This document shows positions 1 through 64,000 of a stretch of 64,000 nt of DNA, one piece after another. Under the pieces are notes generated by a model that saw only the letters and a program-made list of their open reading frames with translations, had not been told where the DNA came from and made no database searches. How positions within the stretch are numbered: the stretch's first letter is position 1; every line of letters starts with the position of its first letter. The translations under genes were made by a program, and so were the position numbers. This DNA comes from Microbacterium immunditiarum (GTDB lineage: Bacteria; Actinomycetota; Actinomycetes; Actinomycetales; Microbacteriaceae), in the NCBI RefSeq assembly GCF_013409785.1, contig NZ_JACCBV010000001.1:3038001-3102000 (forward strand), written 5' to 3'.

Positions 1-40
1 TCCTACACCGGACCCGCGCCGGGCGCTCCACGCAACGGTG

Positions 41-70
41 AAGGCCGCCCCCACACCTGGGGGCGGCCTT
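41..70 (-). terminator. Intrinsic terminator of rpsO
   Basis: A perfect 12-bp stem (AAGGCCGCCCCC at 41-52, GGGGGCGGCCTT at 59-70) closes a 6-base loop 35 bases past the rpsO stop. On the minus strand the 3' arm is followed by a purine-rich run rather than a clear U-tract, as is common in high-GC actinobacteria. Bases 1-40 hold nothing else I can identify. Confidence 0.8.
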
Positions 71-105
71 CCAAGAATGTTTTGCGCGATTGAACGCTGG
101 TCGCG

Positions 106-375
106 TTATCGGCGGAGTCCGAGACGCTCGATCAGCTTGCGGTAACGCTCGATGTCGATGTCCTGGAGGTAGCCGAGCAGACGACGGCGCTGACCGACGA
201 GCAGGAACAGCCCACGACGCGAGTGGTGGTCGTGCTTGTGCTCCTTGAGGTGCTCGGTCAGGTCCTTGATGCGCTGCGTCAGCATCGCGACCTGCACCTC
301 GGGGGATCCGGTGTCACCGGGGTGCGTCGCGTACTCTTCGATGATCGCCTTCTTGACCTCTGCATCCAGTGCCAT
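106..375 (-). CDS. rpsO: 30S ribosomal protein S15
   Basis: Small-subunit ribosomal protein that binds 16S rRNA in the central domain early in 30S assembly. The 89-residue length is exactly that of the family. Typical blocks are visible: the TGSPEVQVA segment, the basic [23 protein letters not shown] core and the C-terminal [13 protein letters not shown]. The ATG is preceded by AAGGGGATCAC, a good ribosome-binding site. Its position at one end of the ribF-truB-infB-nusA backbone matches the usual actinobacterial order; pnp would be expected next, beyond the left edge. The leader of about 85 bases could host the autoregulation known for S15, but I see no specific fold. Confidence 0.98.
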
Positions 376-465
376 AAAGTGATCCCCTTCCTCGTCGTTG
401 CGCGGCGCCCGACGCCCTCTGCGTGAGCTCTCTTTATCCGCGGCCGATCTAACGGCAACCTGAAG

Positions 466-471
466 AGTCTA
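466..471 (-). promoter_or_regulatory. Candidate -10 box of rpsO
   Basis: TAGACT on the minus strand, about 90 bases upstream of the rpsO start, in the divergent gap with the DUF167 gene. No convincing -35 is seen, so this is tentative. Confidence 0.4.
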
Positions 472-559
472 CCAGCGTCGGAGACGGACTCGGAATCGAG
501 CGGATCCGGCGTCCCGATGGGCGAGGATGGGGCCGGGTACCTGCGCCGCTGCGCGCAGG

Positions 560-565
560 TAGCCT
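560..565 (+). promoter_or_regulatory. Leaderless promoter -10 box for DUF167-MFS pair
   Basis: TAGCCT ends 7 bases before the GTG at 573, so transcription is predicted to start at or next to the start codon. Confidence 0.6.
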
Positions 566-572
566 CGATCGA

Positions 573-794
573 GTGAAGTACACGGTGCGCGTCAAGCCGG
601 GCAGCCGCAAGGGCCCGCTGGTGGAGGCATCCGCCGACGGCCTCACCGTGTACGTGCGCGAGCGCGCCGTCGACGGGGCCGCCAACGCGGCCGTCGTCCG
701 GGTGCTCGCCGACCACTTCGGCGTCGCGCCGCGCCGCGTCGAGATCGTGGGCGGCCACTCGTCGCGCATCAAGCGCGTCGAGGTCGACGAGTGA
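573..794 (+). CDS. DUF167 (YggU-family) protein
   Basis: Small protein of 73 residues, typical for the YggU/DUF167 family, whose molecular role is not established. The conserved core is visible: V(R)VKPGSRKG near residue 5, then DGAANAAVVRVLADHFGV and the VEIVGGHSSRIKRVEV end. The GTG start is supported by the -10 box 7 bases upstream. Its stop overlaps the start of the next gene in a GTGA, so the two are translationally coupled. Coupling to an MFS exporter gives no clear functional hint. Confidence 0.85.
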   Translation: MKYTVRVKPGSRKGPLVEASADGLTVYVRERAVDGAANAAVVRVLADHFGVAPRRVEIVGGHSSRIKRVEVDE

Positions 795-2122
795 GCGGCA
801 CCGGACAGAGGCGGATGCCCCGACTCCGCCGCGACCACCTGATCGACCTGCGCCCGCTCACGACGAGCCCCGCGTTCGCACGCCTGTGGATCGGCTCGAC
901 GCTCGCGGGGCTGGGCGGGCAGCTCACGATCGTCGCGGTGATGCTCCACGTTTACGAGCTGACGCAGGACACGTTCGCCGTGTCGATGGTCGCCGTCTTC
1001 GGGCTCGTTCCGATGATCTTCGCGGGCCTCTACGGCGGCATGCTCGCGGATGCCTTCGACCGGCGTCTCGTGGCGCTGCTGGCCGCCGTGGTCACGTTCG
1101 CGTCGACGGTGCTGCTCGCGGTGCTCGCGTGGACGCAGCAGGAGACCGTCGCGTGGCTCTACGCGCTCAGCGCGGTGAACTCGGCCGCGAACTCGATCGT
1201 CATGACGACGCGCGCCGCGATCGTGCCGCGCCTCATCCCGCGTGACCTGCTGCCGGCCGCGGCCGCGCTCCAGGGCATCACGATCGGCATCATGATCATG
1301 GCCGGTCCCGCCCTCGCAGGCGTGCTCGTCGCGTTCGCGGGCTACGCGTGGACGTACTCGATCGACGTCGTTCTGATGCTGTCGCTCTTCCTCGGCCTGT
1401 GGGCTCTGCCCAGCATCCGCCCCGAGGGCGAGATCGTGCGACCGGGCCTCGAGTCGCTCAAGGACGGCTGGCGCTTCCTCAAGCGGGCGCCGAACATCCG
1501 CATGCAGTACATCCTCGACATCGTCGCGATGACATTCGGGAACCCCCTCGCGCTGTTCCCCGCGGCCGGCGCGGTGCTGCTGGGCGGTGGCTCGATCACG
1601 ACCGGTGCGCTGACCGCGGCGGTCGCGGCGGGTGCGTTCCTGTCGAGCCTCTTCTCCGGCCCGATCGGCCGCGTGCGGCACCATGGCATCGGCATCCAGC
1701 GTGCGATCCAGGTGTACGGGGCCGCCACGGTGCTGTTCGGCCTCGTCCTGGGCGCGGGCGCGCTGGGCTGGTTCGCTCCCCCGACGGTAGACGCGACGCA
1801 TCCGAACATCGCCCTCATCGTCCTGGCGTGCGCGGCCCTCGCGATAACGGGCGCCGCCGACAACGTGAGCTCGATCTACCGGTCGACGATGATGCAGGCC
1901 GCCGTCCACGATGCGGTGCGCGGGCGCCTGCAGGGCATCTTCACGGTCGTGGTCGCGGGCGGTCCGCGTGTCGGCGCGCTCTACGCGGGCACGCTCGCGA
2001 CCCTCACGACGCTGTGGTTCCCTCCGCTGATCGGCGGATTCATCATCATCGGCCTCGTCGGTCTGATCGTGCGCCTGAACCCGCGCTTCCGCGAATATGA
2101 CGCGCTCCACCCGACGCCGTGA
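791..2122 (+). CDS. MFS transporter (multidrug/antibiotic exporter type)
   Basis: Integral membrane protein of 443 residues with about 12 hydrophobic helices, as expected for the Major Facilitator Superfamily. The loop after helix 2 carries GGMLADAFDRR, a good version of the MFS motif A. A cytoplasmic central loop follows at about residues 205-235. The sequence resembles enterobactin/macrolide-type proton-coupled exporters, but the substrate cannot be read from it. The GTG start overlaps the upstream stop (GTGA) and has GAGG about 8 bases before it. Confidence 0.9.
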   Translation: MSGTGQRRMPRLRRDHLIDLRPLTTSPAFARLWIGSTLAGLGGQLTIVAVMLHVYELTQDTFAVSMVAVFGLVPMIFAGLYGGMLADAFDRRLVALLAAVVTFASTVLLAVLAWTQQETVAWLYALSAVNSAANSIVMTTRAAIVPRLIPRDLLPAAAALQGITIGIMIMAGPALAGVLVAFAGYAWTYSIDVVLMLSLFLGLWALPSIRPEGEIVRPGLESLKDGWRFLKRAPNIRMQYILDIVAMTFGNPLALFPAAGAVLLGGGSITTGALTAAVAAGAFLSSLFSGPIGRVRHHGIGIQRAIQVYGAATVLFGLVLGAGALGWFAPPTVDATHPNIALIVLACAALAITGAADNVSSIYRSTMMQAAVHDAVRGRLQGIFTVVVAGGPRVGALYAGTLATLTTLWFPPLIGGFIIIGLVGLIVRLNPRFREYDALHPTP

Positions 2123-2207
2123 CGCGGGCGGCGTAGTCCCCCGGCCGAACACCGGCGGATTTCGGACGTCGCAGTGCCCCGCGGCCGAAGCCGTCGAAGG
2201 CCGGGTC

Positions 2208-2213
2208 TAGAGT
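2208..2213 (+). promoter_or_regulatory. Leaderless promoter -10 box for EamA gene
   Basis: TAGAGT ends 7 bases before the GTG at 2221. No ribosome-binding site is present, in line with a leaderless message. Confidence 0.6.
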
Positions 2214-2220
2214 CACCCGA

Positions 2221-3168
2221 GTGAACACCGCCATCGCTCCAGCCGCCCCCGTCGCACGCGACCGCATCGGCTCCAACCTGTCGGTCGCGATCCAGTTCAC
2301 CCTCGCGGGACTCGTGTGGGGATCGAGCTTCCTCTTCATGAAGGTCGCGCTAACCGGCCTCGCTCCCGCGCAGGTCGCGTGGTCGCGGCTCGTGCTGGGC
2401 GCGCTCGCTCTCGGGGTGTTCGTGCTCGCGCGGCGCGAGGCGCTGCCGCGCAGCATCCGCCTCTACGGCCACATGACGGTCCTCGCCGTGTCGTTCTGCG
2501 TAATCCCGTTCCTGCTGTTCTCGTGGGCGCAGCAGTACGTGACGTCGGGCCTTGCGAGCATCTACAACGCGACGACCCCCATCATGACGGCGGTCATGGC
2601 CGGCCTGCTCTTCCGCGTCGAGAAGCTCACTCTCACCCAGATCTCGGGCATCCTGGCAGGCATCCTCGGCGTCGTGGTCATCATCGCACCGTGGCAGGGC
2701 CTCGACCTGGCGCAGAGCATCGTCGCGCAGTTCGCGATCCTCGGCGCGACCGCGTGCTACGGCTTCAGCCTCGCCTACATGCGGCGGTTCGTGTCGAACA
2801 CGGGCATGAGCGCGCTCATGTTCTCGTTCCTCAACATCGGCATCGCGGCCGCGATCATGGTGCTCGCCACGCCCGTGCTCGTCCTGTCCCCCGTGCGGCT
2901 CGATGTGTGGGTCGTCGGCAGCATCGTGCTGCTCGGCTGCCTCGGCACCGGTGTCGCGTACATCTGGAACCAGAACGCCGTGCGCGCGTGGGGTCCGACC
3001 CGGGCGTCGACCGTGACCTACATCACGCCCCTCGTCGGGGTCGCGCTGGGCGTCCTCATCCTCGGCGAGCGCCTCTCGTGGAACGAGCCCGTCGGCGCGC
3101 TGGTCGTCTTCCTCGGCATCCTGCTCGCACAGAACCGCCTGCGCCTGCGGCGGCGCGCCCGGACATGA
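2221..3168 (+). CDS. EamA-family (DMT) transporter
   Basis: Membrane protein of 315 residues with about ten helices arranged as two EamA repeats, the layout of the drug/metabolite transporter superfamily (RhaT/YdcZ/PecM-like). The first repeat holds LAGLVWGSSFLFMKVAL near residue 30 and the signature WAQQYVTSGLASIYNATTPI; the second contains TRASTVTYITPLVGVALG near residue 260. Members export amino acids or metabolites, but the substrate is not predictable here. The tail is basic (RLRLRRRART). It faces yceI across a palindromic terminator. Confidence 0.9.
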   Translation: MNTAIAPAAPVARDRIGSNLSVAIQFTLAGLVWGSSFLFMKVALTGLAPAQVAWSRLVLGALALGVFVLARREALPRSIRLYGHMTVLAVSFCVIPFLLFSWAQQYVTSGLASIYNATTPIMTAVMAGLLFRVEKLTLTQISGILAGILGVVVIIAPWQGLDLAQSIVAQFAILGATACYGFSLAYMRRFVSNTGMSALMFSFLNIGIAAAIMVLATPVLVLSPVRLDVWVVGSIVLLGCLGTGVAYIWNQNAVRAWGPTRASTVTYITPLVGVALGVLILGERLSWNEPVGALVVFLGILLAQNRLRLRRRART

Positions 3169-3172
3169 CGAA

Positions 3173-3213
3173 GCGGATGCCTCGCCCCGATGTGCTCGGG
3201 TCGAGGCATCCGC
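3173..3213. terminator. Bidirectional terminator between EamA gene and yceI
   Basis: GCGGATGCCTCG (3173-3184) and CGAGGCATCCGC (3202-3213) form a perfect 12-bp stem in the 58-base convergent gap. The stem is built on the GGATGCC heptamer. No U-tract. Confidence 0.65.
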
Positions 3214-3226
3214 CCTCGTGGTCGGG

Positions 3227-3799
3227 TCAGTCCTGCTGGAGCGCGCCCTGCAAGTCGAGCGTGATCGTGACATCCTTGCCGACGAGCACGCCACCGGTCT
3301 CGAGGGCCGCGTTCCACGTGAGGCCGAACTCCTCGCGGTTCACGACCGTCTTCGCGGTCGCGCCGGCCTTGTAGTTGCCCCACGGGTCGACGCCGAAGCC
3401 GCCGAACTCGAGCTCGAACGTGACGGGCTTGGTGACGCCGCGGATCGTGAGGTCGCCGTCGACGAGGAAGTCGCCGTCCTCGATGCGCGTGCCGGTCGAG
3501 CGGAACTCCATCGTCGGGTGGTTCTCGGCGTCGAAGAAGTCGGCGGAGCGCAGGTGGTTGTCGCGCCCCTCGTCCTTGGTGTCGACCGAGGTCACGTCGA
3601 CGCTCGCCTCCACCTTCGCCTCGAGGGGGTTCTCGGGGGCGACGATCGTCGCGCGCTTCACCCCGAACGTGCCGCGCACCTTCGAGATCATCATGTGGCG
3701 CACGCTGAACGTGACCTCGCTGTGCGAGGGGTCGAGCACCCAGGTGCCTGCCTTGTAGCCGGGAACGTCGATCGGGGTGGCGGTGGTGGTGTCGGTCAT
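3227..3799 (-). CDS. YceI-family lipocalin-like protein
   Basis: A 190-residue YceI-domain protein. Family members form a lipocalin-like barrel that binds polyisoprenoid or other hydrophobic ligands. Visible hallmarks are TWVLDPSHSEVTFSVRHMM near residue 20, the RSADFFDAENHPTMEFRST block and the DLTIRGVTKPVTFELEF segment. Unlike E. coli YceI it has no signal peptide, so it is probably cytoplasmic. The ATG follows GAAGGACAAGC, a clear ribosome-binding site, so this gene has a normal leader. It is monocistronic between two palindromic hairpins. Confidence 0.92.
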   Translation of the reverse strand: MTDTTTATPIDVPGYKAGTWVLDPSHSEVTFSVRHMMISKVRGTFGVKRATIVAPENPLEAKVEASVDVTSVDTKDEGRDNHLRSADFFDAENHPTMEFRSTGTRIEDGDFLVDGDLTIRGVTKPVTFELEFGGFGVDPWGNYKAGATAKTVVNREEFGLTWNAALETGGVLVGKDVTITLDLQGALQQD

Positions 3800-3909
3800 G
3801 CTTGTCCTTCGTCTCGGGGCCGCCGCGGGCGCGACGGACTCCTTGGTCCAACGCGCGCGTTCGGCAGATCTATTCCCGTGAATGCAAACAAGGTTTCGCA
3901 GGCATGACG

Positions 3910-3939
3910 AAGGGGCGGATGCCGCGGCATCCGCCCCTT
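3910..3939 (-). terminator. Perfect 30-nt palindrome, terminator of FKBP gene
   Basis: The half-site AAGGGGCGGATGCCG (3910-3924) is followed directly by its exact reverse complement (3925-3939). It lies 24 bases past the stop of the FKBP gene and also upstream of yceI. In RNA it would fold into a strong hairpin followed by a C/U-rich stretch. Confidence 0.7.
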
Positions 3940-3962
3940 GTGCGAAACGCGGGAAGCTGTGG

Positions 3963-4331
3963 TCAGCCGACCTCGACGAGGTCGATGACGAAGATCAGGG
4001 TCTTGCCCCCGAGGAAGTGGCCGCCTGCCGGCCCGTACGCGAGGTCCGGCGGGATGACGAGCTCACGGCGGCCGCCCACCTTCATGCCAGGGATGCCCTC
4101 CTGCCAGCCCTGGATGAGCCCGCGCAGCGGGAACTGGATGCTCTCGCCGCGGTTCCACGACGAGTCGAACTCTTCGCCGGTCTCGTACTCGACCCCGACG
4201 TAGTGCACCGTGACGGTGTCGCCCGGCGATGCCTCAGCGCCCTCCCCCACAATGATGTCGCGGATGACGAGCTCGTCGGGGGCAGGACCCACGGGAGCAT
4301 CGATCTCGGGCTTGGTGCGGTCGTCACTCAT
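3963..4331 (-). CDS. FKBP-type peptidyl-prolyl cis-trans isomerase
   Basis: A 122-residue, single-domain, cytosolic FKBP that speeds cis-trans isomerisation of Xaa-Pro bonds. The core has VTVHYVGVEYETGEEFDSSW, the PLRGLIQGWQEGIPGMKVGGRRELVIPPDLAYG stretch and the closing LIFVIDLVEV. The IPPxLAYG loop residues of the active pocket are present. I place the start at the ATG at 4331 rather than an upstream TTG, because TTGACT (4361-4366), a 17-base spacer and TTGTAT (4338-4343) lie exactly 6 bases before it. A second, lipid-anchored FKBP is encoded at 56900-57850. Confidence 0.93.
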   Translation of the reverse strand: MSDDRTKPEIDAPVGPAPDELVIRDIIVGEGAEASPGDTVTVHYVGVEYETGEEFDSSWNRGESIQFPLRGLIQGWQEGIPGMKVGGRRELVIPPDLAYGPAGGHFLGGKTLIFVIDLVEVG

Positions 4332-4337
4332 GCGTCC

Positions 4338-4366
4338 ATACAACGCGAGCGAAGCAGCGGAGTCAA
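4338..4366 (-). promoter_or_regulatory. Promoter of FKBP gene (-35 and -10)
   Basis: TTGACT at 4366-4361, 17 bases, then TTGTAT at 4343-4338 on the minus strand. The -10 ends 6 bases before the ATG, so the mRNA is predicted to be leaderless. This is the best -35/-10 pair seen in the window. Confidence 0.65.
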
Positions 4367-4385
4367 CGCGCGTCGACGCGAGGGG

Positions 4386-4814
4386 TCACGTCGACGGCTC
4401 GGCCTGCCCGGACCCGCCGGCGCTGCGGTCCCGAGCCACCGCCTGACCGAGAAGCCGGCCACCGCTGGTCAGCAGGGCCCGCCGCCACGGGGCGACGCCC
4501 TCGATCTCGATCTGGATCGACATCGACAGGATCGTCCGGATGAGCACGATGAGTCCGAGGATCACCGCGTCCTCGATCGAGGGCTTCGATGTGATCGTGC
4601 GGATGAGGTCCGCGGCCACGAGCACCTCGAGGCCCAGCAGGATCGCGGCGCCGAGCGTGTTGCGCAGGACGGAGAACGCGGTGTGGCCACCTTCGCCGCG
4701 ACGGAGGGAGCGGATGCCGAGCACCACCGCGATCACGAACCCCACGATCATCGCGAGAGCCCCGAGGCCCTCGAAGGCGAGGGCCACGCCGGTGAAGACC
4801 GCTTCGACGTCCAC
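4386..4814 (-). CDS. DUF1622 membrane protein
   Basis: A 142-residue membrane protein of the DUF1622 family, function unknown. It has a first helix at about residues 9-30, a cytoplasmic loop rich in Arg and Glu, a second helix (LGAAILLGLEVLVAADLI) and a third near residue 85 (AVILGLIVLIRTILSMSIQIEIEG). The LGLEVLVAADLIRTI and the RTILSM-x-IEIEG parts are the family signature. The GTG start is set by a -10 box 7 bases upstream. The C-terminal 35 residues are polar and of low complexity. Confidence 0.85.
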   Translation of the reverse strand: MDVEAVFTGVALAFEGLGALAMIVGFVIAVVLGIRSLRRGEGGHTAFSVLRNTLGAAILLGLEVLVAADLIRTITSKPSIEDAVILGLIVLIRTILSMSIQIEIEGVAPWRRALLTSGGRLLGQAVARDRSAGGSGQAEPST

Positions 4815-4821
4815 GAGCGCC

Positions 4822-4827
4822 AGTGTA
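4822..4827 (-). promoter_or_regulatory. Leaderless promoter -10 box for DUF1622 gene
   Basis: TACACT on the minus strand, ending 7 bases before the GTG at 4814. Confidence 0.55.
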
Positions 4828-4854
4828 GAGGCGGAGCGATCGTTCCCGCGGCAG

Positions 4855-4905
4855 ACTCAGCGCCCGGTGCCGCGGCGATGCCTGCGTGTCTACCGAGCGC
4901 TGAGT
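4855..4905 (-). terminator. Long stem-loop between PrsW and DUF1622 genes
   Basis: Arms at 4855-4868 and 4892-4905 pair over 14 positions. On the minus-strand RNA the only non-Watson-Crick pair is a G-U, which suggests the minus strand is the functional one. The loop is 23 nt. It lies 77 bases past the PrsW stop and 28 bases upstream of the DUF1622 -10 box, so termination of the PrsW mRNA is the simplest role. The rest of the 167-base gap also holds the small inverted repeat CCTGGCTTCAGG. Confidence 0.5.
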
Positions 4906-4981
4906 TGACCTGGCTTCAGGATGCCTAGGCGGTCGCCCGCGTGTCAAGGGCCGCGCGGCGCGTCCGGCGACAGCGTTCGGA

Positions 4982-6196
4982 TCAGAGCGCGAACAGCGCC
5001 GCGCGCGCCGCCGCCGTCTTCCGGAGGAGCTCGTGCTCGTCGTCGATCGCGTGCGGATCTCGACCCGTGATCGCCCGCTGACGGGCCGCGGCGAGAGCCG
5101 TGGCATCCGCGATGAACTCACGCATGATCGGCCGTCGGTCGCCGCGCAGGGTCATGGCCCATTGCATCGCCTCCTTGCGACCGCGACCCGTCGCGAGCAT
5201 GTCGACCTCCTGCGGCGTGAACCACCCGGCCGCCGCGTACTCCCCGAGCCGGTCCCGCGTGAGCCGCGCCTCTTCGCGCCGCAGGCCGATGACGCCGAGG
5301 ATGAAGAGCACGAACAGCGGCACCTGCGCCGTGACGTACAGCGCGAAGAAGTCGAAGAAGACCGCGGAGCCGTTCCAGAACGCGTGCAGCGCCATCGCAC
5401 CCACCATGCCGATGAGCCACGGGCCGACAGCCTGGCCGGGCGTGAGGCCGCGCCGCGCCGCGAGCCCGAGAGCGAGGCCGGTGATGCTGGTGAACATCAC
5501 GTGGGCGAACGGCGAGAGGACTCCGCGGAGGAAGAACGTCGCCGTCACGTCCGGGACGCCGCCTTCGATGAGGCTGATCGCGAAGTACTGGATGTTCTCG
5601 GTGAAGGCGAACCCGGCGCCGATGAGCGCGCCGTAGACGACGCCGTCGACCGGGCCGTCGAACGCGCGCCGGGCGCTCGCGAAGAGGATGAACAGGCCGA
5701 GGCCCTTCGCGAGCTCCTCGACGATCGGCGCCTGGATGACCGCCGACGCGGCATCCGCTGCCACCGAGTCGATCGGGCCGAAGGCGACCGACAGCAGCAG
5801 GTCCACGCCGAGTGCGATCGCGACAGACGCGATCGCACCCCACGCGACCGCGAATACGAGCAGACCGCGCGGCTCTGGCTCCCAGCGGTCGACGAGGCGG
5901 ATGGCGATCACGACGCCCGCGAGCGGGATGAGCCCGAGGATCATGCCGACGATCGACGCCCCCGCGCCGATGGCGTTGAGGAAGTACCCCGCGAGGACGA
6001 AGAGCAGCAGGACGAGGACGCCCGACACCCAGATGGGAGCGGTGCGGCCGACCCGCGACGGGACGGAGACCGGCACCGACGCGGGCACGGTGCCGACCGG
6101 CGGAATGGCGGCGCCCTGACCGATCTGCGGCTGGGCGAGCGGCGACGGGAACGGGGGCGGGACGAGCGAGGGCCGTCCGTCCGGGTTGGTCGTCAT
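4982..6196 (-). CDS. PrsW-family intramembrane metalloprotease
   Basis: Polytopic membrane protein of 404 residues with a Pro-rich N-terminal tail and about eight to ten helices. Motifs of the PrsW/CAAX-like fold are present: EELAKGLGLF, FTENIQYF, HVMFTS and HAFWN, which supply the Glu and His residues thought to bind zinc. In Bacillus PrsW cleaves an anti-sigma factor; here the substrate is unknown. The soluble C-terminal 120 residues include RREEARLTRDRLGEY and GRDPHAIDDEHELL. The ATG at 6196 has TAGGCT 6 bases upstream. It is divergent from the FAH-family gene with back-to-back promoters. Confidence 0.88.
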   Translation of the reverse strand: MTTNPDGRPSLVPPPFPSPLAQPQIGQGAAIPPVGTVPASVPVSVPSRVGRTAPIWVSGVLVLLLFVLAGYFLNAIGAGASIVGMILGLIPLAGVVIAIRLVDRWEPEPRGLLVFAVAWGAIASVAIALGVDLLLSVAFGPIDSVAADAASAVIQAPIVEELAKGLGLFILFASARRAFDGPVDGVVYGALIGAGFAFTENIQYFAISLIEGGVPDVTATFFLRGVLSPFAHVMFTSITGLALGLAARRGLTPGQAVGPWLIGMVGAMALHAFWNGSAVFFDFFALYVTAQVPLFVLFILGVIGLRREEARLTRDRLGEYAAAGWFTPQEVDMLATGRGRKEAMQWAMTLRGDRRPIMREFIADATALAAARQRAITGRDPHAIDDEHELLRKTAAARAALFAL

Positions 6197-6202
6197 GCGC
6201 AC

Positions 6203-6208
6203 AGCCTA
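6203..6208 (-). promoter_or_regulatory. Leaderless promoter -10 box for PrsW gene
   Basis: TAGGCT on the minus strand, 6 bases before the ATG at 6196. The divergent FAH promoter box lies 31 bases away. Confidence 0.65.
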
Positions 6209-6239
6209 GGGTCGGCGGCACGCCCGCCGCACATCCCAA

Positions 6240-6245
6240 TAGGCT
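6240..6245 (+). promoter_or_regulatory. Leaderless promoter -10 box for FAH-family gene
   Basis: TAGGCT, 6 bases before the ATG at 6252. Confidence 0.65.
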
Positions 6246-6251
6246 GGTCGG

Positions 6252-7118
6252 ATGCGTTTCGCCCACGTCACCCGGCCGGGGTCGGCTTCGCCGCGCCTCG
6301 CAGTCGTCGACGGCGAGATGGCCGTCGTCGTCGAGGAGCTCTTCGCCGGCGCGCCGAGGTCTCTCGAAGAGCTCATCGCCGGCGGCGACGAGCTGCTCGA
6401 GCGGGTGGCGGATGCCTCGGCCGGCGCGGCGGAGCGGCATCCGCTCGACACCTTCGCGTTCGCCTCAGCGGTGCTGAGCCCGCCGGTGATCCTCGCGATC
6501 GGCCTCAACTACGCGGCGCACTCCGGCGAGCTCGGCCTCAAGACGGATTCGACTCCCACCGTGTTCGTGCTGTGGCCGAACTCCCTCGCGGGGCACGGGG
6601 GCACGACGACGTGGCCGCGGGCGCTCAGCGAGGCGATCGACTGGGAGGCGGAGCTCGGCGTCATCATCGGCCGCCCCGCGAAGGATGTGTCGCCCGACGA
6701 CGCTCTCTCGCACGTGTGGGGCTACACGGTGGTCAACGACATCACGGCGCGAGACATCCAGTACTCGGAGGCGCAGTGGTCGCGGTGCAAGTCCTTCGAC
6801 GGGTTCACGCCGACCGGGCCGTTCGTCGTCACGGCCGACGAGGTGCCCGACCCGCAGGACCTCCACATCTGGACGATCGTCGACGGGCACCAGATGCAGG
6901 ACGCGTCGACCGGCCAGATGGTGCGCTCGGTCGCGACGCTCGTGTCGCACCTGTCGCGATCGGCGACGCTGCTGCCGGGGACGCTCATCTCGACCGGCAG
7001 CCCGGGCGGCGCCGGCTACTCGCGCGACCCGCAGATCTTCCTGCGCGACCGTTCGACGGTCACGGTCGGCATCGACGGCATCGGGTCGCTCACGACACAC
7101 TGCCGGATCCTCGACTGA
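6252..7118 (+). CDS. Fumarylacetoacetate hydrolase-family protein
   Basis: A 288-residue enzyme of the FAH superfamily, which hydrolyses C-C bonds or decarboxylates acylpyruvates and related 2-oxo acids with a bound divalent metal. Domain hallmarks are AIGLNYAAHSGELGLK near residue 80, the IDWEAELGVIIGR block with metal-binding Glu residues near 137, and GYTVVNDITARDIQ with the metal-binding Asp near 160. The GTLISTGSPGGAGYSRDPQIFL segment closes the active site. The exact substrate cannot be assigned; no aromatic degradation genes are nearby. It converges on the DUF4190 gene. Confidence 0.9.
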   Translation: MRFAHVTRPGSASPRLAVVDGEMAVVVEELFAGAPRSLEELIAGGDELLERVADASAGAAERHPLDTFAFASAVLSPPVILAIGLNYAAHSGELGLKTDSTPTVFVLWPNSLAGHGGTTTWPRALSEAIDWEAELGVIIGRPAKDVSPDDALSHVWGYTVVNDITARDIQYSEAQWSRCKSFDGFTPTGPFVVTADEVPDPQDLHIWTIVDGHQMQDASTGQMVRSVATLVSHLSRSATLLPGTLISTGSPGGAGYSRDPQIFLRDRSTVTVGIDGIGSLTTHCRILD

Positions 7119-7139
7119 GGACGGGCCGGACAGACGCGG

Positions 7140-7175
7140 AAGGGGGCGGCCCCGCGTCCGCGGCGCCGCCCCCTT
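7140..7175. terminator. Bidirectional terminator
   Basis: AAGGGGGCGGC (7140-7150) and GCCGCCCCCTT (7165-7175) form a perfect 11-bp stem with a 14-base GC-rich loop, in the gap between two convergent genes. Confidence 0.75.
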
Positions 7176-7192
7176 CAGGTCGTTCGGCGGTC

Positions 7193-7642
7193 TCAGCCGC
7201 ACGTGATGGTGATGCCGCTCGGCAGCTCGTGGCGGCCCGGGCCGAGCTCGGCGCACTGCTGCGCGAGGTCGCCGATCATCGGCAGGAACACGGCCAGCAC
7301 CACGATGCCGACGATGATTCCGATCACCATCAGCACCGAGGAGATGATAATCGCCGCGACGGCCCAGCCGTTCGAGTGGCCGGCCTTCCTGCTCTGCACG
7401 AGCGCGATGATCCCGAGGATCAGCGCGACGAGCTGGACGAAGAACGACAGGATGAACGCGACGATGCCCATCGTCTTGCCCGGCACGGTCGCAGTGGCCG
7501 GCGGGCCATACGGAGCGGGCGGCGCGGCGGCGTACCCGGAACCCGCGTCACCGGCGCCGGGGTACTGCTGCGGCGGCTGGTAGGCGGGCGGCTGGGAGGC
7601 CGGCTGCTGCTGCGGGTCAACGGGGTTCTGCGGGTCTGACAT
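7193..7642 (-). CDS. DUF4190 domain membrane protein
   Basis: A 149-residue protein with a Pro/Gln/Tyr-rich cytoplasmic N-terminus of about 55 residues and two membrane helices (MGIVAFILSFFVQLVALILGIIAL and a second near residue 95). The DUF4190 signature GIVALVQSRKAGHSNGWAVAAI is present between them. The start at 7642 is chosen because GAAAGG lies at good distance and the MSDPQNP start is typical of this family. Function unknown; such proteins may interact with membrane or cell-envelope components. Confidence 0.85.
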   Translation of the reverse strand: MSDPQNPVDPQQQPASQPPAYQPPQQYPGAGDAGSGYAAAPPAPYGPPATATVPGKTMGIVAFILSFFVQLVALILGIIALVQSRKAGHSNGWAVAAIIISSVLMVIGIIVGIVVLAVFLPMIGDLAQQCAELGPGRHELPSGITITCG

Positions 7643-7707
7643 GCGGGGCCCTTTCGGTTGTGACCCTCGGAACGCTATCGGCACTCGCGGGCAGGGGCAA
7701 TCAGGAC

Positions 7708-9195
7708 TCACACATCGTCGAGATCGGGCGCGCTCGGCTTCTCCGAGACCGCGTCCGCTCCGACGACCGGGATCGCGGCGGTGATCGCTTCGAGCCCAGA
7801 CAACCGCGCCGGCGACAGCTGCTTCGTGACCTCTTCGCGCGACATGAGCCCCGCCTCCACCACGAGGTCGGCGACGTTGCGACCGGTCAGGAGCGCCGTC
7901 TTGGCGAGGGCGGCCGCGGCGGCGTAGCCGATGAACGGGGTCAGCGCCGTGATCACGCCGACCGACGAGCCCACCATGGCTCCGAGCCGCTCGCGGTTCG
8001 GAGTGATCCCCTCGACGCAGTTGACGCGCAGGGTGTGCATCGCGCGGCGCATCCACGTGATCGACTGGAAGATCGAGTGCGCGATCACCGGCTCGAAGGC
8101 GTTGAGCTGCAGCTGGCCGCCCTCGACCGCCATCGTGACCGTCAGGTCGGAGCCGGCGACCGCGAACGCGACCTGGTTGACGACCTCGGGAATCACCGGG
8201 TTCACCTTGCCCGGCATGATGCTCGAGCCCGCCTGGCGCGCCGGAAGGTTGATCTCGCCGAGGCCGGCCTGCGGCCCGGAGGAGAGCAGGCGGAGGTCGT
8301 TGCAGATCTTCGACAGCTTGATCGCGTTGCGCTTGAGCGACGAGGAGAACGACATGAAGGCGCCGGTGTCGCTCGTGGACTCCACGAGGTCGGTCGCGAG
8401 CTCGAGGTCGAGTCCCGTGATCTCACGGAGGTGCCGCAGCACCGCGTTGCTGTAGTCGGGGTGCGTGGTGATGCCGGTGCCGATCGCGGTCGCGCCCATG
8501 TTGACCTCGAACAGGAGGTACCGGTTCTCGAGCAGGCGGTTGTAGTCCTCGCCCAGGGTCGTGGCGAAGCCGTTGAACTCCTGCCCCAGCGTCATCGGCA
8601 CGGCGTCCTGCAGCTGCGTGCGGCCGACCTTGAGCACGTCGTGGAACTCGACCGCCTTCGCCAGGAACGCCCGCCGGAGCAGGTCGAGCTCCTCGAGCAG
8701 AGTCTGCAGATCGAGGCTCAGCCCGATCTTGACCGCTGTCGGATAGACGTCGTTCGTGGACTGGCTGCGGTTGGTGTCGTCGATCGGCGAGAGGAAGTCG
8801 TAGTCGCCCTTCTCACGACCGGCCAGCTCGAGCGCGATGTTGGTGATGACCTCGTTCGCGTTCATGTTGGTCGACGTGCCCGCGCCGCCCTGGATCACGC
8901 CCACGACGAACTGGTCGTGGTACTGGTCGTCGATCACGAGCTGGGCAGCGCGATCGATGAGGTCGGCCTTCTCGGCGTCGAGCACGCCGATCTCCTTGTT
9001 GGCGCGCGCCGAGGCCTGCTTGACCATCGCGAGCGCTCGCACGAGGTCGCGGTAGACCGAGATCGGCCGCTTCGAGATCGGGAAGTTCTCGAGGGCCCTG
9101 GCTGTGTGGATGCCCCAGTAGGCGTCGACAGGGATCTGCATGGATCCCAGGGAGTCTGTCTCGGTGCGGGTGCGCGTCATTGCGTCCAGTGACAT
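7708..9195 (-). CDS. aspA: Aspartate ammonia-lyase (aspartase)
   Basis: Cytosolic homotetrameric enzyme that converts L-aspartate to fumarate and ammonia. The 495-residue length fits the fumarase II/aspartase family. The signature GSSIMPGKVNP is at about residues 322-332. GSMQIPVDAYWGIHTARALENF near the start and TSTNMNANEVI are diagnostic for aspartase over class II fumarase. I choose the ATG at 9195, eight codons into the frame, because AAGGA lies 9 bases before it. The upstream region holds a palindromic operator candidate. With asparaginase at 59 kb it gives a route from asparagine to fumarate. Confidence 0.93.
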   Translation of the reverse strand: MSLDAMTRTRTETDSLGSMQIPVDAYWGIHTARALENFPISKRPISVYRDLVRALAMVKQASARANKEIGVLDAEKADLIDRAAQLVIDDQYHDQFVVGVIQGGAGTSTNMNANEVITNIALELAGREKGDYDFLSPIDDTNRSQSTNDVYPTAVKIGLSLDLQTLLEELDLLRRAFLAKAVEFHDVLKVGRTQLQDAVPMTLGQEFNGFATTLGEDYNRLLENRYLLFEVNMGATAIGTGITTHPDYSNAVLRHLREITGLDLELATDLVESTSDTGAFMSFSSSLKRNAIKLSKICNDLRLLSSGPQAGLGEINLPARQAGSSIMPGKVNPVIPEVVNQVAFAVAGSDLTVTMAVEGGQLQLNAFEPVIAHSIFQSITWMRRAMHTLRVNCVEGITPNRERLGAMVGSSVGVITALTPFIGYAAAAALAKTALLTGRNVADLVVEAGLMSREEVTKQLSPARLSGLEAITAAIPVVGADAVSEKPSAPDLDDV

Positions 9196-9271
9196 CGTGG
9201 TGTCCTTGTGGGTCGTCACGGAATGTGGAGTGGGATGCCTACGAGCGTACCCGCGAGCGCGATCCGCCAGG

Positions 9272-9288
9272 CTGTACCTCCCGTACAG
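9272..9288 (-). promoter_or_regulatory. Palindromic operator candidate upstream of aspA
   Basis: CTGTAC-N5-GTACAG, a perfect 17-nt palindrome 77 bases upstream of the aspA start. TACGCT about 20 bases closer to the gene is a plausible -10, which would put the palindrome over the -35 region. The cognate regulator is unknown. Confidence 0.4.
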
Positions 9289-9346
9289 TCGGGTCGCGTG
9301 GTATGTACGGCCCGGCGATGGCGTTCGGCGGCCGCGAGGGGGCGTC

Positions 9347-10258
9347 TCAGCGCTTGCGCGAGAAGCGCTCCAGCCGCGCCTCGGGCGTGAGTCGCGCCAT
9401 CCGCTCGATCCACTCCGCCGAGAAGTAGTCGGCTGTCACCGCGTCGACGACCGGCACGACCGAGTGGGTGATCGTGTCGTCGTACACATGCACGAGATGG
9501 AAGGACTGGCCCGCGTCCATTCCGTTGACCTCGGATGCCGGCCGCGCGAGGTTCATCGTGTAGCACGTCGCCGCGGCGACGCTCACCGGGACGCCGGCGA
9601 AGGTGCCGCTCGTGGAGTAGTGGAGGTGCCCGCCGAGGATCCCCCGCACGTCGGATCCCGCGATCGCGGCGGCCAGTCGGCCCTGGTCGCGCAGCTCGAG
9701 GATGTCGAACAGCGGCAGGTGGCTCGGCAGCGGCGGGTGGTGCAGCGCGAGGATCGTGCCGAGCGGCGCCCGCGTCGACAGCACGCTGCGCAACCACGAG
9801 AGCTGGCCATCGTCGAGGTCGCCGTGGTGCCACCCCGGCACGCTCGTGTCGAGCGCGACGAGGCGCAGTCCGCCGAGGTCCCAGGCGCCGACGACGGGCT
9901 CCTCGGTCGGCTCGAGGTCGAGCAGGTCGCGGCGCAAGGCGGGGCGCTCGTCGTGGTTGCCGGCGACCCAGATCACGGGCGACGCGAGCCGCGCCGCGAG
10001 CGGCTCGACCGCCGCTCGCAGGACACGGTACGCCTCCGGTTCGCCGAGGTCGGTGAGGTCGCCCGTGAACACGATCGCGTCCGGACGGATGCCGAGCGCC
10101 TCGACCGCCTCGAGTGTGCGCGCGAGGTTCGCGGCCGTGTCGTACCGGCCGCCGAGCGGCGGGTTCCCCGCGAGGAGGTGCGTGTCGCTGAGGTGGACGA
10201 TCGTGCGCCGGGCAGGCGGATACTGGCCGAACTGGACGGACTGGACAGGGGCCTCCAT
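9347..10258 (-). CDS. Metallophosphoesterase, CpdA-like cyclic nucleotide phosphodiesterase
   Basis: Cytosolic 303-residue calcineurin-like phosphoesterase with a two-metal site. All metal ligands are present in order: HLSDTHL near residue 22, GDLTD near 66, GNHDE near 99, then LHHPP and GGHLHY near 170-210. The layout is that of class III 3',5'-cyclic nucleotide phosphodiesterases such as CpdA/Rv0805, but activity on cAMP is inferred from resemblance only. The ATG has TACCAT 6 bases upstream. It is followed after 55 bases by the end of the phosphate transporter unit's neighbour gene. Confidence 0.88.
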   Translation of the reverse strand: MEAPVQSVQFGQYPPARRTIVHLSDTHLLAGNPPLGGRYDTAANLARTLEAVEALGIRPDAIVFTGDLTDLGEPEAYRVLRAAVEPLAARLASPVIWVAGNHDERPALRRDLLDLEPTEEPVVGAWDLGGLRLVALDTSVPGWHHGDLDDGQLSWLRSVLSTRAPLGTILALHHPPLPSHLPLFDILELRDQGRLAAAIAGSDVRGILGGHLHYSTSGTFAGVPVSVAAATCYTMNLARPASEVNGMDAGQSFHLVHVYDDTITHSVVPVVDAVTADYFSAEWIERMARLTPEARLERFSRKR

Positions 10259-10264
10259 GCCGTC

Positions 10265-10270
10265 ATGGTA
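10265..10270 (-). promoter_or_regulatory. Leaderless promoter -10 box for phosphodiesterase gene
   Basis: TACCAT on the minus strand, 6 bases before the ATG at 10258. Confidence 0.6.
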
Positions 10271-10313
10271 CGTGCGCGTGCGGCCGTGCCGGTCGTCCGG
10301 CGGCCGTGAGCCG

Positions 10314-10642
10314 TCACTTCAGGACGATGAGGAGCAGCCCGCCGAGCACCGCGAGACCGCACAGCGTGAACGACGCGTACGCACTGATCAGCGCGAAGAT
10401 CTTCTGGCCGTCGGTGAGCGGATTCTTCTTCGCGGCCTTCGCGGCGGCCTTCGCGGCTCGGCGCGCCTCCTTCTCGGAGATGACCGTGATCGCATCGGTG
10501 AACTCCGCCGGTGCCACGACCGGGACGCGTCCGGCGCGGACCAGGAGCCGCAGGCCGATCGCGTAGAACCCGACCACGAGCACGGCGGCGACGAGCGCCG
10601 CGGCGAAGACCTCGACGAAGGCGATCCAGTCGATGGTGATGT

Positions 10643-10646
<4 letters not shown>
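10314..10646 (-). CDS. Small membrane protein coupled to the phosphate transporter
   Basis: A 110-residue protein of unknown function with an N-terminal helix (residues 8-32), a basic, alanine- and lysine-rich cytoplasmic stretch (EKEARRAAKAAAKAAKK) and a C-terminal helix (FTLCGLAVLGGLLLIVL). Its GTG start overlaps the stop of pit in a GTGA, so it is translationally coupled. This tight coupling suggests an accessory role for the transporter. That is inference; no domain is recognised. Confidence 0.8.
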
Positions 10647-11914
<1,268 letters not shown>

Positions 11915-11978
11915 CGTTCGCTTTCGTGAGTGAGGGAATTCTGAGTGGTGCCGACGGGATCGGCGTGACGAACGAACA

Positions 11979-11993
11979 GTTCACCGTGAATTC
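11979..11993. promoter_or_regulatory. Operator candidate upstream of pit
   Basis: The segment GTTCACCGTGAATTC contains the palindrome TTCAC-C-GTGAA (11980-11990) and overlaps GAACAGTTC just before it. GTTCACC matches the repeat unit of the Streptomyces PhoP box, and a second TTCA follows 11 bases later. It sits 65-80 bases upstream of pit. The rest of the gap from 11915 to 12160 shows no other element beyond the S9 peptidase -10 box. Confidence 0.35.
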
Positions 11994-12148
11994 AGGAACC
12001 GGCAACCGGCCACAGAAATCCTTACATCGCCGTCGCGTGCGGTCAACTCAGGACGGCGCGTCGGAGGGGTGTCCCGGCAGACGGTCAGGGCCTGTCCAGT
12101 CCGGGCCGCCTCCGTGGGCGAATCGGATGCGCCGGCCGATGCCTCGAC

Positions 12149-12154
12149 TACCGT
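12149..12154 (+). promoter_or_regulatory. Leaderless promoter -10 box for S9 peptidase
   Basis: TACCGT, 6 bases before the GTG at 12161. Confidence 0.6.
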
Positions 12155-12160
12155 TGACCT

Positions 12161-14296
12161 GTGACCGCCAACGACCCGTCCGCGCCGCCGATCGACACCG
12201 TCTCCGCCCCGGTCGCCGCCAGGCGCCCCGCCCGTCGCAGCCACCACGGCGACGACGTCGACGACCCGTACGAGTGGCTCCGCGCCAAGGACGATCCCGC
12301 CGTGATCGCGCACCTGGAGGCCGAGAACGCGTACACGCGCGCCCGGACCGCGCACCTCGAGCCCCTGCGGGATCGCATCTTCGCCGAGATCAAGGGCCGC
12401 ACCCTCGAGACCGACCTCTCGGTGCCGGCGCGCCGCGGCGACTGGTGGTACTACGGCCGCACGGTCGAGGGCAAGCAATACGGCATCCAGTGCCGCGCCC
12501 CCCTCGCCTCACCCGATGACTGGACCCCGCCCGAGCTCTCCCCCGACGTCGAGGTGCCCGGCGAGCAGGTCCTCCTCGACGGCAACGTCGAGGCCGAAGG
12601 ACACGAGTTCTTCTCGCTCGGCAGCTTCGAGGTGACGAACGACGGCACGCGCATGCTCTACGGGGTCGACGTCGCCGGCGACGAGCGATACACGATCCGC
12701 GTGCGCGATCTCGTCACGGGCGAGCAGCTTCCCGACGAGATCCCCGGCACGTTCGCGGGGGCGACGTTCTCGCCCGACGGCCGGTTCATCGTCTACACGA
12801 CCGTCGACGACGCATGGCGGCCCGACACCGTGTGGCTGCACGAGCTCGGCGCCCCGGTGTCCGAAGACGCGAAGCTCTTCCACGAACCCGACGAGCGCTA
12901 CTGGGTCGGCGCCGGCTTCACGCGCAGCGACCGGTTCCTCGTGATCGGGCTGGGTTCGTCGATCACGAGCGAGGAGTGGCTCGTCGACGCGAACGATCTC
13001 CGCTCCGAACCACGCGTCGTCTGGCCGCGCGTCGAGGGCGTCGAGTACGACTCGGAGCACACGGTCGTCGACGGCGAGGACGTCCTGTACGTCCTCCACA
13101 ACGACGGCGCACTGGACTTCGAGCTCGCGCGGGTCGCCGCATCCGACCCCACCGGCCCCCGTGACATCGTCATTCCGCACGAGCCCGGCCGCCGTCTGCT
13201 CGGAATGTCGACGTTCCGCGACTGGGGTGTCGTGGCGTACCGGCGCGACGGGATCGCGCGCATCGGACTGCTCGACTACGCCGACGGCGCCGTCCGCGAG
13301 CTCGCCTTCGACGAGCCGCTGTACTCGGTCGGCACGGGCGGCAACCCCGAGTGGGCTCCCCCGCTGCTGCGCCTCGGCTACGGCTCGTTCGTCACGCCGA
13401 GCACGGTGTTCGACTACGAGATCGCGACCGGCGAGCTGCACCTGCGCAAGCGCCAGCCGGTGCTGGGCGGATACGACCCCGCCGACTACGCGCAGGCCCG
13501 CGTGTGGGCGACCGCGCAGGACGGCGTCCAGGTGCCGGTCTCCCTCGTGTGGAAGCGCTCGTTCGGCGAGGCCGGTTCGGCGCCCCGGCCGGTGCACCTG
13601 TACGGCTACGGGTCTTACGAGCACTCGATCGAGCCGGCATTCTCGGTGCCGCGCCTGTCGGAGCTCGACCGCGGCGTCGTGTTCGCGGTCGCGCACGTGC
13701 GCGGCGGCGGCGAGCTCGGCCGCCAGTGGTACGAGGACGGCAAGCTTCTCGCCAAGCGCAACACGTTCACCGACTTCGTGGACTCGGCACGACACCTCGT
13801 CGACGCGGGCTACACGACGCCAGAGCAGCTCGTGGCGGAGGGCGGCTCGGCCGGAGGCCTGCTGATGGGGGCGGTCGCCAACCTCGCTCCGGAGCTGTTC
13901 GCCGGCATCCTCGCAGACGTGCCGTTCGTCGACGCGCTGACGACGATCCTCGACCCGTCACTGCCGCTGACCGTCATCGAGTGGGACGAGTGGGGCGACC
14001 CGCTGCACAACTCCGACGTGTACGCCTACATGAAGTCGTACTCGCCGTACGAGAACGTCAGGACGGATGCCGCGTACCCGAGGATCCTCGCGGTGACCTC
14101 GCTCAACGACACGCGCGTGCTGTTCGTCGAGCCCGCGAAGTGGGTCGCGCGGCTGCGCGAGGTCGGCGCGGATGCGCTGCTCAAGTGCGAGATGGTCGCC
14201 GGCCACGGCGGTGTCAGCGGGCGCTACAACGCGTGGCGCGAGCGCGCGTTCGAACTCGCGTGGCTGCTCGACGTGCTCGGCGTCGTCGACGCCTGA
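12161..14296 (+). CDS. ptrB: S9 family oligopeptidase (oligopeptidase B type)
   Basis: Cytosolic serine peptidase of 711 residues. It has an N-terminal beta-propeller that admits only short peptides and a C-terminal alpha/beta-hydrolase domain. The nucleophile is in EGGSAGGLLMG at about residue 563, and the catalytic His is in GHGGVSGRYNAW near 682. YGSYEHSIEPAFS and VFAVAHVRGGGELGRQWYEDGKLLAKRNTFTDF are typical of oligopeptidase B, which cuts after basic residues. The start DPYEWLRAKDDP near residue 35 is also family-typical. The symbol is by family resemblance. Confidence 0.9.
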   Translation: MTANDPSAPPIDTVSAPVAARRPARRSHHGDDVDDPYEWLRAKDDPAVIAHLEAENAYTRARTAHLEPLRDRIFAEIKGRTLETDLSVPARRGDWWYYGRTVEGKQYGIQCRAPLASPDDWTPPELSPDVEVPGEQVLLDGNVEAEGHEFFSLGSFEVTNDGTRMLYGVDVAGDERYTIRVRDLVTGEQLPDEIPGTFAGATFSPDGRFIVYTTVDDAWRPDTVWLHELGAPVSEDAKLFHEPDERYWVGAGFTRSDRFLVIGLGSSITSEEWLVDANDLRSEPRVVWPRVEGVEYDSEHTVVDGEDVLYVLHNDGALDFELARVAASDPTGPRDIVIPHEPGRRLLGMSTFRDWGVVAYRRDGIARIGLLDYADGAVRELAFDEPLYSVGTGGNPEWAPPLLRLGYGSFVTPSTVFDYEIATGELHLRKRQPVLGGYDPADYAQARVWATAQDGVQVPVSLVWKRSFGEAGSAPRPVHLYGYGSYEHSIEPAFSVPRLSELDRGVVFAVAHVRGGGELGRQWYEDGKLLAKRNTFTDFVDSARHLVDAGYTTPEQLVAEGGSAGGLLMGAVANLAPELFAGILADVPFVDALTTILDPSLPLTVIEWDEWGDPLHNSDVYAYMKSYSPYENVRTDAAYPRILAVTSLNDTRVLFVEPAKWVARLREVGADALLKCEMVAGHGGVSGRYNAWRERAFELAWLLDVLGVVDA

Positions 14297-14303
14297 GCGC
14301 TGC

Positions 14304-15332
14304 TCAGCCGAACAGCGCCGCCGCCTCTTCGTAGCGGTAGAGGGGCACCGTGTTGAGCTCGCCGAGCGCGTCGATGAACGGCACCCGGACGATGTCGGTT
14401 CCGCGCAGCGCGACCATCTGACCCCACGCGCCGTCCACGACCGCGTCGGCGGCCGCGAGGCCGAGGCGCGTCGCGAGCACGCGGTCGAAGCCCGACGGCG
14501 AACCGCCGCGCTGGATGTGCCCCAGCACCGTGGAGCGCGTCTCGATGCCGGTGATGCGCTCGATCTCGGGCGCGAGCACCTCGCTGATGCCGCCGAGGCG
14601 CGGGCGGTTGAACGCGTCGAGGCCCTTGTCGCTGTACGCCTCGTCCATTCCCGTCAGCGTGAAGCCCTCGGACACGACCACCAGCGGGGCGCGCCCGCGG
14701 TCGTGGGCCTTCGAGACGAGGTCGCAGATCTGCTCGATCGACATCGGCACCTCGGGGATGCAGATCGCGTGCGCGCCGGCGGCCATTCCCGCGTGCAACG
14801 CGATCCAGCCGACGTGGCGGCCCATGACCTCGGCGACCATGCAGCGCTGGTGCGAGTCGCCGGTCGTGCGCAGACGGTCCATCGCGTCGGTCGCGATGTT
14901 GACGGCGGTGTCGAAGCCGAACGAGTAGTCGGTCGCACGCAGGTCGTTGTCGATCGTCTTCGGCACGCCGAGCACGTTGATGCCGTCGTTCGACAGGCGG
15001 TTCGCGGCCGCGAGCGTGCCCTCGCCGCCGATCGCGATGATGCCGTCGATCCGGTGCCCGTACAGGGTCTTGGCGATGTTCTCGGCGCCGCCACGAGGAC
15101 CCTCGTACGGGTTCGTGCGGCTCGTGCCGAGGATCGTGCCGCCGACCTTCGACAGGCCCTTCACCTCGTGGCGCGTGAGCGGGAAGAAGTCCGCGTCGAC
15201 GACGCCCCGCCAGCCGTCGCGGATGCCGACGAACTCGAGACCGTACGACGTCGTGCCCTTGAGCACGACACCGCGGATGACCGCATTCAGTCCGGGGCAG
15301 TCGCCGCCGCTGGTCAGGATACCGATCTTCAT
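14304..15332 (-). CDS. pfkA: 6-phosphofructokinase
   Basis: Glycolytic enzyme that phosphorylates fructose 6-phosphate to the 1,6-bisphosphate. At 342 residues it fits the actinobacterial PFK A family. The N-terminal TSGGDCPGLNAVIRG and the catalytic TIDND (126-130) are intact. GGEGT at 102-106 has Gly where PPi-dependent enzymes have Asp, which predicts ATP use, yet PKTIDND carries the Lys typical of the PPi-type group. The ATG follows GAGGACTTCAAC. It ends 7 bases from the convergent S9 peptidase gene, with no room for a separate terminator. Confidence 0.95.
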   Translation of the reverse strand: MKIGILTSGGDCPGLNAVIRGVVLKGTTSYGLEFVGIRDGWRGVVDADFFPLTRHEVKGLSKVGGTILGTSRTNPYEGPRGGAENIAKTLYGHRIDGIIAIGGEGTLAAANRLSNDGINVLGVPKTIDNDLRATDYSFGFDTAVNIATDAMDRLRTTGDSHQRCMVAEVMGRHVGWIALHAGMAAGAHAICIPEVPMSIEQICDLVSKAHDRGRAPLVVVSEGFTLTGMDEAYSDKGLDAFNRPRLGGISEVLAPEIERITGIETRSTVLGHIQRGGSPSGFDRVLATRLGLAAADAVVDGAWGQMVALRGTDIVRVPFIDALGELNTVPLYRYEEAAALFG

Positions 15333-15381
15333 GTTGAAGTCCTCGCTGTCGGGAGAGTCGTCGGCGACGGCGCCTCACCCG

Positions 15382-15387
15382 AGATTA
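15382..15387 (-). promoter_or_regulatory. Candidate -10 box of pfkA
   Basis: TAATCT on the minus strand, with TGGCAC 18 bases further upstream as a possible -35. It implies a leader of about 43 nt that contains the ribosome-binding site. Confidence 0.45.
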
Positions 15388-15459
15388 GTGGCGGAGGAGG
15401 CGTGCGTGCCACACGGCGCCGACCGACCGGCGGGCGGCGGCGAGAGCCGAGGAACGAAG

Positions 15460-15492
15460 CGGATGCCGCGACCCGGCCGGCCGCGGCATCCG
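15460..15492 (-). terminator. Terminator downstream of small acidic protein gene
   Basis: CGGATGCCGCG (15460-15470) pairs with CGCGGCATCCG (15482-15492), 11 perfect base pairs around an 11-base loop. It lies 18 bases past the small gene's stop and repeats the GGATGCC theme. Confidence 0.6.
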
Positions 15493-15510
15493 TCGCGCTT
15501 CGAGCCCTCG

Positions 15511-15696
15511 TCAGACCTGGGGCTCGCCCTTGCTCCCCTCGCGCGCCGCGCGCTCGTCGGCTTCGGCGCTGTCGATCTCGTCGGCGTCGACATCGCGGTC
15601 GAGGGGCTCTTCGCTGTCGGGCGCGAGGGCGCCGTCCGGCGTGCCGAGGAGCCGCGCATCGGGCTCGTTCGTCGTGGGCTGGGTGGGATCGGACAT
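15511..15696 (-). CDS. Small acidic protein of unknown function
   Basis: A 61-residue, strongly acidic, low-complexity protein with no hydrophobic segment (EEPLDRDVDADEIDSAEADERAAREG in the middle part). It looks intrinsically disordered. I accept it as a gene because AAGGAGG lies at ideal distance before the ATG and a hairpin follows the stop. No family is recognised. Confidence 0.7.
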   Translation of the reverse strand: MSDPTQPTTNEPDARLLGTPDGALAPDSEEPLDRDVDADEIDSAEADERAAREGSKGEPQV

Positions 15697-15806
15697 CGTC
15701 GCCTCCTTGTGTCGGTGGCGATGACGCTACGAGCGCGGGCGACGCGTCCGCGACGGGGTTGACGCGCGCGCGTGAGCGGCACTCGGCTGCGCGGACTCCC
15801 CCGGCC

Positions 15807-17969
15807 TCAGTCTGCGCCGAGCGCGCGGCGCAGCACGTGCATGAGCGCCGACAGCTGCACCGAGTCGCTGGACTGCGGGTCGACCGCGATGCCGTCGAGC
15901 GCGCGCTGGGCGAGGCCCTGCTTCGAGTCGATCAGCTCGGCGATCTTCGTGTCGATCGTGTGCGCGGCGATGATGCGCCATGCCGTGACCGGCTCGTCCT
16001 GCCCGATGCGGTGCACGCGGTCGATCGCCTGCGTCTGCTCCGCCGCCGTCCAGGACAGCTCCGCGAGCACGACGTTGGACGCGGCCTGCATGTTCAGGCC
16101 CAAGCCCGCCGCGGTCAGCGAGCACACCGCGATGCCCACGCCCGGGTCGTTGTTGAACGCGTCGATCGCCAGCTGGCGCGCCGGCGTCGTCTGGTCGCCG
16201 CGGATCGACACCGTCCGAAGGCCCGCGGCAGCGAAGTGCGCCTCGGCCTGGTCCATGACGTCGATGTGCTTCGCGAAGAACACGACCTTGCCCACCGAGC
16301 GCTGGAGCTGCACGGCGTAGTCGGCGGCGAGCTGGGCCTTCGCCTGACCGATCCTGCGGACCATCGTGAAGACGTTCTCGGCACCCGTGCCGGCGGCCTT
16401 CGACTCGTCGAGCTCGTTCTGGGCGACCATGCGCACGATGTCGTCGTCGATCTCGCCCGGGGCCATGACACGGTGCGAACGCGACTCGACGATGCGGCGG
16501 TACCGGGCGGCGAGGCGGTCGCCGAGCTCGCGCTCGGCCTGACGGATGGACCTGCCGTACTCGTCGTCGAGCTCGACCGGGAGGTCGGCGATGAGCTTGT
16601 CGGGGAGGTCTGCTGCGACATCCGTCTTGAGGCGCCGCACGATGCCCATCGAGATGACGGCGTCGCGCGCCTCGGGGTAGAACGACTTGTCGGCCGGCGT
16701 GAGACCGGTCGCGTCGAGCTTCTCCATGAGGGCGGGTCCGGGCTTCTCGCCCGAGGGCATCGTCCAGCCGAGGAAGCGCCAGATCGCATCGAAGTCCTCG
16801 ACGTCGTTGATGAGCGGCGTTCCCGTGAGGGCGAGCATGAGCGGGTCGCGGACCTGCTCGCGGATGCGACCGGCGAGCGCGAGCACGTTCTGCGAGCGCT
16901 GCGACGTGAGGTTCTTGATGAAGTGGGCCTCGTCGACGACCATGCCCTTCAGGCCGATGGTCGACAGCCAGGACAGGTGCCGATCGAGGATCTCGTAGTT
17001 CACGATGAACACGTCGGCGAACGCGTCGATGTCCTCGCCGTCGCCGTGGATCACACTGGCACGGCGCTGCGGCGTCCACCGCTCGACCTCGCGCGCCCAG
17101 TTCATCTTGACGACGTTGGGCACGACTGCGAGCAGCGGGTAGGCGCCGGCGACGGATGCCGCGAGCACCGACTCCGCCGTCTTGCCGAGGCCCGGCTCGT
17201 CGGCGAGCAGGAAGGTGCGGTGCCCCTGGCGGACGGCCTCGAGGAACCGCGACTGGTGCGGCATGACCTCGAGCCCCTTGGGCGAGAGGCGGTCGAACTC
17301 GGGGACCTGGGGAAGCTCCATCGTGGCCGAGCCGCCGCCGGCGCCCGTCTCGAACGCCTTGTACAGCGGGCCCATGAGCTCCCACCCGTCGAGGCGACGG
17401 CGCGGCGTCTCCTTCGGCAGGCGCCGCGTGAGGTCGGGCGCGAGGAACGGGTTCGCCTCGCGGCGCGACTCGACCTGCGGCGGCACGACCTGGCGCTCGG
17501 CGAGCGCGGCGGGCACAACGGGCGCCGCGATCGGCGACGGGATGTCGGCGATCACGAGCTCCTCGTCGGGAAGCTCGGCGCCCGACTCGAGCAGCCAGTC
17601 GCGGCGCATCCGGCGCGCGACCGGCGACGTCGCCTGGTCGGCCTCGAGCAGCTGGATGAGCGACGTGTCGCGTGCCGCCGTCTTGGCGAGGATCGTCGCG
17701 ACGCCGTCGAGGCGCTTGAGCAGCTCGGCGCGCGCGGCGTCCGGGATCGACGTGTCGCTCTTGACTCGCGCACGCTCCTCGCGGACGAGGAACGCGATCA
17801 CCTGGAACTTCACGCGGTTCGTCGGCCCGAGCTTTCCGCGCTGGGCCTTCGCCTCGACCTCGCGCACCTTGCGGGCGAGGATCGGGATGATGGGGGCCTC
17901 GTCGTCGCGGCGTGCGGACGAGGATCTACGGCGTCGGGACGCCGTCTGGGCGGGTGCCGTGGTCGGCAT
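15807..17969 (-). CDS. SNF2-family DEAD/DEAH helicase
   Basis: A 720-residue SWI2/SNF2 ATPase that would remodel protein-DNA complexes or translocate on duplex DNA. Walker A is DEPGLGKTAES near residue 259, the DEAH box is VVDEAHFIKN near 346, and motif VI is QAIDRVHRIGQ near 653. Motif III (ALTGTPLIN) is also present. The N-terminal 200 residues are basic and Ala-rich with no clear domain. The ATG has CAGGAGGAGC just before it. The 211-base stretch upstream holds TAGAAT as a possible -10, but I see no gene in it. No nuclease or methylase is nearby, so a defence role is not supported. Confidence 0.9.
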   Translation of the reverse strand: MPTTAPAQTASRRRRSSSARRDDEAPIIPILARKVREVEAKAQRGKLGPTNRVKFQVIAFLVREERARVKSDTSIPDAARAELLKRLDGVATILAKTAARDTSLIQLLEADQATSPVARRMRRDWLLESGAELPDEELVIADIPSPIAAPVVPAALAERQVVPPQVESRREANPFLAPDLTRRLPKETPRRRLDGWELMGPLYKAFETGAGGGSATMELPQVPEFDRLSPKGLEVMPHQSRFLEAVRQGHRTFLLADEPGLGKTAESVLAASVAGAYPLLAVVPNVVKMNWAREVERWTPQRRASVIHGDGEDIDAFADVFIVNYEILDRHLSWLSTIGLKGMVVDEAHFIKNLTSQRSQNVLALAGRIREQVRDPLMLALTGTPLINDVEDFDAIWRFLGWTMPSGEKPGPALMEKLDATGLTPADKSFYPEARDAVISMGIVRRLKTDVAADLPDKLIADLPVELDDEYGRSIRQAERELGDRLAARYRRIVESRSHRVMAPGEIDDDIVRMVAQNELDESKAAGTGAENVFTMVRRIGQAKAQLAADYAVQLQRSVGKVVFFAKHIDVMDQAEAHFAAAGLRTVSIRGDQTTPARQLAIDAFNNDPGVGIAVCSLTAAGLGLNMQAASNVVLAELSWTAAEQTQAIDRVHRIGQDEPVTAWRIIAAHTIDTKIAELIDSKQGLAQRALDGIAVDPQSSDSVQLSALMHVLRRALGAD

Positions 17970-18180
17970 GCTCCTCCTGAGCGTGTGTGCCGGGATGGCC
18001 GGCTGACCAGTCGGGACGGGTCATTCATGCGTGCTCCCGCGGGCGGCGGATGGCGCCGTCACGGACGCGGGACCGGATGCCTCGCCCGCCGGCCGCTGGC
18101 ACTCGCTTCAGCGAGCTGCGGCGTCGACGGAACGGATCTCCGCGTACATTCTAGCGGAGGCGGAGCGGATGCCGGGCGAC

Positions 18181-18846
18181 TCAGTTCCACAGAGTCGCGA
18201 CGATGTCCTCCGTGTAGCCCTCGGGAGCGAAGTTGATGTAGCGCGTGGAGATCCACATCGAGTCGCGCAGGACGTGCACCTCGCCGTAGACGACCTCGTT
18301 GTCGTCGAGGTCGATCGTGCGGTGCTCGACGCGGCACACCGTGCCGCCGAGCTCCTGGCCGCATCCGAACCCCGCGTTGAGCATCGCGTCCTGGAGCGTC
18401 GCCCCCTGCTCCTCGGCGATCGCCGTCACGTTCGTCGCGAGGCCGAACTCGCTGGGCTGCCCCCACGAGCATCGCAGCGTCGCCCCGGACTCGAGGATCT
18501 CGATCCCGTCGACGACCTCGGTCGAGAGCATCGTCACGCCCGGGTCGTTCAGAGGCGGGTTCTGCTGGTTGAGCGACGCGAGCATGTCGGCGGAGTAGAT
18601 GTCCTCGCACGCCGTGGGCAGCTCGATCCCCGCGTCGGGCGTGTTGGACTCGATCGGAGTGGGCTCGGTGGGCCCGGGCTTCGGCGTGACCGGGGTGACC
18701 GTCGGGGTCGGCGACGGACCGGGCTCGGGCTGGCACGCCGTCATGAGCGCCGTCGCGGCGACGAGCGTCGCGACGGCCGCGATGCGCCCGCCGGAGCGAA
18801 GGAGTGTGTGCGCGCTCGGTCCACGGCGACGGCGTCCTGTCGTCAC
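18181..18846 (-). CDS. Secreted lipoprotein, function unknown
   Basis: A 221-residue lipoprotein. A basic start (TTGRRRRGP) and a hydrophobic stretch lead to the lipobox LMTAC at about residue 36, followed by a Pro/Thr-rich linker of about 30 residues (TPTVTPVTPKPGPTEPTP). The mature part contains several Cys residues (ACEDIYSAD, LRCSWGQ, GFGCGQ, CRVEH). The start is the GTG at 18846, since GGGAGGATTC precedes it; the frame stays open further upstream. It begins 29 bases after the GDPD stop, so the two form an operon. Confidence 0.8.
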   Translation of the reverse strand: MTTGRRRRGPSAHTLLRSGGRIAAVATLVAATALMTACQPEPGPSPTPTVTPVTPKPGPTEPTPIESNTPDAGIELPTACEDIYSADMLASLNQQNPPLNDPGVTMLSTEVVDGIEILESGATLRCSWGQPSEFGLATNVTAIAEEQGATLQDAMLNAGFGCGQELGGTVCRVEHRTIDLDDNEVVYGEVHVLRDSMWISTRYINFAPEGYTEDIVATLWN

Positions 18847-18875
18847 GAATCCTCCCGGTGGTTCTCCTCCCGAGA

Positions 18876-19781
18876 TTACTCGCGCCGCGCTGTCGCCTGC
18901 TGCCACCGTTGCAGCGTGCCGGGATCATCGGTCACGATCCCGTCCACTCCGAGCGCCGTCACGGCGTCCCACTGCCTGTCGCTGTTGAGGGTGTACACGA
19001 CGACGCGCAGCCCGGCGGCGTGGAGCTCGTCCACGACCTCGGGCCGATCGAGCACCGCGCGCCGGTCGACGATGACCCCGCGCGCGCCCGCCTTGCGGGC
19101 GGCATCCGCCGTGTCGTCGGGGAGGCGCTTCATGATGACGAGCCGCGGGATCACGTCCGACACGGCGCCCACCAGCGCGAGGCTGCGCGCGTCGAAGCTC
19201 GCGAGCACGACGTGGTGCTCGAGGCCGCGCGTCTGGATGTCCGCGACGAGGCGGGCCGCGGTGGACTCGTCCCAACGGCCCTTGAGCTCGACGATCGCAC
19301 GCCTCCCGGCGCGCTCCAAGACATCGAGGAACTCGCCGAACGTCGGCACGCGCGTGCCCGCGAAGCGCGCGTCGAACCACCCGCCGGCGTCGAGCTCGCG
19401 CACCTGGGCGAAGGTGAGGGCCGCCAGCGCCCCCCGGCCGTTCGTCGTGCGGTCGACGGTCGAGTCGTGCATGAGCACCGCGACGCCGTCGGCCGTGACG
19501 GCGACGTCGACCTCGACGTAGTCGTAGCCGTCGGCGAGGGCCGCCTCGATCGCGGGCAGCGTGTTCTCGGGCGCGGTCGCTCCCCCGCCGCGATGGCTCG
19601 CGATGAACGCCTGGTCGCCGGGCGCCCGCGTGTCGCCCAGGAGCTCCGTCGAGCTCACACGAGCGGGAGTCGCTCCGAGGAACGCGATCACAAGGCTCGC
19701 GACGGCCAGAACGCACACCACGATCAGGGCCTGCATCCGGTCTCGGGCTCGGGTCGCGTCGAGGGCCGGCTCTTCGGGCAT
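18876..19781 (-). CDS. Glycerophosphodiester phosphodiesterase
   Basis: A 301-residue GDPD-family enzyme that releases sn-glycerol 3-phosphate from glycerophosphodiesters. One N-terminal helix (QALIVVCVLAVASLVIAFLGA, residues 17-37) anchors the catalytic domain outside the cell. Active-site motifs are HRGGGATAPENTL near residue 65, the EVDVAVTADGVAVLMHDSTVDRTTNG block with metal ligands and the general acid/base His, and VELKG. The end motif GVDGIVTDDP is typical. GGAGG lies 10 bases before the ATG. It is co-transcribed with the lipoprotein, and GTAAC repeats lie over its putative promoter. Confidence 0.93.
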   Translation of the reverse strand: MPEEPALDATRARDRMQALIVVCVLAVASLVIAFLGATPARVSSTELLGDTRAPGDQAFIASHRGGGATAPENTLPAIEAALADGYDYVEVDVAVTADGVAVLMHDSTVDRTTNGRGALAALTFAQVRELDAGGWFDARFAGTRVPTFGEFLDVLERAGRRAIVELKGRWDESTAARLVADIQTRGLEHHVVLASFDARSLALVGAVSDVIPRLVIMKRLPDDTADAARKAGARGVIVDRRAVLDRPEVVDELHAAGLRVVVYTLNSDRQWDAVTALGVDGIVTDDPGTLQRWQQATARRE

Positions 19782-19833
19782 CGGGCATGTCCTCCGGGTC
19801 GTGCGCCGCGTCCTCGTCGACGCGGTGCGAACA

Positions 19834-19863
19834 CTCTACACAACCCCGTTACCTTTTCGTTAC
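19834..19863 (-). promoter_or_regulatory. GDPD promoter with GTAAC-N6-GTAAC repeat
   Basis: On the minus strand GTAAC-GAAAAG-GTAAC (19863-19848) is followed by TAGAGT (19839-19834), a likely -10 about 53 bases from the GDPD start. The direct repeat with 11-base period resembles the GlnR-type box of actinobacteria and lies over the -35 region. The same gap serves the divergent DHA2 exporter. Confidence 0.4.
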
Positions 19864-19909
19864 AAATCTCTGATTCCGCCCTCAAGACCCGCTTGTCCGC
19901 CGCGATCGA

Positions 19910-19915
19910 TATCGT
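19910..19915 (+). promoter_or_regulatory. Leaderless promoter -10 box for DHA2 exporter
   Basis: TATCGT, 7 bases before the ATG at 19923. Confidence 0.55.
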
Positions 19916-19922
19916 GGGCCGC

Positions 19923-21326
19923 ATGGCGGAGACGATGACGCGGGACCAGCGGCTCGTCCTCTGGATCGCGGTGCTCGCGTCGTTCGTGTCGTTCCTCGAC
20001 GGCACCGTCGTCAACGTGGCGCTCCCCGCGATCGCCGACGAGCTCGGCGGGGGCCTCACCACCCAGCAGTGGGTCGTCGACGCCTACCTCGTGACGCTGG
20101 GGGCTCTCATCCTCGTCGCCGGCTCGCTGAGCGACGTGTTCGGGCGCATCCGCGTGATCGTCGTCGGCCTCATCGGATTCGGCGTGACGTCCGTCGCCAT
20201 CGCCCTCGCGCCGACCGCCGAGTTCCTCATCGTGACGCGCGCGCTCCAAGGCGTCGCCGGCGCGCTCCTCGTGCCGAGCTCGCTCGCGCTCATCACGGCG
20301 AACTTCCGCGGCCCCGCACAGGCGCGCGCGATCGGCATCTGGACGGCCGCGACGACGGTCGCCCTCATCGCCGGCCCCGTCCTGGGCGGACTGTCGGTCG
20401 ACTTCCTGTCGTGGCGACTCGTGTTCCTCATCAACGTCGTGCCGATCGGGGTGACCCTGTGGCTGCTCGCCGTCCTCAGGCAGCGCGACGTGCGCCGGCC
20501 CGGGGCCGCGGTCGACTGGATCGGCGCCCTGCTGTGCACGATCGGTCTGGGCGGCGCGGTGTTCGGCCTCATCGAGGGGCAGCGCCTCGGGTGGGGCTCA
20601 CCCCTCATCGTGACGACCCTCGTCGTCGGCGTGCTGGCGTTCGCGGGATTCATCGTGCGACAGGCGCTCGCGCGCGACCCGATGATGCCGCTGAGCCTGT
20701 TCCGCGTGCGCAACTTCTGGACCGGCAACGTCGCGACCGCCTTCATCTACGCCGCGATCGCGCTCAACGGCCTCGTCGTCGTCGTCTACCTGCAGGAGGG
20801 CGCCGGTCTCTCCGCGACCGTCGCGGGACTCGCGAGCCTGCCGGTCACGATCCTCATGATCCTGCTGAGCTCGCGCATCGGCGCGCTCGCGGGCAAGTGG
20901 GGCCCCCGCCTGTTCATGACGACAGGACCCCTCGTGATGGCCGTCGCAGCGGCTCTCCTGCTCACGGTGAACGCGGACTTCGACTACTGGTGGCAGGTCC
21001 TGCCCAGCATGGTCGTGTTCGGCCTCGGCCTCGCGATCACCGTCGCTCCCCTCACGGCGGCGATCCTCGGGGCGATCGACCCCTCCCGCAGCGGCATCGC
21101 GTCGGCAATCAACAACGCCGTCGCGCGCGTCGCGGGCCTCATCGCGATCGCGATGCTCGCGGTCATCGTGGGCGGGGCACTCGACCTGCGCGGGTTCCAC
21201 CAGGCCGCGATCGTCACGGCGGTGCTCATGGCGATCGGCGGGATCGTCTCGTTCCTCGGCATCCGCAATCCTCCGAAGGAGACGGCGGATGCCCCACCCG
21301 TCGTCGAGAAGTCGGAAGACATCTAG
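19923..21326 (+). CDS. MFS drug exporter, DHA2 family (14 helices)
   Basis: A 467-residue membrane protein with about 14 hydrophobic helices, the DHA2 drug:proton antiporter layout. The motif at helix 1, LDGTVVNVALPAI, is diagnostic for DHA2. GSLSDVFGRIRV is motif A and the GPVLGG segment is motif C of antiporters. Substrate unknown. Although the frame is open far upstream, the ATG at 19923 is the real start by homology and by its -10 box. Its stop and that of the convergent coaBC share the palindrome CTAG. Confidence 0.92.
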   Translation: MAETMTRDQRLVLWIAVLASFVSFLDGTVVNVALPAIADELGGGLTTQQWVVDAYLVTLGALILVAGSLSDVFGRIRVIVVGLIGFGVTSVAIALAPTAEFLIVTRALQGVAGALLVPSSLALITANFRGPAQARAIGIWTAATTVALIAGPVLGGLSVDFLSWRLVFLINVVPIGVTLWLLAVLRQRDVRRPGAAVDWIGALLCTIGLGGAVFGLIEGQRLGWGSPLIVTTLVVGVLAFAGFIVRQALARDPMMPLSLFRVRNFWTGNVATAFIYAAIALNGLVVVVYLQEGAGLSATVAGLASLPVTILMILLSSRIGALAGKWGPRLFMTTGPLVMAVAAALLLTVNADFDYWWQVLPSMVVFGLGLAITVAPLTAAILGAIDPSRSGIASAINNAVARVAGLIAIAMLAVIVGGALDLRGFHQAAIVTAVLMAIGGIVSFLGIRNPPKETADAPPVVEKSEDI

Positions 21327-22531
21327 CGCACCGAGAGCACCGCGTCCCACAGGGCGTCGGCGACCTCGCGCTTCGAGCCCTTCGGCTCGGCGACGACCTC
21401 ACCGTGCCCGTCGATGATGTGCAGCGCGTTGTCGTCGCTCTCGAAGCCCTTCGACCACCCGACCTCGTTCACTGCGAGCAGGTCGACGCCCTTTCGGGCG
21501 CGCTTGCGGCGCCCGCGCTCGAGCAGCTCGTCCTCCTGCGCGGTCTCGGCCGCGAAGCCCACGACCGTCTGGCCGTCGCGTCGGCGCTCGACGAGCCCCG
21601 CGAGGATGTCGACGTTCTCCACGAGGTCGAGCCGCAATCCCCGCGCCCGCCCCTCTTTCGAGAGCTTGCGCGGCGAGACGTCGGCGACGCGGAAGTCCGC
21701 GACGGCGGCCGCCATCACGACGACATCGATATCTGCCGACTCGGCGAACACGACGTCGGCGAGCTCCGCGGCGGTGCCGGCCCTGACGACGCGGATGCCG
21801 GAACGACCTGATGCCTCGGCCAGCACCTGCCCGTCCACGTGCGCCGCGATGAGCACGACGTCCGCCCCGCGCTCGGCGGCGGCCACCGCCAGCGCAACGC
21901 CCTGCTTGCCGCTCGACCGGTTGCCGATGTACCGCACGGGGTCGATCGGCTCGCGCGTGCCTCCGGCGGAGACGAGCACGCGCAGGCCGGCGAGGTCGCC
22001 GGGCTCGGCGCTGACGACGGCGAGCGCCGCCTCGTGGATGCGCTCGGGATCCGACATCCGTCCCGGCCCCGTATCTCCTCCTGTGAGAGGGCCGTCGTCG
22101 GGACCGACGACGTGCACTCCCCGCGCGCGAAGCACCTCCATGTTGTGCTGCGTCGCCGGATGCCGCCACATCTCGGTGTGCATGGCCGGCGCGACGACGA
22201 CCGGTGCCGTCGTCGCGAGTAAGGTGGTGCCGAGGAGATCGTCCGCGAGCCCGGCGGCCATCTTCGCCAGCGTGTTCGCCGTGGCGGGCGCCACGATGAC
22301 GAGGTCGGCGCGCTGCCCGAGAGCGACGTGTCGCACCTTCGCGACATCCTCGTGCACGGACGTCGTCACGGCGTTCCGGCTGATCGACTCCCATGTGGGC
22401 AAGCCCACGAAACGCAGGGCGTCCTCGGTCGGCACGACGTGGACGTCGTGCCCGCCGAGCACGAGCAGCCGCACGAGCTGGACGGTCTTGTACGCGGCGA
22501 TCCCGCCCGTGACACCGACGACGACGAACAC
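21323..22531 (-). CDS. coaBC: Bifunctional phosphopantothenoylcysteine decarboxylase/phosphopantothenate-cysteine ligase
   Basis: Coenzyme A biosynthesis enzyme of 402 residues carrying both steps from 4'-phosphopantothenate to 4'-phosphopantetheine. The N-terminal flavin-dependent CoaC half has VVGVTGGIAAYK at the start, ATANTLAKMAAGLADDLL and PAMHTEMWRHPATQ. The C-terminal CoaB half begins with VSAGGTREPIDPVRYIGNRSSGKQG near residue 180 and ends with the KxSKE-like loop and VNEVGWSKGFE. The GTG at 22531 is preceded by GGGAGGAT. The upstream 47 bases are shared with the divergent NRDE gene. Confidence 0.95.
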   Translation of the reverse strand: MFVVVGVTGGIAAYKTVQLVRLLVLGGHDVHVVPTEDALRFVGLPTWESISRNAVTTSVHEDVAKVRHVALGQRADLVIVAPATANTLAKMAAGLADDLLGTTLLATTAPVVVAPAMHTEMWRHPATQHNMEVLRARGVHVVGPDDGPLTGGDTGPGRMSDPERIHEAALAVVSAEPGDLAGLRVLVSAGGTREPIDPVRYIGNRSSGKQGVALAVAAAERGADVVLIAAHVDGQVLAEASGRSGIRVVRAGTAAELADVVFAESADIDVVVMAAAVADFRVADVSPRKLSKEGRARGLRLDLVENVDILAGLVERRRDGQTVVGFAAETAQEDELLERGRRKRARKGVDLLAVNEVGWSKGFESDDNALHIIDGHGEVVAEPKGSKREVADALWDAVLSVR

Positions 22532-22578
22532 GAAACCGATCCTCCCACGGACCCCACCAGTCAGGAGACCCCGCCGCG

Positions 22579-23298
22579 ATGTGCACCGTGATCCTCCGCG
22601 TCCCGTCCGACCCCGGCGCACCCGTGCGCGTGCTCGCGATCCGCGACGAAGACCCGGTGCGGGCCTGGCTCCCGCTCGGCCGGTCGTGGCCCGACACGCA
22701 TCCGGATGTCGTCGGCGTGCGGGACGCGCGGGCGGGCGGCGCGTGGCTGGCGGCCGATCCCGCGAAGGGACGCCTCGCGGTGCTGCTCAACCGCGCCGAC
22801 GTCGCGACGCGCCCTGAAGAGGAGCTCGTGTCGCGCGGGGGAATCGTGCTCGCGTCTGTCGAAGGGTCCTCGCCCGTGGGCGAGCCGGCGACCCACGGCT
22901 TCAACCTCGTCGAGATCGACGGGGGTCACGCTCGCGTCGTCACGTGGGACGCGGCCGCTCTGCGCACGACCGACCTCGCACCCGGCACGCACATGATCGC
23001 GCACGACGACGTCGATGACCCGCGCACGGCCCGCATCGAGCGATGGCTCCCCGAGTTCCGCACGGCGGAGGTTCCCGATGCCGACGAGGGCTGGTGGGCG
23101 CCGTGGCTCGAGATCGTCGAGCGCTCGACCGCGCTCCCCCACGACGACGACCGCACGATCATTCGAGACAACCGCCCGTTCGGTTACCCGACGCTGTCGC
23201 TGCTGGTGTGCGCGGCATCCGTCCGGCCGTCGGCCGTCGACCTGCACTACGCCGAGTTCGACGAGCCCGGCCAGTGGAACGCGCTGGCTCTGGCCTGA
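22579..23298 (+). CDS. NRDE (TANGO2-like) family protein
   Basis: A 239-residue protein of the NRDE/TANGO2 family, linked to haem trafficking or Golgi organisation in eukaryotes but poorly understood in bacteria. It begins MCTVILRV, with the conserved Cys2 that could act as an N-terminal nucleophile. The family's NRDE signature appears as IRDED, so the Asn is replaced. GGAWLAADPAKGRLAVLLNRAD and the end GYPTLSLLVCAASV fit the family. GGAG lies about 10 bases before the ATG. It stands alone, convergent with the ALDH genes. Confidence 0.8.
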   Translation: MCTVILRVPSDPGAPVRVLAIRDEDPVRAWLPLGRSWPDTHPDVVGVRDARAGGAWLAADPAKGRLAVLLNRADVATRPEEELVSRGGIVLASVEGSSPVGEPATHGFNLVEIDGGHARVVTWDAAALRTTDLAPGTHMIAHDDVDDPRTARIERWLPEFRTAEVPDADEGWWAPWLEIVERSTALPHDDDRTIIRDNRPFGYPTLSLLVCAASVRPSAVDLHYAEFDEPGQWNALALA

Positions 23299-23323
23299 GC
23301 GCCCCCGCTCCCGCGGGCAGCCC

Positions 23324-24187
23324 TCAGACGAGCGACTTGGGGTGCCAGACCGTCTTCGTCTCGGTGAACTGCGCGATGCGCGCGAGACTGGGGGCTGCGG
23401 CATCCGGTCCCTGCTCGGGCGATGTCACGCGCGTGAGCGTCTGCGCCGCCGCCATCTGCAGGTCGATCCAGTCGAGCGCGCCCGCGCCCGTGAGGTCGAG
23501 GCCGTGCACGTCGGGGTGCGACGCGAGCCACGGTGCGATCTCTGCCGGGGATCCAGTCAGCACGTTGACGACCCCACCCGGCACGTCCGAGGTCGCGAGC
23601 ACCTCGCTCAGGCTGATCGCCGACAGCGGGTAGCGCTGCGACGCGACGACGACGACCGTGTTGCCGGCCACGAGTGCCGGCGCGACCGTCGAGACGAGTC
23701 CGAGGAGCGCGGAGTCCTGCGGGGCGACGATCCCCACGACTCCGGTCGGCTCGGGCACCGAGATGTTGAAGTACGGACCCGCGACGGGGTTGCCGTTGCC
23801 GGCGACCTGCGCGAACTTGTCGCACCAGCCGGCGTACCAGACCCACCGGTCGATCGACTCGTCGACCTCAGCCGTCGCGACCGCGTTCGAGACCCCGGTC
23901 TGCTGCACGATCTCGTCGACGAACTGTGCGCGACGCCCCTCGAGGAGCTCGGCCACGCGGTAGAGCACCTGCCCGCGGTTGTACGCGGTCGTGCCCGACC
24001 AGCCCTTGACGGCACCGTCGGCCGCCGACACGGCGTCACGCGCGTCCTTGCGCGAAGCAAGGGCCGCGTTCGCGAGGAAGTCGCCCTTCGCCGAGACGAT
24101 CTCGTACGAGCGGCCGGACTCGCTGCGGGGGAACTTGCCGCCGACGAACAGCTTGTAGGTCTTCGGCACGGTCAGTCGCTTGCTCAC
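23324..24187 (-). CDS. Truncated aldehyde dehydrogenase-like protein without catalytic residues
   Basis: A 287-residue protein that aligns with the N-terminal, NAD-binding part of aldehyde dehydrogenases (LFVGGKFPRSESGRSYEIVSAKG, VGIVAPQDSALLGLVSTVAPALVAGNTVVVVAS, PGGVVNVLTG). It stops being ALDH-like near residue 225, where the Glu-containing LELGG motif should be, and has no catalytic Cys region. It is therefore a pseudoenzyme rather than a broken gene: it is open, codon use is normal, and its GTG overlaps the stop of the active ALDH (GTGA). The pair recalls the two-domain ALDH16 enzymes, split in two polypeptides. A structural or regulatory partner role is inferred. Confidence 0.85.
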   Translation of the reverse strand: MSKRLTVPKTYKLFVGGKFPRSESGRSYEIVSAKGDFLANAALASRKDARDAVSAADGAVKGWSGTTAYNRGQVLYRVAELLEGRRAQFVDEIVQQTGVSNAVATAEVDESIDRWVWYAGWCDKFAQVAGNGNPVAGPYFNISVPEPTGVVGIVAPQDSALLGLVSTVAPALVAGNTVVVVASQRYPLSAISLSEVLATSDVPGGVVNVLTGSPAEIAPWLASHPDVHGLDLTGAGALDWIDLQMAAAQTLTRVTSPEQGPDAAAPSLARIAQFTETKTVWHPKSLV

Positions 24188-25623
24188 GCTGCCCCCTTCA
24201 GGTACGCGGCGAGGCCGTGACGCCCGCCCTCTCGGCCGTAACCGGACTCCTTGTAGCCGCCGAACGGCGACGACGGATCGAACCGGTTGAAGGTGTTCGC
24301 CCACACGACGCCCGCGCGGAGCCTGTCCGCGACCGCGAGGATGCGCGAGCCCTTCTCGGTCCAGATGCCCGCCGAAAGCCCGTAGGGCGTGTTGTTCGCC
24401 TTCGCGATCGCCTCGTCGGGCGTGCGGAATGTCAGCACCGACAGCACCGGTCCGAAGATCTCGTCGCGCGCGATGCGGTGGCTCGTCTGCACGTTCGTGA
24501 AGATCGTCGGCGCGAACCAGAAGCCCTTGTCGGGAATCGCGCACTCCGCAGTCCACCGCTCGGCGCCCTCCTCGTCGCCGATGCGGCTCAGCTCGCGCAC
24601 GCGGTTGAGCTGCTCGAGCGAGTTGATCGCGCCGATGTCGGTGTTCTTGTCGAGCGGGTCGCCCAGGCGCAGCGTCGACAGGCGCGCCTTGAGTCGCTCG
24701 ACCACCTCGTCGTGGATCGACTCCTGCACGACAAGGCGGCTGCCGGCGCAGCACACCTGGCCCTGGTTGAAGAAGATCCCCGTGACGATGCCGTCGACCG
24801 CCTGTTCGATGGGCGCGTCCTCGAAGATGATGTTCGCGGCCTTGCCGCCGAGCTCGAGGGTCACCTTCTTATCGGTGCCGGCGACCGCCTTCGCGATCTC
24901 GCGGCCGACAGCCGTCGAGCCGGTGAACGCGACCTTGTCGACATCCGGATGCCGCACCACGGCCGCGCCCGTCGCACCCGCGCCCGTGACGATGTTCACG
25001 ACGCCCGGCGGAAGGTCGGCCTGCTGCACGATCTCGGCGAACAGGAGCGCGGTGAGCGGAGTCGTCTCGGCGGGCTTCAGGACGACCGTGTTCCCCGCGG
25101 CGAGCGCCGGCGCGATCTTCCACGCGAGCATGAGCAGCGGGAAGTTCCACGGGATGACCTGACCCGCGACGCCGAGCGGTCGCGGGCCGGGCCCGAGTCC
25201 CGCGTAGTCGAGCTTGTCGGCCCACCCGGCGTAGTAGAAGAACCACGCGGCGACGAGCGGGATGTCGACGTCACGGCTCTCCTTGATCGGCTTGCCGTTG
25301 TCGAGGCTCTCGGCCACCGCCAGCTCGCGAGAGCGCTCCTGGATGAGGCGCGCGATGCGGAAGAGGTACTTGCCGCGGTCGCGGCCGCTCATCTTCGACC
25401 ACGTCTTGTCGAACGCGCGGCGCGCGGCGACGACCGCGGCGTCGACGTCCTCTTCGCTGGCGGTCGCGATCGTTGCGAGGTGCGACTCGTCGGCCGGCGA
25501 GATCGTCTCGAACGTGCTGCCCGTGCCCGGGCGGAACTCGCCGTCGATGAACAGGCCGTACTCGGGCTTGAGCGAGAGGATCGCCCGCGACTCGGGAGCG
25601 GGTGCGTACTCGAGGAAACTCAT
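24184..25623 (-). CDS. Aldehyde dehydrogenase
   Basis: Full-length 479-residue NAD(P)-dependent aldehyde dehydrogenase. The Rossmann part has IPWNFPLLMLAWKIAPALAAGNTVVLKPAE, and FTGSTAVGREI gives the nucleotide-binding loop. Catalytic Glu lies in LELGGKAANI near residue 256 and the nucleophilic Cys in FNQGQVCCAGSR near 290. It follows deoC by 9 bases. In this setting its likely substrate is acetaldehyde released from deoxyribose 5-phosphate, giving acetate. The GTGA overlap with the next gene couples it to the ALDH-like partner. Confidence 0.93.
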   Translation of the reverse strand: MSFLEYAPAPESRAILSLKPEYGLFIDGEFRPGTGSTFETISPADESHLATIATASEEDVDAAVVAARRAFDKTWSKMSGRDRGKYLFRIARLIQERSRELAVAESLDNGKPIKESRDVDIPLVAAWFFYYAGWADKLDYAGLGPGPRPLGVAGQVIPWNFPLLMLAWKIAPALAAGNTVVLKPAETTPLTALLFAEIVQQADLPPGVVNIVTGAGATGAAVVRHPDVDKVAFTGSTAVGREIAKAVAGTDKKVTLELGGKAANIIFEDAPIEQAVDGIVTGIFFNQGQVCCAGSRLVVQESIHDEVVERLKARLSTLRLGDPLDKNTDIGAINSLEQLNRVRELSRIGDEEGAERWTAECAIPDKGFWFAPTIFTNVQTSHRIARDEIFGPVLSVLTFRTPDEAIAKANNTPYGLSAGIWTEKGSRILAVADRLRAGVVWANTFNRFDPSSPFGGYKESGYGREGGRHGLAAYLKGAA

Positions 25624-25632
25624 TGTCTTGTC

Positions 25633-26640
25633 CTAGTCGATCGTCACGTAGTCGGAGCCCGTGTAGTGGCCCGTCGCGAGCTTCTTGCGCTGGCGCAGGA
25701 CGTCGTTGAGCAGGCTCGACGCGCCGTAGCGGAACAGGTGCGGCTGCAGCCAGTCCTCCCCCGCGATCTCGGCGACGGTCACGAGGTACTTGATCGCGTC
25801 CTTGGAGGTGCGGATGCCGCCGGCGGGCTTCACCCCGATGCGCTCGCCCGTCGCGCGGTACCAGTCCCGCACGACCTCGAGCATGAGCAGCGTCGTCGGC
25901 AGCGTCGCGGCGGGCTGCACCTTGCCGGTCGACGTCTTGATGAAATCGCCGCCCGCGAGGATCGCGAGCCACGACGCGCGCTTGATGTTGTCGTACGTCT
26001 TGAGCTCGCCGGTCTCGAGGATCACCTTGAGGGACGCGTACGAGCCGTCGTCGCGGCGGCACGCCTGCTTGACGCGCGCGATCTGGTCGAAGACCAGCCC
26101 GTAACGCCCCGCGAGGAACGCGCCGCGGTCGATGACCATGTCGATCTCATCGGCGCCGTGCGCGATCGCGTCGGCCGTGTCGGCGAGCTTGACCTCGAGC
26201 GAGGCGCGTCCGCTGGGGAACGCCGTCGCGACGGCCGCGACGCTGATGCGGCCCTCGTCGGGGTCGCCGTGCGCGTCGCCGAGCGCCTCGACGGCGTACG
26301 GGACCATGTCGCCGTACACGCACACCGCCGCCACGCGCGGGCACGTCGGGTCGCCGGCATCCGGATTCATCGCCTTCGCGACGAGCGAGCGCACCTTGCC
26401 CGGCGTATCGGCGCCCTCGAGGGTCGTGAGGTCGATCAGCTCGATGATCTTGTCGAGCGCCCACGCCTTCGACGTGGTCTTGATCGATCGCGTTCCGAGG
26501 TCGGCGGCGCGCTGCTCGAGGCCGACCGCGTCGACGCCGGGCAGACCGTGCAGGTAACGCCGCAGTGTCGTGTCGTCGGGCTCGCCGCCGAGCAGTTCGA
26601 GCGCCCGTTCGGGAAGCGTCTGGAGTTCGGTACGGCTCAT
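25633..26640 (-). CDS. deoC: Deoxyribose-phosphate aldolase
   Basis: Class I aldolase that splits 2-deoxy-D-ribose 5-phosphate into glyceraldehyde 3-phosphate and acetaldehyde. At 335 residues it belongs to the longer DeoC branch. Schiff-base Lys is in FIKTSTGK near residue 235 and the second active-site Lys in GVKPAGGIRT near 269. The Asp of LIDLTTLEGADT is also in place. AGAGGAAGAG precedes the ATG at 26640. It heads the three-gene operon deoC-ALDH-ALDH-like, a complete acetaldehyde-oxidising module for deoxynucleoside salvage. Confidence 0.95.
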   Translation of the reverse strand: MSRTELQTLPERALELLGGEPDDTTLRRYLHGLPGVDAVGLEQRAADLGTRSIKTTSKAWALDKIIELIDLTTLEGADTPGKVRSLVAKAMNPDAGDPTCPRVAAVCVYGDMVPYAVEALGDAHGDPDEGRISVAAVATAFPSGRASLEVKLADTADAIAHGADEIDMVIDRGAFLAGRYGLVFDQIARVKQACRRDDGSYASLKVILETGELKTYDNIKRASWLAILAGGDFIKTSTGKVQPAATLPTTLLMLEVVRDWYRATGERIGVKPAGGIRTSKDAIKYLVTVAEIAGEDWLQPHLFRYGASSLLNDVLRQRKKLATGHYTGSDYVTID

Positions 26641-26696
26641 CGCTCTTCCTCTGTGTCTCGGTGGGGTGGCGCGGCCCCCGCCCCACCCGCTTCGGA

Positions 26697-27056
26697 TCAC
26701 GGCCCGCCGGTCTGCATCGCGGAGTGCCGCACCAGCACGGCCAGTCCGATCACCACCACGACGACGAAGGCGATCGTGAGCGCCCAGAACGCGAACCAGT
26801 TCTCGTCCAGCGCGAGCACAAGGCCCGCCGCCACGACCGCGATGATGGCCGCAGCCAGCTTCGATCCGAACTTCAACCCTACTCCGGGCGTGAGCCGTCC
26901 GGCCGGTGAGTCGCCGCGCGCGAGGATGACGTCGGCGAACGCGTCGAGGGTCGCCAGCAGCGACGCGGCATACGCGACGGCGCACCCCAACGCCCCCCAG
27001 AGATTCACGCTCGCGGGCGACGCTGCCACGGCGAGCACTGTGTCGAGAAGGTCCAC
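26697..27056 (-). CDS. Small membrane protein, function unknown
   Basis: A 119-residue protein with three to four hydrophobic segments (WGALGCAVAYAASLLATL, LAAAIIAVVAAGLVLALD, ALTIAFVVVVVIGLAVLV) and no recognised domain. I set the start at the GTG at 27056 because TACGAT lies exactly 6 bases before it. The next GTG upstream, at 27074, has neither a ribosome-binding site nor a -10 at proper distance. It is upstream of deoC by 56 bases and may be read through into that operon. Confidence 0.7.
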   Translation of the reverse strand: MDLLDTVLAVAASPASVNLWGALGCAVAYAASLLATLDAFADVILARGDSPAGRLTPGVGLKFGSKLAAAIIAVVAAGLVLALDENWFAFWALTIAFVVVVVIGLAVLVRHSAMQTGGP

Positions 27057-27062
27057 GAGCCG

Positions 27063-27068
27063 ATCGTA
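27063..27068 (-). promoter_or_regulatory. Leaderless promoter -10 box for small membrane protein
   Basis: TACGAT on the minus strand, 6 bases before the GTG at 27056. Confidence 0.55.
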
Positions 27069-27135
27069 AGACACGCGACCCGGGAGTGCGGCCTACGCTT
27101 CGGGTGAAGCGCCCCGGACGGTCGCGCGGGGTCGC

Positions 27136-28095
27136 TCACGCCAATGACTCTCGAACGCGCCCCACGTCGTCGGCCATCTTCCGCACGAGCGCGTCCACGC
27201 CGTCGAACGCGATCATGCCGCGGATGCGCTCGACGAACTGCACCTCGACGCGGTGCCCGTAGAGGTCGAGATCGGTCTCGTCGAGCACGTGCGCCTCGAC
27301 CTGCCGCACCGGGACGTCGTCGAACGTCGGATTCGTGCCGATGCTGATCGCGGCCGGGTAGCGGATGCCGCGGCGCATCCCGTCCGCGGATCCTTCGTCG
27401 ATCAGCCAGCCCGCGTACACGCCATCGGCCGGCACGAACCCCTCGAGCTCTTGGCTGAGGTTCGCGGTCGGATAGCCGAGCGCGCGCCCGCGCTCGAGGC
27501 CGTGCACGACCTCACCCCATACGGCCGGCGGACGCCCGAGGAGCTTCGCCGCGGTCGCGACGTCGCCCTCGGCGAGCATCTCGCGGATCCACGTCGACGA
27601 CACCCGGCGCCCTTCGTCGATCGCCCGCACGTCGTCGACGACGTCGACGGCGAAGCCGAGCTCTGCGCCCAGTTCGCGCAGGAAGGCCGGGTCGCCCGCT
27701 CCCCCGCGCCCGAAGCGGAAGTCCGCGCCGACGAGCACGGTACGCGCGCCGAGCGCGCTGACCAGGACATCCTCCACGAAGTCGCGCGCCGGCAGGTTCG
27801 CGAGGCTCTCGTCGAACGTCAGCATGAGCGTCGCGTCGACCCCCGTCTCGGCGAGCAGCTGCAGCTTCTGGTTCATGCCGATGAGGTCGGGCGGGCACTT
27901 GTCGGGTCGCAGGACGGCGAGGGGGTTGCGGTCGAACGTCACGGCGACGACCTTCGCCCCGCTCGTCGCGGCGTCGACCCGCGCGCGCTCGATGACGGCG
28001 CGGTGCCCCGCGTGCACGCCGTCGAACTTGCCGATCGCCACGACCGACGGACCGAACCCGTCGGGCACGTCCGCCGGATCTCGGAAGACGATCAT
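27136..28095 (-). CDS. ribF: Bifunctional riboflavin kinase/FAD synthetase
   Basis: Makes FMN from riboflavin and then FAD, using ATP for both. The 319 residues fall into an N-terminal nucleotidyltransferase domain (AIGKFDGVHAGHRAVIERA near residue 20, VSSTWIREML near 150) and a C-terminal kinase domain (GRALGYPTANLS near 190, then AISIGTNPTF and EAHVLDE). The ATG overlaps the stop of the preceding membrane protein gene in ATGA. I see no FMN riboswitch upstream, as expected for a housekeeping ribF. Confidence 0.96.
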   Translation of the reverse strand: MIVFRDPADVPDGFGPSVVAIGKFDGVHAGHRAVIERARVDAATSGAKVVAVTFDRNPLAVLRPDKCPPDLIGMNQKLQLLAETGVDATLMLTFDESLANLPARDFVEDVLVSALGARTVLVGADFRFGRGGAGDPAFLRELGAELGFAVDVVDDVRAIDEGRRVSSTWIREMLAEGDVATAAKLLGRPPAVWGEVVHGLERGRALGYPTANLSQELEGFVPADGVYAGWLIDEGSADGMRRGIRYPAAISIGTNPTFDDVPVRQVEAHVLDETDLDLYGHRVEVQFVERIRGMIAFDGVDALVRKMADDVGRVRESLA

Positions 28096-28559
28096 GATGC
28101 CGCGGCCGCGGTCGCGGGTTCTGCGGGCACCGTCACGGCGGGACGGTGGGCGATGAGCCACCACAGGCCGAAGAACGGCAGCACGAGCGGCACGTACAGG
28201 TAGCCGAAGTAGCCGTGCGGGCCCAGACCGCCGAAGTACGACCACACGGACGGATGCCCGAAGATCTCGGGCAGCACGAAGCTCAGCGTGCCGACGACGA
28301 GCACTCCGACGAGCTCGAATCCGATGGCGATCCACGCGACGATGTACCAGGCCCGCGAGCGCGAGAAGATGAGCGCCAGCGTCGCGAGGATGTAGACGAC
28401 CGCCGAGATCGCCGACAGCGTGTAGGCGAGCGGGGCCTCGTCGAACCGCTCGACGATCTGGACGAAGGAGCGACCGGTCGAGGCGAGCGCCATGATCGCG
28501 TAGACGATCACGAGAACGCGGCCGATTCCGGTCATGCGGGTGCGAGTGGGCGACGACAT
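28092..28559 (-). CDS. Membrane protein, function unknown, coupled to ribF
   Basis: A 155-residue protein with four hydrophobic helices and a short Ala-rich tail. No family is recognised with confidence. The loop ending FGHPSVWSYFGGLGPHGYFGYLYVPLVLPFF is rich in aromatic residues. Its stop overlaps the ribF start (ATGA), so it is translated together with ribF. TAGGAT lies 9 bases before the ATG and could be the -10 of this two-gene unit. Confidence 0.75.
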   Translation of the reverse strand: MSSPTRTRMTGIGRVLVIVYAIMALASTGRSFVQIVERFDEAPLAYTLSAISAVVYILATLALIFSRSRAWYIVAWIAIGFELVGVLVVGTLSFVLPEIFGHPSVWSYFGGLGPHGYFGYLYVPLVLPFFGLWWLIAHRPAVTVPAEPATAAAAS

Positions 28560-28586
28560 GACCTGTCAATCCTAAGACGGCTCACG

Positions 28587-28607
28587 GCCCCGGCCTCCCG
28601 CCGGGGC
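28587..28607 (-). terminator. Terminator at the end of the truB unit
   Basis: GCCCCGGC and GCCGGGGC form a perfect 8-bp stem around CTCCC, directly after the stop of the small membrane protein gene at 28609. Confidence 0.7.
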
Positions 28608-28608
28608 G

Positions 28609-28977
28609 TCACGCGACCTGGATCGTCCAGATCACCTGCATCCGCCACACCATCACCGCGACGGCGAGCGCCGCGACGCCCATGATCACCGTGCTCCACC
28701 GGCTGCGCTCGAGGAGCGCCCACGCGACGCCCGCGGGCGGCAGCAGGGCGGCCGAGACGAGATACACCCAGAACTCGAGAGGGCTGCCCGTGGGCGGGTT
28801 GCCCGCGAAAGGCGCGATGATCGCGATGACGACCTGCGCGATGAGCAGGAGCTCGAGCAGCGCGAGCGCGCCCACCGAGAGATCGCTCGGGCGGCGGCCG
28901 GCGAGACCGAGGACGATGCACAGAAGACCGGATGCGCCGGCGACGACGACCTGCACGATCGTGAACCACAGGATCAA
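28609..28977 (-). CDS. Small membrane protein coupled to truB (TTG start)
   Basis: A 122-residue membrane protein with four hydrophobic segments and no recognised domain. The start is a TTG at 28977: GGAGG lies 7 bases before it and it overlaps the truB stop in TTGA. No ATG exists in a suitable place. The C-terminal helix ALAVAVMVWRMQVIWTIQVA is unusually aromatic. Role unknown. Confidence 0.7.
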   Translation of the reverse strand: MILWFTIVQVVVAGASGLLCIVLGLAGRRPSDLSVGALALLELLLIAQVVIAIIAPFAGNPPTGSPLEFWVYLVSAALLPPAGVAWALLERSRWSTVIMGVAALAVAVMVWRMQVIWTIQVA

Positions 28978-29861
28978 GGGACGGCCTCCTCGGGCATGTT
29001 CATTGCGCTCTTGATGTCGTCTCCGCGCCGCTCGACGATCCCGACGAGGCGCCCGTCGGGATCGATCGCCGCGACGGGGCTCGACGCGAGCCGCGGCGCG
29101 GCCCCGACGAGGCGCTTGCCGTGACGCAGGTCGCGGGCTTCGTCTGCGGTGACGTCGAGGCGTCCGAGCACGGCGCATGCCGCGGATGCTGGACTGATCG
29201 AGTCGACCGCCGGGAGGTCGTCGAGAGTCGCTGCATCCGTCACCGCGAACGGGCCGATGCGCGTGCGTCGCAGCGCTGTCAGATGCCCGCCGACGCCGAG
29301 GGCCGCGCCCAGGTCCCGCGCCAGCGCTCGGATATAAGTGCCGCTCGAGCAGTCCACGACGACGTCGAGGTCGACGACCCCGTCGCCTCGCCGCTCCGCG
29401 AGCACATCGAACCGGCTCACCTCGACCTCGCGGGCCCGCAGCTCGACCTGCTCCCCCGCCCGGGCCAGGTCGTAGGCGCGCCGACCGCCGACCTTGATGG
29501 CCGACACGGTGCTGGGGACCTGCGAGATGCGGCCCGTGAGCGCCGCGACGCCGGACGCGATGTCGGAGGAGGCGATGGACGAGGCATCCGTCGTCGCCGT
29601 GATCTCGCCGTCGGCGTCGTCGCTGTCGGTCGCGACTCCGAGCCGGATCGTCGCCTCGTACGTCTTGTCGAGCCCCACGATGAACGTGAGCAGCCGTGTG
29701 GCGCCCTCGACGCCCAGGATGAGCAGGCCCGTCGCCATCGGGTCGAGTGTGCCGGCGTGGCCGATCTTGCGTGTGCCGAGTGCGCGGCGCGCGCGGGCGA
29801 CGACGTCGTGGCTCGTGACTCCCCCGGGCTTGTCGACGAGCAGGATGCCCGCGTCGGCCAT
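28974..29861 (-). CDS. truB: tRNA pseudouridine(55) synthase
   Basis: Converts uridine 55 of the tRNA T-loop to pseudouridine. The 295 residues include the family motif HAGTLDPMATGLL with catalytic Asp40 and the opening ILLVDKPGGVTSHDVV. The KTYEATIRLGVATDSDDADGEI block and SSGTYIRALARDLG are also present. The ATG shares one base with the stop of the uridine kinase-like gene (TGATG), so the genes form a compact operon. truB is a fixed member of the rbfA-truB-ribF backbone. Confidence 0.96.
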   Translation of the reverse strand: MADAGILLVDKPGGVTSHDVVARARRALGTRKIGHAGTLDPMATGLLILGVEGATRLLTFIVGLDKTYEATIRLGVATDSDDADGEITATTDASSIASSDIASGVAALTGRISQVPSTVSAIKVGGRRAYDLARAGEQVELRAREVEVSRFDVLAERRGDGVVDLDVVVDCSSGTYIRALARDLGAALGVGGHLTALRRTRIGPFAVTDAATLDDLPAVDSISPASAACAVLGRLDVTADEARDLRHGKRLVGAAPRLASSPVAAIDPDGRLVGIVERRGDDIKSAMNMPEEAVP

Positions 29862-30544
29862 CAGCGCACGTCCTCGACGCGGCGCGGGTGCTCGAAGTCG
29901 GTGTTGTCGACGATGACGGATGCCGCGGCCCGCGGCTCCGCTTCGCGCAGGTAGATCTCCTGACCCTGCACGTACCGCGCGTTCGAGCGGGCGTTCGGGT
30001 CGGGGTTCGCACCATCGCGCTTCGCCATGCGCTCGTACGCGATCTCGTACGGCACGTCGAGCCACAGCGACCAGTCCCACACGTCGCGCAGATCCGGTCG
30101 GTGGAGGAAGATCCCGTCGACGATGAGCACGGCGTCACGCGGAGCCGTCACCCACTCCGACTCGACCGGTGCGTCGCGTGCGACATCGAACGCGGCGAGC
30201 TGGAACCCCGTCGTCGCCCCCGTCTGCGCTCCGTCGCGGAAGGGGTCGATGAGCACCCGGCGGAACGTCGCGTAGTCGTACGAATCGCGGTAGAAGCCTT
30301 CGGGGCTCATCCGGCCTCGCACGTAGCGTTCCAGGCGCGGGCGGTGGAACCCGTCGATCGACGCGCGGAACGCCGCCGTGCCGATGTCGCGGAAGACCTC
30401 TGCGAGCCCGTCGGCGAACGTCGACTTGCCTGCGCCGTCGATGCCGTCGACCGCGACGATGACGCGCCCACCCGGATACAGCCGGAGCACCTCGTCGCGA
30501 AGCTCGCGCCACAGCGTGGTGACGGGGGTGACGGGCAGCCGCAT
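29861..30544 (-). CDS. Uridine kinase-like P-loop NTPase
   Basis: A 227-residue cytosolic kinase of the uridine kinase/phosphoribulokinase fold. Walker A is GIDGAGKST at residues 34-42. SIDGFHRPRLERY and FYRDSYDYATFRR follow the pattern of uridine kinases, and LIVDGIFLHRPDLRDVWD is the second conserved block. The natural acceptor is not certain; pantothenate or uridine are both possible for the fold. It begins divergently from mutY, each with a TAGGCT box, and leads the truB operon. Confidence 0.85.
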   Translation of the reverse strand: MRLPVTPVTTLWRELRDEVLRLYPGGRVIVAVDGIDGAGKSTFADGLAEVFRDIGTAAFRASIDGFHRPRLERYVRGRMSPEGFYRDSYDYATFRRVLIDPFRDGAQTGATTGFQLAAFDVARDAPVESEWVTAPRDAVLIVDGIFLHRPDLRDVWDWSLWLDVPYEIAYERMAKRDGANPDPNARSNARYVQGQEIYLREAEPRAAASVIVDNTDFEHPRRVEDVR

Positions 30545-30551
30545 GACGCCA

Positions 30552-30557
30552 AGCCTA
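30552..30557 (-). promoter_or_regulatory. Leaderless promoter -10 box for uridine kinase-like gene
   Basis: TAGGCT on the minus strand, 7 bases before the ATG at 30544. Confidence 0.65.
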
Positions 30558-30573
30558 CGAGGTGCGGCGAACT

Positions 30574-30579
30574 AGGCTG
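30574..30579 (+). promoter_or_regulatory. Leaderless promoter -10 box for mutY
   Basis: TAGGCT, 6 bases before the ATG at 30586. It lies downstream of a GTG at 30562, which argues against that earlier start. Confidence 0.65.
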
Positions 30580-30585
30580 ATCCGC

Positions 30586-31455
30586 ATGCCCGGGGCAGTC
30601 ATGGCGTGGTACCGCGAGAACGCGCGCGACCTCCCGTGGCGGCGACCCGAGTTCGCCGACCGTTACGGCGGCTGGGGCGTGCTCGTGAGCGAGTTCATGC
30701 TGCAGCAGACCCCGGTGACCCGCGTGATCCCGCACCTGGAGGCGTGGCTCGCGCGGTGGCCAACTCCGACTTCTCTGGCCGCGGATGCCCCGGCCGACGC
30801 CGTGCGCCAATGGGCGAACCTCGGCTATCCGCGACGGGCGCTGTGGCTGCACCGCGCAGCCCTTGAGATCCGCGACCGGCATGGCGGCGTCGTGCCGCGC
30901 GACGTCGATGCACTCCTGGCGCTGACCGGGATCGGCGACTACACGGCGCGCGCCGTCGCCGTGTTCGCGTACGGAGAGAGGCATCCGGTCGTCGACACGA
31001 ACACGCGCCGCGTGATCGTGCGAGCCATCGACGGACGGAGTCAGCCGGACCCGCCGTCGCGTCGCGACCTCGACGCGATGGAGAGCCTGCTCCCCGCGGG
31101 CGACGCCGAGTCGGCCCTGTTCAACGCCGCGATGATGGAGCTGGGCGCCACCGTGTGCACGGCTCGCTCGCCGCTGTGCGATGCATGCCCGATCGCGCAT
31201 ATCTGCGCGTGGCGCCTGGCCGGACGGCCCGACACGGGCGATACGCGCCGCAAGCAGGCGCGCTACGAGGGCAGCGACCGCCAGGCGCGCGGAGCGGTCC
31301 TCAAGACGCTGCGCGCCGCCACGTCGCGCTCCGTGCCGATCGAGGCCGTCCTTCCCGACTGGCCGGACCCGCTGCAGCGCGATCGTGCGATCGACTCGCT
31401 CGTCGCGGACGGTCTGGCCGAGGCATCCGGCGGATTTCTCAGGCTACCGGCGTGA
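30586..31455 (+). CDS. mutY: A/G-specific adenine DNA glycosylase
   Basis: Removes adenine mispaired with 8-oxoguanine. In the 289-residue protein the catalytic Glu is at residue 36 (VSEFMLQQTPV), the helix-hairpin-helix is LLALTGIGDYTARAVAVFAYG, and the catalytic Asp sits in PVVDTNTRR. The iron-sulphur cluster ligands are intact with spacing C-x6-C-x2-C-x5-C (VCTARSPLCDACPIAHIC). It is short: the C-terminal NUDIX-like domain of E. coli MutY, which senses 8-oxoG, is absent and replaced by a small winged-helix-like end. This is common in actinobacteria. Confidence 0.95.
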   Translation: MPGAVMAWYRENARDLPWRRPEFADRYGGWGVLVSEFMLQQTPVTRVIPHLEAWLARWPTPTSLAADAPADAVRQWANLGYPRRALWLHRAALEIRDRHGGVVPRDVDALLALTGIGDYTARAVAVFAYGERHPVVDTNTRRVIVRAIDGRSQPDPPSRRDLDAMESLLPAGDAESALFNAAMMELGATVCTARSPLCDACPIAHICAWRLAGRPDTGDTRRKQARYEGSDRQARGAVLKTLRAATSRSVPIEAVLPDWPDPLQRDRAIDSLVADGLAEASGGFLRLPA

Positions 31456-31461
31456 GGCCAC

Positions 31462-32094
31462 TCAGCCGCAGTACTCCCACGGCGTCGGTTCGATCGCCGG
31501 GAGCACAGTGATCGCGCGAACCACGCCCTCGCGACCCTCAAAGACGATCGCGCCGTCGCCGTCGACGGCGCGGACCGCGAAGTCGACGCTCTTAGGCTCC
31601 TCATCGAGAGCGCCGGGGTACGCCGCATGCACGTCATCGAGAGTGGAGCCGAGGCCGATCGCTTCTGCGGTGCGGGGTGCGCCCGCGGGCGCCGGATCGA
31701 CCGCCCAGGAATCGATAGCGATCAGGCCGATCGTGTCTGTCACGGTGCTTCCGTCAAACGCTGCGAGCACCCACGTGAACCAGGCGTCCCGCGTCGAGAG
31801 CATGTGCGTGCACCGCTCGGCATCGGGCTGCGTGCCGAGCGTGGCCGCCGCATCGGCGAAGGACCCGCCCAGGCTCAGGTCGCCGATGCCGTCGAAGCGG
31901 ATGCCCGCGCCGGCGCCATCGGAAGGCTCGCTCGACGGGCTCGTAGCCTCTGAGGGCGTGTGCTCGGCGGCTGCGTCGGGAGTGGGTGGTGCCTCGGCCG
32001 CAGGTGGGGTCGAAGCGCAACCGGCGAGCGACGCCGCAAGAAGCAGGCTGACCCCGATGAAAATAGTGGCCGAACGATGGATCAGACCCGACAC
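31462..32094 (-). CDS. Lipoprotein, function unknown
   Basis: A 210-residue lipoprotein. The signal peptide (IFIGVSLLLAASLAGC) ends in lipobox LAGC near residue 25 and is followed by a Pro/Glu/Ser-rich linker. The mature domain starts at GIRFDGIGDLSLGGSFADAAATLG, a pattern seen in proteins with a repeated start motif (compare GLGSTLDDVHAAYPGAL). Two such halves suggest a duplicated fold. The GTG at 32094 has AGAGG 7 bases upstream. The 222 bases upstream to rbfA hold no gene; TATGCT near 32245 may be a promoter box. Confidence 0.75.
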   Translation of the reverse strand: MSGLIHRSATIFIGVSLLLAASLAGCASTPPAAEAPPTPDAAAEHTPSEATSPSSEPSDGAGAGIRFDGIGDLSLGGSFADAAATLGTQPDAERCTHMLSTRDAWFTWVLAAFDGSTVTDTIGLIAIDSWAVDPAPAGAPRTAEAIGLGSTLDDVHAAYPGALDEEPKSVDFAVRAVDGDGAIVFEGREGVVRAITVLPAIEPTPWEYCG

Positions 32095-32316
32095 GCATGT
32101 ACCTCTTTCTGCCCATTTCGGGGCGCAGCAGACACCAAAGGCGGCGACCCGGATCGCTCCCGCGGGTGCCTCGCCGTCGAGCGCACTCGACCTCAGGTCC
32201 ACACCGAAGAACCGGCACGGTAACGCGTTCGGGCCTCGCTCGAAGCATATGAGTACCCGTGGCCGCTTTCGGCAACGGTTCGATGACGTTCCGCGGCAAT
32301 CACGGCCGCCGGGAGA

Positions 32317-32751
32317 TCACTCCTCCTCGGAGGCCTCGCGCGGCTTCACATACGGGTCGGCCTCACCGGCGTACGAAGCGGATGCCGCGATGCCCGCGAC
32401 CGCCGCGTCGCGCTCGCGCGCCTCGCGCAGCAGGTCCTCGATGTGCCCGGCGTTCTCGGGCAGCGCGTCGGGGATGAACTCGAGGGTCGGGGTGAGGCGC
32501 ACTCCGAGCTGGCGGCCGACCTCGCTGCGGAGCATGCCGGTCGCGGCCTTGAGCGCCTCGCCGGAGGCGATCCGCTCCTGCTCGTCGCCGAGCACCGTGT
32601 AGAACACCGACGCGTGCTGAAGGTCACCGGTCACGCGCACGTCGGTGATCGTGACGAAGCCGAGGCGCGGGTCGCGCAGACCCTTCTCGAGCCGCTGCGC
32701 GATCAGCACGCGGATGCGGTCGGCCAGTCGTGCCTGCCGTTCCGAAGCCAT
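32317..32751 (-). CDS. rbfA: 30S ribosome-binding factor A
   Basis: Cold-shock related maturation factor that binds the 30S subunit near the 5' end of 16S rRNA. It has 144 residues with the KH-like fold: RLADRIRVLIAQRLEKGLRDPRLGFVTITDVRVTGDLQHASVFYTVLG at the start and the LGVRLTPTLEFIPD strand. An acidic tail of about 40 residues follows. AAGAGGTGGGAA precedes the ATG. It lies 133 bases after infB, a large gap for this operon, and that gap holds a long inverted repeat. Confidence 0.95.
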   Translation of the reverse strand: MASERQARLADRIRVLIAQRLEKGLRDPRLGFVTITDVRVTGDLQHASVFYTVLGDEQERIASGEALKAATGMLRSEVGRQLGVRLTPTLEFIPDALPENAGHIEDLLREARERDAAVAGIAASASYAGEADPYVKPREASEEE

Positions 32752-32779
32752 TTCCCACCTCTTGTCATCTACTTCCGTG

Positions 32780-32874
32780 CCGCGGTCCAGGAACCGCGGA
32801 GGTTCAGGATGTCCCGACCGAAGCATCGGGGTCTCGGGGGGCCCCGCTCTGCTGAGGGCGGGACATCCTGAACC
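32780..32874 (-). repeat. Structured spacer between infB and rbfA with 16-bp inverted repeat
   Basis: GGTTCAGGATGTCCCG (32801-32816) and its exact complement (32859-32874) flank 42 bases that include CCGA-AGCA-TCGG. Next to it CGCGGT/ACCGCG (32781-32798) and GAACC/GGTTC (32791-32805) are two overlapping, mutually exclusive hairpins. No open frame fits. It could be an attenuator, a processing site or a small repeat element. Confidence 0.6.
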
Positions 32875-32884
32875 GCAGCCCGGG

Positions 32885-35662
32885 TCAGCCCCGCGGCTTC
32901 TCCACCATCTCGGTCGTCTCGATCTCGTCGCCGACCTGGATGTCGTTGTACCGGCCGAGGCCGATACCGCACTCGTAGCCCTCGCGGACCTCGGTGACGT
33001 CATCCTTGAAGCGACGCAGCGACTCGATCGCCAGGCCGTCCGCGAGGACGACGCCGTCGCGGATGACGCGAGCCTTCGCGTTGCGTGTGATCGTGCCCGA
33101 ACGGACGATGACACCGGCGATGTTGCCGAACTTCGAGGAGCGGAACACCTCGCGGATCTCGGCGACACCCGACTGCACCTCTTCGAACTCCGGCTTGAGC
33201 ATGCCCTTGAGGGACTGCTCGACGTCGTCGATCGCGTTGTAGATGACCGAGTAGAACCGGATGTCGACGCCCTCGCGCGCAGCGCGCTCGCGGGCCTTCG
33301 CGTCGGGACGGACGTTGAAGCCGATCACGATCGCGTTGTCGATCGTCGCCAGGTTCACGTCGGACTCGGTGATCGCACCGACGCCGCGGTGGATGATCCG
33401 CAGCTGCACCGACTCGTCGACCTCGATCTTGAGGAGCGACTCCTCGAGAGCCTCGACGGCACCCGACACGTCGCCCTTGATGATGAGGTTGAGCGACTCG
33501 ACCTTGCCCTCTTCGAGAGCGCGCGTGAAGTCCTCGAGCGAGATGCGCTTGCGGGCCTTGGCCAGCTGGGCGTTGCGCTCGGCGGCCTCGCGCTTCTCGG
33601 CGATCTGGCGGGCAGTACGGTCTTCGTCGGTCACGATGAACGTGTCGCCCGCGCGGGGCACCGAGTTCAGACCCTGCACCTGCACCGGACGCGACGGCGC
33701 GGCCTCGTCGACCGGCTCGCCGTTCTCGTCGATCATGGCGCGGACGCGGCCGTACGCCGTGCCCGCGACGATCGCGTCGCCGACGCGGAGCGTGCCGGAC
33801 TGGATGAGGACGGTCGCGACGGAGCCGCGGCCCTTGTCGAGCTTCGCCTCGATCGCGACACCGCGCGCGGGCTTGTTCGGGTTCGCGCGCAGATCGAGAC
33901 CGGCGTCGGCGGTGAGCAGCACCGCGTCCAGGAGGTCCTGGATGCCGATGTTCTCGCGGGCCGACACGTCGACGAACATGACTTCGCCGCCGTACTCCTC
34001 GGCGACCAGGCCGTACTCGGTGAGCTGCTGGCGCACCTTGGCCGGGTTGGCGTCGGGCTTGTCGATCTTGTTGACCGCGACCACGATCGGGACGTTCGCC
34101 GCCTGGGCGTGGTTCAGCGCCTCGACCGTCTGGGGCATGATGCCGTCGTCGGCCGCGACCACGAGGATCGCGATGTCGGTCACCTGCGCACCACGGGCAC
34201 GCATGGCGGTGAACGCCTCGTGACCCGGGGTGTCGATGAAGGTGATCGCACGCTCGATGCTGTCGTGCTCGGTCCACACCTGGTATGCGCCGATGTGCTG
34301 GGTGATGCCGCCGGCCTCGCCCGCGACAACGTTCGTCTGACGGATCGCGTCGAGAAGACGCGTCTTGCCGTGGTCGACGTGGCCCATGACGGTGACGACG
34401 GGCGGACGGATCTCGAGATCCGCCTCGTCCTCGTTCTCGAGCTCCTCCTCGAGGTCGAGACCGAAGCCCTCGAGGAGCTCCTTGTCCTCGTCCTCGGGCG
34501 AGACCATCTGGATCTTGTAGCCCAGCTCGTCACCGAGGATCTCGAACGTCGCCTCGTCGAGCGACTCGGTCGCCGTGGCCATCTCGCCCAGGTTGAACAG
34601 GATGGTCACGAGCGTGCCCGGCTGGACGGTGTAGCCCCTCAGTGCCTCGAGCTTGTCGGCGAAGTCGGCGATGGACGCGCCCCGGCGCAGGCGGATGATC
34701 TCGCCGTTGCCCTTCTGGACGTTGACGCCGCCGACGACCGGCGCCGACCGCATCTCGAACTCTTGACGCTTCGCCCTGCGCGACTTGCGCTGCTTGGACT
34801 TGCCGCCGCCCTTTCCGAAGGCGCCTGCCGTGCCGCCACCCGGTCCGCGACCGCGACCGCCGCCGCCGCCGGGACGACCGGCGAAGCCGCCGCCGGCCGG
34901 TGCGCCGGGACGCTGGAATCCGCCGCCGCCACCGGGACGACCCGCGCCGCCGGGACGCTGCTGGAACGGAGCGCCGGAACGACCGCCGCCGCCACCGGGA
35001 CGACCCGCGCCTCCCGGACGCGGAGCGCCGGGACGCGGAGCACCCGGGCGCGGAGCCTGGGGACGCGGGATGTTCCCGGGGGTCGGGCGCTGGCCCATGC
35101 CCTGCTGGGACGAGAACGGGTTGTTGCCCGGACGCGGGCCGGCGGGACGCTGGCCCATGCCCTGCTGGGACGAGAAGGGATTGTTGCCGGGGCGCGGAGC
35201 GCCGCCCGGACGCGGGGGCTGCGGGGTCGGCGCGGACGGCTTGGGAGCCGCCGACGTCGGAGCAGCGGATGCCGCGGGCTTCGCCGCCTCGGACTCGGCC
35301 GGGGCCGCGGGAGCGGCCGCGGGCGCCGCTTTGGGCGCGGCGGGCGCGGACTTGGGCGCGCTCGCGCCAGCCTTGGCGCCGGTCGATCGCGCGGCGGGTG
35401 CCGCGGGCGCGGCGGGTCGCACGGGACCTGGACGCCCGACCGGACGCGCCGAAGGCGCCGCCGGAGCCGCGGCCTCGGCGGGCTTCTTGGCAGCCCCGTC
35501 AGCCTCGAGGGCAGCGCGGAGCTTGCGAGCCACGGGGGGCTCGATGGTGGACGAGGGGCTCTTGACGAATTCGCCGAGCTCCTTCAGCTTCGCGAGGGCG
35601 ACCTTGCTGTCGACGCCGAGCTCGGAAGCGATCTCGTGCACGCGTGGTTTTGCGTTTGCCAC
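32885..35662 (-). CDS. infB: Translation initiation factor IF-2
   Basis: GTPase of 925 residues that places initiator tRNA on the 30S subunit and promotes subunit joining. The N-terminal third is a long low-complexity region rich in Ala, Pro, then Gly/Arg/Pro, typical for actinobacteria. IF2_N is near residue 330 ([22 protein letters not shown]). The G domain starts with [16 protein letters not shown] near 428, followed by [20 protein letters not shown] and NKIDKPDAN. The GTG start has AGGAGA 4 bases upstream, partly inside a hairpin. It follows nusA-ylxR in the classical operon. Confidence 0.97.
35089..35208 (-). repeat. Tandem 60-bp repeat inside infB
   Basis: Two copies with exact 60-base period (35089-35148 and 35149-35208) encode the repeated peptide [14 protein letters not shown] in the disordered N-terminal region of IF-2. 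The first 30 bases are almost identical between copies. Confidence 0.75.
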
Positions 35663-35669
35663 AGTTCTC

Positions 35670-35692
35670 CTGTCTGGGGCCTGCCCAGACAG
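35670..35692 (-). promoter_or_regulatory. Hairpin at the infB ribosome-binding site
   Basis: CTGTCTGGG and CCCAGACAG form a perfect 9-bp stem with a 5-base loop between ylxR and infB. In the mRNA the 3' arm runs into the infB Shine-Dalgarno sequence AGGAGA, so folding could limit access to it. Confidence 0.5.
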
Positions 35693-35718
35693 GGCAGACC
35701 GTCAATTGCGGACGGGTC

Positions 35719-35991
35719 TCATTTCGAGCCGTTCACTTTGTGTCCATAGCCGTTCAGCCGTTTCTCGATGGTCTGCGTGTCAAGCGGGCCCGACACACGC
35801 AATGCTCGTACGAAGGCGCGGCGCCGGATGGCGGTTTCCACGCACTCACGCGTCTCATGCACCCACGCACCCCGCCCGGGCATCGACGCGCGCTCATCGG
35901 GAAGAAGGACGGAGTCGACCGCCACCACCCTCAGGAGAGTGGATCGGGGGGCACGTGCGCGGCAGCCGACACACGTTCGTACAGGTTCCAT
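35719..35991 (-). CDS. ylxR: YlxR-family RNA-binding protein
   Basis: A 90-residue protein of the YlxR/DUF448 family, found between nusA and infB in many bacteria and thought to bind RNA. The GRGAWVH motif (GRGAWVHETRECVETAIRRRAFVRAL, about residues 39-64) and the N-terminal RTCVGCRARAP are characteristic. The ATG at 35991 is chosen by homology; the frame remains open upstream. It begins 44 bases after the nusA stop. Confidence 0.93.
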   Translation of the reverse strand: MEPVRTCVGCRARAPRSTLLRVVAVDSVLLPDERASMPGRGAWVHETRECVETAIRRRAFVRALRVSGPLDTQTIEKRLNGYGHKVNGSK

Positions 35992-36035
35992 TCTACACGC
36001 CGGAGCCGCGGGCCTGCCGTCGCAGCCGGCCGCGA

Positions 36036-37025
36036 TCAGGCCTCCTCGAGGATCGAGTCCGGCTGGATGTCGATCTTCGCGCCGGTCAGCTTGGCGGCCA
36101 GACGCGCGTTCTGGCCCTCCTTGCCGATCGCGAGCGACAGCTGGTAGTCGGGCACGAGGGCGCGCACCGCCTTCGACGACGCGTCGAGCACGAACGCCGA
36201 CGTCACCTTCGCCGGCGACAGCGCGTTCGCGACGAACTTCGCCAGCTCCGGGTCGTAGTCGACGATGTCGATCTTCTCGCCGCCGAGCTCTTCGGTGACG
36301 GCACGGACGCGGCGGCCGAGCTCGCCGATGCACGCGCCCTTGGCGTTGATCGTCGGGTCGTTCGCCTTCACCGCGATCTTCGAGCGGTGCCCGGCCTCAC
36401 GCGCGAGCGAGACGATCTCGACGAGCCCGTTCGCGATCTCGGGCACCTCGAGCGCGAACAGCTTGCGCACGAGGCCCGGGTGCGTGCGCGACACGGTGAT
36501 CGCCGGGCCCTTGGGGCCTTTCGCGACGCTCGTCACGTACACGCGCAGGCGCGAGCCGTGCGCGTACTCCTCGCCCGGCACCTGCTCCTCGGGCGGGAGG
36601 ATCGCCTCCACGGATCCGAGGTCGACGTGGACCATGCGCGGGTTCGGGCCCTGCTGGACGATGCCGGCGACGATGTCGCCCTCCTTGCCGCGGAACTCGC
36701 CGAGCACCGCGTCGTCGGCGATGTCGCGCAGGCGCTGGCTGATGACCTGCTTCGCGGCGAACGCGGCGATGCGGCCGAAGTCGTCGGGGGTCGTCTCCTC
36801 CTCGCCGATCACGGCTCCCTCGTCGTCGAGGACGGGGACGAAGATCGCGACGTGGCCCGTCTTGCGGTCGAGCTCGGCACGTGCGCCGGGAGGGATCTCG
36901 CCCGTGGTCGAGGTGTGCTTGGCATAGGCGGTCAGGATCGCCTGCTCGATGATCCGGACGAGTTCGTCGAAGGGGATCTCCTTCTCGCGCTCGATCGTCC
37001 TCAGCAGTGCCAGATCGATGTCCAC
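36036..37025 (-). CDS. nusA: Transcription termination/antitermination factor NusA
   Basis: Binds RNA polymerase and nascent RNA and modulates pausing, termination and rRNA antitermination. The 329 residues hold the N-terminal polymerase-binding domain (LALLRTIEREKEIPFDELVRIIEQAILTAY), an S1 domain (GDIVAGIVQQGPNPRMVHVDLG) and two KH domains (IAVKANDPTINAKGACIGELGRRVRAV). It ends after KH2, without the acidic repeats of E. coli NusA, as usual in actinobacteria. The GTG at 37025 has GGGAGG 6 bases upstream. rimP, the usual upstream partner, is absent here. Confidence 0.96.
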   Translation of the reverse strand: MDIDLALLRTIEREKEIPFDELVRIIEQAILTAYAKHTSTTGEIPPGARAELDRKTGHVAIFVPVLDDEGAVIGEEETTPDDFGRIAAFAAKQVISQRLRDIADDAVLGEFRGKEGDIVAGIVQQGPNPRMVHVDLGSVEAILPPEEQVPGEEYAHGSRLRVYVTSVAKGPKGPAITVSRTHPGLVRKLFALEVPEIANGLVEIVSLAREAGHRSKIAVKANDPTINAKGACIGELGRRVRAVTEELGGEKIDIVDYDPELAKFVANALSPAKVTSAFVLDASSKAVRALVPDYQLSLAIGKEGQNARLAAKLTGAKIDIQPDSILEEA

Positions 37026-37069
37026 GGTTGACCTCCCATATTCAGCTCTCACCGGGCCATCACGCGCTC

Positions 37070-37098
37070 CGGCATCCCCACAACGTTACCGGATGCCG
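37070..37098 (-). terminator. GGATGCC-type stem-loop between hydrolase gene and nusA
   Basis: CGGCATCC (37070-37077) and GGATGCCG (37091-37098) form an 8-bp stem with a 13-base loop, 36 bases past the stop of the hydrolase gene. It may end that transcript. TAACGT within the loop is a possible nusA -10 box. Confidence 0.45.
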
Positions 37099-37133
37099 CG
37101 CCGCGCGTTCCTGAGAGCCCACCGCGCGCGGCC

Positions 37134-38972
37134 TCAGCCCAGGCACCTGCTCACGGATCCGGCCTGCGCGCCGAATCGGTCGTCCGTCCAGCGCAGGAGC
37201 ATGGGAAGGAAGGTCGACCTCGGCTGCAGCACACTGAGGTGGTCGTGCCCGTGGAAGACGGCCCACCGCACCTGGTCGCCCTGCGCGCACAGGCGATTCA
37301 CGAGCCGTTGCTGCAGCAGCGGCGGGATCACCTCGTCATCGGAGCCCCACACGATGAGCACCGGCTGCTCGAACGGGCCGCTCACGGCGTTCTGCTCGAG
37401 CCGCCGGCCGAGGACGCCGGCGGAGAGATCGCCGATGTAGAGCGGGCGGTCCTCCGACACGCCCATCGCCGTGAGGACCGACACGATCACACCCGGCTCG
37501 GTCGGGCAGCGCTGCGTCATCTCGCGGACGATCGTGCGAGCGCCCGGAACGACGTACTCGCGCAGGTCGACATCCGGGTAGGTGTCGGCGTACGGCACGA
37601 GCACCCACGAGGTGAGGACGGCCAGGTTCGGGCTCGCGTCGCCGCGGAGCAGCTCGCGCGCGAGCGCGTGCGGGTCGCCGACCGGTGCGAGGGCCGCGGT
37701 GCCGCGGATGCGCAGCTCCGGCGTGTACTCGGCGGCGACCTGCGCCGTCCACAGCGCGGCGTGCCCGCCCTGCGAGTGGCCCCACACGACAATGCGGTCG
37801 TCGAGCCATGCGCCTTCGACGTCATCCGCCGCGAGCACGGCGTCGAGCGCGGACTGCGCCTCCCCCTTCCCGATGAGGTACGGGAAGACCCCGGGAGCAC
37901 CCTGGCCCGTGTAGTCCGGTGCGACGACCGCCCACCCGCGCTCGATCACGTCGTCGAGCGCCGGAATCGCCCAGCGCGTCGCCGCGTTGTCGCGCAGGCT
38001 CGGCGCGCAGCCGCGCGCGACGCCGGTCGTGCCGTGGTTCCACAGCACGACGGGTCGCGGCGCAAGGGAACGGCCTTCCGGCAGGATCACGAGCGCGCTC
38101 GCGACGGCACGGATGCCGCGCACATCCGTCGTCGTGTACAGGATGCGCTTCGCGATCGCACCCTCGGGCACCTGCCCGAGGTAGTCGCCCTCGCGGATGA
38201 GCTCGCCGTGCTGGCGCGGCACGTCCTCGGGCGGATCGTAGAACGCGTCGATGACGGGCGCGCCGCCTTCGAGCCAGTCGTTGAGCCACCAGCCGACCGA
38301 GACCGTCCCGACGAGCACCGCCGCGAGCGCGTAGCGCCCGGCCGCCATCCAGATCTGCCGCCTGCGGCCCGGTGTTCCCGGCGGATCGGGCCGCGTGGGC
38401 TCGCGACCGCGCCCGAGCATGCCGCGAGCGCCCCGGACGGCGAGCCCGAAGCCGTAGATGACGGTGCGCACACCGAAGACGACCGCCACGACGAGGACCG
38501 TCACGTCGGGCCACGCGAACGCGAGCACGCCGAACGCGATCTGCGCGGCGCCCCATACGGCCGAGAGCACGCGCCGGCTCACGAGGCCCCGCGCGAGCGC
38601 TTCGCCGATGGACGCCAGCCCGCCTATGACGAGGACGATCGCGAGGAGGCCAGGCAGCAGGTCGAGGCTGCGCCCGACCCACACGATCGCGGCGAGGCCG
38701 AGGAGGATCTCGGCGATCGCGATCACGCGCGTCCACCACGACGAGGTGCCGCGCCGCGAGACGAGCTCGATCACGCCCGAGGCGATGATGCTCGCCCCGA
38801 CGTACAGCGACAGCAGGAGGATCGAGGTGAGCGGGCGCGTGACGATCAGCACGCCCAGCGCGATGAGCACGAACCCGACGACCACGAGCACGCGTGGCGG
38901 CGCCTGCGCGAGCAGGCGCGGCATCACGCTCCAGCGGAACGGCCGGCGGGTGGTTCGCCGTCCTGCGGTCAT
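37134..38972 (-). CDS. HdeD-like membrane domain fused to secretory lipase-type alpha/beta hydrolase
   Basis: A 612-residue fusion. Residues about 20-190 form six hydrophobic helices of the HdeD/DUF308 type (VLVVVGFVLIALGVLIVTRPLTSILLLSLYVGASIIASG). A seventh helix near 210-230 leads into a hydrolase that would lie outside the membrane. The triad is visible: nucleophile in GHSQGGHA near 398, Asp in WGSDDEV near 543, His in HGHDHLSV near 580. VVLWNHGTTG and APDYTGQG fit the secretory lipase (LIP) family. The start at 38972 is chosen over 38981 because TACGAT lies 7 bases before it. Substrate unknown. Confidence 0.85.
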   Translation of the reverse strand: MTAGRRTTRRPFRWSVMPRLLAQAPPRVLVVVGFVLIALGVLIVTRPLTSILLLSLYVGASIIASGVIELVSRRGTSSWWTRVIAIAEILLGLAAIVWVGRSLDLLPGLLAIVLVIGGLASIGEALARGLVSRRVLSAVWGAAQIAFGVLAFAWPDVTVLVVAVVFGVRTVIYGFGLAVRGARGMLGRGREPTRPDPPGTPGRRRQIWMAAGRYALAAVLVGTVSVGWWLNDWLEGGAPVIDAFYDPPEDVPRQHGELIREGDYLGQVPEGAIAKRILYTTTDVRGIRAVASALVILPEGRSLAPRPVVLWNHGTTGVARGCAPSLRDNAATRWAIPALDDVIERGWAVVAPDYTGQGAPGVFPYLIGKGEAQSALDAVLAADDVEGAWLDDRIVVWGHSQGGHAALWTAQVAAEYTPELRIRGTAALAPVGDPHALARELLRGDASPNLAVLTSWVLVPYADTYPDVDLREYVVPGARTIVREMTQRCPTEPGVIVSVLTAMGVSEDRPLYIGDLSAGVLGRRLEQNAVSGPFEQPVLIVWGSDDEVIPPLLQQRLVNRLCAQGDQVRWAVFHGHDHLSVLQPRSTFLPMLLRWTDDRFGAQAGSVSRCLG

Positions 38973-38979
38973 CTGCCCC

Positions 38980-38985
38980 ATCGTA
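38980..38985 (-). promoter_or_regulatory. Leaderless promoter -10 box for HdeD-lipase gene
   Basis: TACGAT on the minus strand, 7 bases before the ATG at 38972. Confidence 0.55.
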
Positions 38986-39036
38986 GGCGCGCATATCAGG
39001 AAACGCTGGGGGCGGCATCCGGGTGCTCCGCTCCCC

Positions 39037-39042
39037 TATGCT
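39037..39042 (+). promoter_or_regulatory. Leaderless promoter -10 box for DUF1206 gene
   Basis: TATGCT, 6 bases before the ATG at 39049. Confidence 0.65.
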
Positions 39043-39048
39043 GACCGC

Positions 39049-39855
39049 ATGTCAGCGCCGACAGTGAAGCGCGCGGCGCGCGACGCACAGGACAACACGG
39101 TCTTCCGCCGCATCGCGCGCGCGGGGTACGCCGCCAACGGCGTCGTGCACATCCTGGTCGGCGTCGTGTTCGTCGTCGTCGCGTTCGGCGGCGACGGCGA
39201 GTCCGATCAGGCGGGCGCGTTCAAGGCCGTCGGCGCGGCTCCGCTGGGGTTCGTCGGGCTGTGGCTCATCGCGATCACACTGTGGGCGCTCGGCGCCTAC
39301 CACGCCCTCGAGGGCATCCTCGCGTGGGGCGGAGACGCCGCCCGAAAGTGGGGTCGCCGCGTGGCGCAGTGGGGTCAGGCGGTCGCGTTCATCGCGGTCG
39401 GCGTCCTCGCCGCTGCCGTCGCGATCGGCGCGCGCCCCGACCCGGACGAGGCCGCCGAGGACGCGAGCCGCGGTGTCCTCGCGATCCCCGGCGGGCCGTT
39501 CATCCTCGGCGCCATCGGCGTCGGCATCGGCATCGCGGGCATCGCCTTCGTCGTGATGGGCGTGCGCCGCAGCTTCCGCAACCGCATGACGATTCCCGAC
39601 AGCGCCCTCGGCGCCTCGGTCACGGCGCTCGGCGTCGCCGGGTTCGTGGCGAAGGGCATCGCCCTGCTGATCGTCGCGGTGCTGCTGATCGTCGCGGCGG
39701 TGCGGGTCGACCCCGAGGGGGCGGGCGGCCTCGATGCCGCGGTCGACGCGCTCATCGCGATGCGGTACGGCCCGCCCCTGGTCGCCTCGGTCGGGGTCGG
39801 GCTCATCGCGTACGGGATCTTCTGCCTGTTCCGCGCGCCCTACGCCGACCTCTGA
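39049..39855 (+). CDS. DUF1206 membrane protein
   Basis: A 268-residue membrane protein with six helices in three repeated pairs, the DUF1206 layout. Each repeat starts with an R-x-GYAANGVVHILVG-like segment: RIARAGYAANGVVHILVG near residue 23, WGQAVAFIAVGVLAA near 105 and LGVAGFVAKGIALLIVAVLL near 195. The function of DUF1206 is unknown. It is divergent from the HdeD-lipase gene, with 31 clean bases between the two starts' promoters. Confidence 0.88.
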   Translation: MSAPTVKRAARDAQDNTVFRRIARAGYAANGVVHILVGVVFVVVAFGGDGESDQAGAFKAVGAAPLGFVGLWLIAITLWALGAYHALEGILAWGGDAARKWGRRVAQWGQAVAFIAVGVLAAAVAIGARPDPDEAAEDASRGVLAIPGGPFILGAIGVGIGIAGIAFVVMGVRRSFRNRMTIPDSALGASVTALGVAGFVAKGIALLIVAVLLIVAAVRVDPEGAGGLDAAVDALIAMRYGPPLVASVGVGLIAYGIFCLFRAPYADL

Positions 39856-39890
39856 CGGGCGGGCGCGTCAGCGACGGGTCAGCCCGCCAA

Positions 39891-39907
39891 CGGCATCCGC
39901 GATGCCG
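39891..39907. terminator. Bidirectional terminator candidate
   Basis: CGGCATC-CGC-GATGCCG, a 7-bp stem with a 3-base loop, in the convergent gap between the DUF1206 gene and the LOG-family gene. Confidence 0.5.
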
Positions 39908-39908
39908 G

Positions 39909-40967
39909 TCAGGCGGCGTGGGCGGCGCCACGCGGAGCGCTCGCGAGGCGGTTGACCGCGCGGATGAGCTCGAAGAGGCTCCCCACCCTCACCGGGTTGT
40001 ACTCCATGACGATGCGAGCGGATTCCAGGCGATCGCCGTCCGAGACCTCGGCGGGCAACGGCTCGGAGCGCTCGATGCCGCCGCCGACCAGCAGGTGCGC
40101 GAAGCGCGCGCTCAGGTCCGCGAGCTCGGCATCCGTCGGCCGGGCACGCAGCCGCATGACCAGGCGCCCGCCCACCCAGCGCAGTGACTCGTAGTTGCGC
40201 CAGAACTCGGTGATCTCGGCCGCCGCGGCTTCGACCGAGTCGGTGACCAGCACGCGGTCGAGGTCGTCGCGGGCGATGACACCGGACGGGATGAGCTCTT
40301 CAGCGGCGAAGCGCATCAGCCCTGCCCAGAACGTACCGCCTGCGCGATCGAGCAGCACGATCGGCGCCGGCTCCGCCTTGCCGGTCTGCTGCAGGGTGAG
40401 CAGCTCGAACACCTCGTCGAGCGTCCCGAAGCCGCCCGGGACGCACACGAAGCCGTGGGACTCCTTGACGAGCATCAGCTTGCGCGTGAAGAAGTACTTC
40501 ATCGCGACGACCCTCTCGGCGTCGGCGATGACCTCGTTGGGCTTCTCCTCGAACGGAAGCCGGATCGAGACGCCGATCGACTGCGCCGGACCGGCCCCCT
40601 CGGCGGCAGCCTGCATGATCCCGGGACCTGCCCCCGTGACGACCATCCAGCCGCGATCCGACAGCGCTCGCGCGACGTCCGCCGCAGCGCGGTACAGGGC
40701 GTGGTCGGGTCGCGTGCGCGCCGAGCCGAAGATGGTGACCTTCGGCACGCCGCGGTAGGGCGCGAAGAGGCGGAACGCCTCGCGCATCTCGGAGAGCGCC
40801 GCAGCCGTGATCTTCAGGTCCAGCCGCGATGTGTCGTCGAGCCCGAGTCCGACGCCCGTCGCGAGGATGCGCTCGACGAGATCGCGGTTCTCCGCGATGC
40901 CTGCGTCGGCGATGAGAGCGTGCACGTCCGCGGTGACCGCTTGAGGATTGGTGGAACTGTCCGGCAT
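39909..40967 (-). CDS. LOG-family (lysine decarboxylase-like Rossmann) protein
   Basis: A 352-residue protein with the signature PGGFGTLDEVFELLTLQQT near residue 175, which marks LOG-type nucleoside 5'-monophosphate phosphoribohydrolases. GAGPGIMQAAAEGA, upstream, binds the phosphate. Typical LOG enzymes are about 190 residues; this one has extra N- and C-terminal segments of about 80 residues each, as in the long-form subgroup. Substrate preference is unknown. The ATG lacks a ribosome-binding site, and CACGCT sits 6 bases before it, a weaker version of the leaderless pattern. It begins 40 bases after proS. Confidence 0.85.
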   Translation of the reverse strand: MPDSSTNPQAVTADVHALIADAGIAENRDLVERILATGVGLGLDDTSRLDLKITAAALSEMREAFRLFAPYRGVPKVTIFGSARTRPDHALYRAAADVARALSDRGWMVVTGAGPGIMQAAAEGAGPAQSIGVSIRLPFEEKPNEVIADAERVVAMKYFFTRKLMLVKESHGFVCVPGGFGTLDEVFELLTLQQTGKAEPAPIVLLDRAGGTFWAGLMRFAAEELIPSGVIARDDLDRVLVTDSVEAAAAEITEFWRNYESLRWVGGRLVMRLRARPTDAELADLSARFAHLLVGGGIERSEPLPAEVSDGDRLESARIVMEYNPVRVGSLFELIRAVNRLASAPRGAAHAA

Positions 40968-41007
40968 GACACCAGCGTGTCACGGGGCTCGGGCGGGTGG
41001 GGGCGGT

Positions 41008-42807
41008 TCAGCGCCGGGTGAGCTTGACGACGGCATCCGCCACCGGGACGACCTCGCGCTCCCCGGTCCGGCGATTCCACAGCTCGACCTGGCCGTCGGC
41101 CGCGGCGCGGCCGGCGATCACGATGCGCGGCACGCCGATGAGCTCTGCGTCGCCGAACTTCACGCCGGGCGACACCTTGACGCGGTCGTCGTAGAGCACG
41201 TCGAGACCGGATGCCTCGAGCTCGCCCGACAGGCGCTCGGCGAGCGCGTACGCGGCCTCGTCCTTGCCCGTGGCGACCACGTGCACGTCGAACGGCGCGA
41301 TCGACTCCGGCCAGATCAGCCCCTTCTCGTCGTTGTTGAGCTCGGCGATGATCGCGAGGATGCGCGTGACGCCGATGCCGTACGAGCCCATCGTGACCGT
41401 GACGAGCTTGCCGTTCTCGTCGAGGACCTGGAGGCCGAGCGCGTCGGCGTACTTGCGTCCGAGCTGGAACACGTGGCCGATCTCCATCCCGCGCGCCAGG
41501 TGCACCGGGCCCGAGCCGTCGGGCGCGGGGTCGCCCTCGCGCACGGTCGCGACCTCGAGGTAGCCGTCCGCGGTGAAGTCGCGGCCGGCGACGAGCGAGT
41601 GCACGTGCTTCTCGTCGATGTTGGCGCCCGTCACCCAGGACGTGCCGTCGACCACGCGCGGATCGAGAAGATAGCGGATGCCGGTGGCCGACTCCTCGCC
41701 GAGCACGGCCCCCGTCTCGGACCACGGCCCGATGTAGCCCTTCACGAGGAACGGGTTGTTCTCGAAGTCCGCCTCGGTGGCGGCCTCGACCTCGGCCGGC
41801 GCGAAGGCAACCTCGACGCGCTTGTCGTCGACATCGCGGTCGCCGGGGATGCCGACGATGACGAGCTCGCGCGTGCCGTCGAGGTGCTTCACGGCGAGCA
41901 CGACGTTCTTGAGCGTGTGAGCGGCGGTCCACTCGGTCGCGCCGTCGGTCGCCGGGCCGGCGATGCCCGGCGCGGGAGCCCGGAGGTTCGCGTTGCAGTG
42001 CGCGACGAGCGTCTCGATCGTGGGGGTGTTCGGCGAGTCGAAGATCACCGGCTGCGGTAGCCCGTCAAACGGGATCGGCTCGGGCGCGAGCGTCGTGAAC
42101 GCCTCGACGTTCGCGGCGTAGCCGCCCTTCGAGCGGACGAAGGTGTCCTCGCCGATCGCAGTCGGGTGGAGGAACTCCTCGGACCGTGAGCCGCCCATGG
42201 CGCCCGCATCCGCCTGGACGATCACGTACTCGAGCCCGAGGCGGCTGAAGATCCGCTCGTAGGCCGCGCGCTGGGCCATGTAGGACGCGTCGAGCCCCTC
42301 GTCGGTGTAGTCGAACGAGTAGGCGTCCTTCATCGTGAACTCGCGGCCGCGCAGCAGCCCCGCGCGCGGGCGCGTCTCGTCGCGGTACTTGTCCTGGATC
42401 TGGTAAATCGTCAGCGGCAGGTCCTTGTACGACGAGTACAGGTCCTTCACGAGCAGCGTGAAGACCTCTTCGTGCGTCGGTGCGAGAAGGTAGTCGGCGT
42501 CCTTGCGATCCTTCAGCCGAAAGATGGCGTCGCCGTACTCCTCCCATCGGCCCGTCGCCTCATACGGCTCGCGGGGCAGCAGCGCCGGGAAGTGCACCTC
42601 GTACGCGCCCGCGGCCGTCATCTCCTCGCGGATGATCTGCTCGATGCGAGCCTTGACCCGCAGGCCCAGCGGCAGCCACGCGAAGATGCCGGGCCCCTGG
42701 CGGCGGATGTAGCCGGCGCGCACGAGCAGACGGTGGCTCGTGACCTCGGCGTCGGCGGGGTCTTCACGGAGCGTGCGGAGGAAGAAATGCGAAAGGCGGG
42801 TGACCAC
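41008..42807 (-). CDS. proS: Prolyl-tRNA synthetase
   Basis: Class II aminoacyl-tRNA synthetase charging tRNA-Pro. It has 599 residues and the bacterial architecture with an editing domain inserted between motifs 2 and 3 (about residues 240-400), which removes mischarged alanine. Motif 1 is around [26 protein letters not shown], motif 2 around [25 protein letters not shown], and motif 3 is [18 protein letters not shown] near 455. The C-terminal anticodon-binding domain follows. The GTG at 42807 has TAGACT 8 bases upstream. Confidence 0.97.
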
Positions 42808-42815
42808 GAGGGTCA

Positions 42816-42821
42816 AGTCTA
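42816..42821 (-). promoter_or_regulatory. Leaderless promoter -10 box for proS
   Basis: TAGACT on the minus strand, 8 bases before the GTG at 42807. Confidence 0.5.
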
Positions 42822-42856
42822 GGGTGGTCGGATGCCGCGCTCCGGCGGCGCATCCG

Positions 42857-42862
42857 TACGCT
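42857..42862 (+). promoter_or_regulatory. Leaderless promoter -10 box for pcp
   Basis: TACGCT, 6 bases before the GTG at 42869. Confidence 0.6.
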
Positions 42863-42868
42863 GGAGCC

Positions 42869-43504
42869 GTGACGACCGTGCTGCTGACCGGGTTCGAGCC
42901 GTTCGACGGCGACCCCGCGAACCCCTCCGGCGAGGCCGTGCACCTCGTCGCGGACCGCTGGAGTCGGCCGGAGGAGCTTGTGACGTCGACGCTTCCGGTG
43001 ACCTTCGCCGGCGCGCCGGCGCGGCTGCGCGAGCTCATCGCCGAGCACCGGCCTGACGTCGTGATCGCGAGCGGACTCGCGGGCGGTCGTGCGGCGATCG
43101 GCGTCGAGCGTGTGGCCGTCAACCTCATCGACGCGCGCATCCCCGACAACGACGGAGTCCAGCCGGTCGACGAGCCGAGCATCGAGGGCGCGCCCGCGGC
43201 GCGGTTCGCGACGCTTCCCGTGAAGGCGATCGCGGCGCGCATCGCCGAGGCGGGCATCCCGGCGGAGGTCTCGTACTCGGCGGGGACGTTCGTGTGCAAT
43301 CACGTGTTCTTCACGGCGCTCGAGGCCGCGGCATCCGTGACGCGTGTCGGATTCGTGCATGTGCCGTGGTCCGCCGAGCAGGCACCGACGGCGGATGCCC
43401 CGGCCCTCGCCCTCGTCGACATCGCGCGGGCCCTCGAGCTCGCGGTGCGCACGAGCATCGAGGTCGCGAGCGACGCGCGGGTGCCGGCCGGCACGATCCA
43501 CTGA
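42869..43504 (+). CDS. pcp: Pyroglutamyl-peptidase I
   Basis: Cytosolic cysteine peptidase (family C15) that removes N-terminal pyroglutamate. The 211-residue length and opening [21 protein letters not shown] are typical. The catalytic triad can be placed: Glu in [16 protein letters not shown] near residue 80, Cys in [12 protein letters not shown] near 144 and His in VGFVHVPW near 167. It runs divergently from proS and converges with the SDR gene. The GTG start is set by the -10 box. Confidence 0.93.
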
Positions 43505-43576
43505 CCCCCGAGGATCAGCGGCGGCCGAGACCGACGCCGCGCACGACGCCGCCGGGCAGCACGGACGCGCGGGGCG

Positions 43577-44410
43577 TCAGCCCTGCGGCAGGCTGATGAA
43601 GCCGGAGCGCACCCCGGCGACGGTGCCGCCGTCGACGAGCAGGTCCGTGCCGGTGATGAACGACGCCTCCGGGCTCAGCAGGAACGCGGTCGCGTTGGCG
43701 ATGTCGTTGGGGGTGCCCAGGCGCGCCGTACCCGAGCCCTCCACCATCGCCCGCATGCTCGCGCCCGATTCGCCCGCCAGCTCCTGCTGCCCCATCGGCG
43801 TGGAGATGACCCCGGGGCTGATGCTGTTGATGCGGGCACCGCGCTGGCCCCATGCCTTGCTGGCCGCCTGCACGCGCACCTGGTTGGCGCGTTTGGCGAT
43901 GCTGTAGGCCACGCCGGGGTTCGGCACCGCGCCCTCCTGCAGGAACGGGAGCGACAGCAGCTGGTCGGTCGGCGTGAGCGCGAGTGCGCCCTCCATCTCG
44001 GCGGGATACCTCCCGATGCCGAAGGATCCGGCCATGCTGGCGATCACGACGCCTGCGCCGCCCGGAGCGATGACCTTTGCGAACTCGTCGAGGCTGATCG
44101 CGACGCCGAGCAGGTCGACGCTGAGGATCGCGGCGGTGGGCGCCTGCGTCGGAGAGAGCCCGGCGGTGTGCGCGACGGCGGTGACCGGCCCCAGGCTCAC
44201 GGCGAAAGACGCGAGCGCCGCGACGGCCGCCGCGTCCGAGACATCCGTCACCCGCGTGTGCACGTCGAAGCCGTCGCCGCCAAGCGACGCGGCGACCCGC
44301 TCCAGGGTCTCCTCGTTGAAGTCCGCGAGCACCACCGTCTGACCGGAGCCGCTCCGCCGCGCGATCGCCTCTCCCATGCCGCCGACGCCGACGACTACCA
44401 GAACCGACAT
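43577..44410 (-). CDS. SDR-family oxidoreductase
   Basis: A 277-residue short-chain dehydrogenase/reductase. The nucleotide-binding start is VVVGVGGMGEAIARR, a variant of the Gly-rich motif. The active-site Tyr-x3-Lys is in GVAYSIAKRANQVRVQ near residue 160, and the ISPGVISTPMGQ and FITGTDLLVDGG blocks are canonical. The substrate is not known. GAAGGGGGAATC precedes the ATG at 44410. The 99-base gap to ispG shows no clear element. Confidence 0.88.
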   Translation of the reverse strand: MSVLVVVGVGGMGEAIARRSGSGQTVVLADFNEETLERVAASLGGDGFDVHTRVTDVSDAAAVAALASFAVSLGPVTAVAHTAGLSPTQAPTAAILSVDLLGVAISLDEFAKVIAPGGAGVVIASMAGSFGIGRYPAEMEGALALTPTDQLLSLPFLQEGAVPNPGVAYSIAKRANQVRVQAASKAWGQRGARINSISPGVISTPMGQQELAGESGASMRAMVEGSGTARLGTPNDIANATAFLLSPEASFITGTDLLVDGGTVAGVRSGFISLPQG

Positions 44411-44509
44411 GATTCCCCCTTCGGTGCGGCGTGGGCACGCCACGCATCCACGACCGAGTCTGCCACTGCCCGGAGGTCGGCCGACAGCGTGAAGGCCGGG
44501 AGAATTCCG

Positions 44510-45661
44510 TCAGGCGGTGACGACCTGCGCGGTGCCGACCGGCGCATCCGCCCCCATCTCGGCGGCGATGCGGTTCGCCTCCTCGATGAGGGTCGCGACG
44601 ATCTCCGCCTCGGGCACTGTCTTGATGACCTGCCCCTTCACGAAGATCTGACCCTTGCCGTTGCCGGATGCCACGCCGAGGTCGGCCTCGCGCGCCTCGC
44701 CGGGTCCGTTCACGACGCAGCCCATGACCGCGACGCGAAGGGGAACGGTCATGTCCTTGAGGCCCTCGGTCACCGAGTCGGCGAGCGTGTAGACGTCCAC
44801 CTGCGCCCGGCCGCACGACGGGCACGACACGATCTCGAGCTTGCGCTCGCGCAGATTGAGCGACTGGAGGATCTGGTGGCCGACTTTGACCTCTTCGGCA
44901 GGCGGGGCCGACAGCGAGACGCGGATCGTGTCGCCGATGCCCTCCGCCAGGAGGATGCCGAACGCGGTCGCGGACTTGATCGTGCCCTGGAACGCGGGCC
45001 CCGCCTCGGTCACGCCGAGGTGCAGCGGCCAGTCGCCGCGCTCGGCGAGCATCCGGTACGCCTTGACCATCACAACGGGGTCGTTGTGCTTGACCGAGAT
45101 CTTGAAGTCGTGGAAGTCGTGCTCCTCGAACAGCGACGCCTCCCATACGGCGCTCTCGACGAGCGCCTCGGGGGTCGCCTTGCCGTACTTCTCGAGCAGG
45201 CGCTTGTCGAGCGATCCGGCGTTGACGCCGATGCGCAGCGAGACGCCCGCGGCCTGCGCGGCCTTCGCGATCTCGCCGACCTTGTCGTCGAACTGACGGA
45301 TGTTGCCGGGGTTGACGCGCACCGCGGCGCATCCGGCGTCGATCGCCTGGAAGACGTACTTGGGCTGGAAGTGGATGTCGGCGATCACCGGGATCTGGCT
45401 CTTCGCCGCGATGATGTGAAGGACGTCGGCGTCGTCCTGCGACGGGACGGCGACGCGCACGATCTCGCAGCCGGAGGCGGTCAGCTCGGCGATCTGCTGC
45501 AGCGTCGCGTTGATGTTCGTCGTCGGCGTCGTCGTCATCGACTGGACGCTGACCGGAGCGTCGCCGCCCACGAGCACCTTGCCGACCTTGATCTGGCGGC
45601 TCTTGCGTCGGGGAGCGAGGACTTCCGGCACACGAGGCATCCCGAGATTCACTGCTGGCAC
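44510..45661 (-). CDS. ispG: 4-hydroxy-3-methylbut-2-enyl diphosphate synthase
   Basis: Penultimate enzyme of the non-mevalonate isoprenoid pathway; it reduces MEcPP to HMBPP with a [4Fe-4S] cluster. The 383 residues contain a TIM-barrel half ([45 protein letters not shown]) and the cluster domain. Three cluster Cys are visible in CPSCGR near 280 and [10 protein letters not shown] near 313. The GTG at 45661 has TAGGCT 6 bases upstream, with GGAGG overlapping that spacer. With dxr at 56 kb this gives two steps of the pathway in the window. Confidence 0.96.
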
Positions 45662-45667
45662 GCCTCC

Positions 45668-45673
45668 AGCCTA
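45668..45673 (-). promoter_or_regulatory. Leaderless promoter -10 box for ispG
   Basis: TAGGCT on the minus strand, 6 bases before the GTG at 45661. Confidence 0.6.
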
Positions 45674-45724
45674 CGCCGGGCCGATGCGCCGAGGCTGGCC
45701 ATGAGGTGAGAGCGGATGCCGCGC

Positions 45725-47647
45725 TCAGCGCTCCTCGGCGCCCTGGGTCCCCTCCTCGGCGGCCCGCGCAGCGGCCTCGTCAGGCGCTGTGGCCAGGAGC
45801 GCGCGGATGAGCGATTGCGCATCGTACGGCCCCGTGTGGCGCTGACCGTTCACGAAGAAGGTCGGCACGGACGTGATGTCCATCGCGTCGGCGTCGAGCA
45901 TGTCGTCGCGCACCCGCGCCGCGACCTCGGGTGAGCGGAGGTCCTTCTCGAAGCGGTCGACGTCGAGCCCGAGATCGGCCGCCCGACGCAGGATGTCGGA
46001 GGGCATCTGGTGATCCTGGTCGGAGAACAGGCTCTTGGCGAACTCCGTGCGCTTGCCCTGCACCGCCGCCGCCTCGACGGCCTCGGCATCCGCCACCGCG
46101 TTCGGGTGCACGCGTTCGAGCGGAGCGTGCCGCCACACGTAGCGCAGTCGGCCGTCGAGCTCGCGCATGACCTCTTCGATCGAGCCGGATGCCTTGAGGC
46201 AGAACGGGCACTGGTAATCGCCGTACTCGACGATCGTGAGCGGCGCGTCGACCGGGCCCCACACGTGGTCGCGGGTCGGGTCGACCGGACGCGCGAGCGT
46301 CTGGCCGGCCTCGTCATCGGTGTGACGCGCGTCCGAGATGCGGAAGATGATCGCCGCGAGGATGAAGGCGATGGCGGATGCCACGAGCACGCCGACGCGC
46401 GCCTCGTTCTGCGCGAGATCGTCCTCGATCGCGAGGTCGACGATGAACAGCGAGATCGTGAACCCGATGCCGCACAGCACCGCTCCGCCGGCGAGCCGGT
46501 CGAGGGTGAGCCCCGGGCCGAGGTCGCCGATGCGGAACAGCCGGAGCAGGGCTACGGAGCCGAAGACGCCGAGGAACTTGCCGACGACCAGGCCCGCCAC
46601 GATCGCCCACGTGAGCGGCGAGGTCATCGCGCCCGCGAGGATCTCGGGGCTGAGCACGACGCCCGCGTTGGCGAGCGCGAACAGCGGGAGGATCACGTAG
46701 GCGACATAGGGCGCGTACGCCGACTGCAGGCGCTCGTTCACGGAGATCGACTCGCGCAGGCTGTTCGCGGCGAGGCGCGCGTACTCGCTATTGGGCGACT
46801 GGCGGAACGTCCGTGCGAGCTCGAGCGCGTGCTCGACGTCGCGGCGGTTGGGGCGGTACACCGGCACGAGGAGGGCGATCGCGACGCCCGCGAGAGTCGG
46901 GTGGACGCCAGACGCGAGGAACGCGAGCCACACGATGATCGACAGCGTCGCGTAGATCGGCCCGCGCCCGCGCGGCACGTACCGCGTGAAGTACACGCCG
47001 ACGAGCCCGACGGCGGCGATGATCAGCGGGAGCGGGTTGAACGACTCCGTGTAGAAGAGCGCGATGATGCTGAGCGCTCCGATGTCGTCGACGACGGCGA
47101 GCGCGAGCAGGAACACGCGCAGCCGACCGGAGGCGCGTGGGCCGATGATCGCGAGAGCGCCGACGAGGAACGCGGTGTCGGTCGAGATCACGACTCCCCA
47201 CGCGTGCTCCTGCCCGGTTCCCGCTGCGATGAGCATGAAGATCGCCGCGGGCACGACGAGGCCCGCGATCGCGGCGACGACCGGCACGAGCGCGCGCGAC
47301 CAGCTGGTCAGCTCGCCGATCGCGAACTCGCGACGCACCTCGAGCCCGACGGTGAAGAAGAAGATCGCCATGAGCGCGTCGTTGACGAGCGCGTGCAGCG
47401 TGAAGTCGAGGGTGAGGTCACCGACACCGACCGTGAGCTGCGTCTCCCAGAGAGCCTCGTACGTGCCGTGCGAGAGGTTCGCCCACAGGATCGCGACCGC
47501 GGTGGCGATCAGCAGCAGGAGGGCGCAGATGCGGCTCTCGCCCATCGACTGGATCTTCTCGGCGATCGACGGACGCCGGCGCTCGCGCGAACCGCGCGGT
47601 TCGCGCGAGTCACCGGGTCGGCCGATCGTGGTCAGCTGCTGCGTCAT
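45725..47647 (-). CDS. nhaA: Na+/H+ antiporter NhaA fused to a DsbA-like thioredoxin domain
   Basis: A 640-residue fusion. Residues about 35-440 are an NhaA antiporter of 12 helices with STDTAFLVGALAIIGPR and ALAVVDDIGALSIIALFYT, whose paired Asp residues bind Na+/H+. After a polar linker (HTDDEAGQTLARPVD) comes a DsbA/thioredoxin domain with the redox motif QCPFC near residue 481 and the cis-Pro loop SVPTFFVNGQ. This fusion is known in actinobacteria; the role of the redox part is unclear. AGAGGAG precedes the ATG at 47647, which overlaps the stop of the short frame upstream (ATGA). Confidence 0.92.
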   Translation of the reverse strand: MTQQLTTIGRPGDSREPRGSRERRRPSIAEKIQSMGESRICALLLLIATAVAILWANLSHGTYEALWETQLTVGVGDLTLDFTLHALVNDALMAIFFFTVGLEVRREFAIGELTSWSRALVPVVAAIAGLVVPAAIFMLIAAGTGQEHAWGVVISTDTAFLVGALAIIGPRASGRLRVFLLALAVVDDIGALSIIALFYTESFNPLPLIIAAVGLVGVYFTRYVPRGRGPIYATLSIIVWLAFLASGVHPTLAGVAIALLVPVYRPNRRDVEHALELARTFRQSPNSEYARLAANSLRESISVNERLQSAYAPYVAYVILPLFALANAGVVLSPEILAGAMTSPLTWAIVAGLVVGKFLGVFGSVALLRLFRIGDLGPGLTLDRLAGGAVLCGIGFTISLFIVDLAIEDDLAQNEARVGVLVASAIAFILAAIIFRISDARHTDDEAGQTLARPVDPTRDHVWGPVDAPLTIVEYGDYQCPFCLKASGSIEEVMRELDGRLRYVWRHAPLERVHPNAVADAEAVEAAAVQGKRTEFAKSLFSDQDHQMPSDILRRAADLGLDVDRFEKDLRSPEVAARVRDDMLDADAMDITSVPTFFVNGQRHTGPYDAQSLIRALLATAPDEAAARAAEEGTQGAEER

Positions 47648-47886
47648 CCGGCTCCTCTGTGTCCGGTGTCGGGTCGCGAGTCCGCCTCGCTGCGTTCGGG
47701 TGCGCGCGGCGAGACGCCGTGCCACAGCTCGTCGAACGCGATGCTGTCATAGAACGCGACGCCGTCCGAGATCTTCCCGTCCGAGACCGCGTGGTCCATC
47801 CGCTCCGCCTTCCGCAGCTGCGACGCGACGAGGGCCGCGCGGCCCAGTATCGTGCACGTCGGGGGAACGTCGCGACCGTATCTCAC
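47644..47886 (-). pseudogene. C-terminal remnant of an NTF2/SnoaL-like protein
   Basis: An 80-codon frame whose middle, DHAVSDGKISDGVAFYDSIAFDELWHG, reads like the last two strands of SnoaL/NTF2-like proteins (pattern DGKI-x3-x-FYD). Those proteins usually have 110-140 residues, and their N-terminal helices are missing; the first 25 residues look like random frame. The stop overlaps the nhaA start. It may be a decayed gene still serving to couple translation into nhaA, or a short functional leader. Family placement rests on a short motif only. Confidence 0.45.
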
Positions 47887-47897
47887 GAGGAGTCCCG

Positions 47898-48704
47898 ATG
47901 GCCACCGACGAAGTCATCCTGCTGACGGGCGCGACGAGCGGAATCGGGCTCGAGACGGCTCGCCGATTGGCCGCGCGAGCGAAGACGCTGATCGTGCAGG
48001 GACCCGAGCCCGCGGATGCCGCCGCTGCGGCGCTCGCGTCCATCCGGGGTGCGGGCGGTGCGCGCGTCGAGTACGTCTCGGCGGACTTCACGAAGCTCGC
48101 GGATGCCGCGACCGCCGCATCCGCGATGCGGGAGGCCGCCGGCGCGCCCGTCACCGCCCTCATCAACGACGCGGGCGTGCCCGGCAGCCCCGAGCGCGGG
48201 GTGACGGCCGACGGCCACGAACGCACGCTGCAGGTGAACTTCCTCGCCCTCGTGCTGCTCAGCGAGCTGCTCGCACCGTCGATCGCCCCGGGCGGGCGCC
48301 TCGTGAACCTCGCGTCGGCGACGCACGAGTCCGCGTCGCTCGACCTCGACGACATCGAGCTCGAGCGCGGCTACTCCCCCGTCCGCGCCTACGCACGCTC
48401 GAAGCTCGCCATCGTCATGTACACGCTGTGGCGCGCGCGGCGCCGCGGCGACGGGCCGACGGCCGTGAGCCTCCAGCCGGGAGTCATCAACACCGCGCTG
48501 CTCGGAGCGATGTTCGGTCGCATCGGCACGGGCGTCGACGTCGGCGCGCGCAGCATCCTCGACGCTCTCGATGCGCCCGCGCGCGGCGGCGAGTACTTCG
48601 ACGAGGGCAGGCTCACCGCCCCGAGCGCACAGGCGCGCAACGTCGTGCTCGGCGATCGGCTCATGGAGTGGACGCTCGACGCGCTCGGACCTCACCTCGT
48701 GTGA
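47898..48704 (+). CDS. SDR-family NAD(P)-dependent oxidoreductase
   Basis: A 268-residue SDR enzyme. TGATSGIGLETARRLA near residue 10 is the classical TGxxxGIG cofactor site, NDAGVPG corresponds to the NNAG motif, and YARSKLAIVMYTLW contains the catalytic Tyr-x3-Lys near 165. The sequence is of the retinol dehydrogenase/WW-oxidoreductase-like branch. CGAGGAG lies 5 bases before the ATG. The substrate is unknown. Confidence 0.9.
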   Translation: MATDEVILLTGATSGIGLETARRLAARAKTLIVQGPEPADAAAAALASIRGAGGARVEYVSADFTKLADAATAASAMREAAGAPVTALINDAGVPGSPERGVTADGHERTLQVNFLALVLLSELLAPSIAPGGRLVNLASATHESASLDLDDIELERGYSPVRAYARSKLAIVMYTLWRARRRGDGPTAVSLQPGVINTALLGAMFGRIGTGVDVGARSILDALDAPARGGEYFDEGRLTAPSAQARNVVLGDRLMEWTLDALGPHLV

Positions 48705-48733
48705 CGCCCGGCCGCGCGCCGCCGCGCGTGTGG

Positions 48734-48739
48734 TAGGTT
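48734..48739 (+). promoter_or_regulatory. Promoter -10 box of the Trp leader
   Basis: TAGGTT, 6 bases before the ATG of the leader peptide, so even the leader peptide is expected to be translated from a leaderless mRNA. Confidence 0.65.
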
Positions 48740-48745
48740 CGGCGC

Positions 48746-48781
48746 ATGCTCGCGAACCGCACCTGGTGGGCCGCCTTCTAG
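48746..48781 (+). CDS. trpL: Trp leader peptide
   Basis: Eleven-codon frame encoding MLANRTWWAAF, with two adjacent Trp codons at positions 7-8, followed by TAG. It lies 80 bases before the anthranilate synthase gene and directly before an intrinsic terminator. Stalling of the ribosome on the Trp codons when charged tRNA-Trp is scarce would free the downstream region for the antiterminator. It is a classical attenuator leader, too short for standard gene callers. Confidence 0.9.
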   Translation: MLANRTWWAAF

Positions 48782-48831
48782 GCGGTGCGTTCGAGCGACG
48801 ACAGACCGCCCCCGGGCGGTCTTCTTCTTCG
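48773..48831 (+). terminator. Trp attenuator: pause, antiterminator and terminator hairpins
   Basis: Terminator: AGACCGCC (48803-48810) and GGCGGTCT (48815-48822), an 8-bp stem, loop CCCG, followed by the U-rich TCTTCTTC. Pause stem: CCGCC-TTCTA-GGCGG around the leader stop codon (from 48771). Antiterminator: GGCGGT at 48781-48786 can instead pair with ACCGCC at 48805-48810, which removes the 5' arm of the terminator. The three structures are mutually exclusive in the expected order. Confidence 0.85.
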
Positions 48832-48861
48832 TGGGGAACCGCCCCCGACGAGAGACACACG

Positions 48862-50811
48862 ATGACCGGGACCGCACCCCCCTCCCTTCGCGAGCTGGCC
48901 GCGAGCGGCCGCCCCTTCGCCCTCATCGCGCGCGACGACGCCACCGTCGAAGTGCTCATGGGCGACGTGGTCGACGTCGAGCTGCTGGGCGACATCCCGC
49001 TCGCGGATGCGTCGGGCACGCCGCGCGAGGTGCTCGCGCTCGTGCCGTTCCGGCAGGTTCGCGAGCGCGGGTTCGAGTGCCACGACGACGCCGCGCCGCT
49101 GCGCTGCCTGGTGGTCGCGGAGCACACACGGATGCCGCGCACCGAAGCCCTCGCGCAGCTCCCGGCCGAGCAGATCCCGCTCACAGGCGCGGGCTTCGAC
49201 ATCCCGGACGACGACTACGCCGACGTCGTGCGGCGCGTCATCGCCGACGAGATCGGCCGCGGCGAGGGAGCGAACTTCGTCATCCGCCGCGATTTCACCG
49301 CCGGCGTGGCATCCGACCCCGTTTTCGCCGCCCTCGCGTGGTTCCGTGCCCTGCTCGAGCACGAGCGCGGCGCCTATTGGACCTTCGCGATCGTGACCCC
49401 CGGTCACGTCGCGGTGGGCGCGAGCCCCGAGGCGCACGTGAGCGCGAAGGGCGGGTTCGTCACGATGAACCCCATCTCGGGCACCTTCCGCCACCCCGCG
49501 GGCGGCGCGACGGCCGAGGCGCTCAGCGAGTTCCTCACTTCGACGAAGGAGACCGAAGAGCTCTTCATGGTCGTCGACGAGGAGCTCAAGATGATGAGCG
49601 CCGTGTGCTCGGACGGCGGCCGCATCACGGGCCCGCACCTCAAGGAGATGTCGCGGCTCACCCACACCGAGTACGTGCTGCGCGGGCGCAGCCGCCTCGA
49701 CCCCCGCGAGATCCTGCGCGACACGATGTTCGCGCCGACGGTCACCGGATCGCCCATGCAGAACGCGTGCACGGTCATCACGCGCCACGAGCGCACGCCG
49801 CGCGGGTACTACTCGGGCGTGGCCGCGCTCTTCACCCCGCGCGCCGACACCGACCCGGGCGCGGCCGACGGGCCGTCGCACGATCTCGACGCCCCCATCC
49901 TCATTCGCACGGCGTATCTCGTCGACGGGCGCCTGCGCGTGCCGGTCGGCGCGACGCTCGTGCGCCACTCCGACCCCCACGGCGAGGTCAGCGAGACGCA
50001 CGGCAAGGCGGCGGGCGTGCTCGGCGCGATCGGAGCCGTCCCGCGCGATCGTGCCGCCGAGCTGGCCGCCCTGCGCGCCGAGGGCGCGATCGACGAGGAC
50101 GCGCCGGCCCCCGAGCCGCGGCGGCTCGCCGACGATCCGGCGATCGCGGAGCTGCTGCGCTCACGCAACGCGCGACTCGCTCCGTTCTGGCTCAACCCGC
50201 AGGACGCAGCGGGTCACGGTCCCTTCGAAGGCCGCGACGCGATCGTCGTGGACGCGGAGGACCGTTTCACGACGATGCTCGCCCACCAGCTGCGGCACCT
50301 CGGCCTCGATGTGCGGATCGTCCACTGGAGCGAGGTCGCCGACGAAGAGCTCGACGAGGCGGGGCTGGTCGTGTCGGGCCCCGGTCCGGGCGATCCGCGC
50401 GATCCGTCGAACCCCCGCATGAAGCGGATGCGCGAGGTCGTCGCGCGCCGCCGGGCGAGCGGCCGTCCGCTCTTGGCCGTGTGCCTCAGCCATCAGGTGC
50501 TCGCCGACTCGCTCGGCATCGAGCTCGCTCCGCTCGACCGCCCGCACCAGGGGCTGCAGCGGACGGTCGACGTGTTCGGCGAGCCCGCCTCGATCGGCTT
50601 CTACAACACGTTCACCGCGCGCGTGCGCCCGGGCGCGACGGCCGTGGGCGACGCCGAGGTCTCGGCCGACCCCGAGTCAGGCGACGTGCATGCGCTGCGC
50701 GGGCCCGGCTTCGCGTCGGTGCAGGGGCATCTCGAGTCGATCCTGTCGCGCGACGGCATGCGCACGCTCGAGCGCCTCGTCGAGCACGCGCTCACGCCGG
50801 TCGGGGCCTGA
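48862..50811 (+). CDS. trpE: Fused anthranilate synthase (components I and II)
   Basis: A 649-residue fusion. The N-terminal 420 residues form the chorismate-binding aminase (FVTMNPISGTFRHPAGG, STKETEELFMVVDEELKMMSAVC, GSPMQNACTVI, PRGYYSGVAALF). The C-terminal 200 residues are a class I glutamine amidotransferase with GPGPGDPRDPSN, nucleophile Cys in LLAVCLSHQVLA near 541 and His-Glu in QGHLESI near 628. The order is that of PhzE and of fused actinobacterial TrpE-TrpG. The Trp attenuator upstream points to tryptophan synthesis, and no phz genes are nearby. I do not see the LLES motif of feedback-inhibited TrpE near the N-terminus. Confidence 0.9.
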   Translation: MTGTAPPSLRELAASGRPFALIARDDATVEVLMGDVVDVELLGDIPLADASGTPREVLALVPFRQVRERGFECHDDAAPLRCLVVAEHTRMPRTEALAQLPAEQIPLTGAGFDIPDDDYADVVRRVIADEIGRGEGANFVIRRDFTAGVASDPVFAALAWFRALLEHERGAYWTFAIVTPGHVAVGASPEAHVSAKGGFVTMNPISGTFRHPAGGATAEALSEFLTSTKETEELFMVVDEELKMMSAVCSDGGRITGPHLKEMSRLTHTEYVLRGRSRLDPREILRDTMFAPTVTGSPMQNACTVITRHERTPRGYYSGVAALFTPRADTDPGAADGPSHDLDAPILIRTAYLVDGRLRVPVGATLVRHSDPHGEVSETHGKAAGVLGAIGAVPRDRAAELAALRAEGAIDEDAPAPEPRRLADDPAIAELLRSRNARLAPFWLNPQDAAGHGPFEGRDAIVVDAEDRFTTMLAHQLRHLGLDVRIVHWSEVADEELDEAGLVVSGPGPGDPRDPSNPRMKRMREVVARRRASGRPLLAVCLSHQVLADSLGIELAPLDRPHQGLQRTVDVFGEPASIGFYNTFTARVRPGATAVGDAEVSADPESGDVHALRGPGFASVQGHLESILSRDGMRTLERLVEHALTPVGA

Positions 50812-50814
50812 CGC

Positions 50815-52155
50815 TCACACCGCGCCCGCGATGCGCGCGGCGAGCAGCCGCCGCTCGGCCTCGTTCGCCGTGAGCTCGCGGGCGCGGATGTCGGCCGCAT
50901 CCGCCTCCGCCATCCGCCCGAGGTCTCGCAGCAGCCGGCCGCGCACGGCGTGCCACAGGTGGTAGCCGTGGAGGGACGGACCCAGGGCGTCCAGATCTGC
51001 GAGCGCCGCCGCGGGCCCGTCGACCTGCGAGAGGGCGACGTCCCGGTTGAGTCGCACGATGGGCGACGGATCGCGAGCCACGAGCAGGTCGTACAGCGTG
51101 AGCACCTGGAGCCAGTCGGTGTCGGCCGACGTGGACGCGTCGGCATGGCACGCCGCGATCGCCGCGTGGAGCTGCCACCGACCCGGATGCCTCAGCCGAG
51201 CCGCGCGTTCGAGCGATGCACGCGCGTCGGCGACGAGCCGGTGATCCCACAGCGACCGGTCCTGGCCGGCGAGGAGCACGAGCCGGCCATCCACCGCACG
51301 CGCCCCCTCGCGCGCCCGGTGGAACAGGAGGAGCGCGAGCAGGCCGTGCGCCTCCGCCTCGCGCGGAAGCGCGTCCGCGACGACGCGAGCGAGCCACACG
51401 GCGTCGTCGGCGAGGTCGCGATCCGCCGACGCATCGCCGCCCGCGACGAGGTGCGCGCAGCTGTACATGACCGACACGACCGTCAGCACGAGGTCGAGGC
51501 GCTCCGCGCGCTCCGCCCCCTCGGGGATGCGCAGCGGGATTCCCGTCTCGGCGATGCGGCGCTTCGCGCGCACGATCCGCTGCTGAACGGCCGTCTCGGT
51601 CGAGAGCGTCGCCCGCGCGAGCTGGGCCGCCGTCAGGCCGACGATCGCGCGGAGCGTGAGCGCGAGCTGCGCGTCGGGCGAGAGCGCGGGATGGCAGCAT
51701 CCGAACAGCAGCGGCAACCGCTCGTCGACCTCCGTCGCGCCGACGGGTGGAGCCTCGGCGAGAAGCACGAGCTTCTCGCGGTAGCGCTTCTGGCGGCGCA
51801 TCCGGTCGAGCGCGTTGTGCCGCGCCGCCTGCGTGAGCCACGCACCGGGGTTCGGCGGGATGCCCCGGCGCCGCCACTCGCGCAGCGCCTCTTCGACCGC
51901 GTCCGCCACCGCCTCCTCGGCGAGGTCCAGGTTGCCGAGCGAGGTCGTGAGGGCCGCGACGATGCGCGCGGACTCCTCGCGCACGACGCGAGCGAGGAGA
52001 AGATCAGATGCTCCGGCCGCGGTCGCATCGAGCGCGGCCGGAGCGTCCGGAGCGGGGTTCGAGAACGGGCCCGCATGCCTCGCGTCTCCGCGCTCTGCGC
52101 CCCCGCGCTCTGCGCCCCCGCGGCGCGGAGCAGGCATGGGGCCCGTCGTGCTCAC
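50815..52155 (-). CDS. ECF RNA polymerase sigma factor (YCII-associated)
   Basis: A 446-residue ECF sigma factor of the long type. Region 2 covers LLLARVVREESARIVAALTTSLGNLDLAEEAVADAVEEALREW and PNPGAWLTQAARHNALDRMRRQKRY; region 4 holds LTLRAIVGLTAAQLARATLSTETAVQQRIVRAKRRI near residues 175-210. The remaining 220 residues are an alpha-helical, TPR-like extension typical of this group, thought to replace an anti-sigma factor. Its GTG overlaps the stop of the YCII gene (GTGA). The pair is widespread in bacteria. Confidence 0.92.
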   Translation of the reverse strand: MSTTGPMPAPRRGGAERGGAERGDARHAGPFSNPAPDAPAALDATAAGASDLLLARVVREESARIVAALTTSLGNLDLAEEAVADAVEEALREWRRRGIPPNPGAWLTQAARHNALDRMRRQKRYREKLVLLAEAPPVGATEVDERLPLLFGCCHPALSPDAQLALTLRAIVGLTAAQLARATLSTETAVQQRIVRAKRRIAETGIPLRIPEGAERAERLDLVLTVVSVMYSCAHLVAGGDASADRDLADDAVWLARVVADALPREAEAHGLLALLLFHRAREGARAVDGRLVLLAGQDRSLWDHRLVADARASLERAARLRHPGRWQLHAAIAACHADASTSADTDWLQVLTLYDLLVARDPSPIVRLNRDVALSQVDGPAAALADLDALGPSLHGYHLWHAVRGRLLRDLGRMAEADAADIRARELTANEAERRLLAARIAGAV

Positions 52156-52520
52156 TGCTCGAACTGGCTGTAGTCCTCGACCATCGGCCGGATCTCGACC
52201 GCCACTCCGGGGAGCGCGAGCGAGGGCCACGTCTTCGTGAGCTCGATCGCGGCGTCGAGGTCGGGGACATCGATGACGCTGAAGCCGCCCACGACCTCCT
52301 TCGCCTCCGAGAAGGGGCCGTCGACGACGACGGGGCCGCCGTCGGAGTGCTTCACGGTGGTCGCGGTCGAGATCGGCATGAGCTCGGCTCCCGAGTCGGC
52401 GAACTTGTCGCGGTTGTCCTGGAACCATTGGTAGATCTGCGCGTAGACCTCCTGCGCGCGCTCGGGAGGCACGGCGTCGTCGAACTCGGGCACCGAGGTG
52501 AACATGAGAACGTACTTCAC
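52152..52520 (-). CDS. YCII-domain protein (DGPF type)
   Basis: A 122-residue dimeric alpha/beta-barrel protein of the YCII family, carrying the signature VVDGPFSEAKEVVGGFSVIDV. Such proteins are regularly encoded with ECF sigma factors of the neighbouring type and may sense a ligand; the mechanism is unknown. The start is the GTG at 52520, since GAAAGGA lies 8 bases before it and KYVLMF is the family's usual N-terminus. The 110 bases upstream contain no clear vegetative promoter, so self-control by the ECF factor is possible. Confidence 0.92.
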   Translation of the reverse strand: MKYVLMFTSVPEFDDAVPPERAQEVYAQIYQWFQDNRDKFADSGAELMPISTATTVKHSDGGPVVVDGPFSEAKEVVGGFSVIDVPDLDAAIELTKTWPSLALPGVAVEIRPMVEDYSQFEQ

Positions 52521-52630
52521 GGTCGCGTTCCTTTCGTCAATGGGAACCGTTTCACCCCTACAGCGAACGGGCAAGGCCCGGATCGACACGGTCCGCGAAG
52601 CATCTCGCGCCGGACTTCACGCGCGTCGCG

Positions 52631-53956
52631 TCAGCCGAACAGCGAGATGGGGTTGACGAGGTCCGACACGATGAGCACGACGCCCATCGCGATGAGCGCG
52701 ATCACGACGACGAACGTCACCGGCACGAGCTTCGTCGCGTCGACCGGCTTCGGCGGCGGGCGGCGGAAGAGCTTCGCCCACGTGCGCTTGATCCCCTCCC
52801 ACAGCGCGACCGCCACGTGCCCGCCGTCGAGCGGGAGCAGCGGGATGAGGTTGAACACGAACAGCGCGACGTTGAGAGACGCGAGCAGTCCGATGAGTCC
52901 CGAGATCCGGTTCAGCACGGGCGCGTCCGCCGCGGCGACCTCGCCCGCGAGCACCCCGGCGCCGACGACGCTGAGCGGCCCGTTCGGGTCGCGCTCCTGA
53001 CCCGTGATCGTCGACACGGCGGTGTCCCACACCATCACGGGCAGGCGCCAGATCACGCCGGCCACCGCGCCGACGTTCTCGAACGTCGCGGTCGTTCCCG
53101 CCCAGATCGGCTGCCGCACGTACTCGACCTCGGCTCGCATGCCGGCGTAGCCGACGTCGACCGTCTGCGCCTCTCCGTCCGGTCCGGTGACGACGCGGCC
53201 CGTGGCATCCGTCTCGGGCACGGTCACGGTGGCCGGCGTGAGACTCAGCGACACCTGCTCGCCGTCGCGCTCGACGACGACGGGGATCGTCTCGCCCGCC
53301 GAATCCCGGATGATCGCGGATGCCTCGGCGAACGTCGCGACCTCGACGCCGTCGACCGACACGAGGGTGTCGCCCGCCCGGAGCCCCGCCTCGGCGGCCG
53401 GCGCGACCGGGTCGTCCGCGGTGCACTCCGTGCGCTGCTCGGTAGGCGGGATCACGCACTCGCTCACGCTCTGGACGGTCGATGTGGCCGCCTGAACGCC
53501 GATCGCGCTGAGCAGGATCGTGAAGAGCACGATCGCGAACAGGAGGTTCATGACAGGCCCGCCGAGCATCACGACGACGCGCTTCCACACCGGCAGGCGG
53601 TAGAACACCCGCGGATCGTCGTCGCCCTCGAGCGTCTCGTCATTCGCGAGCCGGGCGTCCTGCACCATCGTCGCGAAGAAGCCGCCGCCCGCACGGCCCG
53701 ACCGCGCCTCTTTCGGCGAAGGCGGGTACATGCCCGCCATCGAGATGTAACCGCCCAGCGGGATCGCCTTGAAGCCGTACTCCGTCTCGCCCCGACGGCG
53801 CGACCACAGTGTGGGGCCGAACCCGATCATGTACTGGCCCACGCGCACGCCGAAGCGCTTGGCGGGCACGAGGTGCCCCAGCTCGTGGAGGGCGATCGAC
53901 ACCGCCAGCCCGACGACGAGCAGGACGATCCCGATGATGAAGGCGACGACGGTCAC
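52631..53956 (-). CDS. rseP: Site-2 protease family RIP metalloprotease
   Basis: Intramembrane zinc protease of 441 residues, orthologous in position to Rip1 of mycobacteria, which cleaves anti-sigma factors and other membrane proteins. HELGH at residues 24-28 provides two zinc His and the catalytic Glu; the third ligand is in LPLDGGH near 378. A PDZ domain lies at about residues 180-260 (AAEAGLRAGDTLVSVDGVEVATFAEASAIIRD). Four membrane helices are visible. The GTG start has TAACGT 6 bases upstream. It is the usual neighbour of dxr and ispG; here a Mur ligase gene has come between it and dxr. Confidence 0.95.
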   Translation of the reverse strand: MTVVAFIIGIVLLVVGLAVSIALHELGHLVPAKRFGVRVGQYMIGFGPTLWSRRRGETEYGFKAIPLGGYISMAGMYPPSPKEARSGRAGGGFFATMVQDARLANDETLEGDDDPRVFYRLPVWKRVVVMLGGPVMNLLFAIVLFTILLSAIGVQAATSTVQSVSECVIPPTEQRTECTADDPVAPAAEAGLRAGDTLVSVDGVEVATFAEASAIIRDSAGETIPVVVERDGEQVSLSLTPATVTVPETDATGRVVTGPDGEAQTVDVGYAGMRAEVEYVRQPIWAGTTATFENVGAVAGVIWRLPVMVWDTAVSTITGQERDPNGPLSVVGAGVLAGEVAAADAPVLNRISGLIGLLASLNVALFVFNLIPLLPLDGGHVAVALWEGIKRTWAKLFRRPPPKPVDATKLVPVTFVVVIALIAMGVVLIVSDLVNPISLFG

Positions 53957-53962
53957 GTGGCA

Positions 53963-53968
53963 ACGTTA
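53963..53968 (-). promoter_or_regulatory. Leaderless promoter -10 box for rseP-type gene
   Basis: TAACGT on the minus strand, 6 bases before the GTG at 53956. Confidence 0.6.
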
Positions 53969-54110
53969 GCGGCGCCGCCTCTGAGTGCGCTCCGAGAACG
54001 GGCGATCGGGGTCACGCGCCGCGACGTGCGCCGGCATTCGCGAGCAGCCGACCGAGGGCGGGAGCATGCGGAGGCCGCACCCGGGCTGGTCTGACATGAT
54101 GGTTGGCGCC

Positions 54111-55781
54111 ATGCCGACAGAACCCGTCGCCGCGCCCGCCGGCAATCTTCCCCCTGTGCTCCGGCCGGAGCATCCGCCCGTCCGCACCCTCGACGAGCTC
54201 GCCCGTCGTTTCGCCCGCGAGGTCCGTGGCGACCTCTCCGGCCGCACCCTCTCGGGTATCACGCTCGCGACCGCCGACCTCCGGCCGGGCGAGGCGTTCG
54301 TGGCGATCCAGGGCGCGAACCGGCACGGCGCCGAGTTCGCCCGCGACGCCGCCGAGAAGGGCGCTGTCGCGATCGTGACGGATGCCGCGGGCGCCGACCT
54401 CGCCGCCGACGCGGGAGTTCCCGTGCTCGTCGTCGACCACCCCCGCGCGATGCTGGGCGACCTCTCGGCCTGGGTGTACGGCACCGGCGCCGGCGACGAC
54501 CTCCCGCTGCTCTTGGGCACCACGGGGACGAACGGCAAGACGAGCGTCTCGCACATCCTCGAGGGCATCCTCGGGCAGCTCGGCGTCGTGACCGGGCTGT
54601 CGTCGACGGCCGAGCGGCACATCGCGGGGCAGGTCATCGTCTCGCGGCTCACCACGCCCGAGGCATCCGAGTTCCACGCCCTCCTCGCCCTCATGCGCGA
54701 ACGCGGCGTCCAGGCGGTCGCGGTCGAGGTGAGCGCGCAGGCGCTCAGCCGTCACCGCGTCGATGGCATCGTGTTCGACATCGCGGCGTTCACGAACCTC
54801 AGCCACGACCACCTCGACGACTACGCCGACATGCGCGAGTACTTCGAGGCGAAGCTTCCGCTGTTCCGTGCCGACCGGTCGCGCCGCGCCGTCATCTCGC
54901 TCGACTCCGCGGCCGGACGCGATGTCGCGGCGATGTGCGAGGTGCCGTTCGTCACGGTGGGCGCGCCCGAGATCGCCGCCGACCCCGAAGAGGCCGCCGC
55001 AGCGGACTGGGTCGTCGACATCCTCGAAGAGCGCCAGACCGGCACCGAGTTCCGCCTCACTGCGAAGGACGGCCGCACGCTCACGAGCATCGTTCCGACG
55101 ATCGGCCGGCACATGGCAGCGAATGCGGGTCTCGCGATCGCGATGATCCTCGAGGCCGGCTACGAGTGGGACGACCTCGTGGCCGCGCTCGAGCGCGACG
55201 GTCGCATCGACGCCTACCTCCCCGGCCGGACCGAGCGTGTGTCCGGCGATCGGGGTCCCGCCGTGTTCGTCGATTTCGGGCACTCCCCCGATGCGTTCGA
55301 GAAGACCCTCGCGGCGGTGCGCCGCGTGACGCCGGGCAAGGTGCTCATGCTCGTCGGCGCCGACGGCGACCGCGACGCGACGAAGCGCCATGACATGGGC
55401 CGCACGGCCGCCGAGGGCAGTGACATCCTCGTGATCACCGACCACCACCCGCGCTTCGAGAACCCCGACTCGATCCGCGCGACGCTCATCGAGGGCGCGC
55501 GGCGCGCGAAGCCGGATGCCGAGATCCACGAGTACTCGCCGCCCGAGCGCGCCATCATCGAGGCGGTCGCGCTCGTCGGCGAGGGCGACGCGATCCTGTG
55601 GGCCGGTCCCGGTCACCAGGACTACCGCGACGTGCGCGGCGTCCGCACGCCGTACTCCGCGCGGGAGCTCGCGCGCCGCGCGCTGCGCGAGGCGGGCTGG
55701 CCCGTGCCCGAGCCGCACTGGCCCGTGCCGTACCCGCCCCACGAGACGCCGCTGTCGGACCCCACGCGCGAGTGGCGCTGA
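54111..55781 (+). CDS. Mur ligase family protein (MurE-like)
   Basis: A 556-residue ATP-dependent ligase with the three MurE domains. The P-loop is GTTGTNGKTS near residue 140, followed by TTPEASEFHALLALMRERGVQAVAVEVSAQAL and NLSHDHLDDY, the Mg and UDP-MurNAc-peptide region. In the C-terminal domain VFVDFGHSPDAFEKTLAAVR matches MurE, but the amino-acid specificity loop reads DHHPR where meso-DAP enzymes have DNPR. It is outside any cell-wall cluster and is probably a second MurE-type enzyme. Start at 54111 is tentative; in-frame ATGs also lie at 54096 and 54099. Confidence 0.85.
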   Translation: MPTEPVAAPAGNLPPVLRPEHPPVRTLDELARRFAREVRGDLSGRTLSGITLATADLRPGEAFVAIQGANRHGAEFARDAAEKGAVAIVTDAAGADLAADAGVPVLVVDHPRAMLGDLSAWVYGTGAGDDLPLLLGTTGTNGKTSVSHILEGILGQLGVVTGLSSTAERHIAGQVIVSRLTTPEASEFHALLALMRERGVQAVAVEVSAQALSRHRVDGIVFDIAAFTNLSHDHLDDYADMREYFEAKLPLFRADRSRRAVISLDSAAGRDVAAMCEVPFVTVGAPEIAADPEEAAAADWVVDILEERQTGTEFRLTAKDGRTLTSIVPTIGRHMAANAGLAIAMILEAGYEWDDLVAALERDGRIDAYLPGRTERVSGDRGPAVFVDFGHSPDAFEKTLAAVRRVTPGKVLMLVGADGDRDATKRHDMGRTAAEGSDILVITDHHPRFENPDSIRATLIEGARRAKPDAEIHEYSPPERAIIEAVALVGEGDAILWAGPGHQDYRDVRGVRTPYSARELARRALREAGWPVPEPHWPVPYPPHETPLSDPTREWR

Positions 55782-55790
55782 CGCGCCGGG

Positions 55791-56879
55791 TCAGCCGGCG
55801 GATGCCGCGATCGCGCGGTCCGCGGTCACTCGCGCCCATCGCTCCGCCTCGGCGAGCGACTCGCGCGTGAGCGACGCGGGAGCTTCGTGCTTGTCGACGA
55901 CGCGCTCGACCGTGTCGAGGATGGCGAGGAAGCCGATGCGCCGCTCGTGGAAGGCGTCGACCGCCTGCTCGTTCGCCGCGTTGAACACCGCGGGGAACGT
56001 GCCGCCCGCGCGCCCGACGCTCTTGGCGAGTCGCACCGCGGGGAAGGCCGTGTGATCGAGAGGCTCGAACGTCCACGACGATGCGACGGTCCAGTCCAGC
56101 GGCTTGCCGACGCCGCCCAGGCGGTGCGGCCAGTCCAGGCCGAGCGAGATCGGGAGGCGCATGTCGGGCGGCGACGCCTGCGCGATCGTGGACCCGTCGA
56201 TGAACTCGACCATCGAGTGGACGATCGACTGCGGATGCACCACGACGTCGATGTCCTCGTAGGGGATGTCGAACAGCAGATGCGCCTCGATGACCTCGAG
56301 CCCCTTGTTGACGAGCGTGGCCGAGTTGGTCGTCACCACGCGGCCCATGTCCCACGTGGGGTGTGCGAGCGCCTGCGCCGGAGTGACCTCGGCGAGCGAG
56401 GCGCGTGAGCGGCCGCGGAACGGTCCGCCCGACGCGGTCAGCACGAGCCGGCGCACCTCTTCGCGGTCGCCCGAGCGCAGCGCCTGCGCGATCGCGGAGT
56501 GCTCCGAGTCGACCGGCACGATCTGACCCGGCGCGGCGATCGCCGTCACGAGGTCGCCGCCGACGATGAGGGACTCCTTGTTCGCGAGCGCGAGGGTGCG
56601 GCCCCGCTCGAGCGCCGCGAGCGTCGGGCCGAGGCCGACGGAGCCCGTGATGCCGTTGAGCACGACGTCGGCCTCGACATCGCGGACGAGCTGCTCGGCC
56701 GCGACGGCGCCGAGCGCCGTGTGCTCGACGCCGAACTCCGCCGCCTGGGCGGCGAGGGTCGCGGCATCCGTCCCCGCGGCGAGTCCGACAACCTCGAAGC
56801 GGCGCGGGTTCGCGCGGATCACGTCGAGTGCCTGGGTGCCGATGGATCCGGTCGAACCGAGGACGATGACGCGGCGCAT
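55791..56879 (-). CDS. dxr: 1-deoxy-D-xylulose-5-phosphate reductoisomerase
   Basis: First committed step of the non-mevalonate isoprenoid pathway: NADPH-dependent conversion of DXP to MEP. At 362 residues it starts with the NADPH site [26 protein letters not shown] near residue 98 and the metal-binding [11 protein letters not shown] near 125 are intact, as are [10 protein letters not shown] and HPTWDMG. The ATG has TACGCT 6 bases upstream. It starts only 20 bases after the FKBP lipoprotein gene yet has its own promoter box. Confidence 0.97.
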
Positions 56880-56885
56880 CCGCCC

Positions 56886-56891
56886 AGCGTA
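56886..56891 (-). promoter_or_regulatory. Leaderless promoter -10 box for dxr
   Basis: TACGCT on the minus strand, 6 bases before the ATG at 56879. It lies entirely in the 20-base gap to the upstream gene. Confidence 0.6.
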
Positions 56892-56899
56892 CCCAGTCG

Positions 56900-57850
56900 C
56901 TACTGCGTCACCTGCGGCTGCGCGGCGAGGATGTCGACGATGAACACGAGCGTCTGGCCCGTGAGGTTCTCGTCGTTGATCTCGCCCTCGCCGTACGCGA
57001 CCGACGGCGGGAGCACCGCAATCACCTGCGAGCCGACCGTCTCGCCGACGACCGCATCGGTGAAGCCCTGCACGACGCCGCTGCCGGTCGTGAAGCTGAA
57101 CGGCTGCGCCCCCCAGCTCTGGTCGAAGACCTCACCCGAGTTCCACGAGACGCCGTGGTACTGGACCAGGACGGCGTCGCCGGTCTCGACGACCTCGCCG
57201 TCGCCCTTCTTGAGGGTCGCCTTCTCGAACTCGGTGGGCATGTCGCCCTCGGGGAGCGTGACGGACGGGACGTTCTCGGAGTCGAGCTCGACCTCGGGCA
57301 TGCCCTCGACCGGGTCCTGATCGTCGCCGGTCGCGTGATCCGGCACCACCGAGAGCAGGTCGAAGATGTAGACCTCGCCGGGGTTCGTGTCGCTCGCCGG
57401 GAACGCCGCGACGACGCGCGTGCCGGTCGTCGCACAGCCGAGGATCTGGCCGATGGGGTTGTCGGGCGAGATCTGGGCGGGAAGCAGCGGCGCGTCGCTG
57501 TAACCGGCGGTGCCGAGCTCTTCGCCGGTCTCGGCGCTGAACGCGCTCAGCGCGTACGACACGAGGTCGCCCGACTCGACGGGATCCCCCGAGCCCTCCT
57601 CGATGACGGTGGCCTGAAGCTGGTCGATCTCGAGGGGTGCGGTGAACGTGGCCGTCGACGCCTCGCCGACCTCGCCCTCGACGCTCACTGCGTCGGACGC
57701 GGCGCCCGGGTCGACGGCGGCCGCGCACAGGTCGGCGATCGTCGGGTCGGGCGATGCCTCGGCATCCGGCCCGGGTCCGCTCGCGCAGCCGGCGAGCAAG
57801 AGTGCCGTCACGGCGGCGGCGGACAAAGCGGCGATGGGACGGAAGCGCAC
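56900..57850 (-). CDS. FKBP-type peptidyl-prolyl isomerase lipoprotein with two FKBP-like halves
   Basis: A 316-residue lipoprotein, lipobox LLAGC near residue 22. The C-terminal half (about 205-316) is a canonical FKBP domain: [55 protein letters not shown] and [10 protein letters not shown]. The N-terminal half repeats the pattern in worn form ([35 protein letters not shown]) and lacks the active loop. It would assist folding of secreted proteins at the membrane. The GTG at 57850 has GAGG 8 bases before it. The 144-base divergent gap upstream also serves plsC. Confidence 0.9.
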
Positions 57851-57982
57851 GATGGAAACCTCAAAGGGTGAAGACCGGGGACGCTCCATACTCCCCTACT
57901 TTTCCTTTGCCTGGGCTGGGAGCCCCGCGCGACGGCCCGTGGAGCGAGGATCGCCATGCCGGACCCGGAATGGATCGCGGAG

Positions 57983-57988
57983 TACCCT
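57983..57988 (+). promoter_or_regulatory. Leaderless promoter -10 box for acyltransferase gene
   Basis: TACCCT, 6 bases before the GTG at 57995. It falls inside the longer frame that starts at the ATG at 57956, which argues for the later start. Confidence 0.55.
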
Positions 57989-57994
57989 CGACAG

Positions 57995-58774
57995 GTGACG
58001 ACCGAGGAGAACGCCGCCCAGGCAGAGGCCGAGGCATCCGTGGCACCCGTCAAGCGCATGGGCGCGACCTATGCATTCGGACGCTACATCGTCGCCCCGC
58101 TGGGGCGCATCGTCTATCGTCCTCGAGTCGAGGGCAAGGCGAACGTTCCCAAGACCGGTCCGGTCATCTTCGCCAGCAACCACCTGTCGTTCATCGACTC
58201 GGTCGCGATCCCCGTCGCCGCCCCCCGGCCCGTGCACTTCCTCGCCAAGTCCAGCTACTTCGAGGGCAAGGGCATCCCGGGCTGGCTCACGCGCGAGTTC
58301 TTTCTCGCGATCGGCGCCGTCCCCGTCCAGCGCGGCGCGGGCCAGGCGGCGCTCGAGGCGCTCGACCAGCAGCGGCAGCTCCTCCTCGAGGGCAACGCCG
58401 TCGCGCTCTACCCCGAGGGCACGCGCTCGCTCGACGGACGCCTCTACAAGGGCCGCACCGGCGTCGCGTTCCTCGCGCTCGAGACGGGTGCGCCCGTCGT
58501 TCCCGTCGGGCTCATCGGCACCGACCGCGTGATGCCCGTCGGGGCGAAGTTCCCGTCCTCCCGCGAGCGCGTGACGGTGCGCTTCGGCAAGCGGCTCGAC
58601 CTGTCGCACCACGGACCGGCGTCATCGGGCCGCGCACGGCGCACCGCGACGGACGAGATCATGGGCGCCATCCACGCGCTGTCGGGCCAGGAGCTCGCGA
58701 ACGCCTACAACGAGGCGCCCGCGTCGAGTCCGATCGAGCGCATCAAGCGGGTCCTTCCGCACGAGCGGCGCTGA
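57995..58774 (+). CDS. plsC: 1-acyl-sn-glycerol-3-phosphate acyltransferase
   Basis: Membrane-associated acyltransferase that adds the second acyl chain to lysophosphatidic acid, giving phosphatidic acid. The catalytic NHxxxxD motif is SNHLSFIDSVA near residue 55, and the substrate-binding EGTR is in ALYPEGTRSLDGRLYKGRTG near 135. VVPVGLIGTDRVMP completes the fold. The 259-residue length is usual for actinobacteria. Start at 57995 rests on the -10 box and on the point where similarity is expected to begin. Confidence 0.92.
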   Translation: MTTEENAAQAEAEASVAPVKRMGATYAFGRYIVAPLGRIVYRPRVEGKANVPKTGPVIFASNHLSFIDSVAIPVAAPRPVHFLAKSSYFEGKGIPGWLTREFFLAIGAVPVQRGAGQAALEALDQQRQLLLEGNAVALYPEGTRSLDGRLYKGRTGVAFLALETGAPVVPVGLIGTDRVMPVGAKFPSSRERVTVRFGKRLDLSHHGPASSGRARRTATDEIMGAIHALSGQELANAYNEAPASSPIERIKRVLPHERR

Positions 58775-58792
58775 CGGCACGCGGCGTCCGTC

Positions 58793-59275
58793 TCACGCCA
58801 CCGGGGCGGCGACCTCGATCGTCGGCTCGTGCCGCACCGGGAAACTCACCGAGTTCGCGATGAAGCACCACCCGTTCGCGACCTGGTGGGCGTGCGTCGC
58901 GGCGTCGACCATCGACGCGTCGGCGACGACGACCCGAGGGCGCAGCACGACCTCGCGGAACGAGCCGCCCCCGCGTCCGTCCTCGACCATGACGCCGGAT
59001 GCCTCGTCCTCGTAGCCCACGACGACGACGCCCGCCGTGACGCACGCGTGCAGGTACGACAGCAGATGGCACTGGCTGAGCGCGGCGAGCAGCATGTCCT
59101 CCGGGTTCCAGCGGGACGGGTCGCCGCGGAAGGGCTTGTCGCTCGACGCGAGCAGGTCCGGCTTGCCGTCGATCGAGATGGTCGCGCTGCGGTCGTAGTC
59201 GCGGTAGCCCGACGTCCCCGTGCCGCGATCGCCGGTCCACGAGGTGCGGAGGGAGTAGTGGTGCTGGCCGATCAT
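58793..59275 (-). CDS. OsmC-family protein
   Basis: A 160-residue OsmC/YhfA-like protein. Family members are thiol peroxidases against organic hydroperoxides, or redox proteins. Both conserved Cys are present: LSQCHLLSYLH near residue 66 and ANGWCFIANSV near 140. The NPEDMLLAALSQC block is characteristic. The ATG has CATACT 6 bases upstream, a near-consensus leaderless promoter. It converges on plsC with an 18-base gap. Confidence 0.9.
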   Translation of the reverse strand: MIGQHHYSLRTSWTGDRGTGTSGYRDYDRSATISIDGKPDLLASSDKPFRGDPSRWNPEDMLLAALSQCHLLSYLHACVTAGVVVVGYEDEASGVMVEDGRGGGSFREVVLRPRVVVADASMVDAATHAHQVANGWCFIANSVSFPVRHEPTIEVAAPVA

Positions 59276-59355
59276 CGTCCCAGTATGCCCGCGGCGGAAC
59301 GCGGCGAGCGCGACCCCGGCGACGCCGCGCAGACGGCGGCGTGCGCGACCGGCGA

Positions 59356-59361
59356 TAGGCT
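59356..59361 (+). promoter_or_regulatory. Leaderless promoter -10 box for asparaginase
   Basis: TAGGCT, 6 bases before the GTG at 59368. Confidence 0.65.
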
Positions 59362-59367
59362 TTCCTT

Positions 59368-60357
59368 GTGCCGCAGACCTTCGCCGCATCCGACGCCGTC
59401 GAACTCGCCGTGGTCGAGCGCAGCGGCTTCGTCGAGTCCCGCCACCTCGGGTCCGCGGTCGTCATCGGCGCCGACGGGGAGGTGGTCGAGCAGCTCGGCG
59501 ACACCGACGCGCCGATCCTCCCCCGGTCTAGCCTCAAACCCCTCCAGGCTCTCGCGTGCCTCGCCGCCGGCGCTCCCCTCGACGGCGAGCGCCTCGGCCT
59601 CGCGACGGCCAGCCACTCGGGCACCGACCGGCACGTGGCCGTCGTGCGCGAGATCCTCGACTCCGCCGGCCTCGACGAGCGGGCGCTCGGGTGCCCGGCG
59701 GACTGGCCCGGCGACACCGCGACGCGCGACGCGGTCGTGCGCGAGGGCGGCGAGCCCGAGCGCATCCGCATGAACTGCTCCGGCAAGCACGCGGCGATGC
59801 TGCTGACGTGCGCCGTGAACGGGTGGGACACGGCGACGTACCTCGCGCCGGAGCATCCGCTTCACGTCCACATCCGCGAGGTGGCTGAGCGGCTCATCGG
59901 CCAGCGCGCCTCGGCTGTCGCCGTCGACGGATGCGGCGCCCCGGTCTTCGCGATGAGCCTCATGGGCCTCGCGCGAGCGACCCACCGCATCGGCGGAGCG
60001 TCCGAGCGATCGCCGTTCGCCCTCCACCGCCAGGCCGCGACGCTCGTGCGGGCGGTGCGCGAGAACCCGTGGACGATCGCGGGGCCGGGCCGCCCCGACA
60101 CGATCGTGATCGAGCGGCTCGGCGTCTTCGCGAAGGGCGGCGCCGAGGGGGTCATGGTGATGTCGACGCCCGACGGCGCGACGGTCGCCCTCAAGATGCT
60201 CGACGGGAGCGGCCGCGCCACGACGGCGGTCGCGCTGCGCCTGCTCGAGCGGGCGGGTGCCCTCGCGGCATCCGATGTCGCCGAGGCGATGGCGAGTCTT
60301 CCGCTGGCCGTGATGGGCGGCGGACACGAGGTCGGGGCGATCCGCCCCGCGTTCTAA
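59368..60357 (+). CDS. Asparaginase (PF06089 type)
   Basis: A 329-residue asparaginase of the actinobacterial/Rhizobium etli type, unrelated in fold to E. coli AnsA/AnsB. Hallmarks are ERSGFVESRHLGSAVVIG at the start, LPRSSLKPLQALACLAAG near residue 50, ASHSGTDRHV near 75 and RMNCSGKHAAMLLTC near 130. It hydrolyses asparagine to aspartate and ammonia. The next gene, alanine dehydrogenase, starts 36 bases later on the same strand, so the two can be co-transcribed. Aspartate could then pass to aspartase (aspA at 8 kb). Confidence 0.9.
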   Translation: MPQTFAASDAVELAVVERSGFVESRHLGSAVVIGADGEVVEQLGDTDAPILPRSSLKPLQALACLAAGAPLDGERLGLATASHSGTDRHVAVVREILDSAGLDERALGCPADWPGDTATRDAVVREGGEPERIRMNCSGKHAAMLLTCAVNGWDTATYLAPEHPLHVHIREVAERLIGQRASAVAVDGCGAPVFAMSLMGLARATHRIGGASERSPFALHRQAATLVRAVRENPWTIAGPGRPDTIVIERLGVFAKGGAEGVMVMSTPDGATVALKMLDGSGRATTAVALRLLERAGALAASDVAEAMASLPLAVMGGGHEVGAIRPAF

Positions 60358-60361
60358 GAAG

Positions 60362-60378
60362 CACCCCCATAAGGGGTG
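60362..60378 (+). promoter_or_regulatory. Small hairpin before the ald ribosome-binding site
   Basis: CACCCC-CATAA-GGGGTG, a perfect 6-bp stem between the asparaginase stop and the ald Shine-Dalgarno sequence GAAAGGA. It may tune expression of the second gene. Confidence 0.35.
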
Positions 60379-60393
60379 GAAAGGATCTCGACG

Positions 60394-61509
60394 ATGAGAA
60401 TCTGCGTCCCCACCGAGGTGAAGAACAACGAGTATCGCGTTGCGCTCACCCCGTCCGGAGTCCACGACCTGGTGTTGGCCGGGCACGAGGTCTACGTGCA
60501 GAAGGGGGCGGGCGCCGCCTCGTCGATGACGGACGGCGAGTACTCGGATGCCGGGGCGACCCTGCTCGACGACGCGGCCGAGGTGTGGGCGCGTGCCGAG
60601 CTGCTGCTCAAGGTCAAGGAGCCGATCGCGAGCGAGTACGACTACTTCCGCGAGGATCTCGTGCTCTTCACGTACCTGCACCTCGCCGCCGATCGCGCGC
60701 TCACGGAGCGCCTCGTCGCGGACCGCGTGACGGCGATCGCGTACGAGACCGTGCAGCTGCCGGGCGGCGGCCTGCCGCTGCTCGCGCCGATGAGCGAGGT
60801 CGCGGGCCGCCTCGCGCCGACCATGGGAGCGACCACGCTCATGCGGTCGTACGGCGGCCTGGGCCTGCTGATGTCGGGCGTGCCCGGTACGCGCCCCGCG
60901 AGGGTCACGATCATCGGCGGCGGCGTCGCGGGCGCCAACGCGGCGGTCATCGCGGTCGGCATGGGCGCCGACGTCACGATCTTCGACACGAACGTGCAGC
61001 GCCTCAGGTACCTCGACGACCACTTCCAGGGCCGCATCAAGACCGCCGCGTCGAACCCCCTCGACCTCGACCGTGCCGTCACGGCATCCGACCTCGTCAT
61101 CGGCTCGGTGCTGATCCCGGGCGCGCGGGCGCCCAAGCTCGTGACGAACGACATGGTGAGCCGGATGCGGCCGGGCAGCGTCCTCGTCGACATCGCCGTC
61201 GATCAAGGAGGATGCTTCGAGGACACCCATCCGACGACGCACGACGATCCGACGTTCCTCGTGCACGGGTCGGTGTTCTACTGCGTCGCGAACATGCCCG
61301 GCGCGGTGCCGAACACGGCGACGTCGGCGCTGACGAATGCGACGCTCCCCTACATCCGCCAGATCGCGCGACTCGGCTGGACCCAGGCGCTTCGCAACGA
61401 TCCGGCCCTGGCGGCGGGGCTCAACACGACGGCGGGCACGGTCGTGAACCCGGGCGTCGCGTCGGCGCATGAGCTCGAGCTCGCGTCTCTCGAGGGGGCG
61501 CTCGCCTAG
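60394..61509 (+). CDS. ald: Alanine dehydrogenase
   Basis: NAD-dependent enzyme interconverting L-alanine and pyruvate plus ammonia. The 371-residue length equals that of the family. Substrate-binding Arg15 (NNEYRVALTP), the Lys of LLKVKEP near 74 and His of YLHLAAD near 95 are in place. The NAD site is VTIIGGGVAGANAAVIAVGMGA near 170, and GGCFEDTHPTTHDDPTF includes the catalytic Asp near 270. The ATG at 60394 has GAAAGGA 8 bases upstream. Downstream of asparaginase, it fits use or reassimilation of ammonia. Confidence 0.96.
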   Translation: MRICVPTEVKNNEYRVALTPSGVHDLVLAGHEVYVQKGAGAASSMTDGEYSDAGATLLDDAAEVWARAELLLKVKEPIASEYDYFREDLVLFTYLHLAADRALTERLVADRVTAIAYETVQLPGGGLPLLAPMSEVAGRLAPTMGATTLMRSYGGLGLLMSGVPGTRPARVTIIGGGVAGANAAVIAVGMGADVTIFDTNVQRLRYLDDHFQGRIKTAASNPLDLDRAVTASDLVIGSVLIPGARAPKLVTNDMVSRMRPGSVLVDIAVDQGGCFEDTHPTTHDDPTFLVHGSVFYCVANMPGAVPNTATSALTNATLPYIRQIARLGWTQALRNDPALAAGLNTTAGTVVNPGVASAHELELASLEGALA

Positions 61510-61544
61510 GAATTCGCCCGCCCGGGCGGCAGTCACGCCGGCGC

Positions 61545-62774
61545 TCAGGGCAGCGGCTTCTCCTCCATGCCCCACGGAGAGCCGTAGCCCTCGGGCGCCG
61601 GTGCGGCGAGCAGGTCGAGGAAGGGGCGGGCGTCGAAAGCCTCTGGGCCGAGCACGCCCGTGCCCTCCCACGTTCGGCGGGCGAGCAGCTCCAGCGCGAT
61701 GACGGGGTTGATGGCCGTCTGCCACACGACCGCCTGCGACTTGTATTCGCGCATCGACTGCTCGTTGTCGGCGACGTGGTACAGGTACGTGGAGCGCGGC
61801 GCGCCGTCCTTCCCCTTTCCCGTCACCCACACGCCCGCGCACGTCTTGCCGGTCATGCTGTCGCCGAGGGTCGCCGGGTCGGGCAGCGCCGCCGCGACGA
61901 CATCGCGCGGAGCCACCTGGACGCCCTTCACATCGACCGGGTCGGTACGGTCGAGGCCGGTCTTGTGCAGCACGCGGAGCACCTCGATGAACTCGTCGCC
62001 CAGGCCGTACTTGAACGTCACACGCTTCGCCTTCGTCCACCGCGGCATGAGGAGGACCTCCTCGTGCTCGACGTTGACGCACTCGACGGGCCCGATGCCC
62101 TCGGGGAACTCGAACACCTCGGGCCCGGAGAAAGGGGGTGTCGTGTACCAGCCGCGGTCCTCTTCGTAGATGACCGGCGGGTTGAGGCACTCCTCGATCG
62201 TCGTCCAGATCGAGAACGACGGCGCGAAGTCGTACCCGGCGACGACGAGGTTCGCGCCGTCGCGCACCGCCAGTTCGTCGATCTCGCTGAACAGCTCGTC
62301 CTCGGCGTAGCGCGCGAAGACGTCGGACAGGCCCGGCTCGACGCCGATGCCGACGAGGGCGAGACGTCCGGCGTCCTTCCACTCCTGATCCTTGGCGAAT
62401 TGCTCGTCGCCGAGTTTGACGCCCGGAAGCTCGTGCGGCTTGTCGGGGTGCGGATGCGACAGGCTCATCGCCATGTCGAGGTAGGTCGCGCCCGCGGCGA
62501 AGCATCCGTCGAAGATCGGCATGACGAAACGAGGGTCGACGGCGTTGAGCACATGCGTCGCGCCGGTCTCGCGCACGAGCGTCGCGACCGCGTCCGCGCT
62601 CGAGGCGTCGACCTGCGCGGCCGAGAGCCGCGGGTCGCCGAGCTCGGCAACCAGGGCCTCGGGACGGGCGGGGTCGTAGTCGGCGATCACGAGCGACTCG
62701 AAGAAGTCGCGACGGACGGCGATGCGCGTCGCCGCCGAGCCGACGCCTCCCGCACCGACGATGAGGATCCGCAT
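61545..62774 (-). CDS. Saccharopine dehydrogenase-like oxidoreductase
   Basis: A 409-residue NAD(P)-dependent enzyme of the saccharopine dehydrogenase/carboxynorspermidine dehydrogenase superfamily. The Rossmann motif is ILIVGAGGVGSAATRIA at the start. ATHVLNAVDPRFVMPIFDGCFAAGATYLDMAM and GIGVEPGLSDVFARYA are family blocks. The reaction is not certain; lysine, polyamine or opine metabolism are all possible. AAGGGAG precedes the ATG at 62774, with two in-frame GTGs just upstream. It lies 24 bases after the permease gene, so it probably acts on an imported amino compound. Confidence 0.88.
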   Translation of the reverse strand: MRILIVGAGGVGSAATRIAVRRDFFESLVIADYDPARPEALVAELGDPRLSAAQVDASSADAVATLVRETGATHVLNAVDPRFVMPIFDGCFAAGATYLDMAMSLSHPHPDKPHELPGVKLGDEQFAKDQEWKDAGRLALVGIGVEPGLSDVFARYAEDELFSEIDELAVRDGANLVVAGYDFAPSFSIWTTIEECLNPPVIYEEDRGWYTTPPFSGPEVFEFPEGIGPVECVNVEHEEVLLMPRWTKAKRVTFKYGLGDEFIEVLRVLHKTGLDRTDPVDVKGVQVAPRDVVAAALPDPATLGDSMTGKTCAGVWVTGKGKDGAPRSTYLYHVADNEQSMREYKSQAVVWQTAINPVIALELLARRTWEGTGVLGPEAFDARPFLDLLAAPAPEGYGSPWGMEEKPLP

Positions 62775-62798
62775 CACCACTCCCTTCTGCCGTGCGAT

Positions 62799-64000
62799 CT
62801 AGACCAGGCCCCCGTCGACCGAGCGCAGGTAGTCCGCCGGCTCCTCCGGCACGAGCACCGGTGTGTCGCGGTTCAGGCTCTCGCCCCGGAAGAACGGCTT
62901 GGACCGCGGGAAGGCGAACCAGATGAACATGAGCACGACGCCGAGGGCGAGCGCACCCACGCCCACGACGAAGGTGCCGCCGATGCCCAGCAGGACGGTG
63001 TATCCGTAGTCGACGTCGTACATGTCGATCGCCGACTGGATGAACGCGTACGTGAGCATGAGCGCCCCGGCGAGAGGAAGCAGGAACCGGAAGAAGAAGT
63101 TGCGCGTCGAGTTGAACAACTCCCGCCGGAAGTACCACACGCAGGCGTACCCGGTGATCGCGTAGTAGAACGCGATCGCGAGGCCGAGCGAGAGGATCGA
63201 GTCCTGCAGGATGTTGTCGCTGATGAGCGTCATGCCGATGTAGTACAGCGACGCGACGACGCCCATCACGATCGTCGAGAACGACGGCGTGCGGTACTTC
63301 GGGTGGACCTCCTTGAACTTCGCCGGCAGCGCGCGGTACACGGCCATCGAGAGGGTTCCGCGCGCGGTCGGCAGGATCGTCGTCTGCGTCGACGAGACGG
63401 CCGAGATGAGCACAGCGACCACGAGCACCCACCCGACGGGACCGAGCAGCCCGTCCTTGATGGCGAGGAAGACGTCATCGGCGTTGGCTTCGTTGCCCAG
63501 GCCCGTGCCGGTCTCGCCCAGCCCCGCGTACATCATCGCGGCGAGGGTGACCGAGACGTAGGTCACGAGCAGCAGGACGCACGTCAGCAGCGCCGCGAGC
63601 CCGGGGATGCGCTTGGGGTCCTTCGTCTCCTCGTTGAGGGCGAGGCACGTGTCCCAGCCCCAGTAGATGAACAGCGCCAGCAGGACCGCTTCGGTGAAGC
63701 CCTGCCACTCGGTGAAGCCGAGCGGGTTGAACCACGCCCAGTCGAACGGCGTCGGGTTGGGCGCGGTGCCTGCGAAGAACTGCCAGAGGGCCGCGACGAC
63801 GAAGATCACGAGCGCGAGGTACTGGATGCCCAGCAGCACGTTCTGCAGGCGCTCGCCGATCTCGATGCCGCGCCAGCTGACCCAGGTCATGAGCGCGATG
63901 AAGACGACGCCGGTCGCGGTCACCAGGAACACGTTGTCGGAGAGGAGGGCGTCCTCCGTGCTGCCGACGATGCCGTCGATGAGCGCCCAGAAGTAGATGC
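62799..64000 (-). CDS. APC-family amino acid permease (5' end beyond window)
   Basis: C-terminal 400 codons of an amino acid/polyamine permease of the APC superfamily; the frame runs open to the right edge, so the start lies outside. At least nine helices are visible. WQGFTEAVLLALFIYWGWDTCLALNEETKDPKRIPGLAALLT is the conserved helix 6 to loop region and LISAVSSTQTTILPTARGTLSMAVYRALPAKFKEVHPKYRTP follows the helix 8 pattern of the APA/glutamate-GABA-type carriers. Substrate unknown. It forms an operon with the saccharopine dehydrogenase-like gene. Confidence 0.9.
   Translation of the reverse strand, partial: IYFWALIDGIVGSTEDALLSDNVFLVTATGVVFIALMTWVSWRGIEIGERLQNVLLGIQYLALVIFVVAALWQFFAGTAPNPTPFDWAWFNPLGFTEWQGFTEAVLLALFIYWGWDTCLALNEETKDPKRIPGLAALLTCVLLLVTYVSVTLAAMMYAGLGETGTGLGNEANADDVFLAIKDGLLGPVGWVLVVAVLISAVSSTQTTILPTARGTLSMAVYRALPAKFKEVHPKYRTPSFSTIVMGVVASLYYIGMTLISDNILQDSILSLGLAIAFYYAITGYACVWYFRRELFNSTRNFFFRFLLPLAGALMLTYAFIQSAIDMYDVDYGYTVLLGIGGTFVVGVGALALGVVLMFIWFAFPRSKPFFRGESLNRDTPVLVPEEPADYLRSVDGGLV

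Follow-up and report, generated by a model that had tools for sequence, protein, structure and literature searches.

A putative ribosome-mediated tryptophan attenuator with a leaderless leader peptide before a PhzE-like fused anthranilate-synthase-type gene in Microbacterium

Introduction

A trp attenuator of Streptomyces venezuelae was reportedly described by Lin, Paradkar and Vining in 1998. Like the element studied here, it precedes an anthranilate synthase gene (cited in PMC1262725, PMC4833913), and tryptophan-dependent regulation is reported to have experimental support (PMC4833913). In Streptomyces lividans, trpL1-trpE (SLIV_27122/27120) combines a leaderless Trp-run peptide, TrpL1 (MFAHSTRNWWWTAHPAAH), two hairpins, a U-enriched stretch, apparently Rho-independent termination and a monocistronic trpE (PMC8079986). 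The locus below shares the Trp-run peptide, the hairpins, the U-rich stretch and an apparently single downstream gene, whereas TrpL1 has 18 residues with three Trp codons against 11 residues with two Trp codons here. The attenuators predicted in Corynebacterium and Streptomyces (Seliverstov et al., 2005; PMC1262725) share double or triple UGG codons, a GC-rich terminator with poly-U and complementary triples common to the hairpins, and differ in that they precede trp operons.

Two further systems were compared. In Sinorhizobium meliloti trpLE(G), the 5′ end lies at the ATG of the 14-residue trpL and attenuation is shared, whereas that organism is an alphaproteobacterium in which both the terminated RNA and the leader peptide have trans-acting roles (PMC7298713). 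For Corynebacterium glutamicum ilvBNC, an anti-antiterminator hairpin was likewise proposed over a leaderless start region; that system concerns branched-chain amino acids, and the Microbacterium case differs in resting on complementarity that changes together from genus to genus (PMC11857589).

The DNA analyzed (hereafter, the window) is a 64,000-nt stretch of Microbacterium immunditiarum (GCF_013409785.1, contig NZ_JACCBV010000001.1, positions 3,038,001 to 3,102,000). A first-pass annotation of its letters had proposed a compact Trp attenuator before a fused anthranilate synthase gene and had called a leaderless Trp leader unusual; the latter does not hold, as such leaders have been mapped in S. 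lividans (PMC8079986) and S. meliloti (PMC7298713). The element is of a kind already known from Streptomyces, here in Microbacterium. From the sequence comparisons below, positions 48734-48861 are read, with a probability of about 0.88, as a Trp transcription attenuator that works through a ribosome on a leaderless leader peptide and controls an apparently monocistronic gene for a fused anthranilate synthase. A search of the open-licence literature for Microbacterium with attenuator, leader peptide and tryptophan returned no report. A 2015 survey of Trp attenuators in Actinobacteria by Korolev et al. is said to exist and may already list Microbacterium.

Results

Features of the locus

Coordinates are those of the window.

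48731-48739, + strand: extended -10 element TGG-TAGGTT (hexamer TAGGTT, 48734-48739), read directly
48746-48781, + strand: leader ORF trpL, MLANRTWWAAF*, 11 codons, ATG at 48746, six bases past TAGGTT
48748-48760, + strand: 5′ arm, outer part of hairpin 1:2 (codons 1-5), pairing with 48782-48796 in the minimum free energy (MFE) structure and supported by permutations
48764-48769, + strand: tandem Trp codons (codons 7-8), putative sensing site
48770-48776, + strand: segment 1, GCCGCCT, inner arm of the putative anti-antiterminator 1:2, from the fold of a 27-nt slice
48780-48786, + strand: segment 2, AGGCGGT (GGCGGT, 48781-48786), pairing with segment 1 or segment 3
48787-48796, + strand: stretch after segment 2, 3′ arm of the outer helix, pairing with the start of the leader ORF
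48803-48822, + strand: intrinsic terminator hairpin (segment 3, 48803-48810; loop, 48811-48814; segment 4, 48815-48822)
48823-48830, + strand: U-rich tail TCTTCTTC (= UCUUCUUC), directly after the terminator stem, the U run interrupted by a C
48862-50811, + strand: fused anthranilate-synthase-type enzyme, 649 aa, chorismate-binding and class-I glutamine amidotransferase domains, PhzE-like

The terminator stem, AGACCGCC (48803-48810) with GGCGGTCT (48815-48822), has 8 perfect base pairs around a 4-nt loop, and the antiterminator has 6 bp, GGCGGT (48781-48786) with the ACCGCC part of segment 3 (48805-48810). In the whole-leader MFE structure of the window, codons 4-5, rather than segment 1, are the partner of segment 2. 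Folded in isolation, 48746-48832 reached -39.8 kcal/mol (z = -2.01), and 8/200 shuffles were equally good; the fold of one sequence alone is only moderately convincing, and it is conservation that decides. The -10 element, the WW leader, the stem at the stop codon, the antiterminator, the terminator and the U-rich tail all lay where the first-pass annotation had placed them. Its 'pause stem' stands in part: there is a stem around the stop codon, but it seems to be just the inner portion of a longer hairpin extending to the 5′ end.

Inspection by eye revealed no -35 element upstream of TAGGTT (48734-48739). Judged from the promoter spacing, transcription would start at, or a base or two from, the A of AUG 48746, and a ribosome must therefore load on the 5′ end if the start lies there.

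Conservation among relatives

A set of 78 genomes was searched (the window's own, 46 of the same genus and 31 at order level), and a protein match of some kind was found in 77/78. The WW leader was present in 45/45 genus genomes with readable upstream DNA, out of 47; 44 of these loci were measured by script and the 45th (L066) was read by eye. In one genus genome (G023) a contig end cuts the leader, and in another (G044; 650 contigs, 88% complete) the full fused gene was not found. Across the 44 measured loci, TAnnnT stands 6 nt (27 loci) or 7 nt (17 loci) before the leader start without exception, preceded by TGn in 42/44. Leader length was 11 codons in 44/44, with two possible starts in L043 and L049, of which the one nearest 11 codons was taken, and the first Trp was codon 7 in 43/44. 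The compact Trp attenuator of the first-pass annotation stands, and so does its predicted leaderless start.

Fused genes were found in four of the 31 order-level genomes. One has a WW leader and lacks a strict TAnnnT (G061), one has a 28-residue WW leader with TAnnnT (G077), one has no recognisable leader upstream (G067), and the upstream region of the fourth is cut (G060).

From a scan of named genomes, the best 80 of 549 confirmed loci were taken: 61 from Microbacterium, three from metagenome-assembled genomes (MAGs) without a genus name, and the others from Brachybacterium, Plantibacter (2), Rathayibacter (2), an Arthrobacter MAG, Promicromonospora (2), Jiangella (2), Myceligenerans (3), Blastococcus, Humibacter and Embleya. 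Two loci (L086, L111) are cut by contig ends. In the first pass, where several leaders with a -10 element competed, the one closest to 11 codons was chosen, and a first letter C was allowed; the count was then repeated with strict TAnnnT. A WW leader with strict TAnnnT 5-8 nt before its start was present in 78/78 readable loci of these best 80, spanning 11 named genera, although the loci are mutually related and many species occur in both the same-genus and named sets. Dinucleotide shuffles of the same upstream regions gave a WW leader with TAnnnT in 0/3900. The placement used here to recognise a leaderless leader, a -10 element 5-8 nt ahead of the start codon, was found in the same-genus and the named loci alike.

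Within a phylum-level sample of 346 genomes, 18 carried a fused relative at E ≤ 1e-60, the window's own and three genus members included. Outside the genus (n = 14), a WW leader with TAnnnT stood before the first copy in 13 (L160-L172), all near full-length matches; for the class-level locus L173 (G380), which matches over half the protein, no WW leader was found. No WW leader could be recognised before two fused genes, L173 and the order-level L062. Where large genomes, probably Streptomyces, carry the fused gene twice, the second copies (L174-L177) had a WW leader in 0/4 within 600 nt upstream of the match and may belong to secondary metabolism. One peptide before a fused gene (MFAHSTQNWWWTAHPAAH, L168) is 17/18 identical to S. 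lividans TrpL1.

Spacing between the Trp codons and segment 2

A gap of 11 nt separates the last Trp codon from segment 2 in 93/113 unique loci, and one of 10-13 nt in 112/113 (same-genus, named (best 80 of 549) and phylum-level sets; 135 loci before identical ones were dropped). The segment 2 pattern accepted close GGCGG variants, some of them one base earlier, and some of the 14 loci scored at 10 nt may therefore belong with those at 11 nt. For the L172 leader, no GGCGG-like segment 2 was found. The spacing held while the stop codon moved from 2 to 13 codons past the last Trp across the 113 loci. The stop codon overlaps segment 2 in the window, whereas in loci like that of S. lividans it lies past segment 2; in the Embleya and Streptomyces-like loci segment 2 lies inside the ORF and still starts 11 nt from the last Trp codon. 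Given the size of the ribosome footprint, 11 nt is what the leading edge of a stalled ribosome would demand.

Pairing and covariation

The 78 named loci and the window were aligned, giving 70 distinct rows after identical sequences were dropped. Terminator pairs were kept in 98.6% of cells, and three pairs had changed on both sides; 0/500 shuffles reached the paired percentage or the covariation score, and 49/500 reached the number of further pair types. Antiterminator 2:3 pairs were kept in 93.3% of cells, with a covariation score that 81/500 shuffles reached and that was exceeded at five of six slid registers (-2, -1 and +1 to +3 columns). Inner 1:2 pairs were kept in 87.1% of cells; no covariation was found there, and 500/500 shuffles reached the paired percentage. 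The letters of both pair sets hardly vary. Covariation supports the terminator only, and the antiterminator and the inner 1:2 stem are without such support. With partners slid by 3 columns, about 72-73% of cells were still paired, because GGCGG repeats itself, and in some rows (e.g., L069, L075) the inner stem has slipped.

The antiterminator and terminator share segment 3 and are mutually exclusive, and both pair sets were kept in most rows. The sliced terminator was stronger than the sliced antiterminator in only 41/70 rows; folding energy alone therefore does not decide the switch.

Rfam families and covariance model R1

The first-pass annotation had proposed a check against Rfam Trp leader models, which gave no family at gathering threshold anywhere in the window; at E ≤ 10, eight matches fell in 48000-49500, none overlapping the element. 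The nearest family, Trp_leader RF00513, matched below threshold at 1/9 relatives' loci (L093; 29.2 bits against 41). A covariance model of 75 positions (R1) was built from the 70 rows and is supplied where no Rfam family reached threshold. Beside the fused gene, R1 had a single strong match (E = 2.3e-7 or better) in the window's own genome and in 45/46 genus relatives; this count is in part built in, because many of the rows come from the same species. G061 also gave one match, and so did G059, a genome of another family, where it precedes a tryptophanyl-tRNA synthetase gene; R1 missed G077. Weak second matches (E = 3e-4 and above) occurred in 11 genus genomes, with one more in G073.

Attenuators before trpS are known from Streptomyces (PMC8079986, PMC1262725). 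In an order-level relative (L178, positions 2402-2510, - strand), a leader of this kind, MLTTRRSMQWWPA, and a terminator precede a tryptophanyl-tRNA synthetase gene, with the -10-like hexamer CATGAT.

Complementarity of the leader start

The leader's opening codons show complementarity to a stretch that begins at the end of segment 2, an outer helix that the first-pass annotation had not noted. Among 97 unique loci (122 before identical ones were dropped), the mean duplex energy was -12.9 kcal/mol, against -11.1 (sd 0.24) with the downstream arms permuted, and 0/1000 permutations reached it; the permutations remove relatedness only partly, and the downstream arm does not sit at the same position in every type. 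The mean longest helix was 6.8 bp, against 5.6 (sd 0.2) in permutations (0/500), over 27 loci chosen by hand for a spread of types and genera. The downstream arm opens, in the Microbacterium loci, with the last bases of segment 2. The two arms change together from genus to genus, as in GCGAGCAC/GTGCTCGC (L020), GTTCACGAA/TTCGTGAAC (L109), GTACGCGA/TCGCGTAC (L135) and TGCGTTCG/CGAACGCG (L143), and in Embleya (L144; GTGATCGCG/CGCGATCAC, also as GUGAUCGCG/CGCGAUCAC) the start codon is included in the helix. The helix has 6 bp in the window and only 4-5 bp in 6/27 loci (L130, L132, L138, L162, L166, L169). Ribosome-free RNA thus probably hides its own 5′-terminal start region.

The fused enzyme and the tryptophan pathway

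For the fused protein, all 25 listed of 41 matched NCBIfam families scored below cut-off, among them TrpE-clade3 (TIGR01815) with 135 bits against a cut-off of 739. Among solved structures, the best relative was 3r74, which we take to be PhzE, at 500 bits; all others reached at most 71 bits, and chains named anthranilate synthase component I 46-55 bits. A profile of five fused proteins matched 3r74 over positions 14-640 of 643, with 730 bits for the whole chain. The first-pass annotation was right that the gene is fused and of synthase type, and the enzyme it called a fused anthranilate synthase is PhzE-like and not a canonical TrpE. The trpE(G) gene of S. meliloti is a fused gene of another subfamily.

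No match to Anth_synt_I_N (PF04715) was found in the fused protein, nor at E ≤ 0.001 in the window's genome, which is one contig rated 100% complete; 14/14 control genomes matched. Only two other chorismate-binding proteins occur in the genome. One (L053) is PabB (TIGR00553; 331 bits, cut-off 328), and the other (L002), tried as a second TrpE, was rejected as an isochorismate synthase (TIGR00543; 239 bits, cut-off 225). The lack of a PF04715 match and the assignment of these two proteins leave the fused gene as the sole candidate for anthranilate synthase; trpD and IGPS lie elsewhere in the genome, each over cut-off. From its status as sole candidate, the enzyme would make anthranilate and not ADIC.

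PF04715 was absent from 40/47 genus genomes and present in 27/31 order-level genomes, in 24 of those 27 at E = 4.3e-22 or better. Weak matches were observed in the other seven genus genomes (G004, G018, G025, G026, G032, G038, G043; best E from 4.7e-4 to 3.9e-15), and these are suspected to be PabB or a fused PabAB.

Discussion

Proposed mechanism

Without a ribosome, folding suggests that the first codons, segment 1 or both would pair with segment 2 and the stretch beyond it, leaving the terminator to form (OFF). With enough charged tRNA-Trp, a ribosome would reach the stop codon and cover segment 2, and 3:4 would again terminate transcription (OFF). When Trp-tRNA is short, the ribosome would stall on codons 7-8 and strip off the 5′ arms, its leading edge just before segment 2; segment 2 would be left free to pair with segment 3, and RNA polymerase would read into the fused gene (ON).

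A tentative extension, to which we give somewhat less than even odds, is that the outer helix limits ribosome loading to the time RNA polymerase needs for about 50 nt. Besides charged tRNA-Trp, the attenuator might then also sense initiation capacity, and it might answer only its own promoter, since RNA reading through from upstream, having no 5′-terminal AUG, would terminate; it would govern the only anthranilate synthase of Microbacterium, a PhzE-like fusion without the canonical TrpE N-domain.

Alternative explanations

The same attenuator might be carried on a transcript that begins further upstream, its leader ORF being translated internally and not leaderless. We found no mapped 5′ end for Microbacterium, a -35 element was not apparent, and a short-chain dehydrogenase gene upstream, also on the + strand, has its end at 48704, which means that read-through transcripts may exist. 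Yet TAnnnT lies 6-7 nt before the start in 44/44 same-genus loci and 5-8 nt before it in 78/78 of the best 80 of 549 named loci, and if TAnnnT is the promoter a Shine-Dalgarno site would not fit into this spacing; for S. lividans, moreover, a leader of this kind is reported as transcribed leaderless (PMC8079986). We consider the upstream start improbable. Still harder to sustain is a hairpin that merely terminates the dehydrogenase gene, with the WW ORF arising by chance. It does sit about 100 nt past the dehydrogenase stop codon, but the WW leader and the -10 element are kept with the fused gene over 11 named genera (0/3900 shuffles), the distance from the Trp codons to segment 2 is fixed, and a further copy precedes trpS; almost nothing is left for chance.

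A different doubt concerns the enzyme, which could be a PhzE-type ADIC synthase of a secondary pathway and not the anthranilate synthase of Trp synthesis. The 500 bits to 3r74 against 46-55 for component I chains, and the 25 listed of 41 NCBIfam families all below cut-off, point that way, and sequence is reported not to reveal what makes PhzE stop at ADIC (limazepine paper, PMC5958127). Against this, the gene is the sole candidate beside PabB and isochorismate synthase in a 100% complete genome with trpD and IGPS, a Trp leader precedes it, and a fused S. venezuelae enzyme has been described as an anthranilate synthase (PMC5897657; title cited in PMC5958127). An ADIC synthase is accordingly unlikely, slightly more so than the upstream start, and a leaderless Trp attenuator controlling an anthranilate synthase is the preferred reading. 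A trans-acting leader peptide of the S. meliloti type was also considered and is not favoured, because the residues before WW vary between loci and those after it seem to follow the RNA pairing.

Significance

An element mapped in Streptomyces is extended here to most of the sampled Microbacterium and to ten other named actinomycete genera, with one fixed 11-nt ruler seen in a leaderless setting. This Microbacterium genome has a single candidate for anthranilate synthase, and that candidate is no canonical TrpE. The element could serve as a compact reporter for how fast ribosomes load on 5′-terminal start codons in living cells.

Neighbouring genes and further observations

The fused gene appears monocistronic, because the frame that follows it with recognised domains (sigma-70 regions, 50815-52428) runs on the opposite strand. 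At 50815-52589 (- strand), convergent and 3 bases from the fused gene, a frame with sigma-70 regions and DUF6596 lies beside a YCII-domain protein. By its Pfam domains, the protein encoded at 45725-47725 (- strand) is a fusion of an NhaA-type Na+/H+ antiporter with a DsbA-like thioredoxin domain. The pattern TAnnnT-N6-ATG occurs seven times in the window, against 1.2 expected, with as many in 0/100 shuffles; this excess suggests that leaderless starts are common in the genome (GCF_013409785.1).
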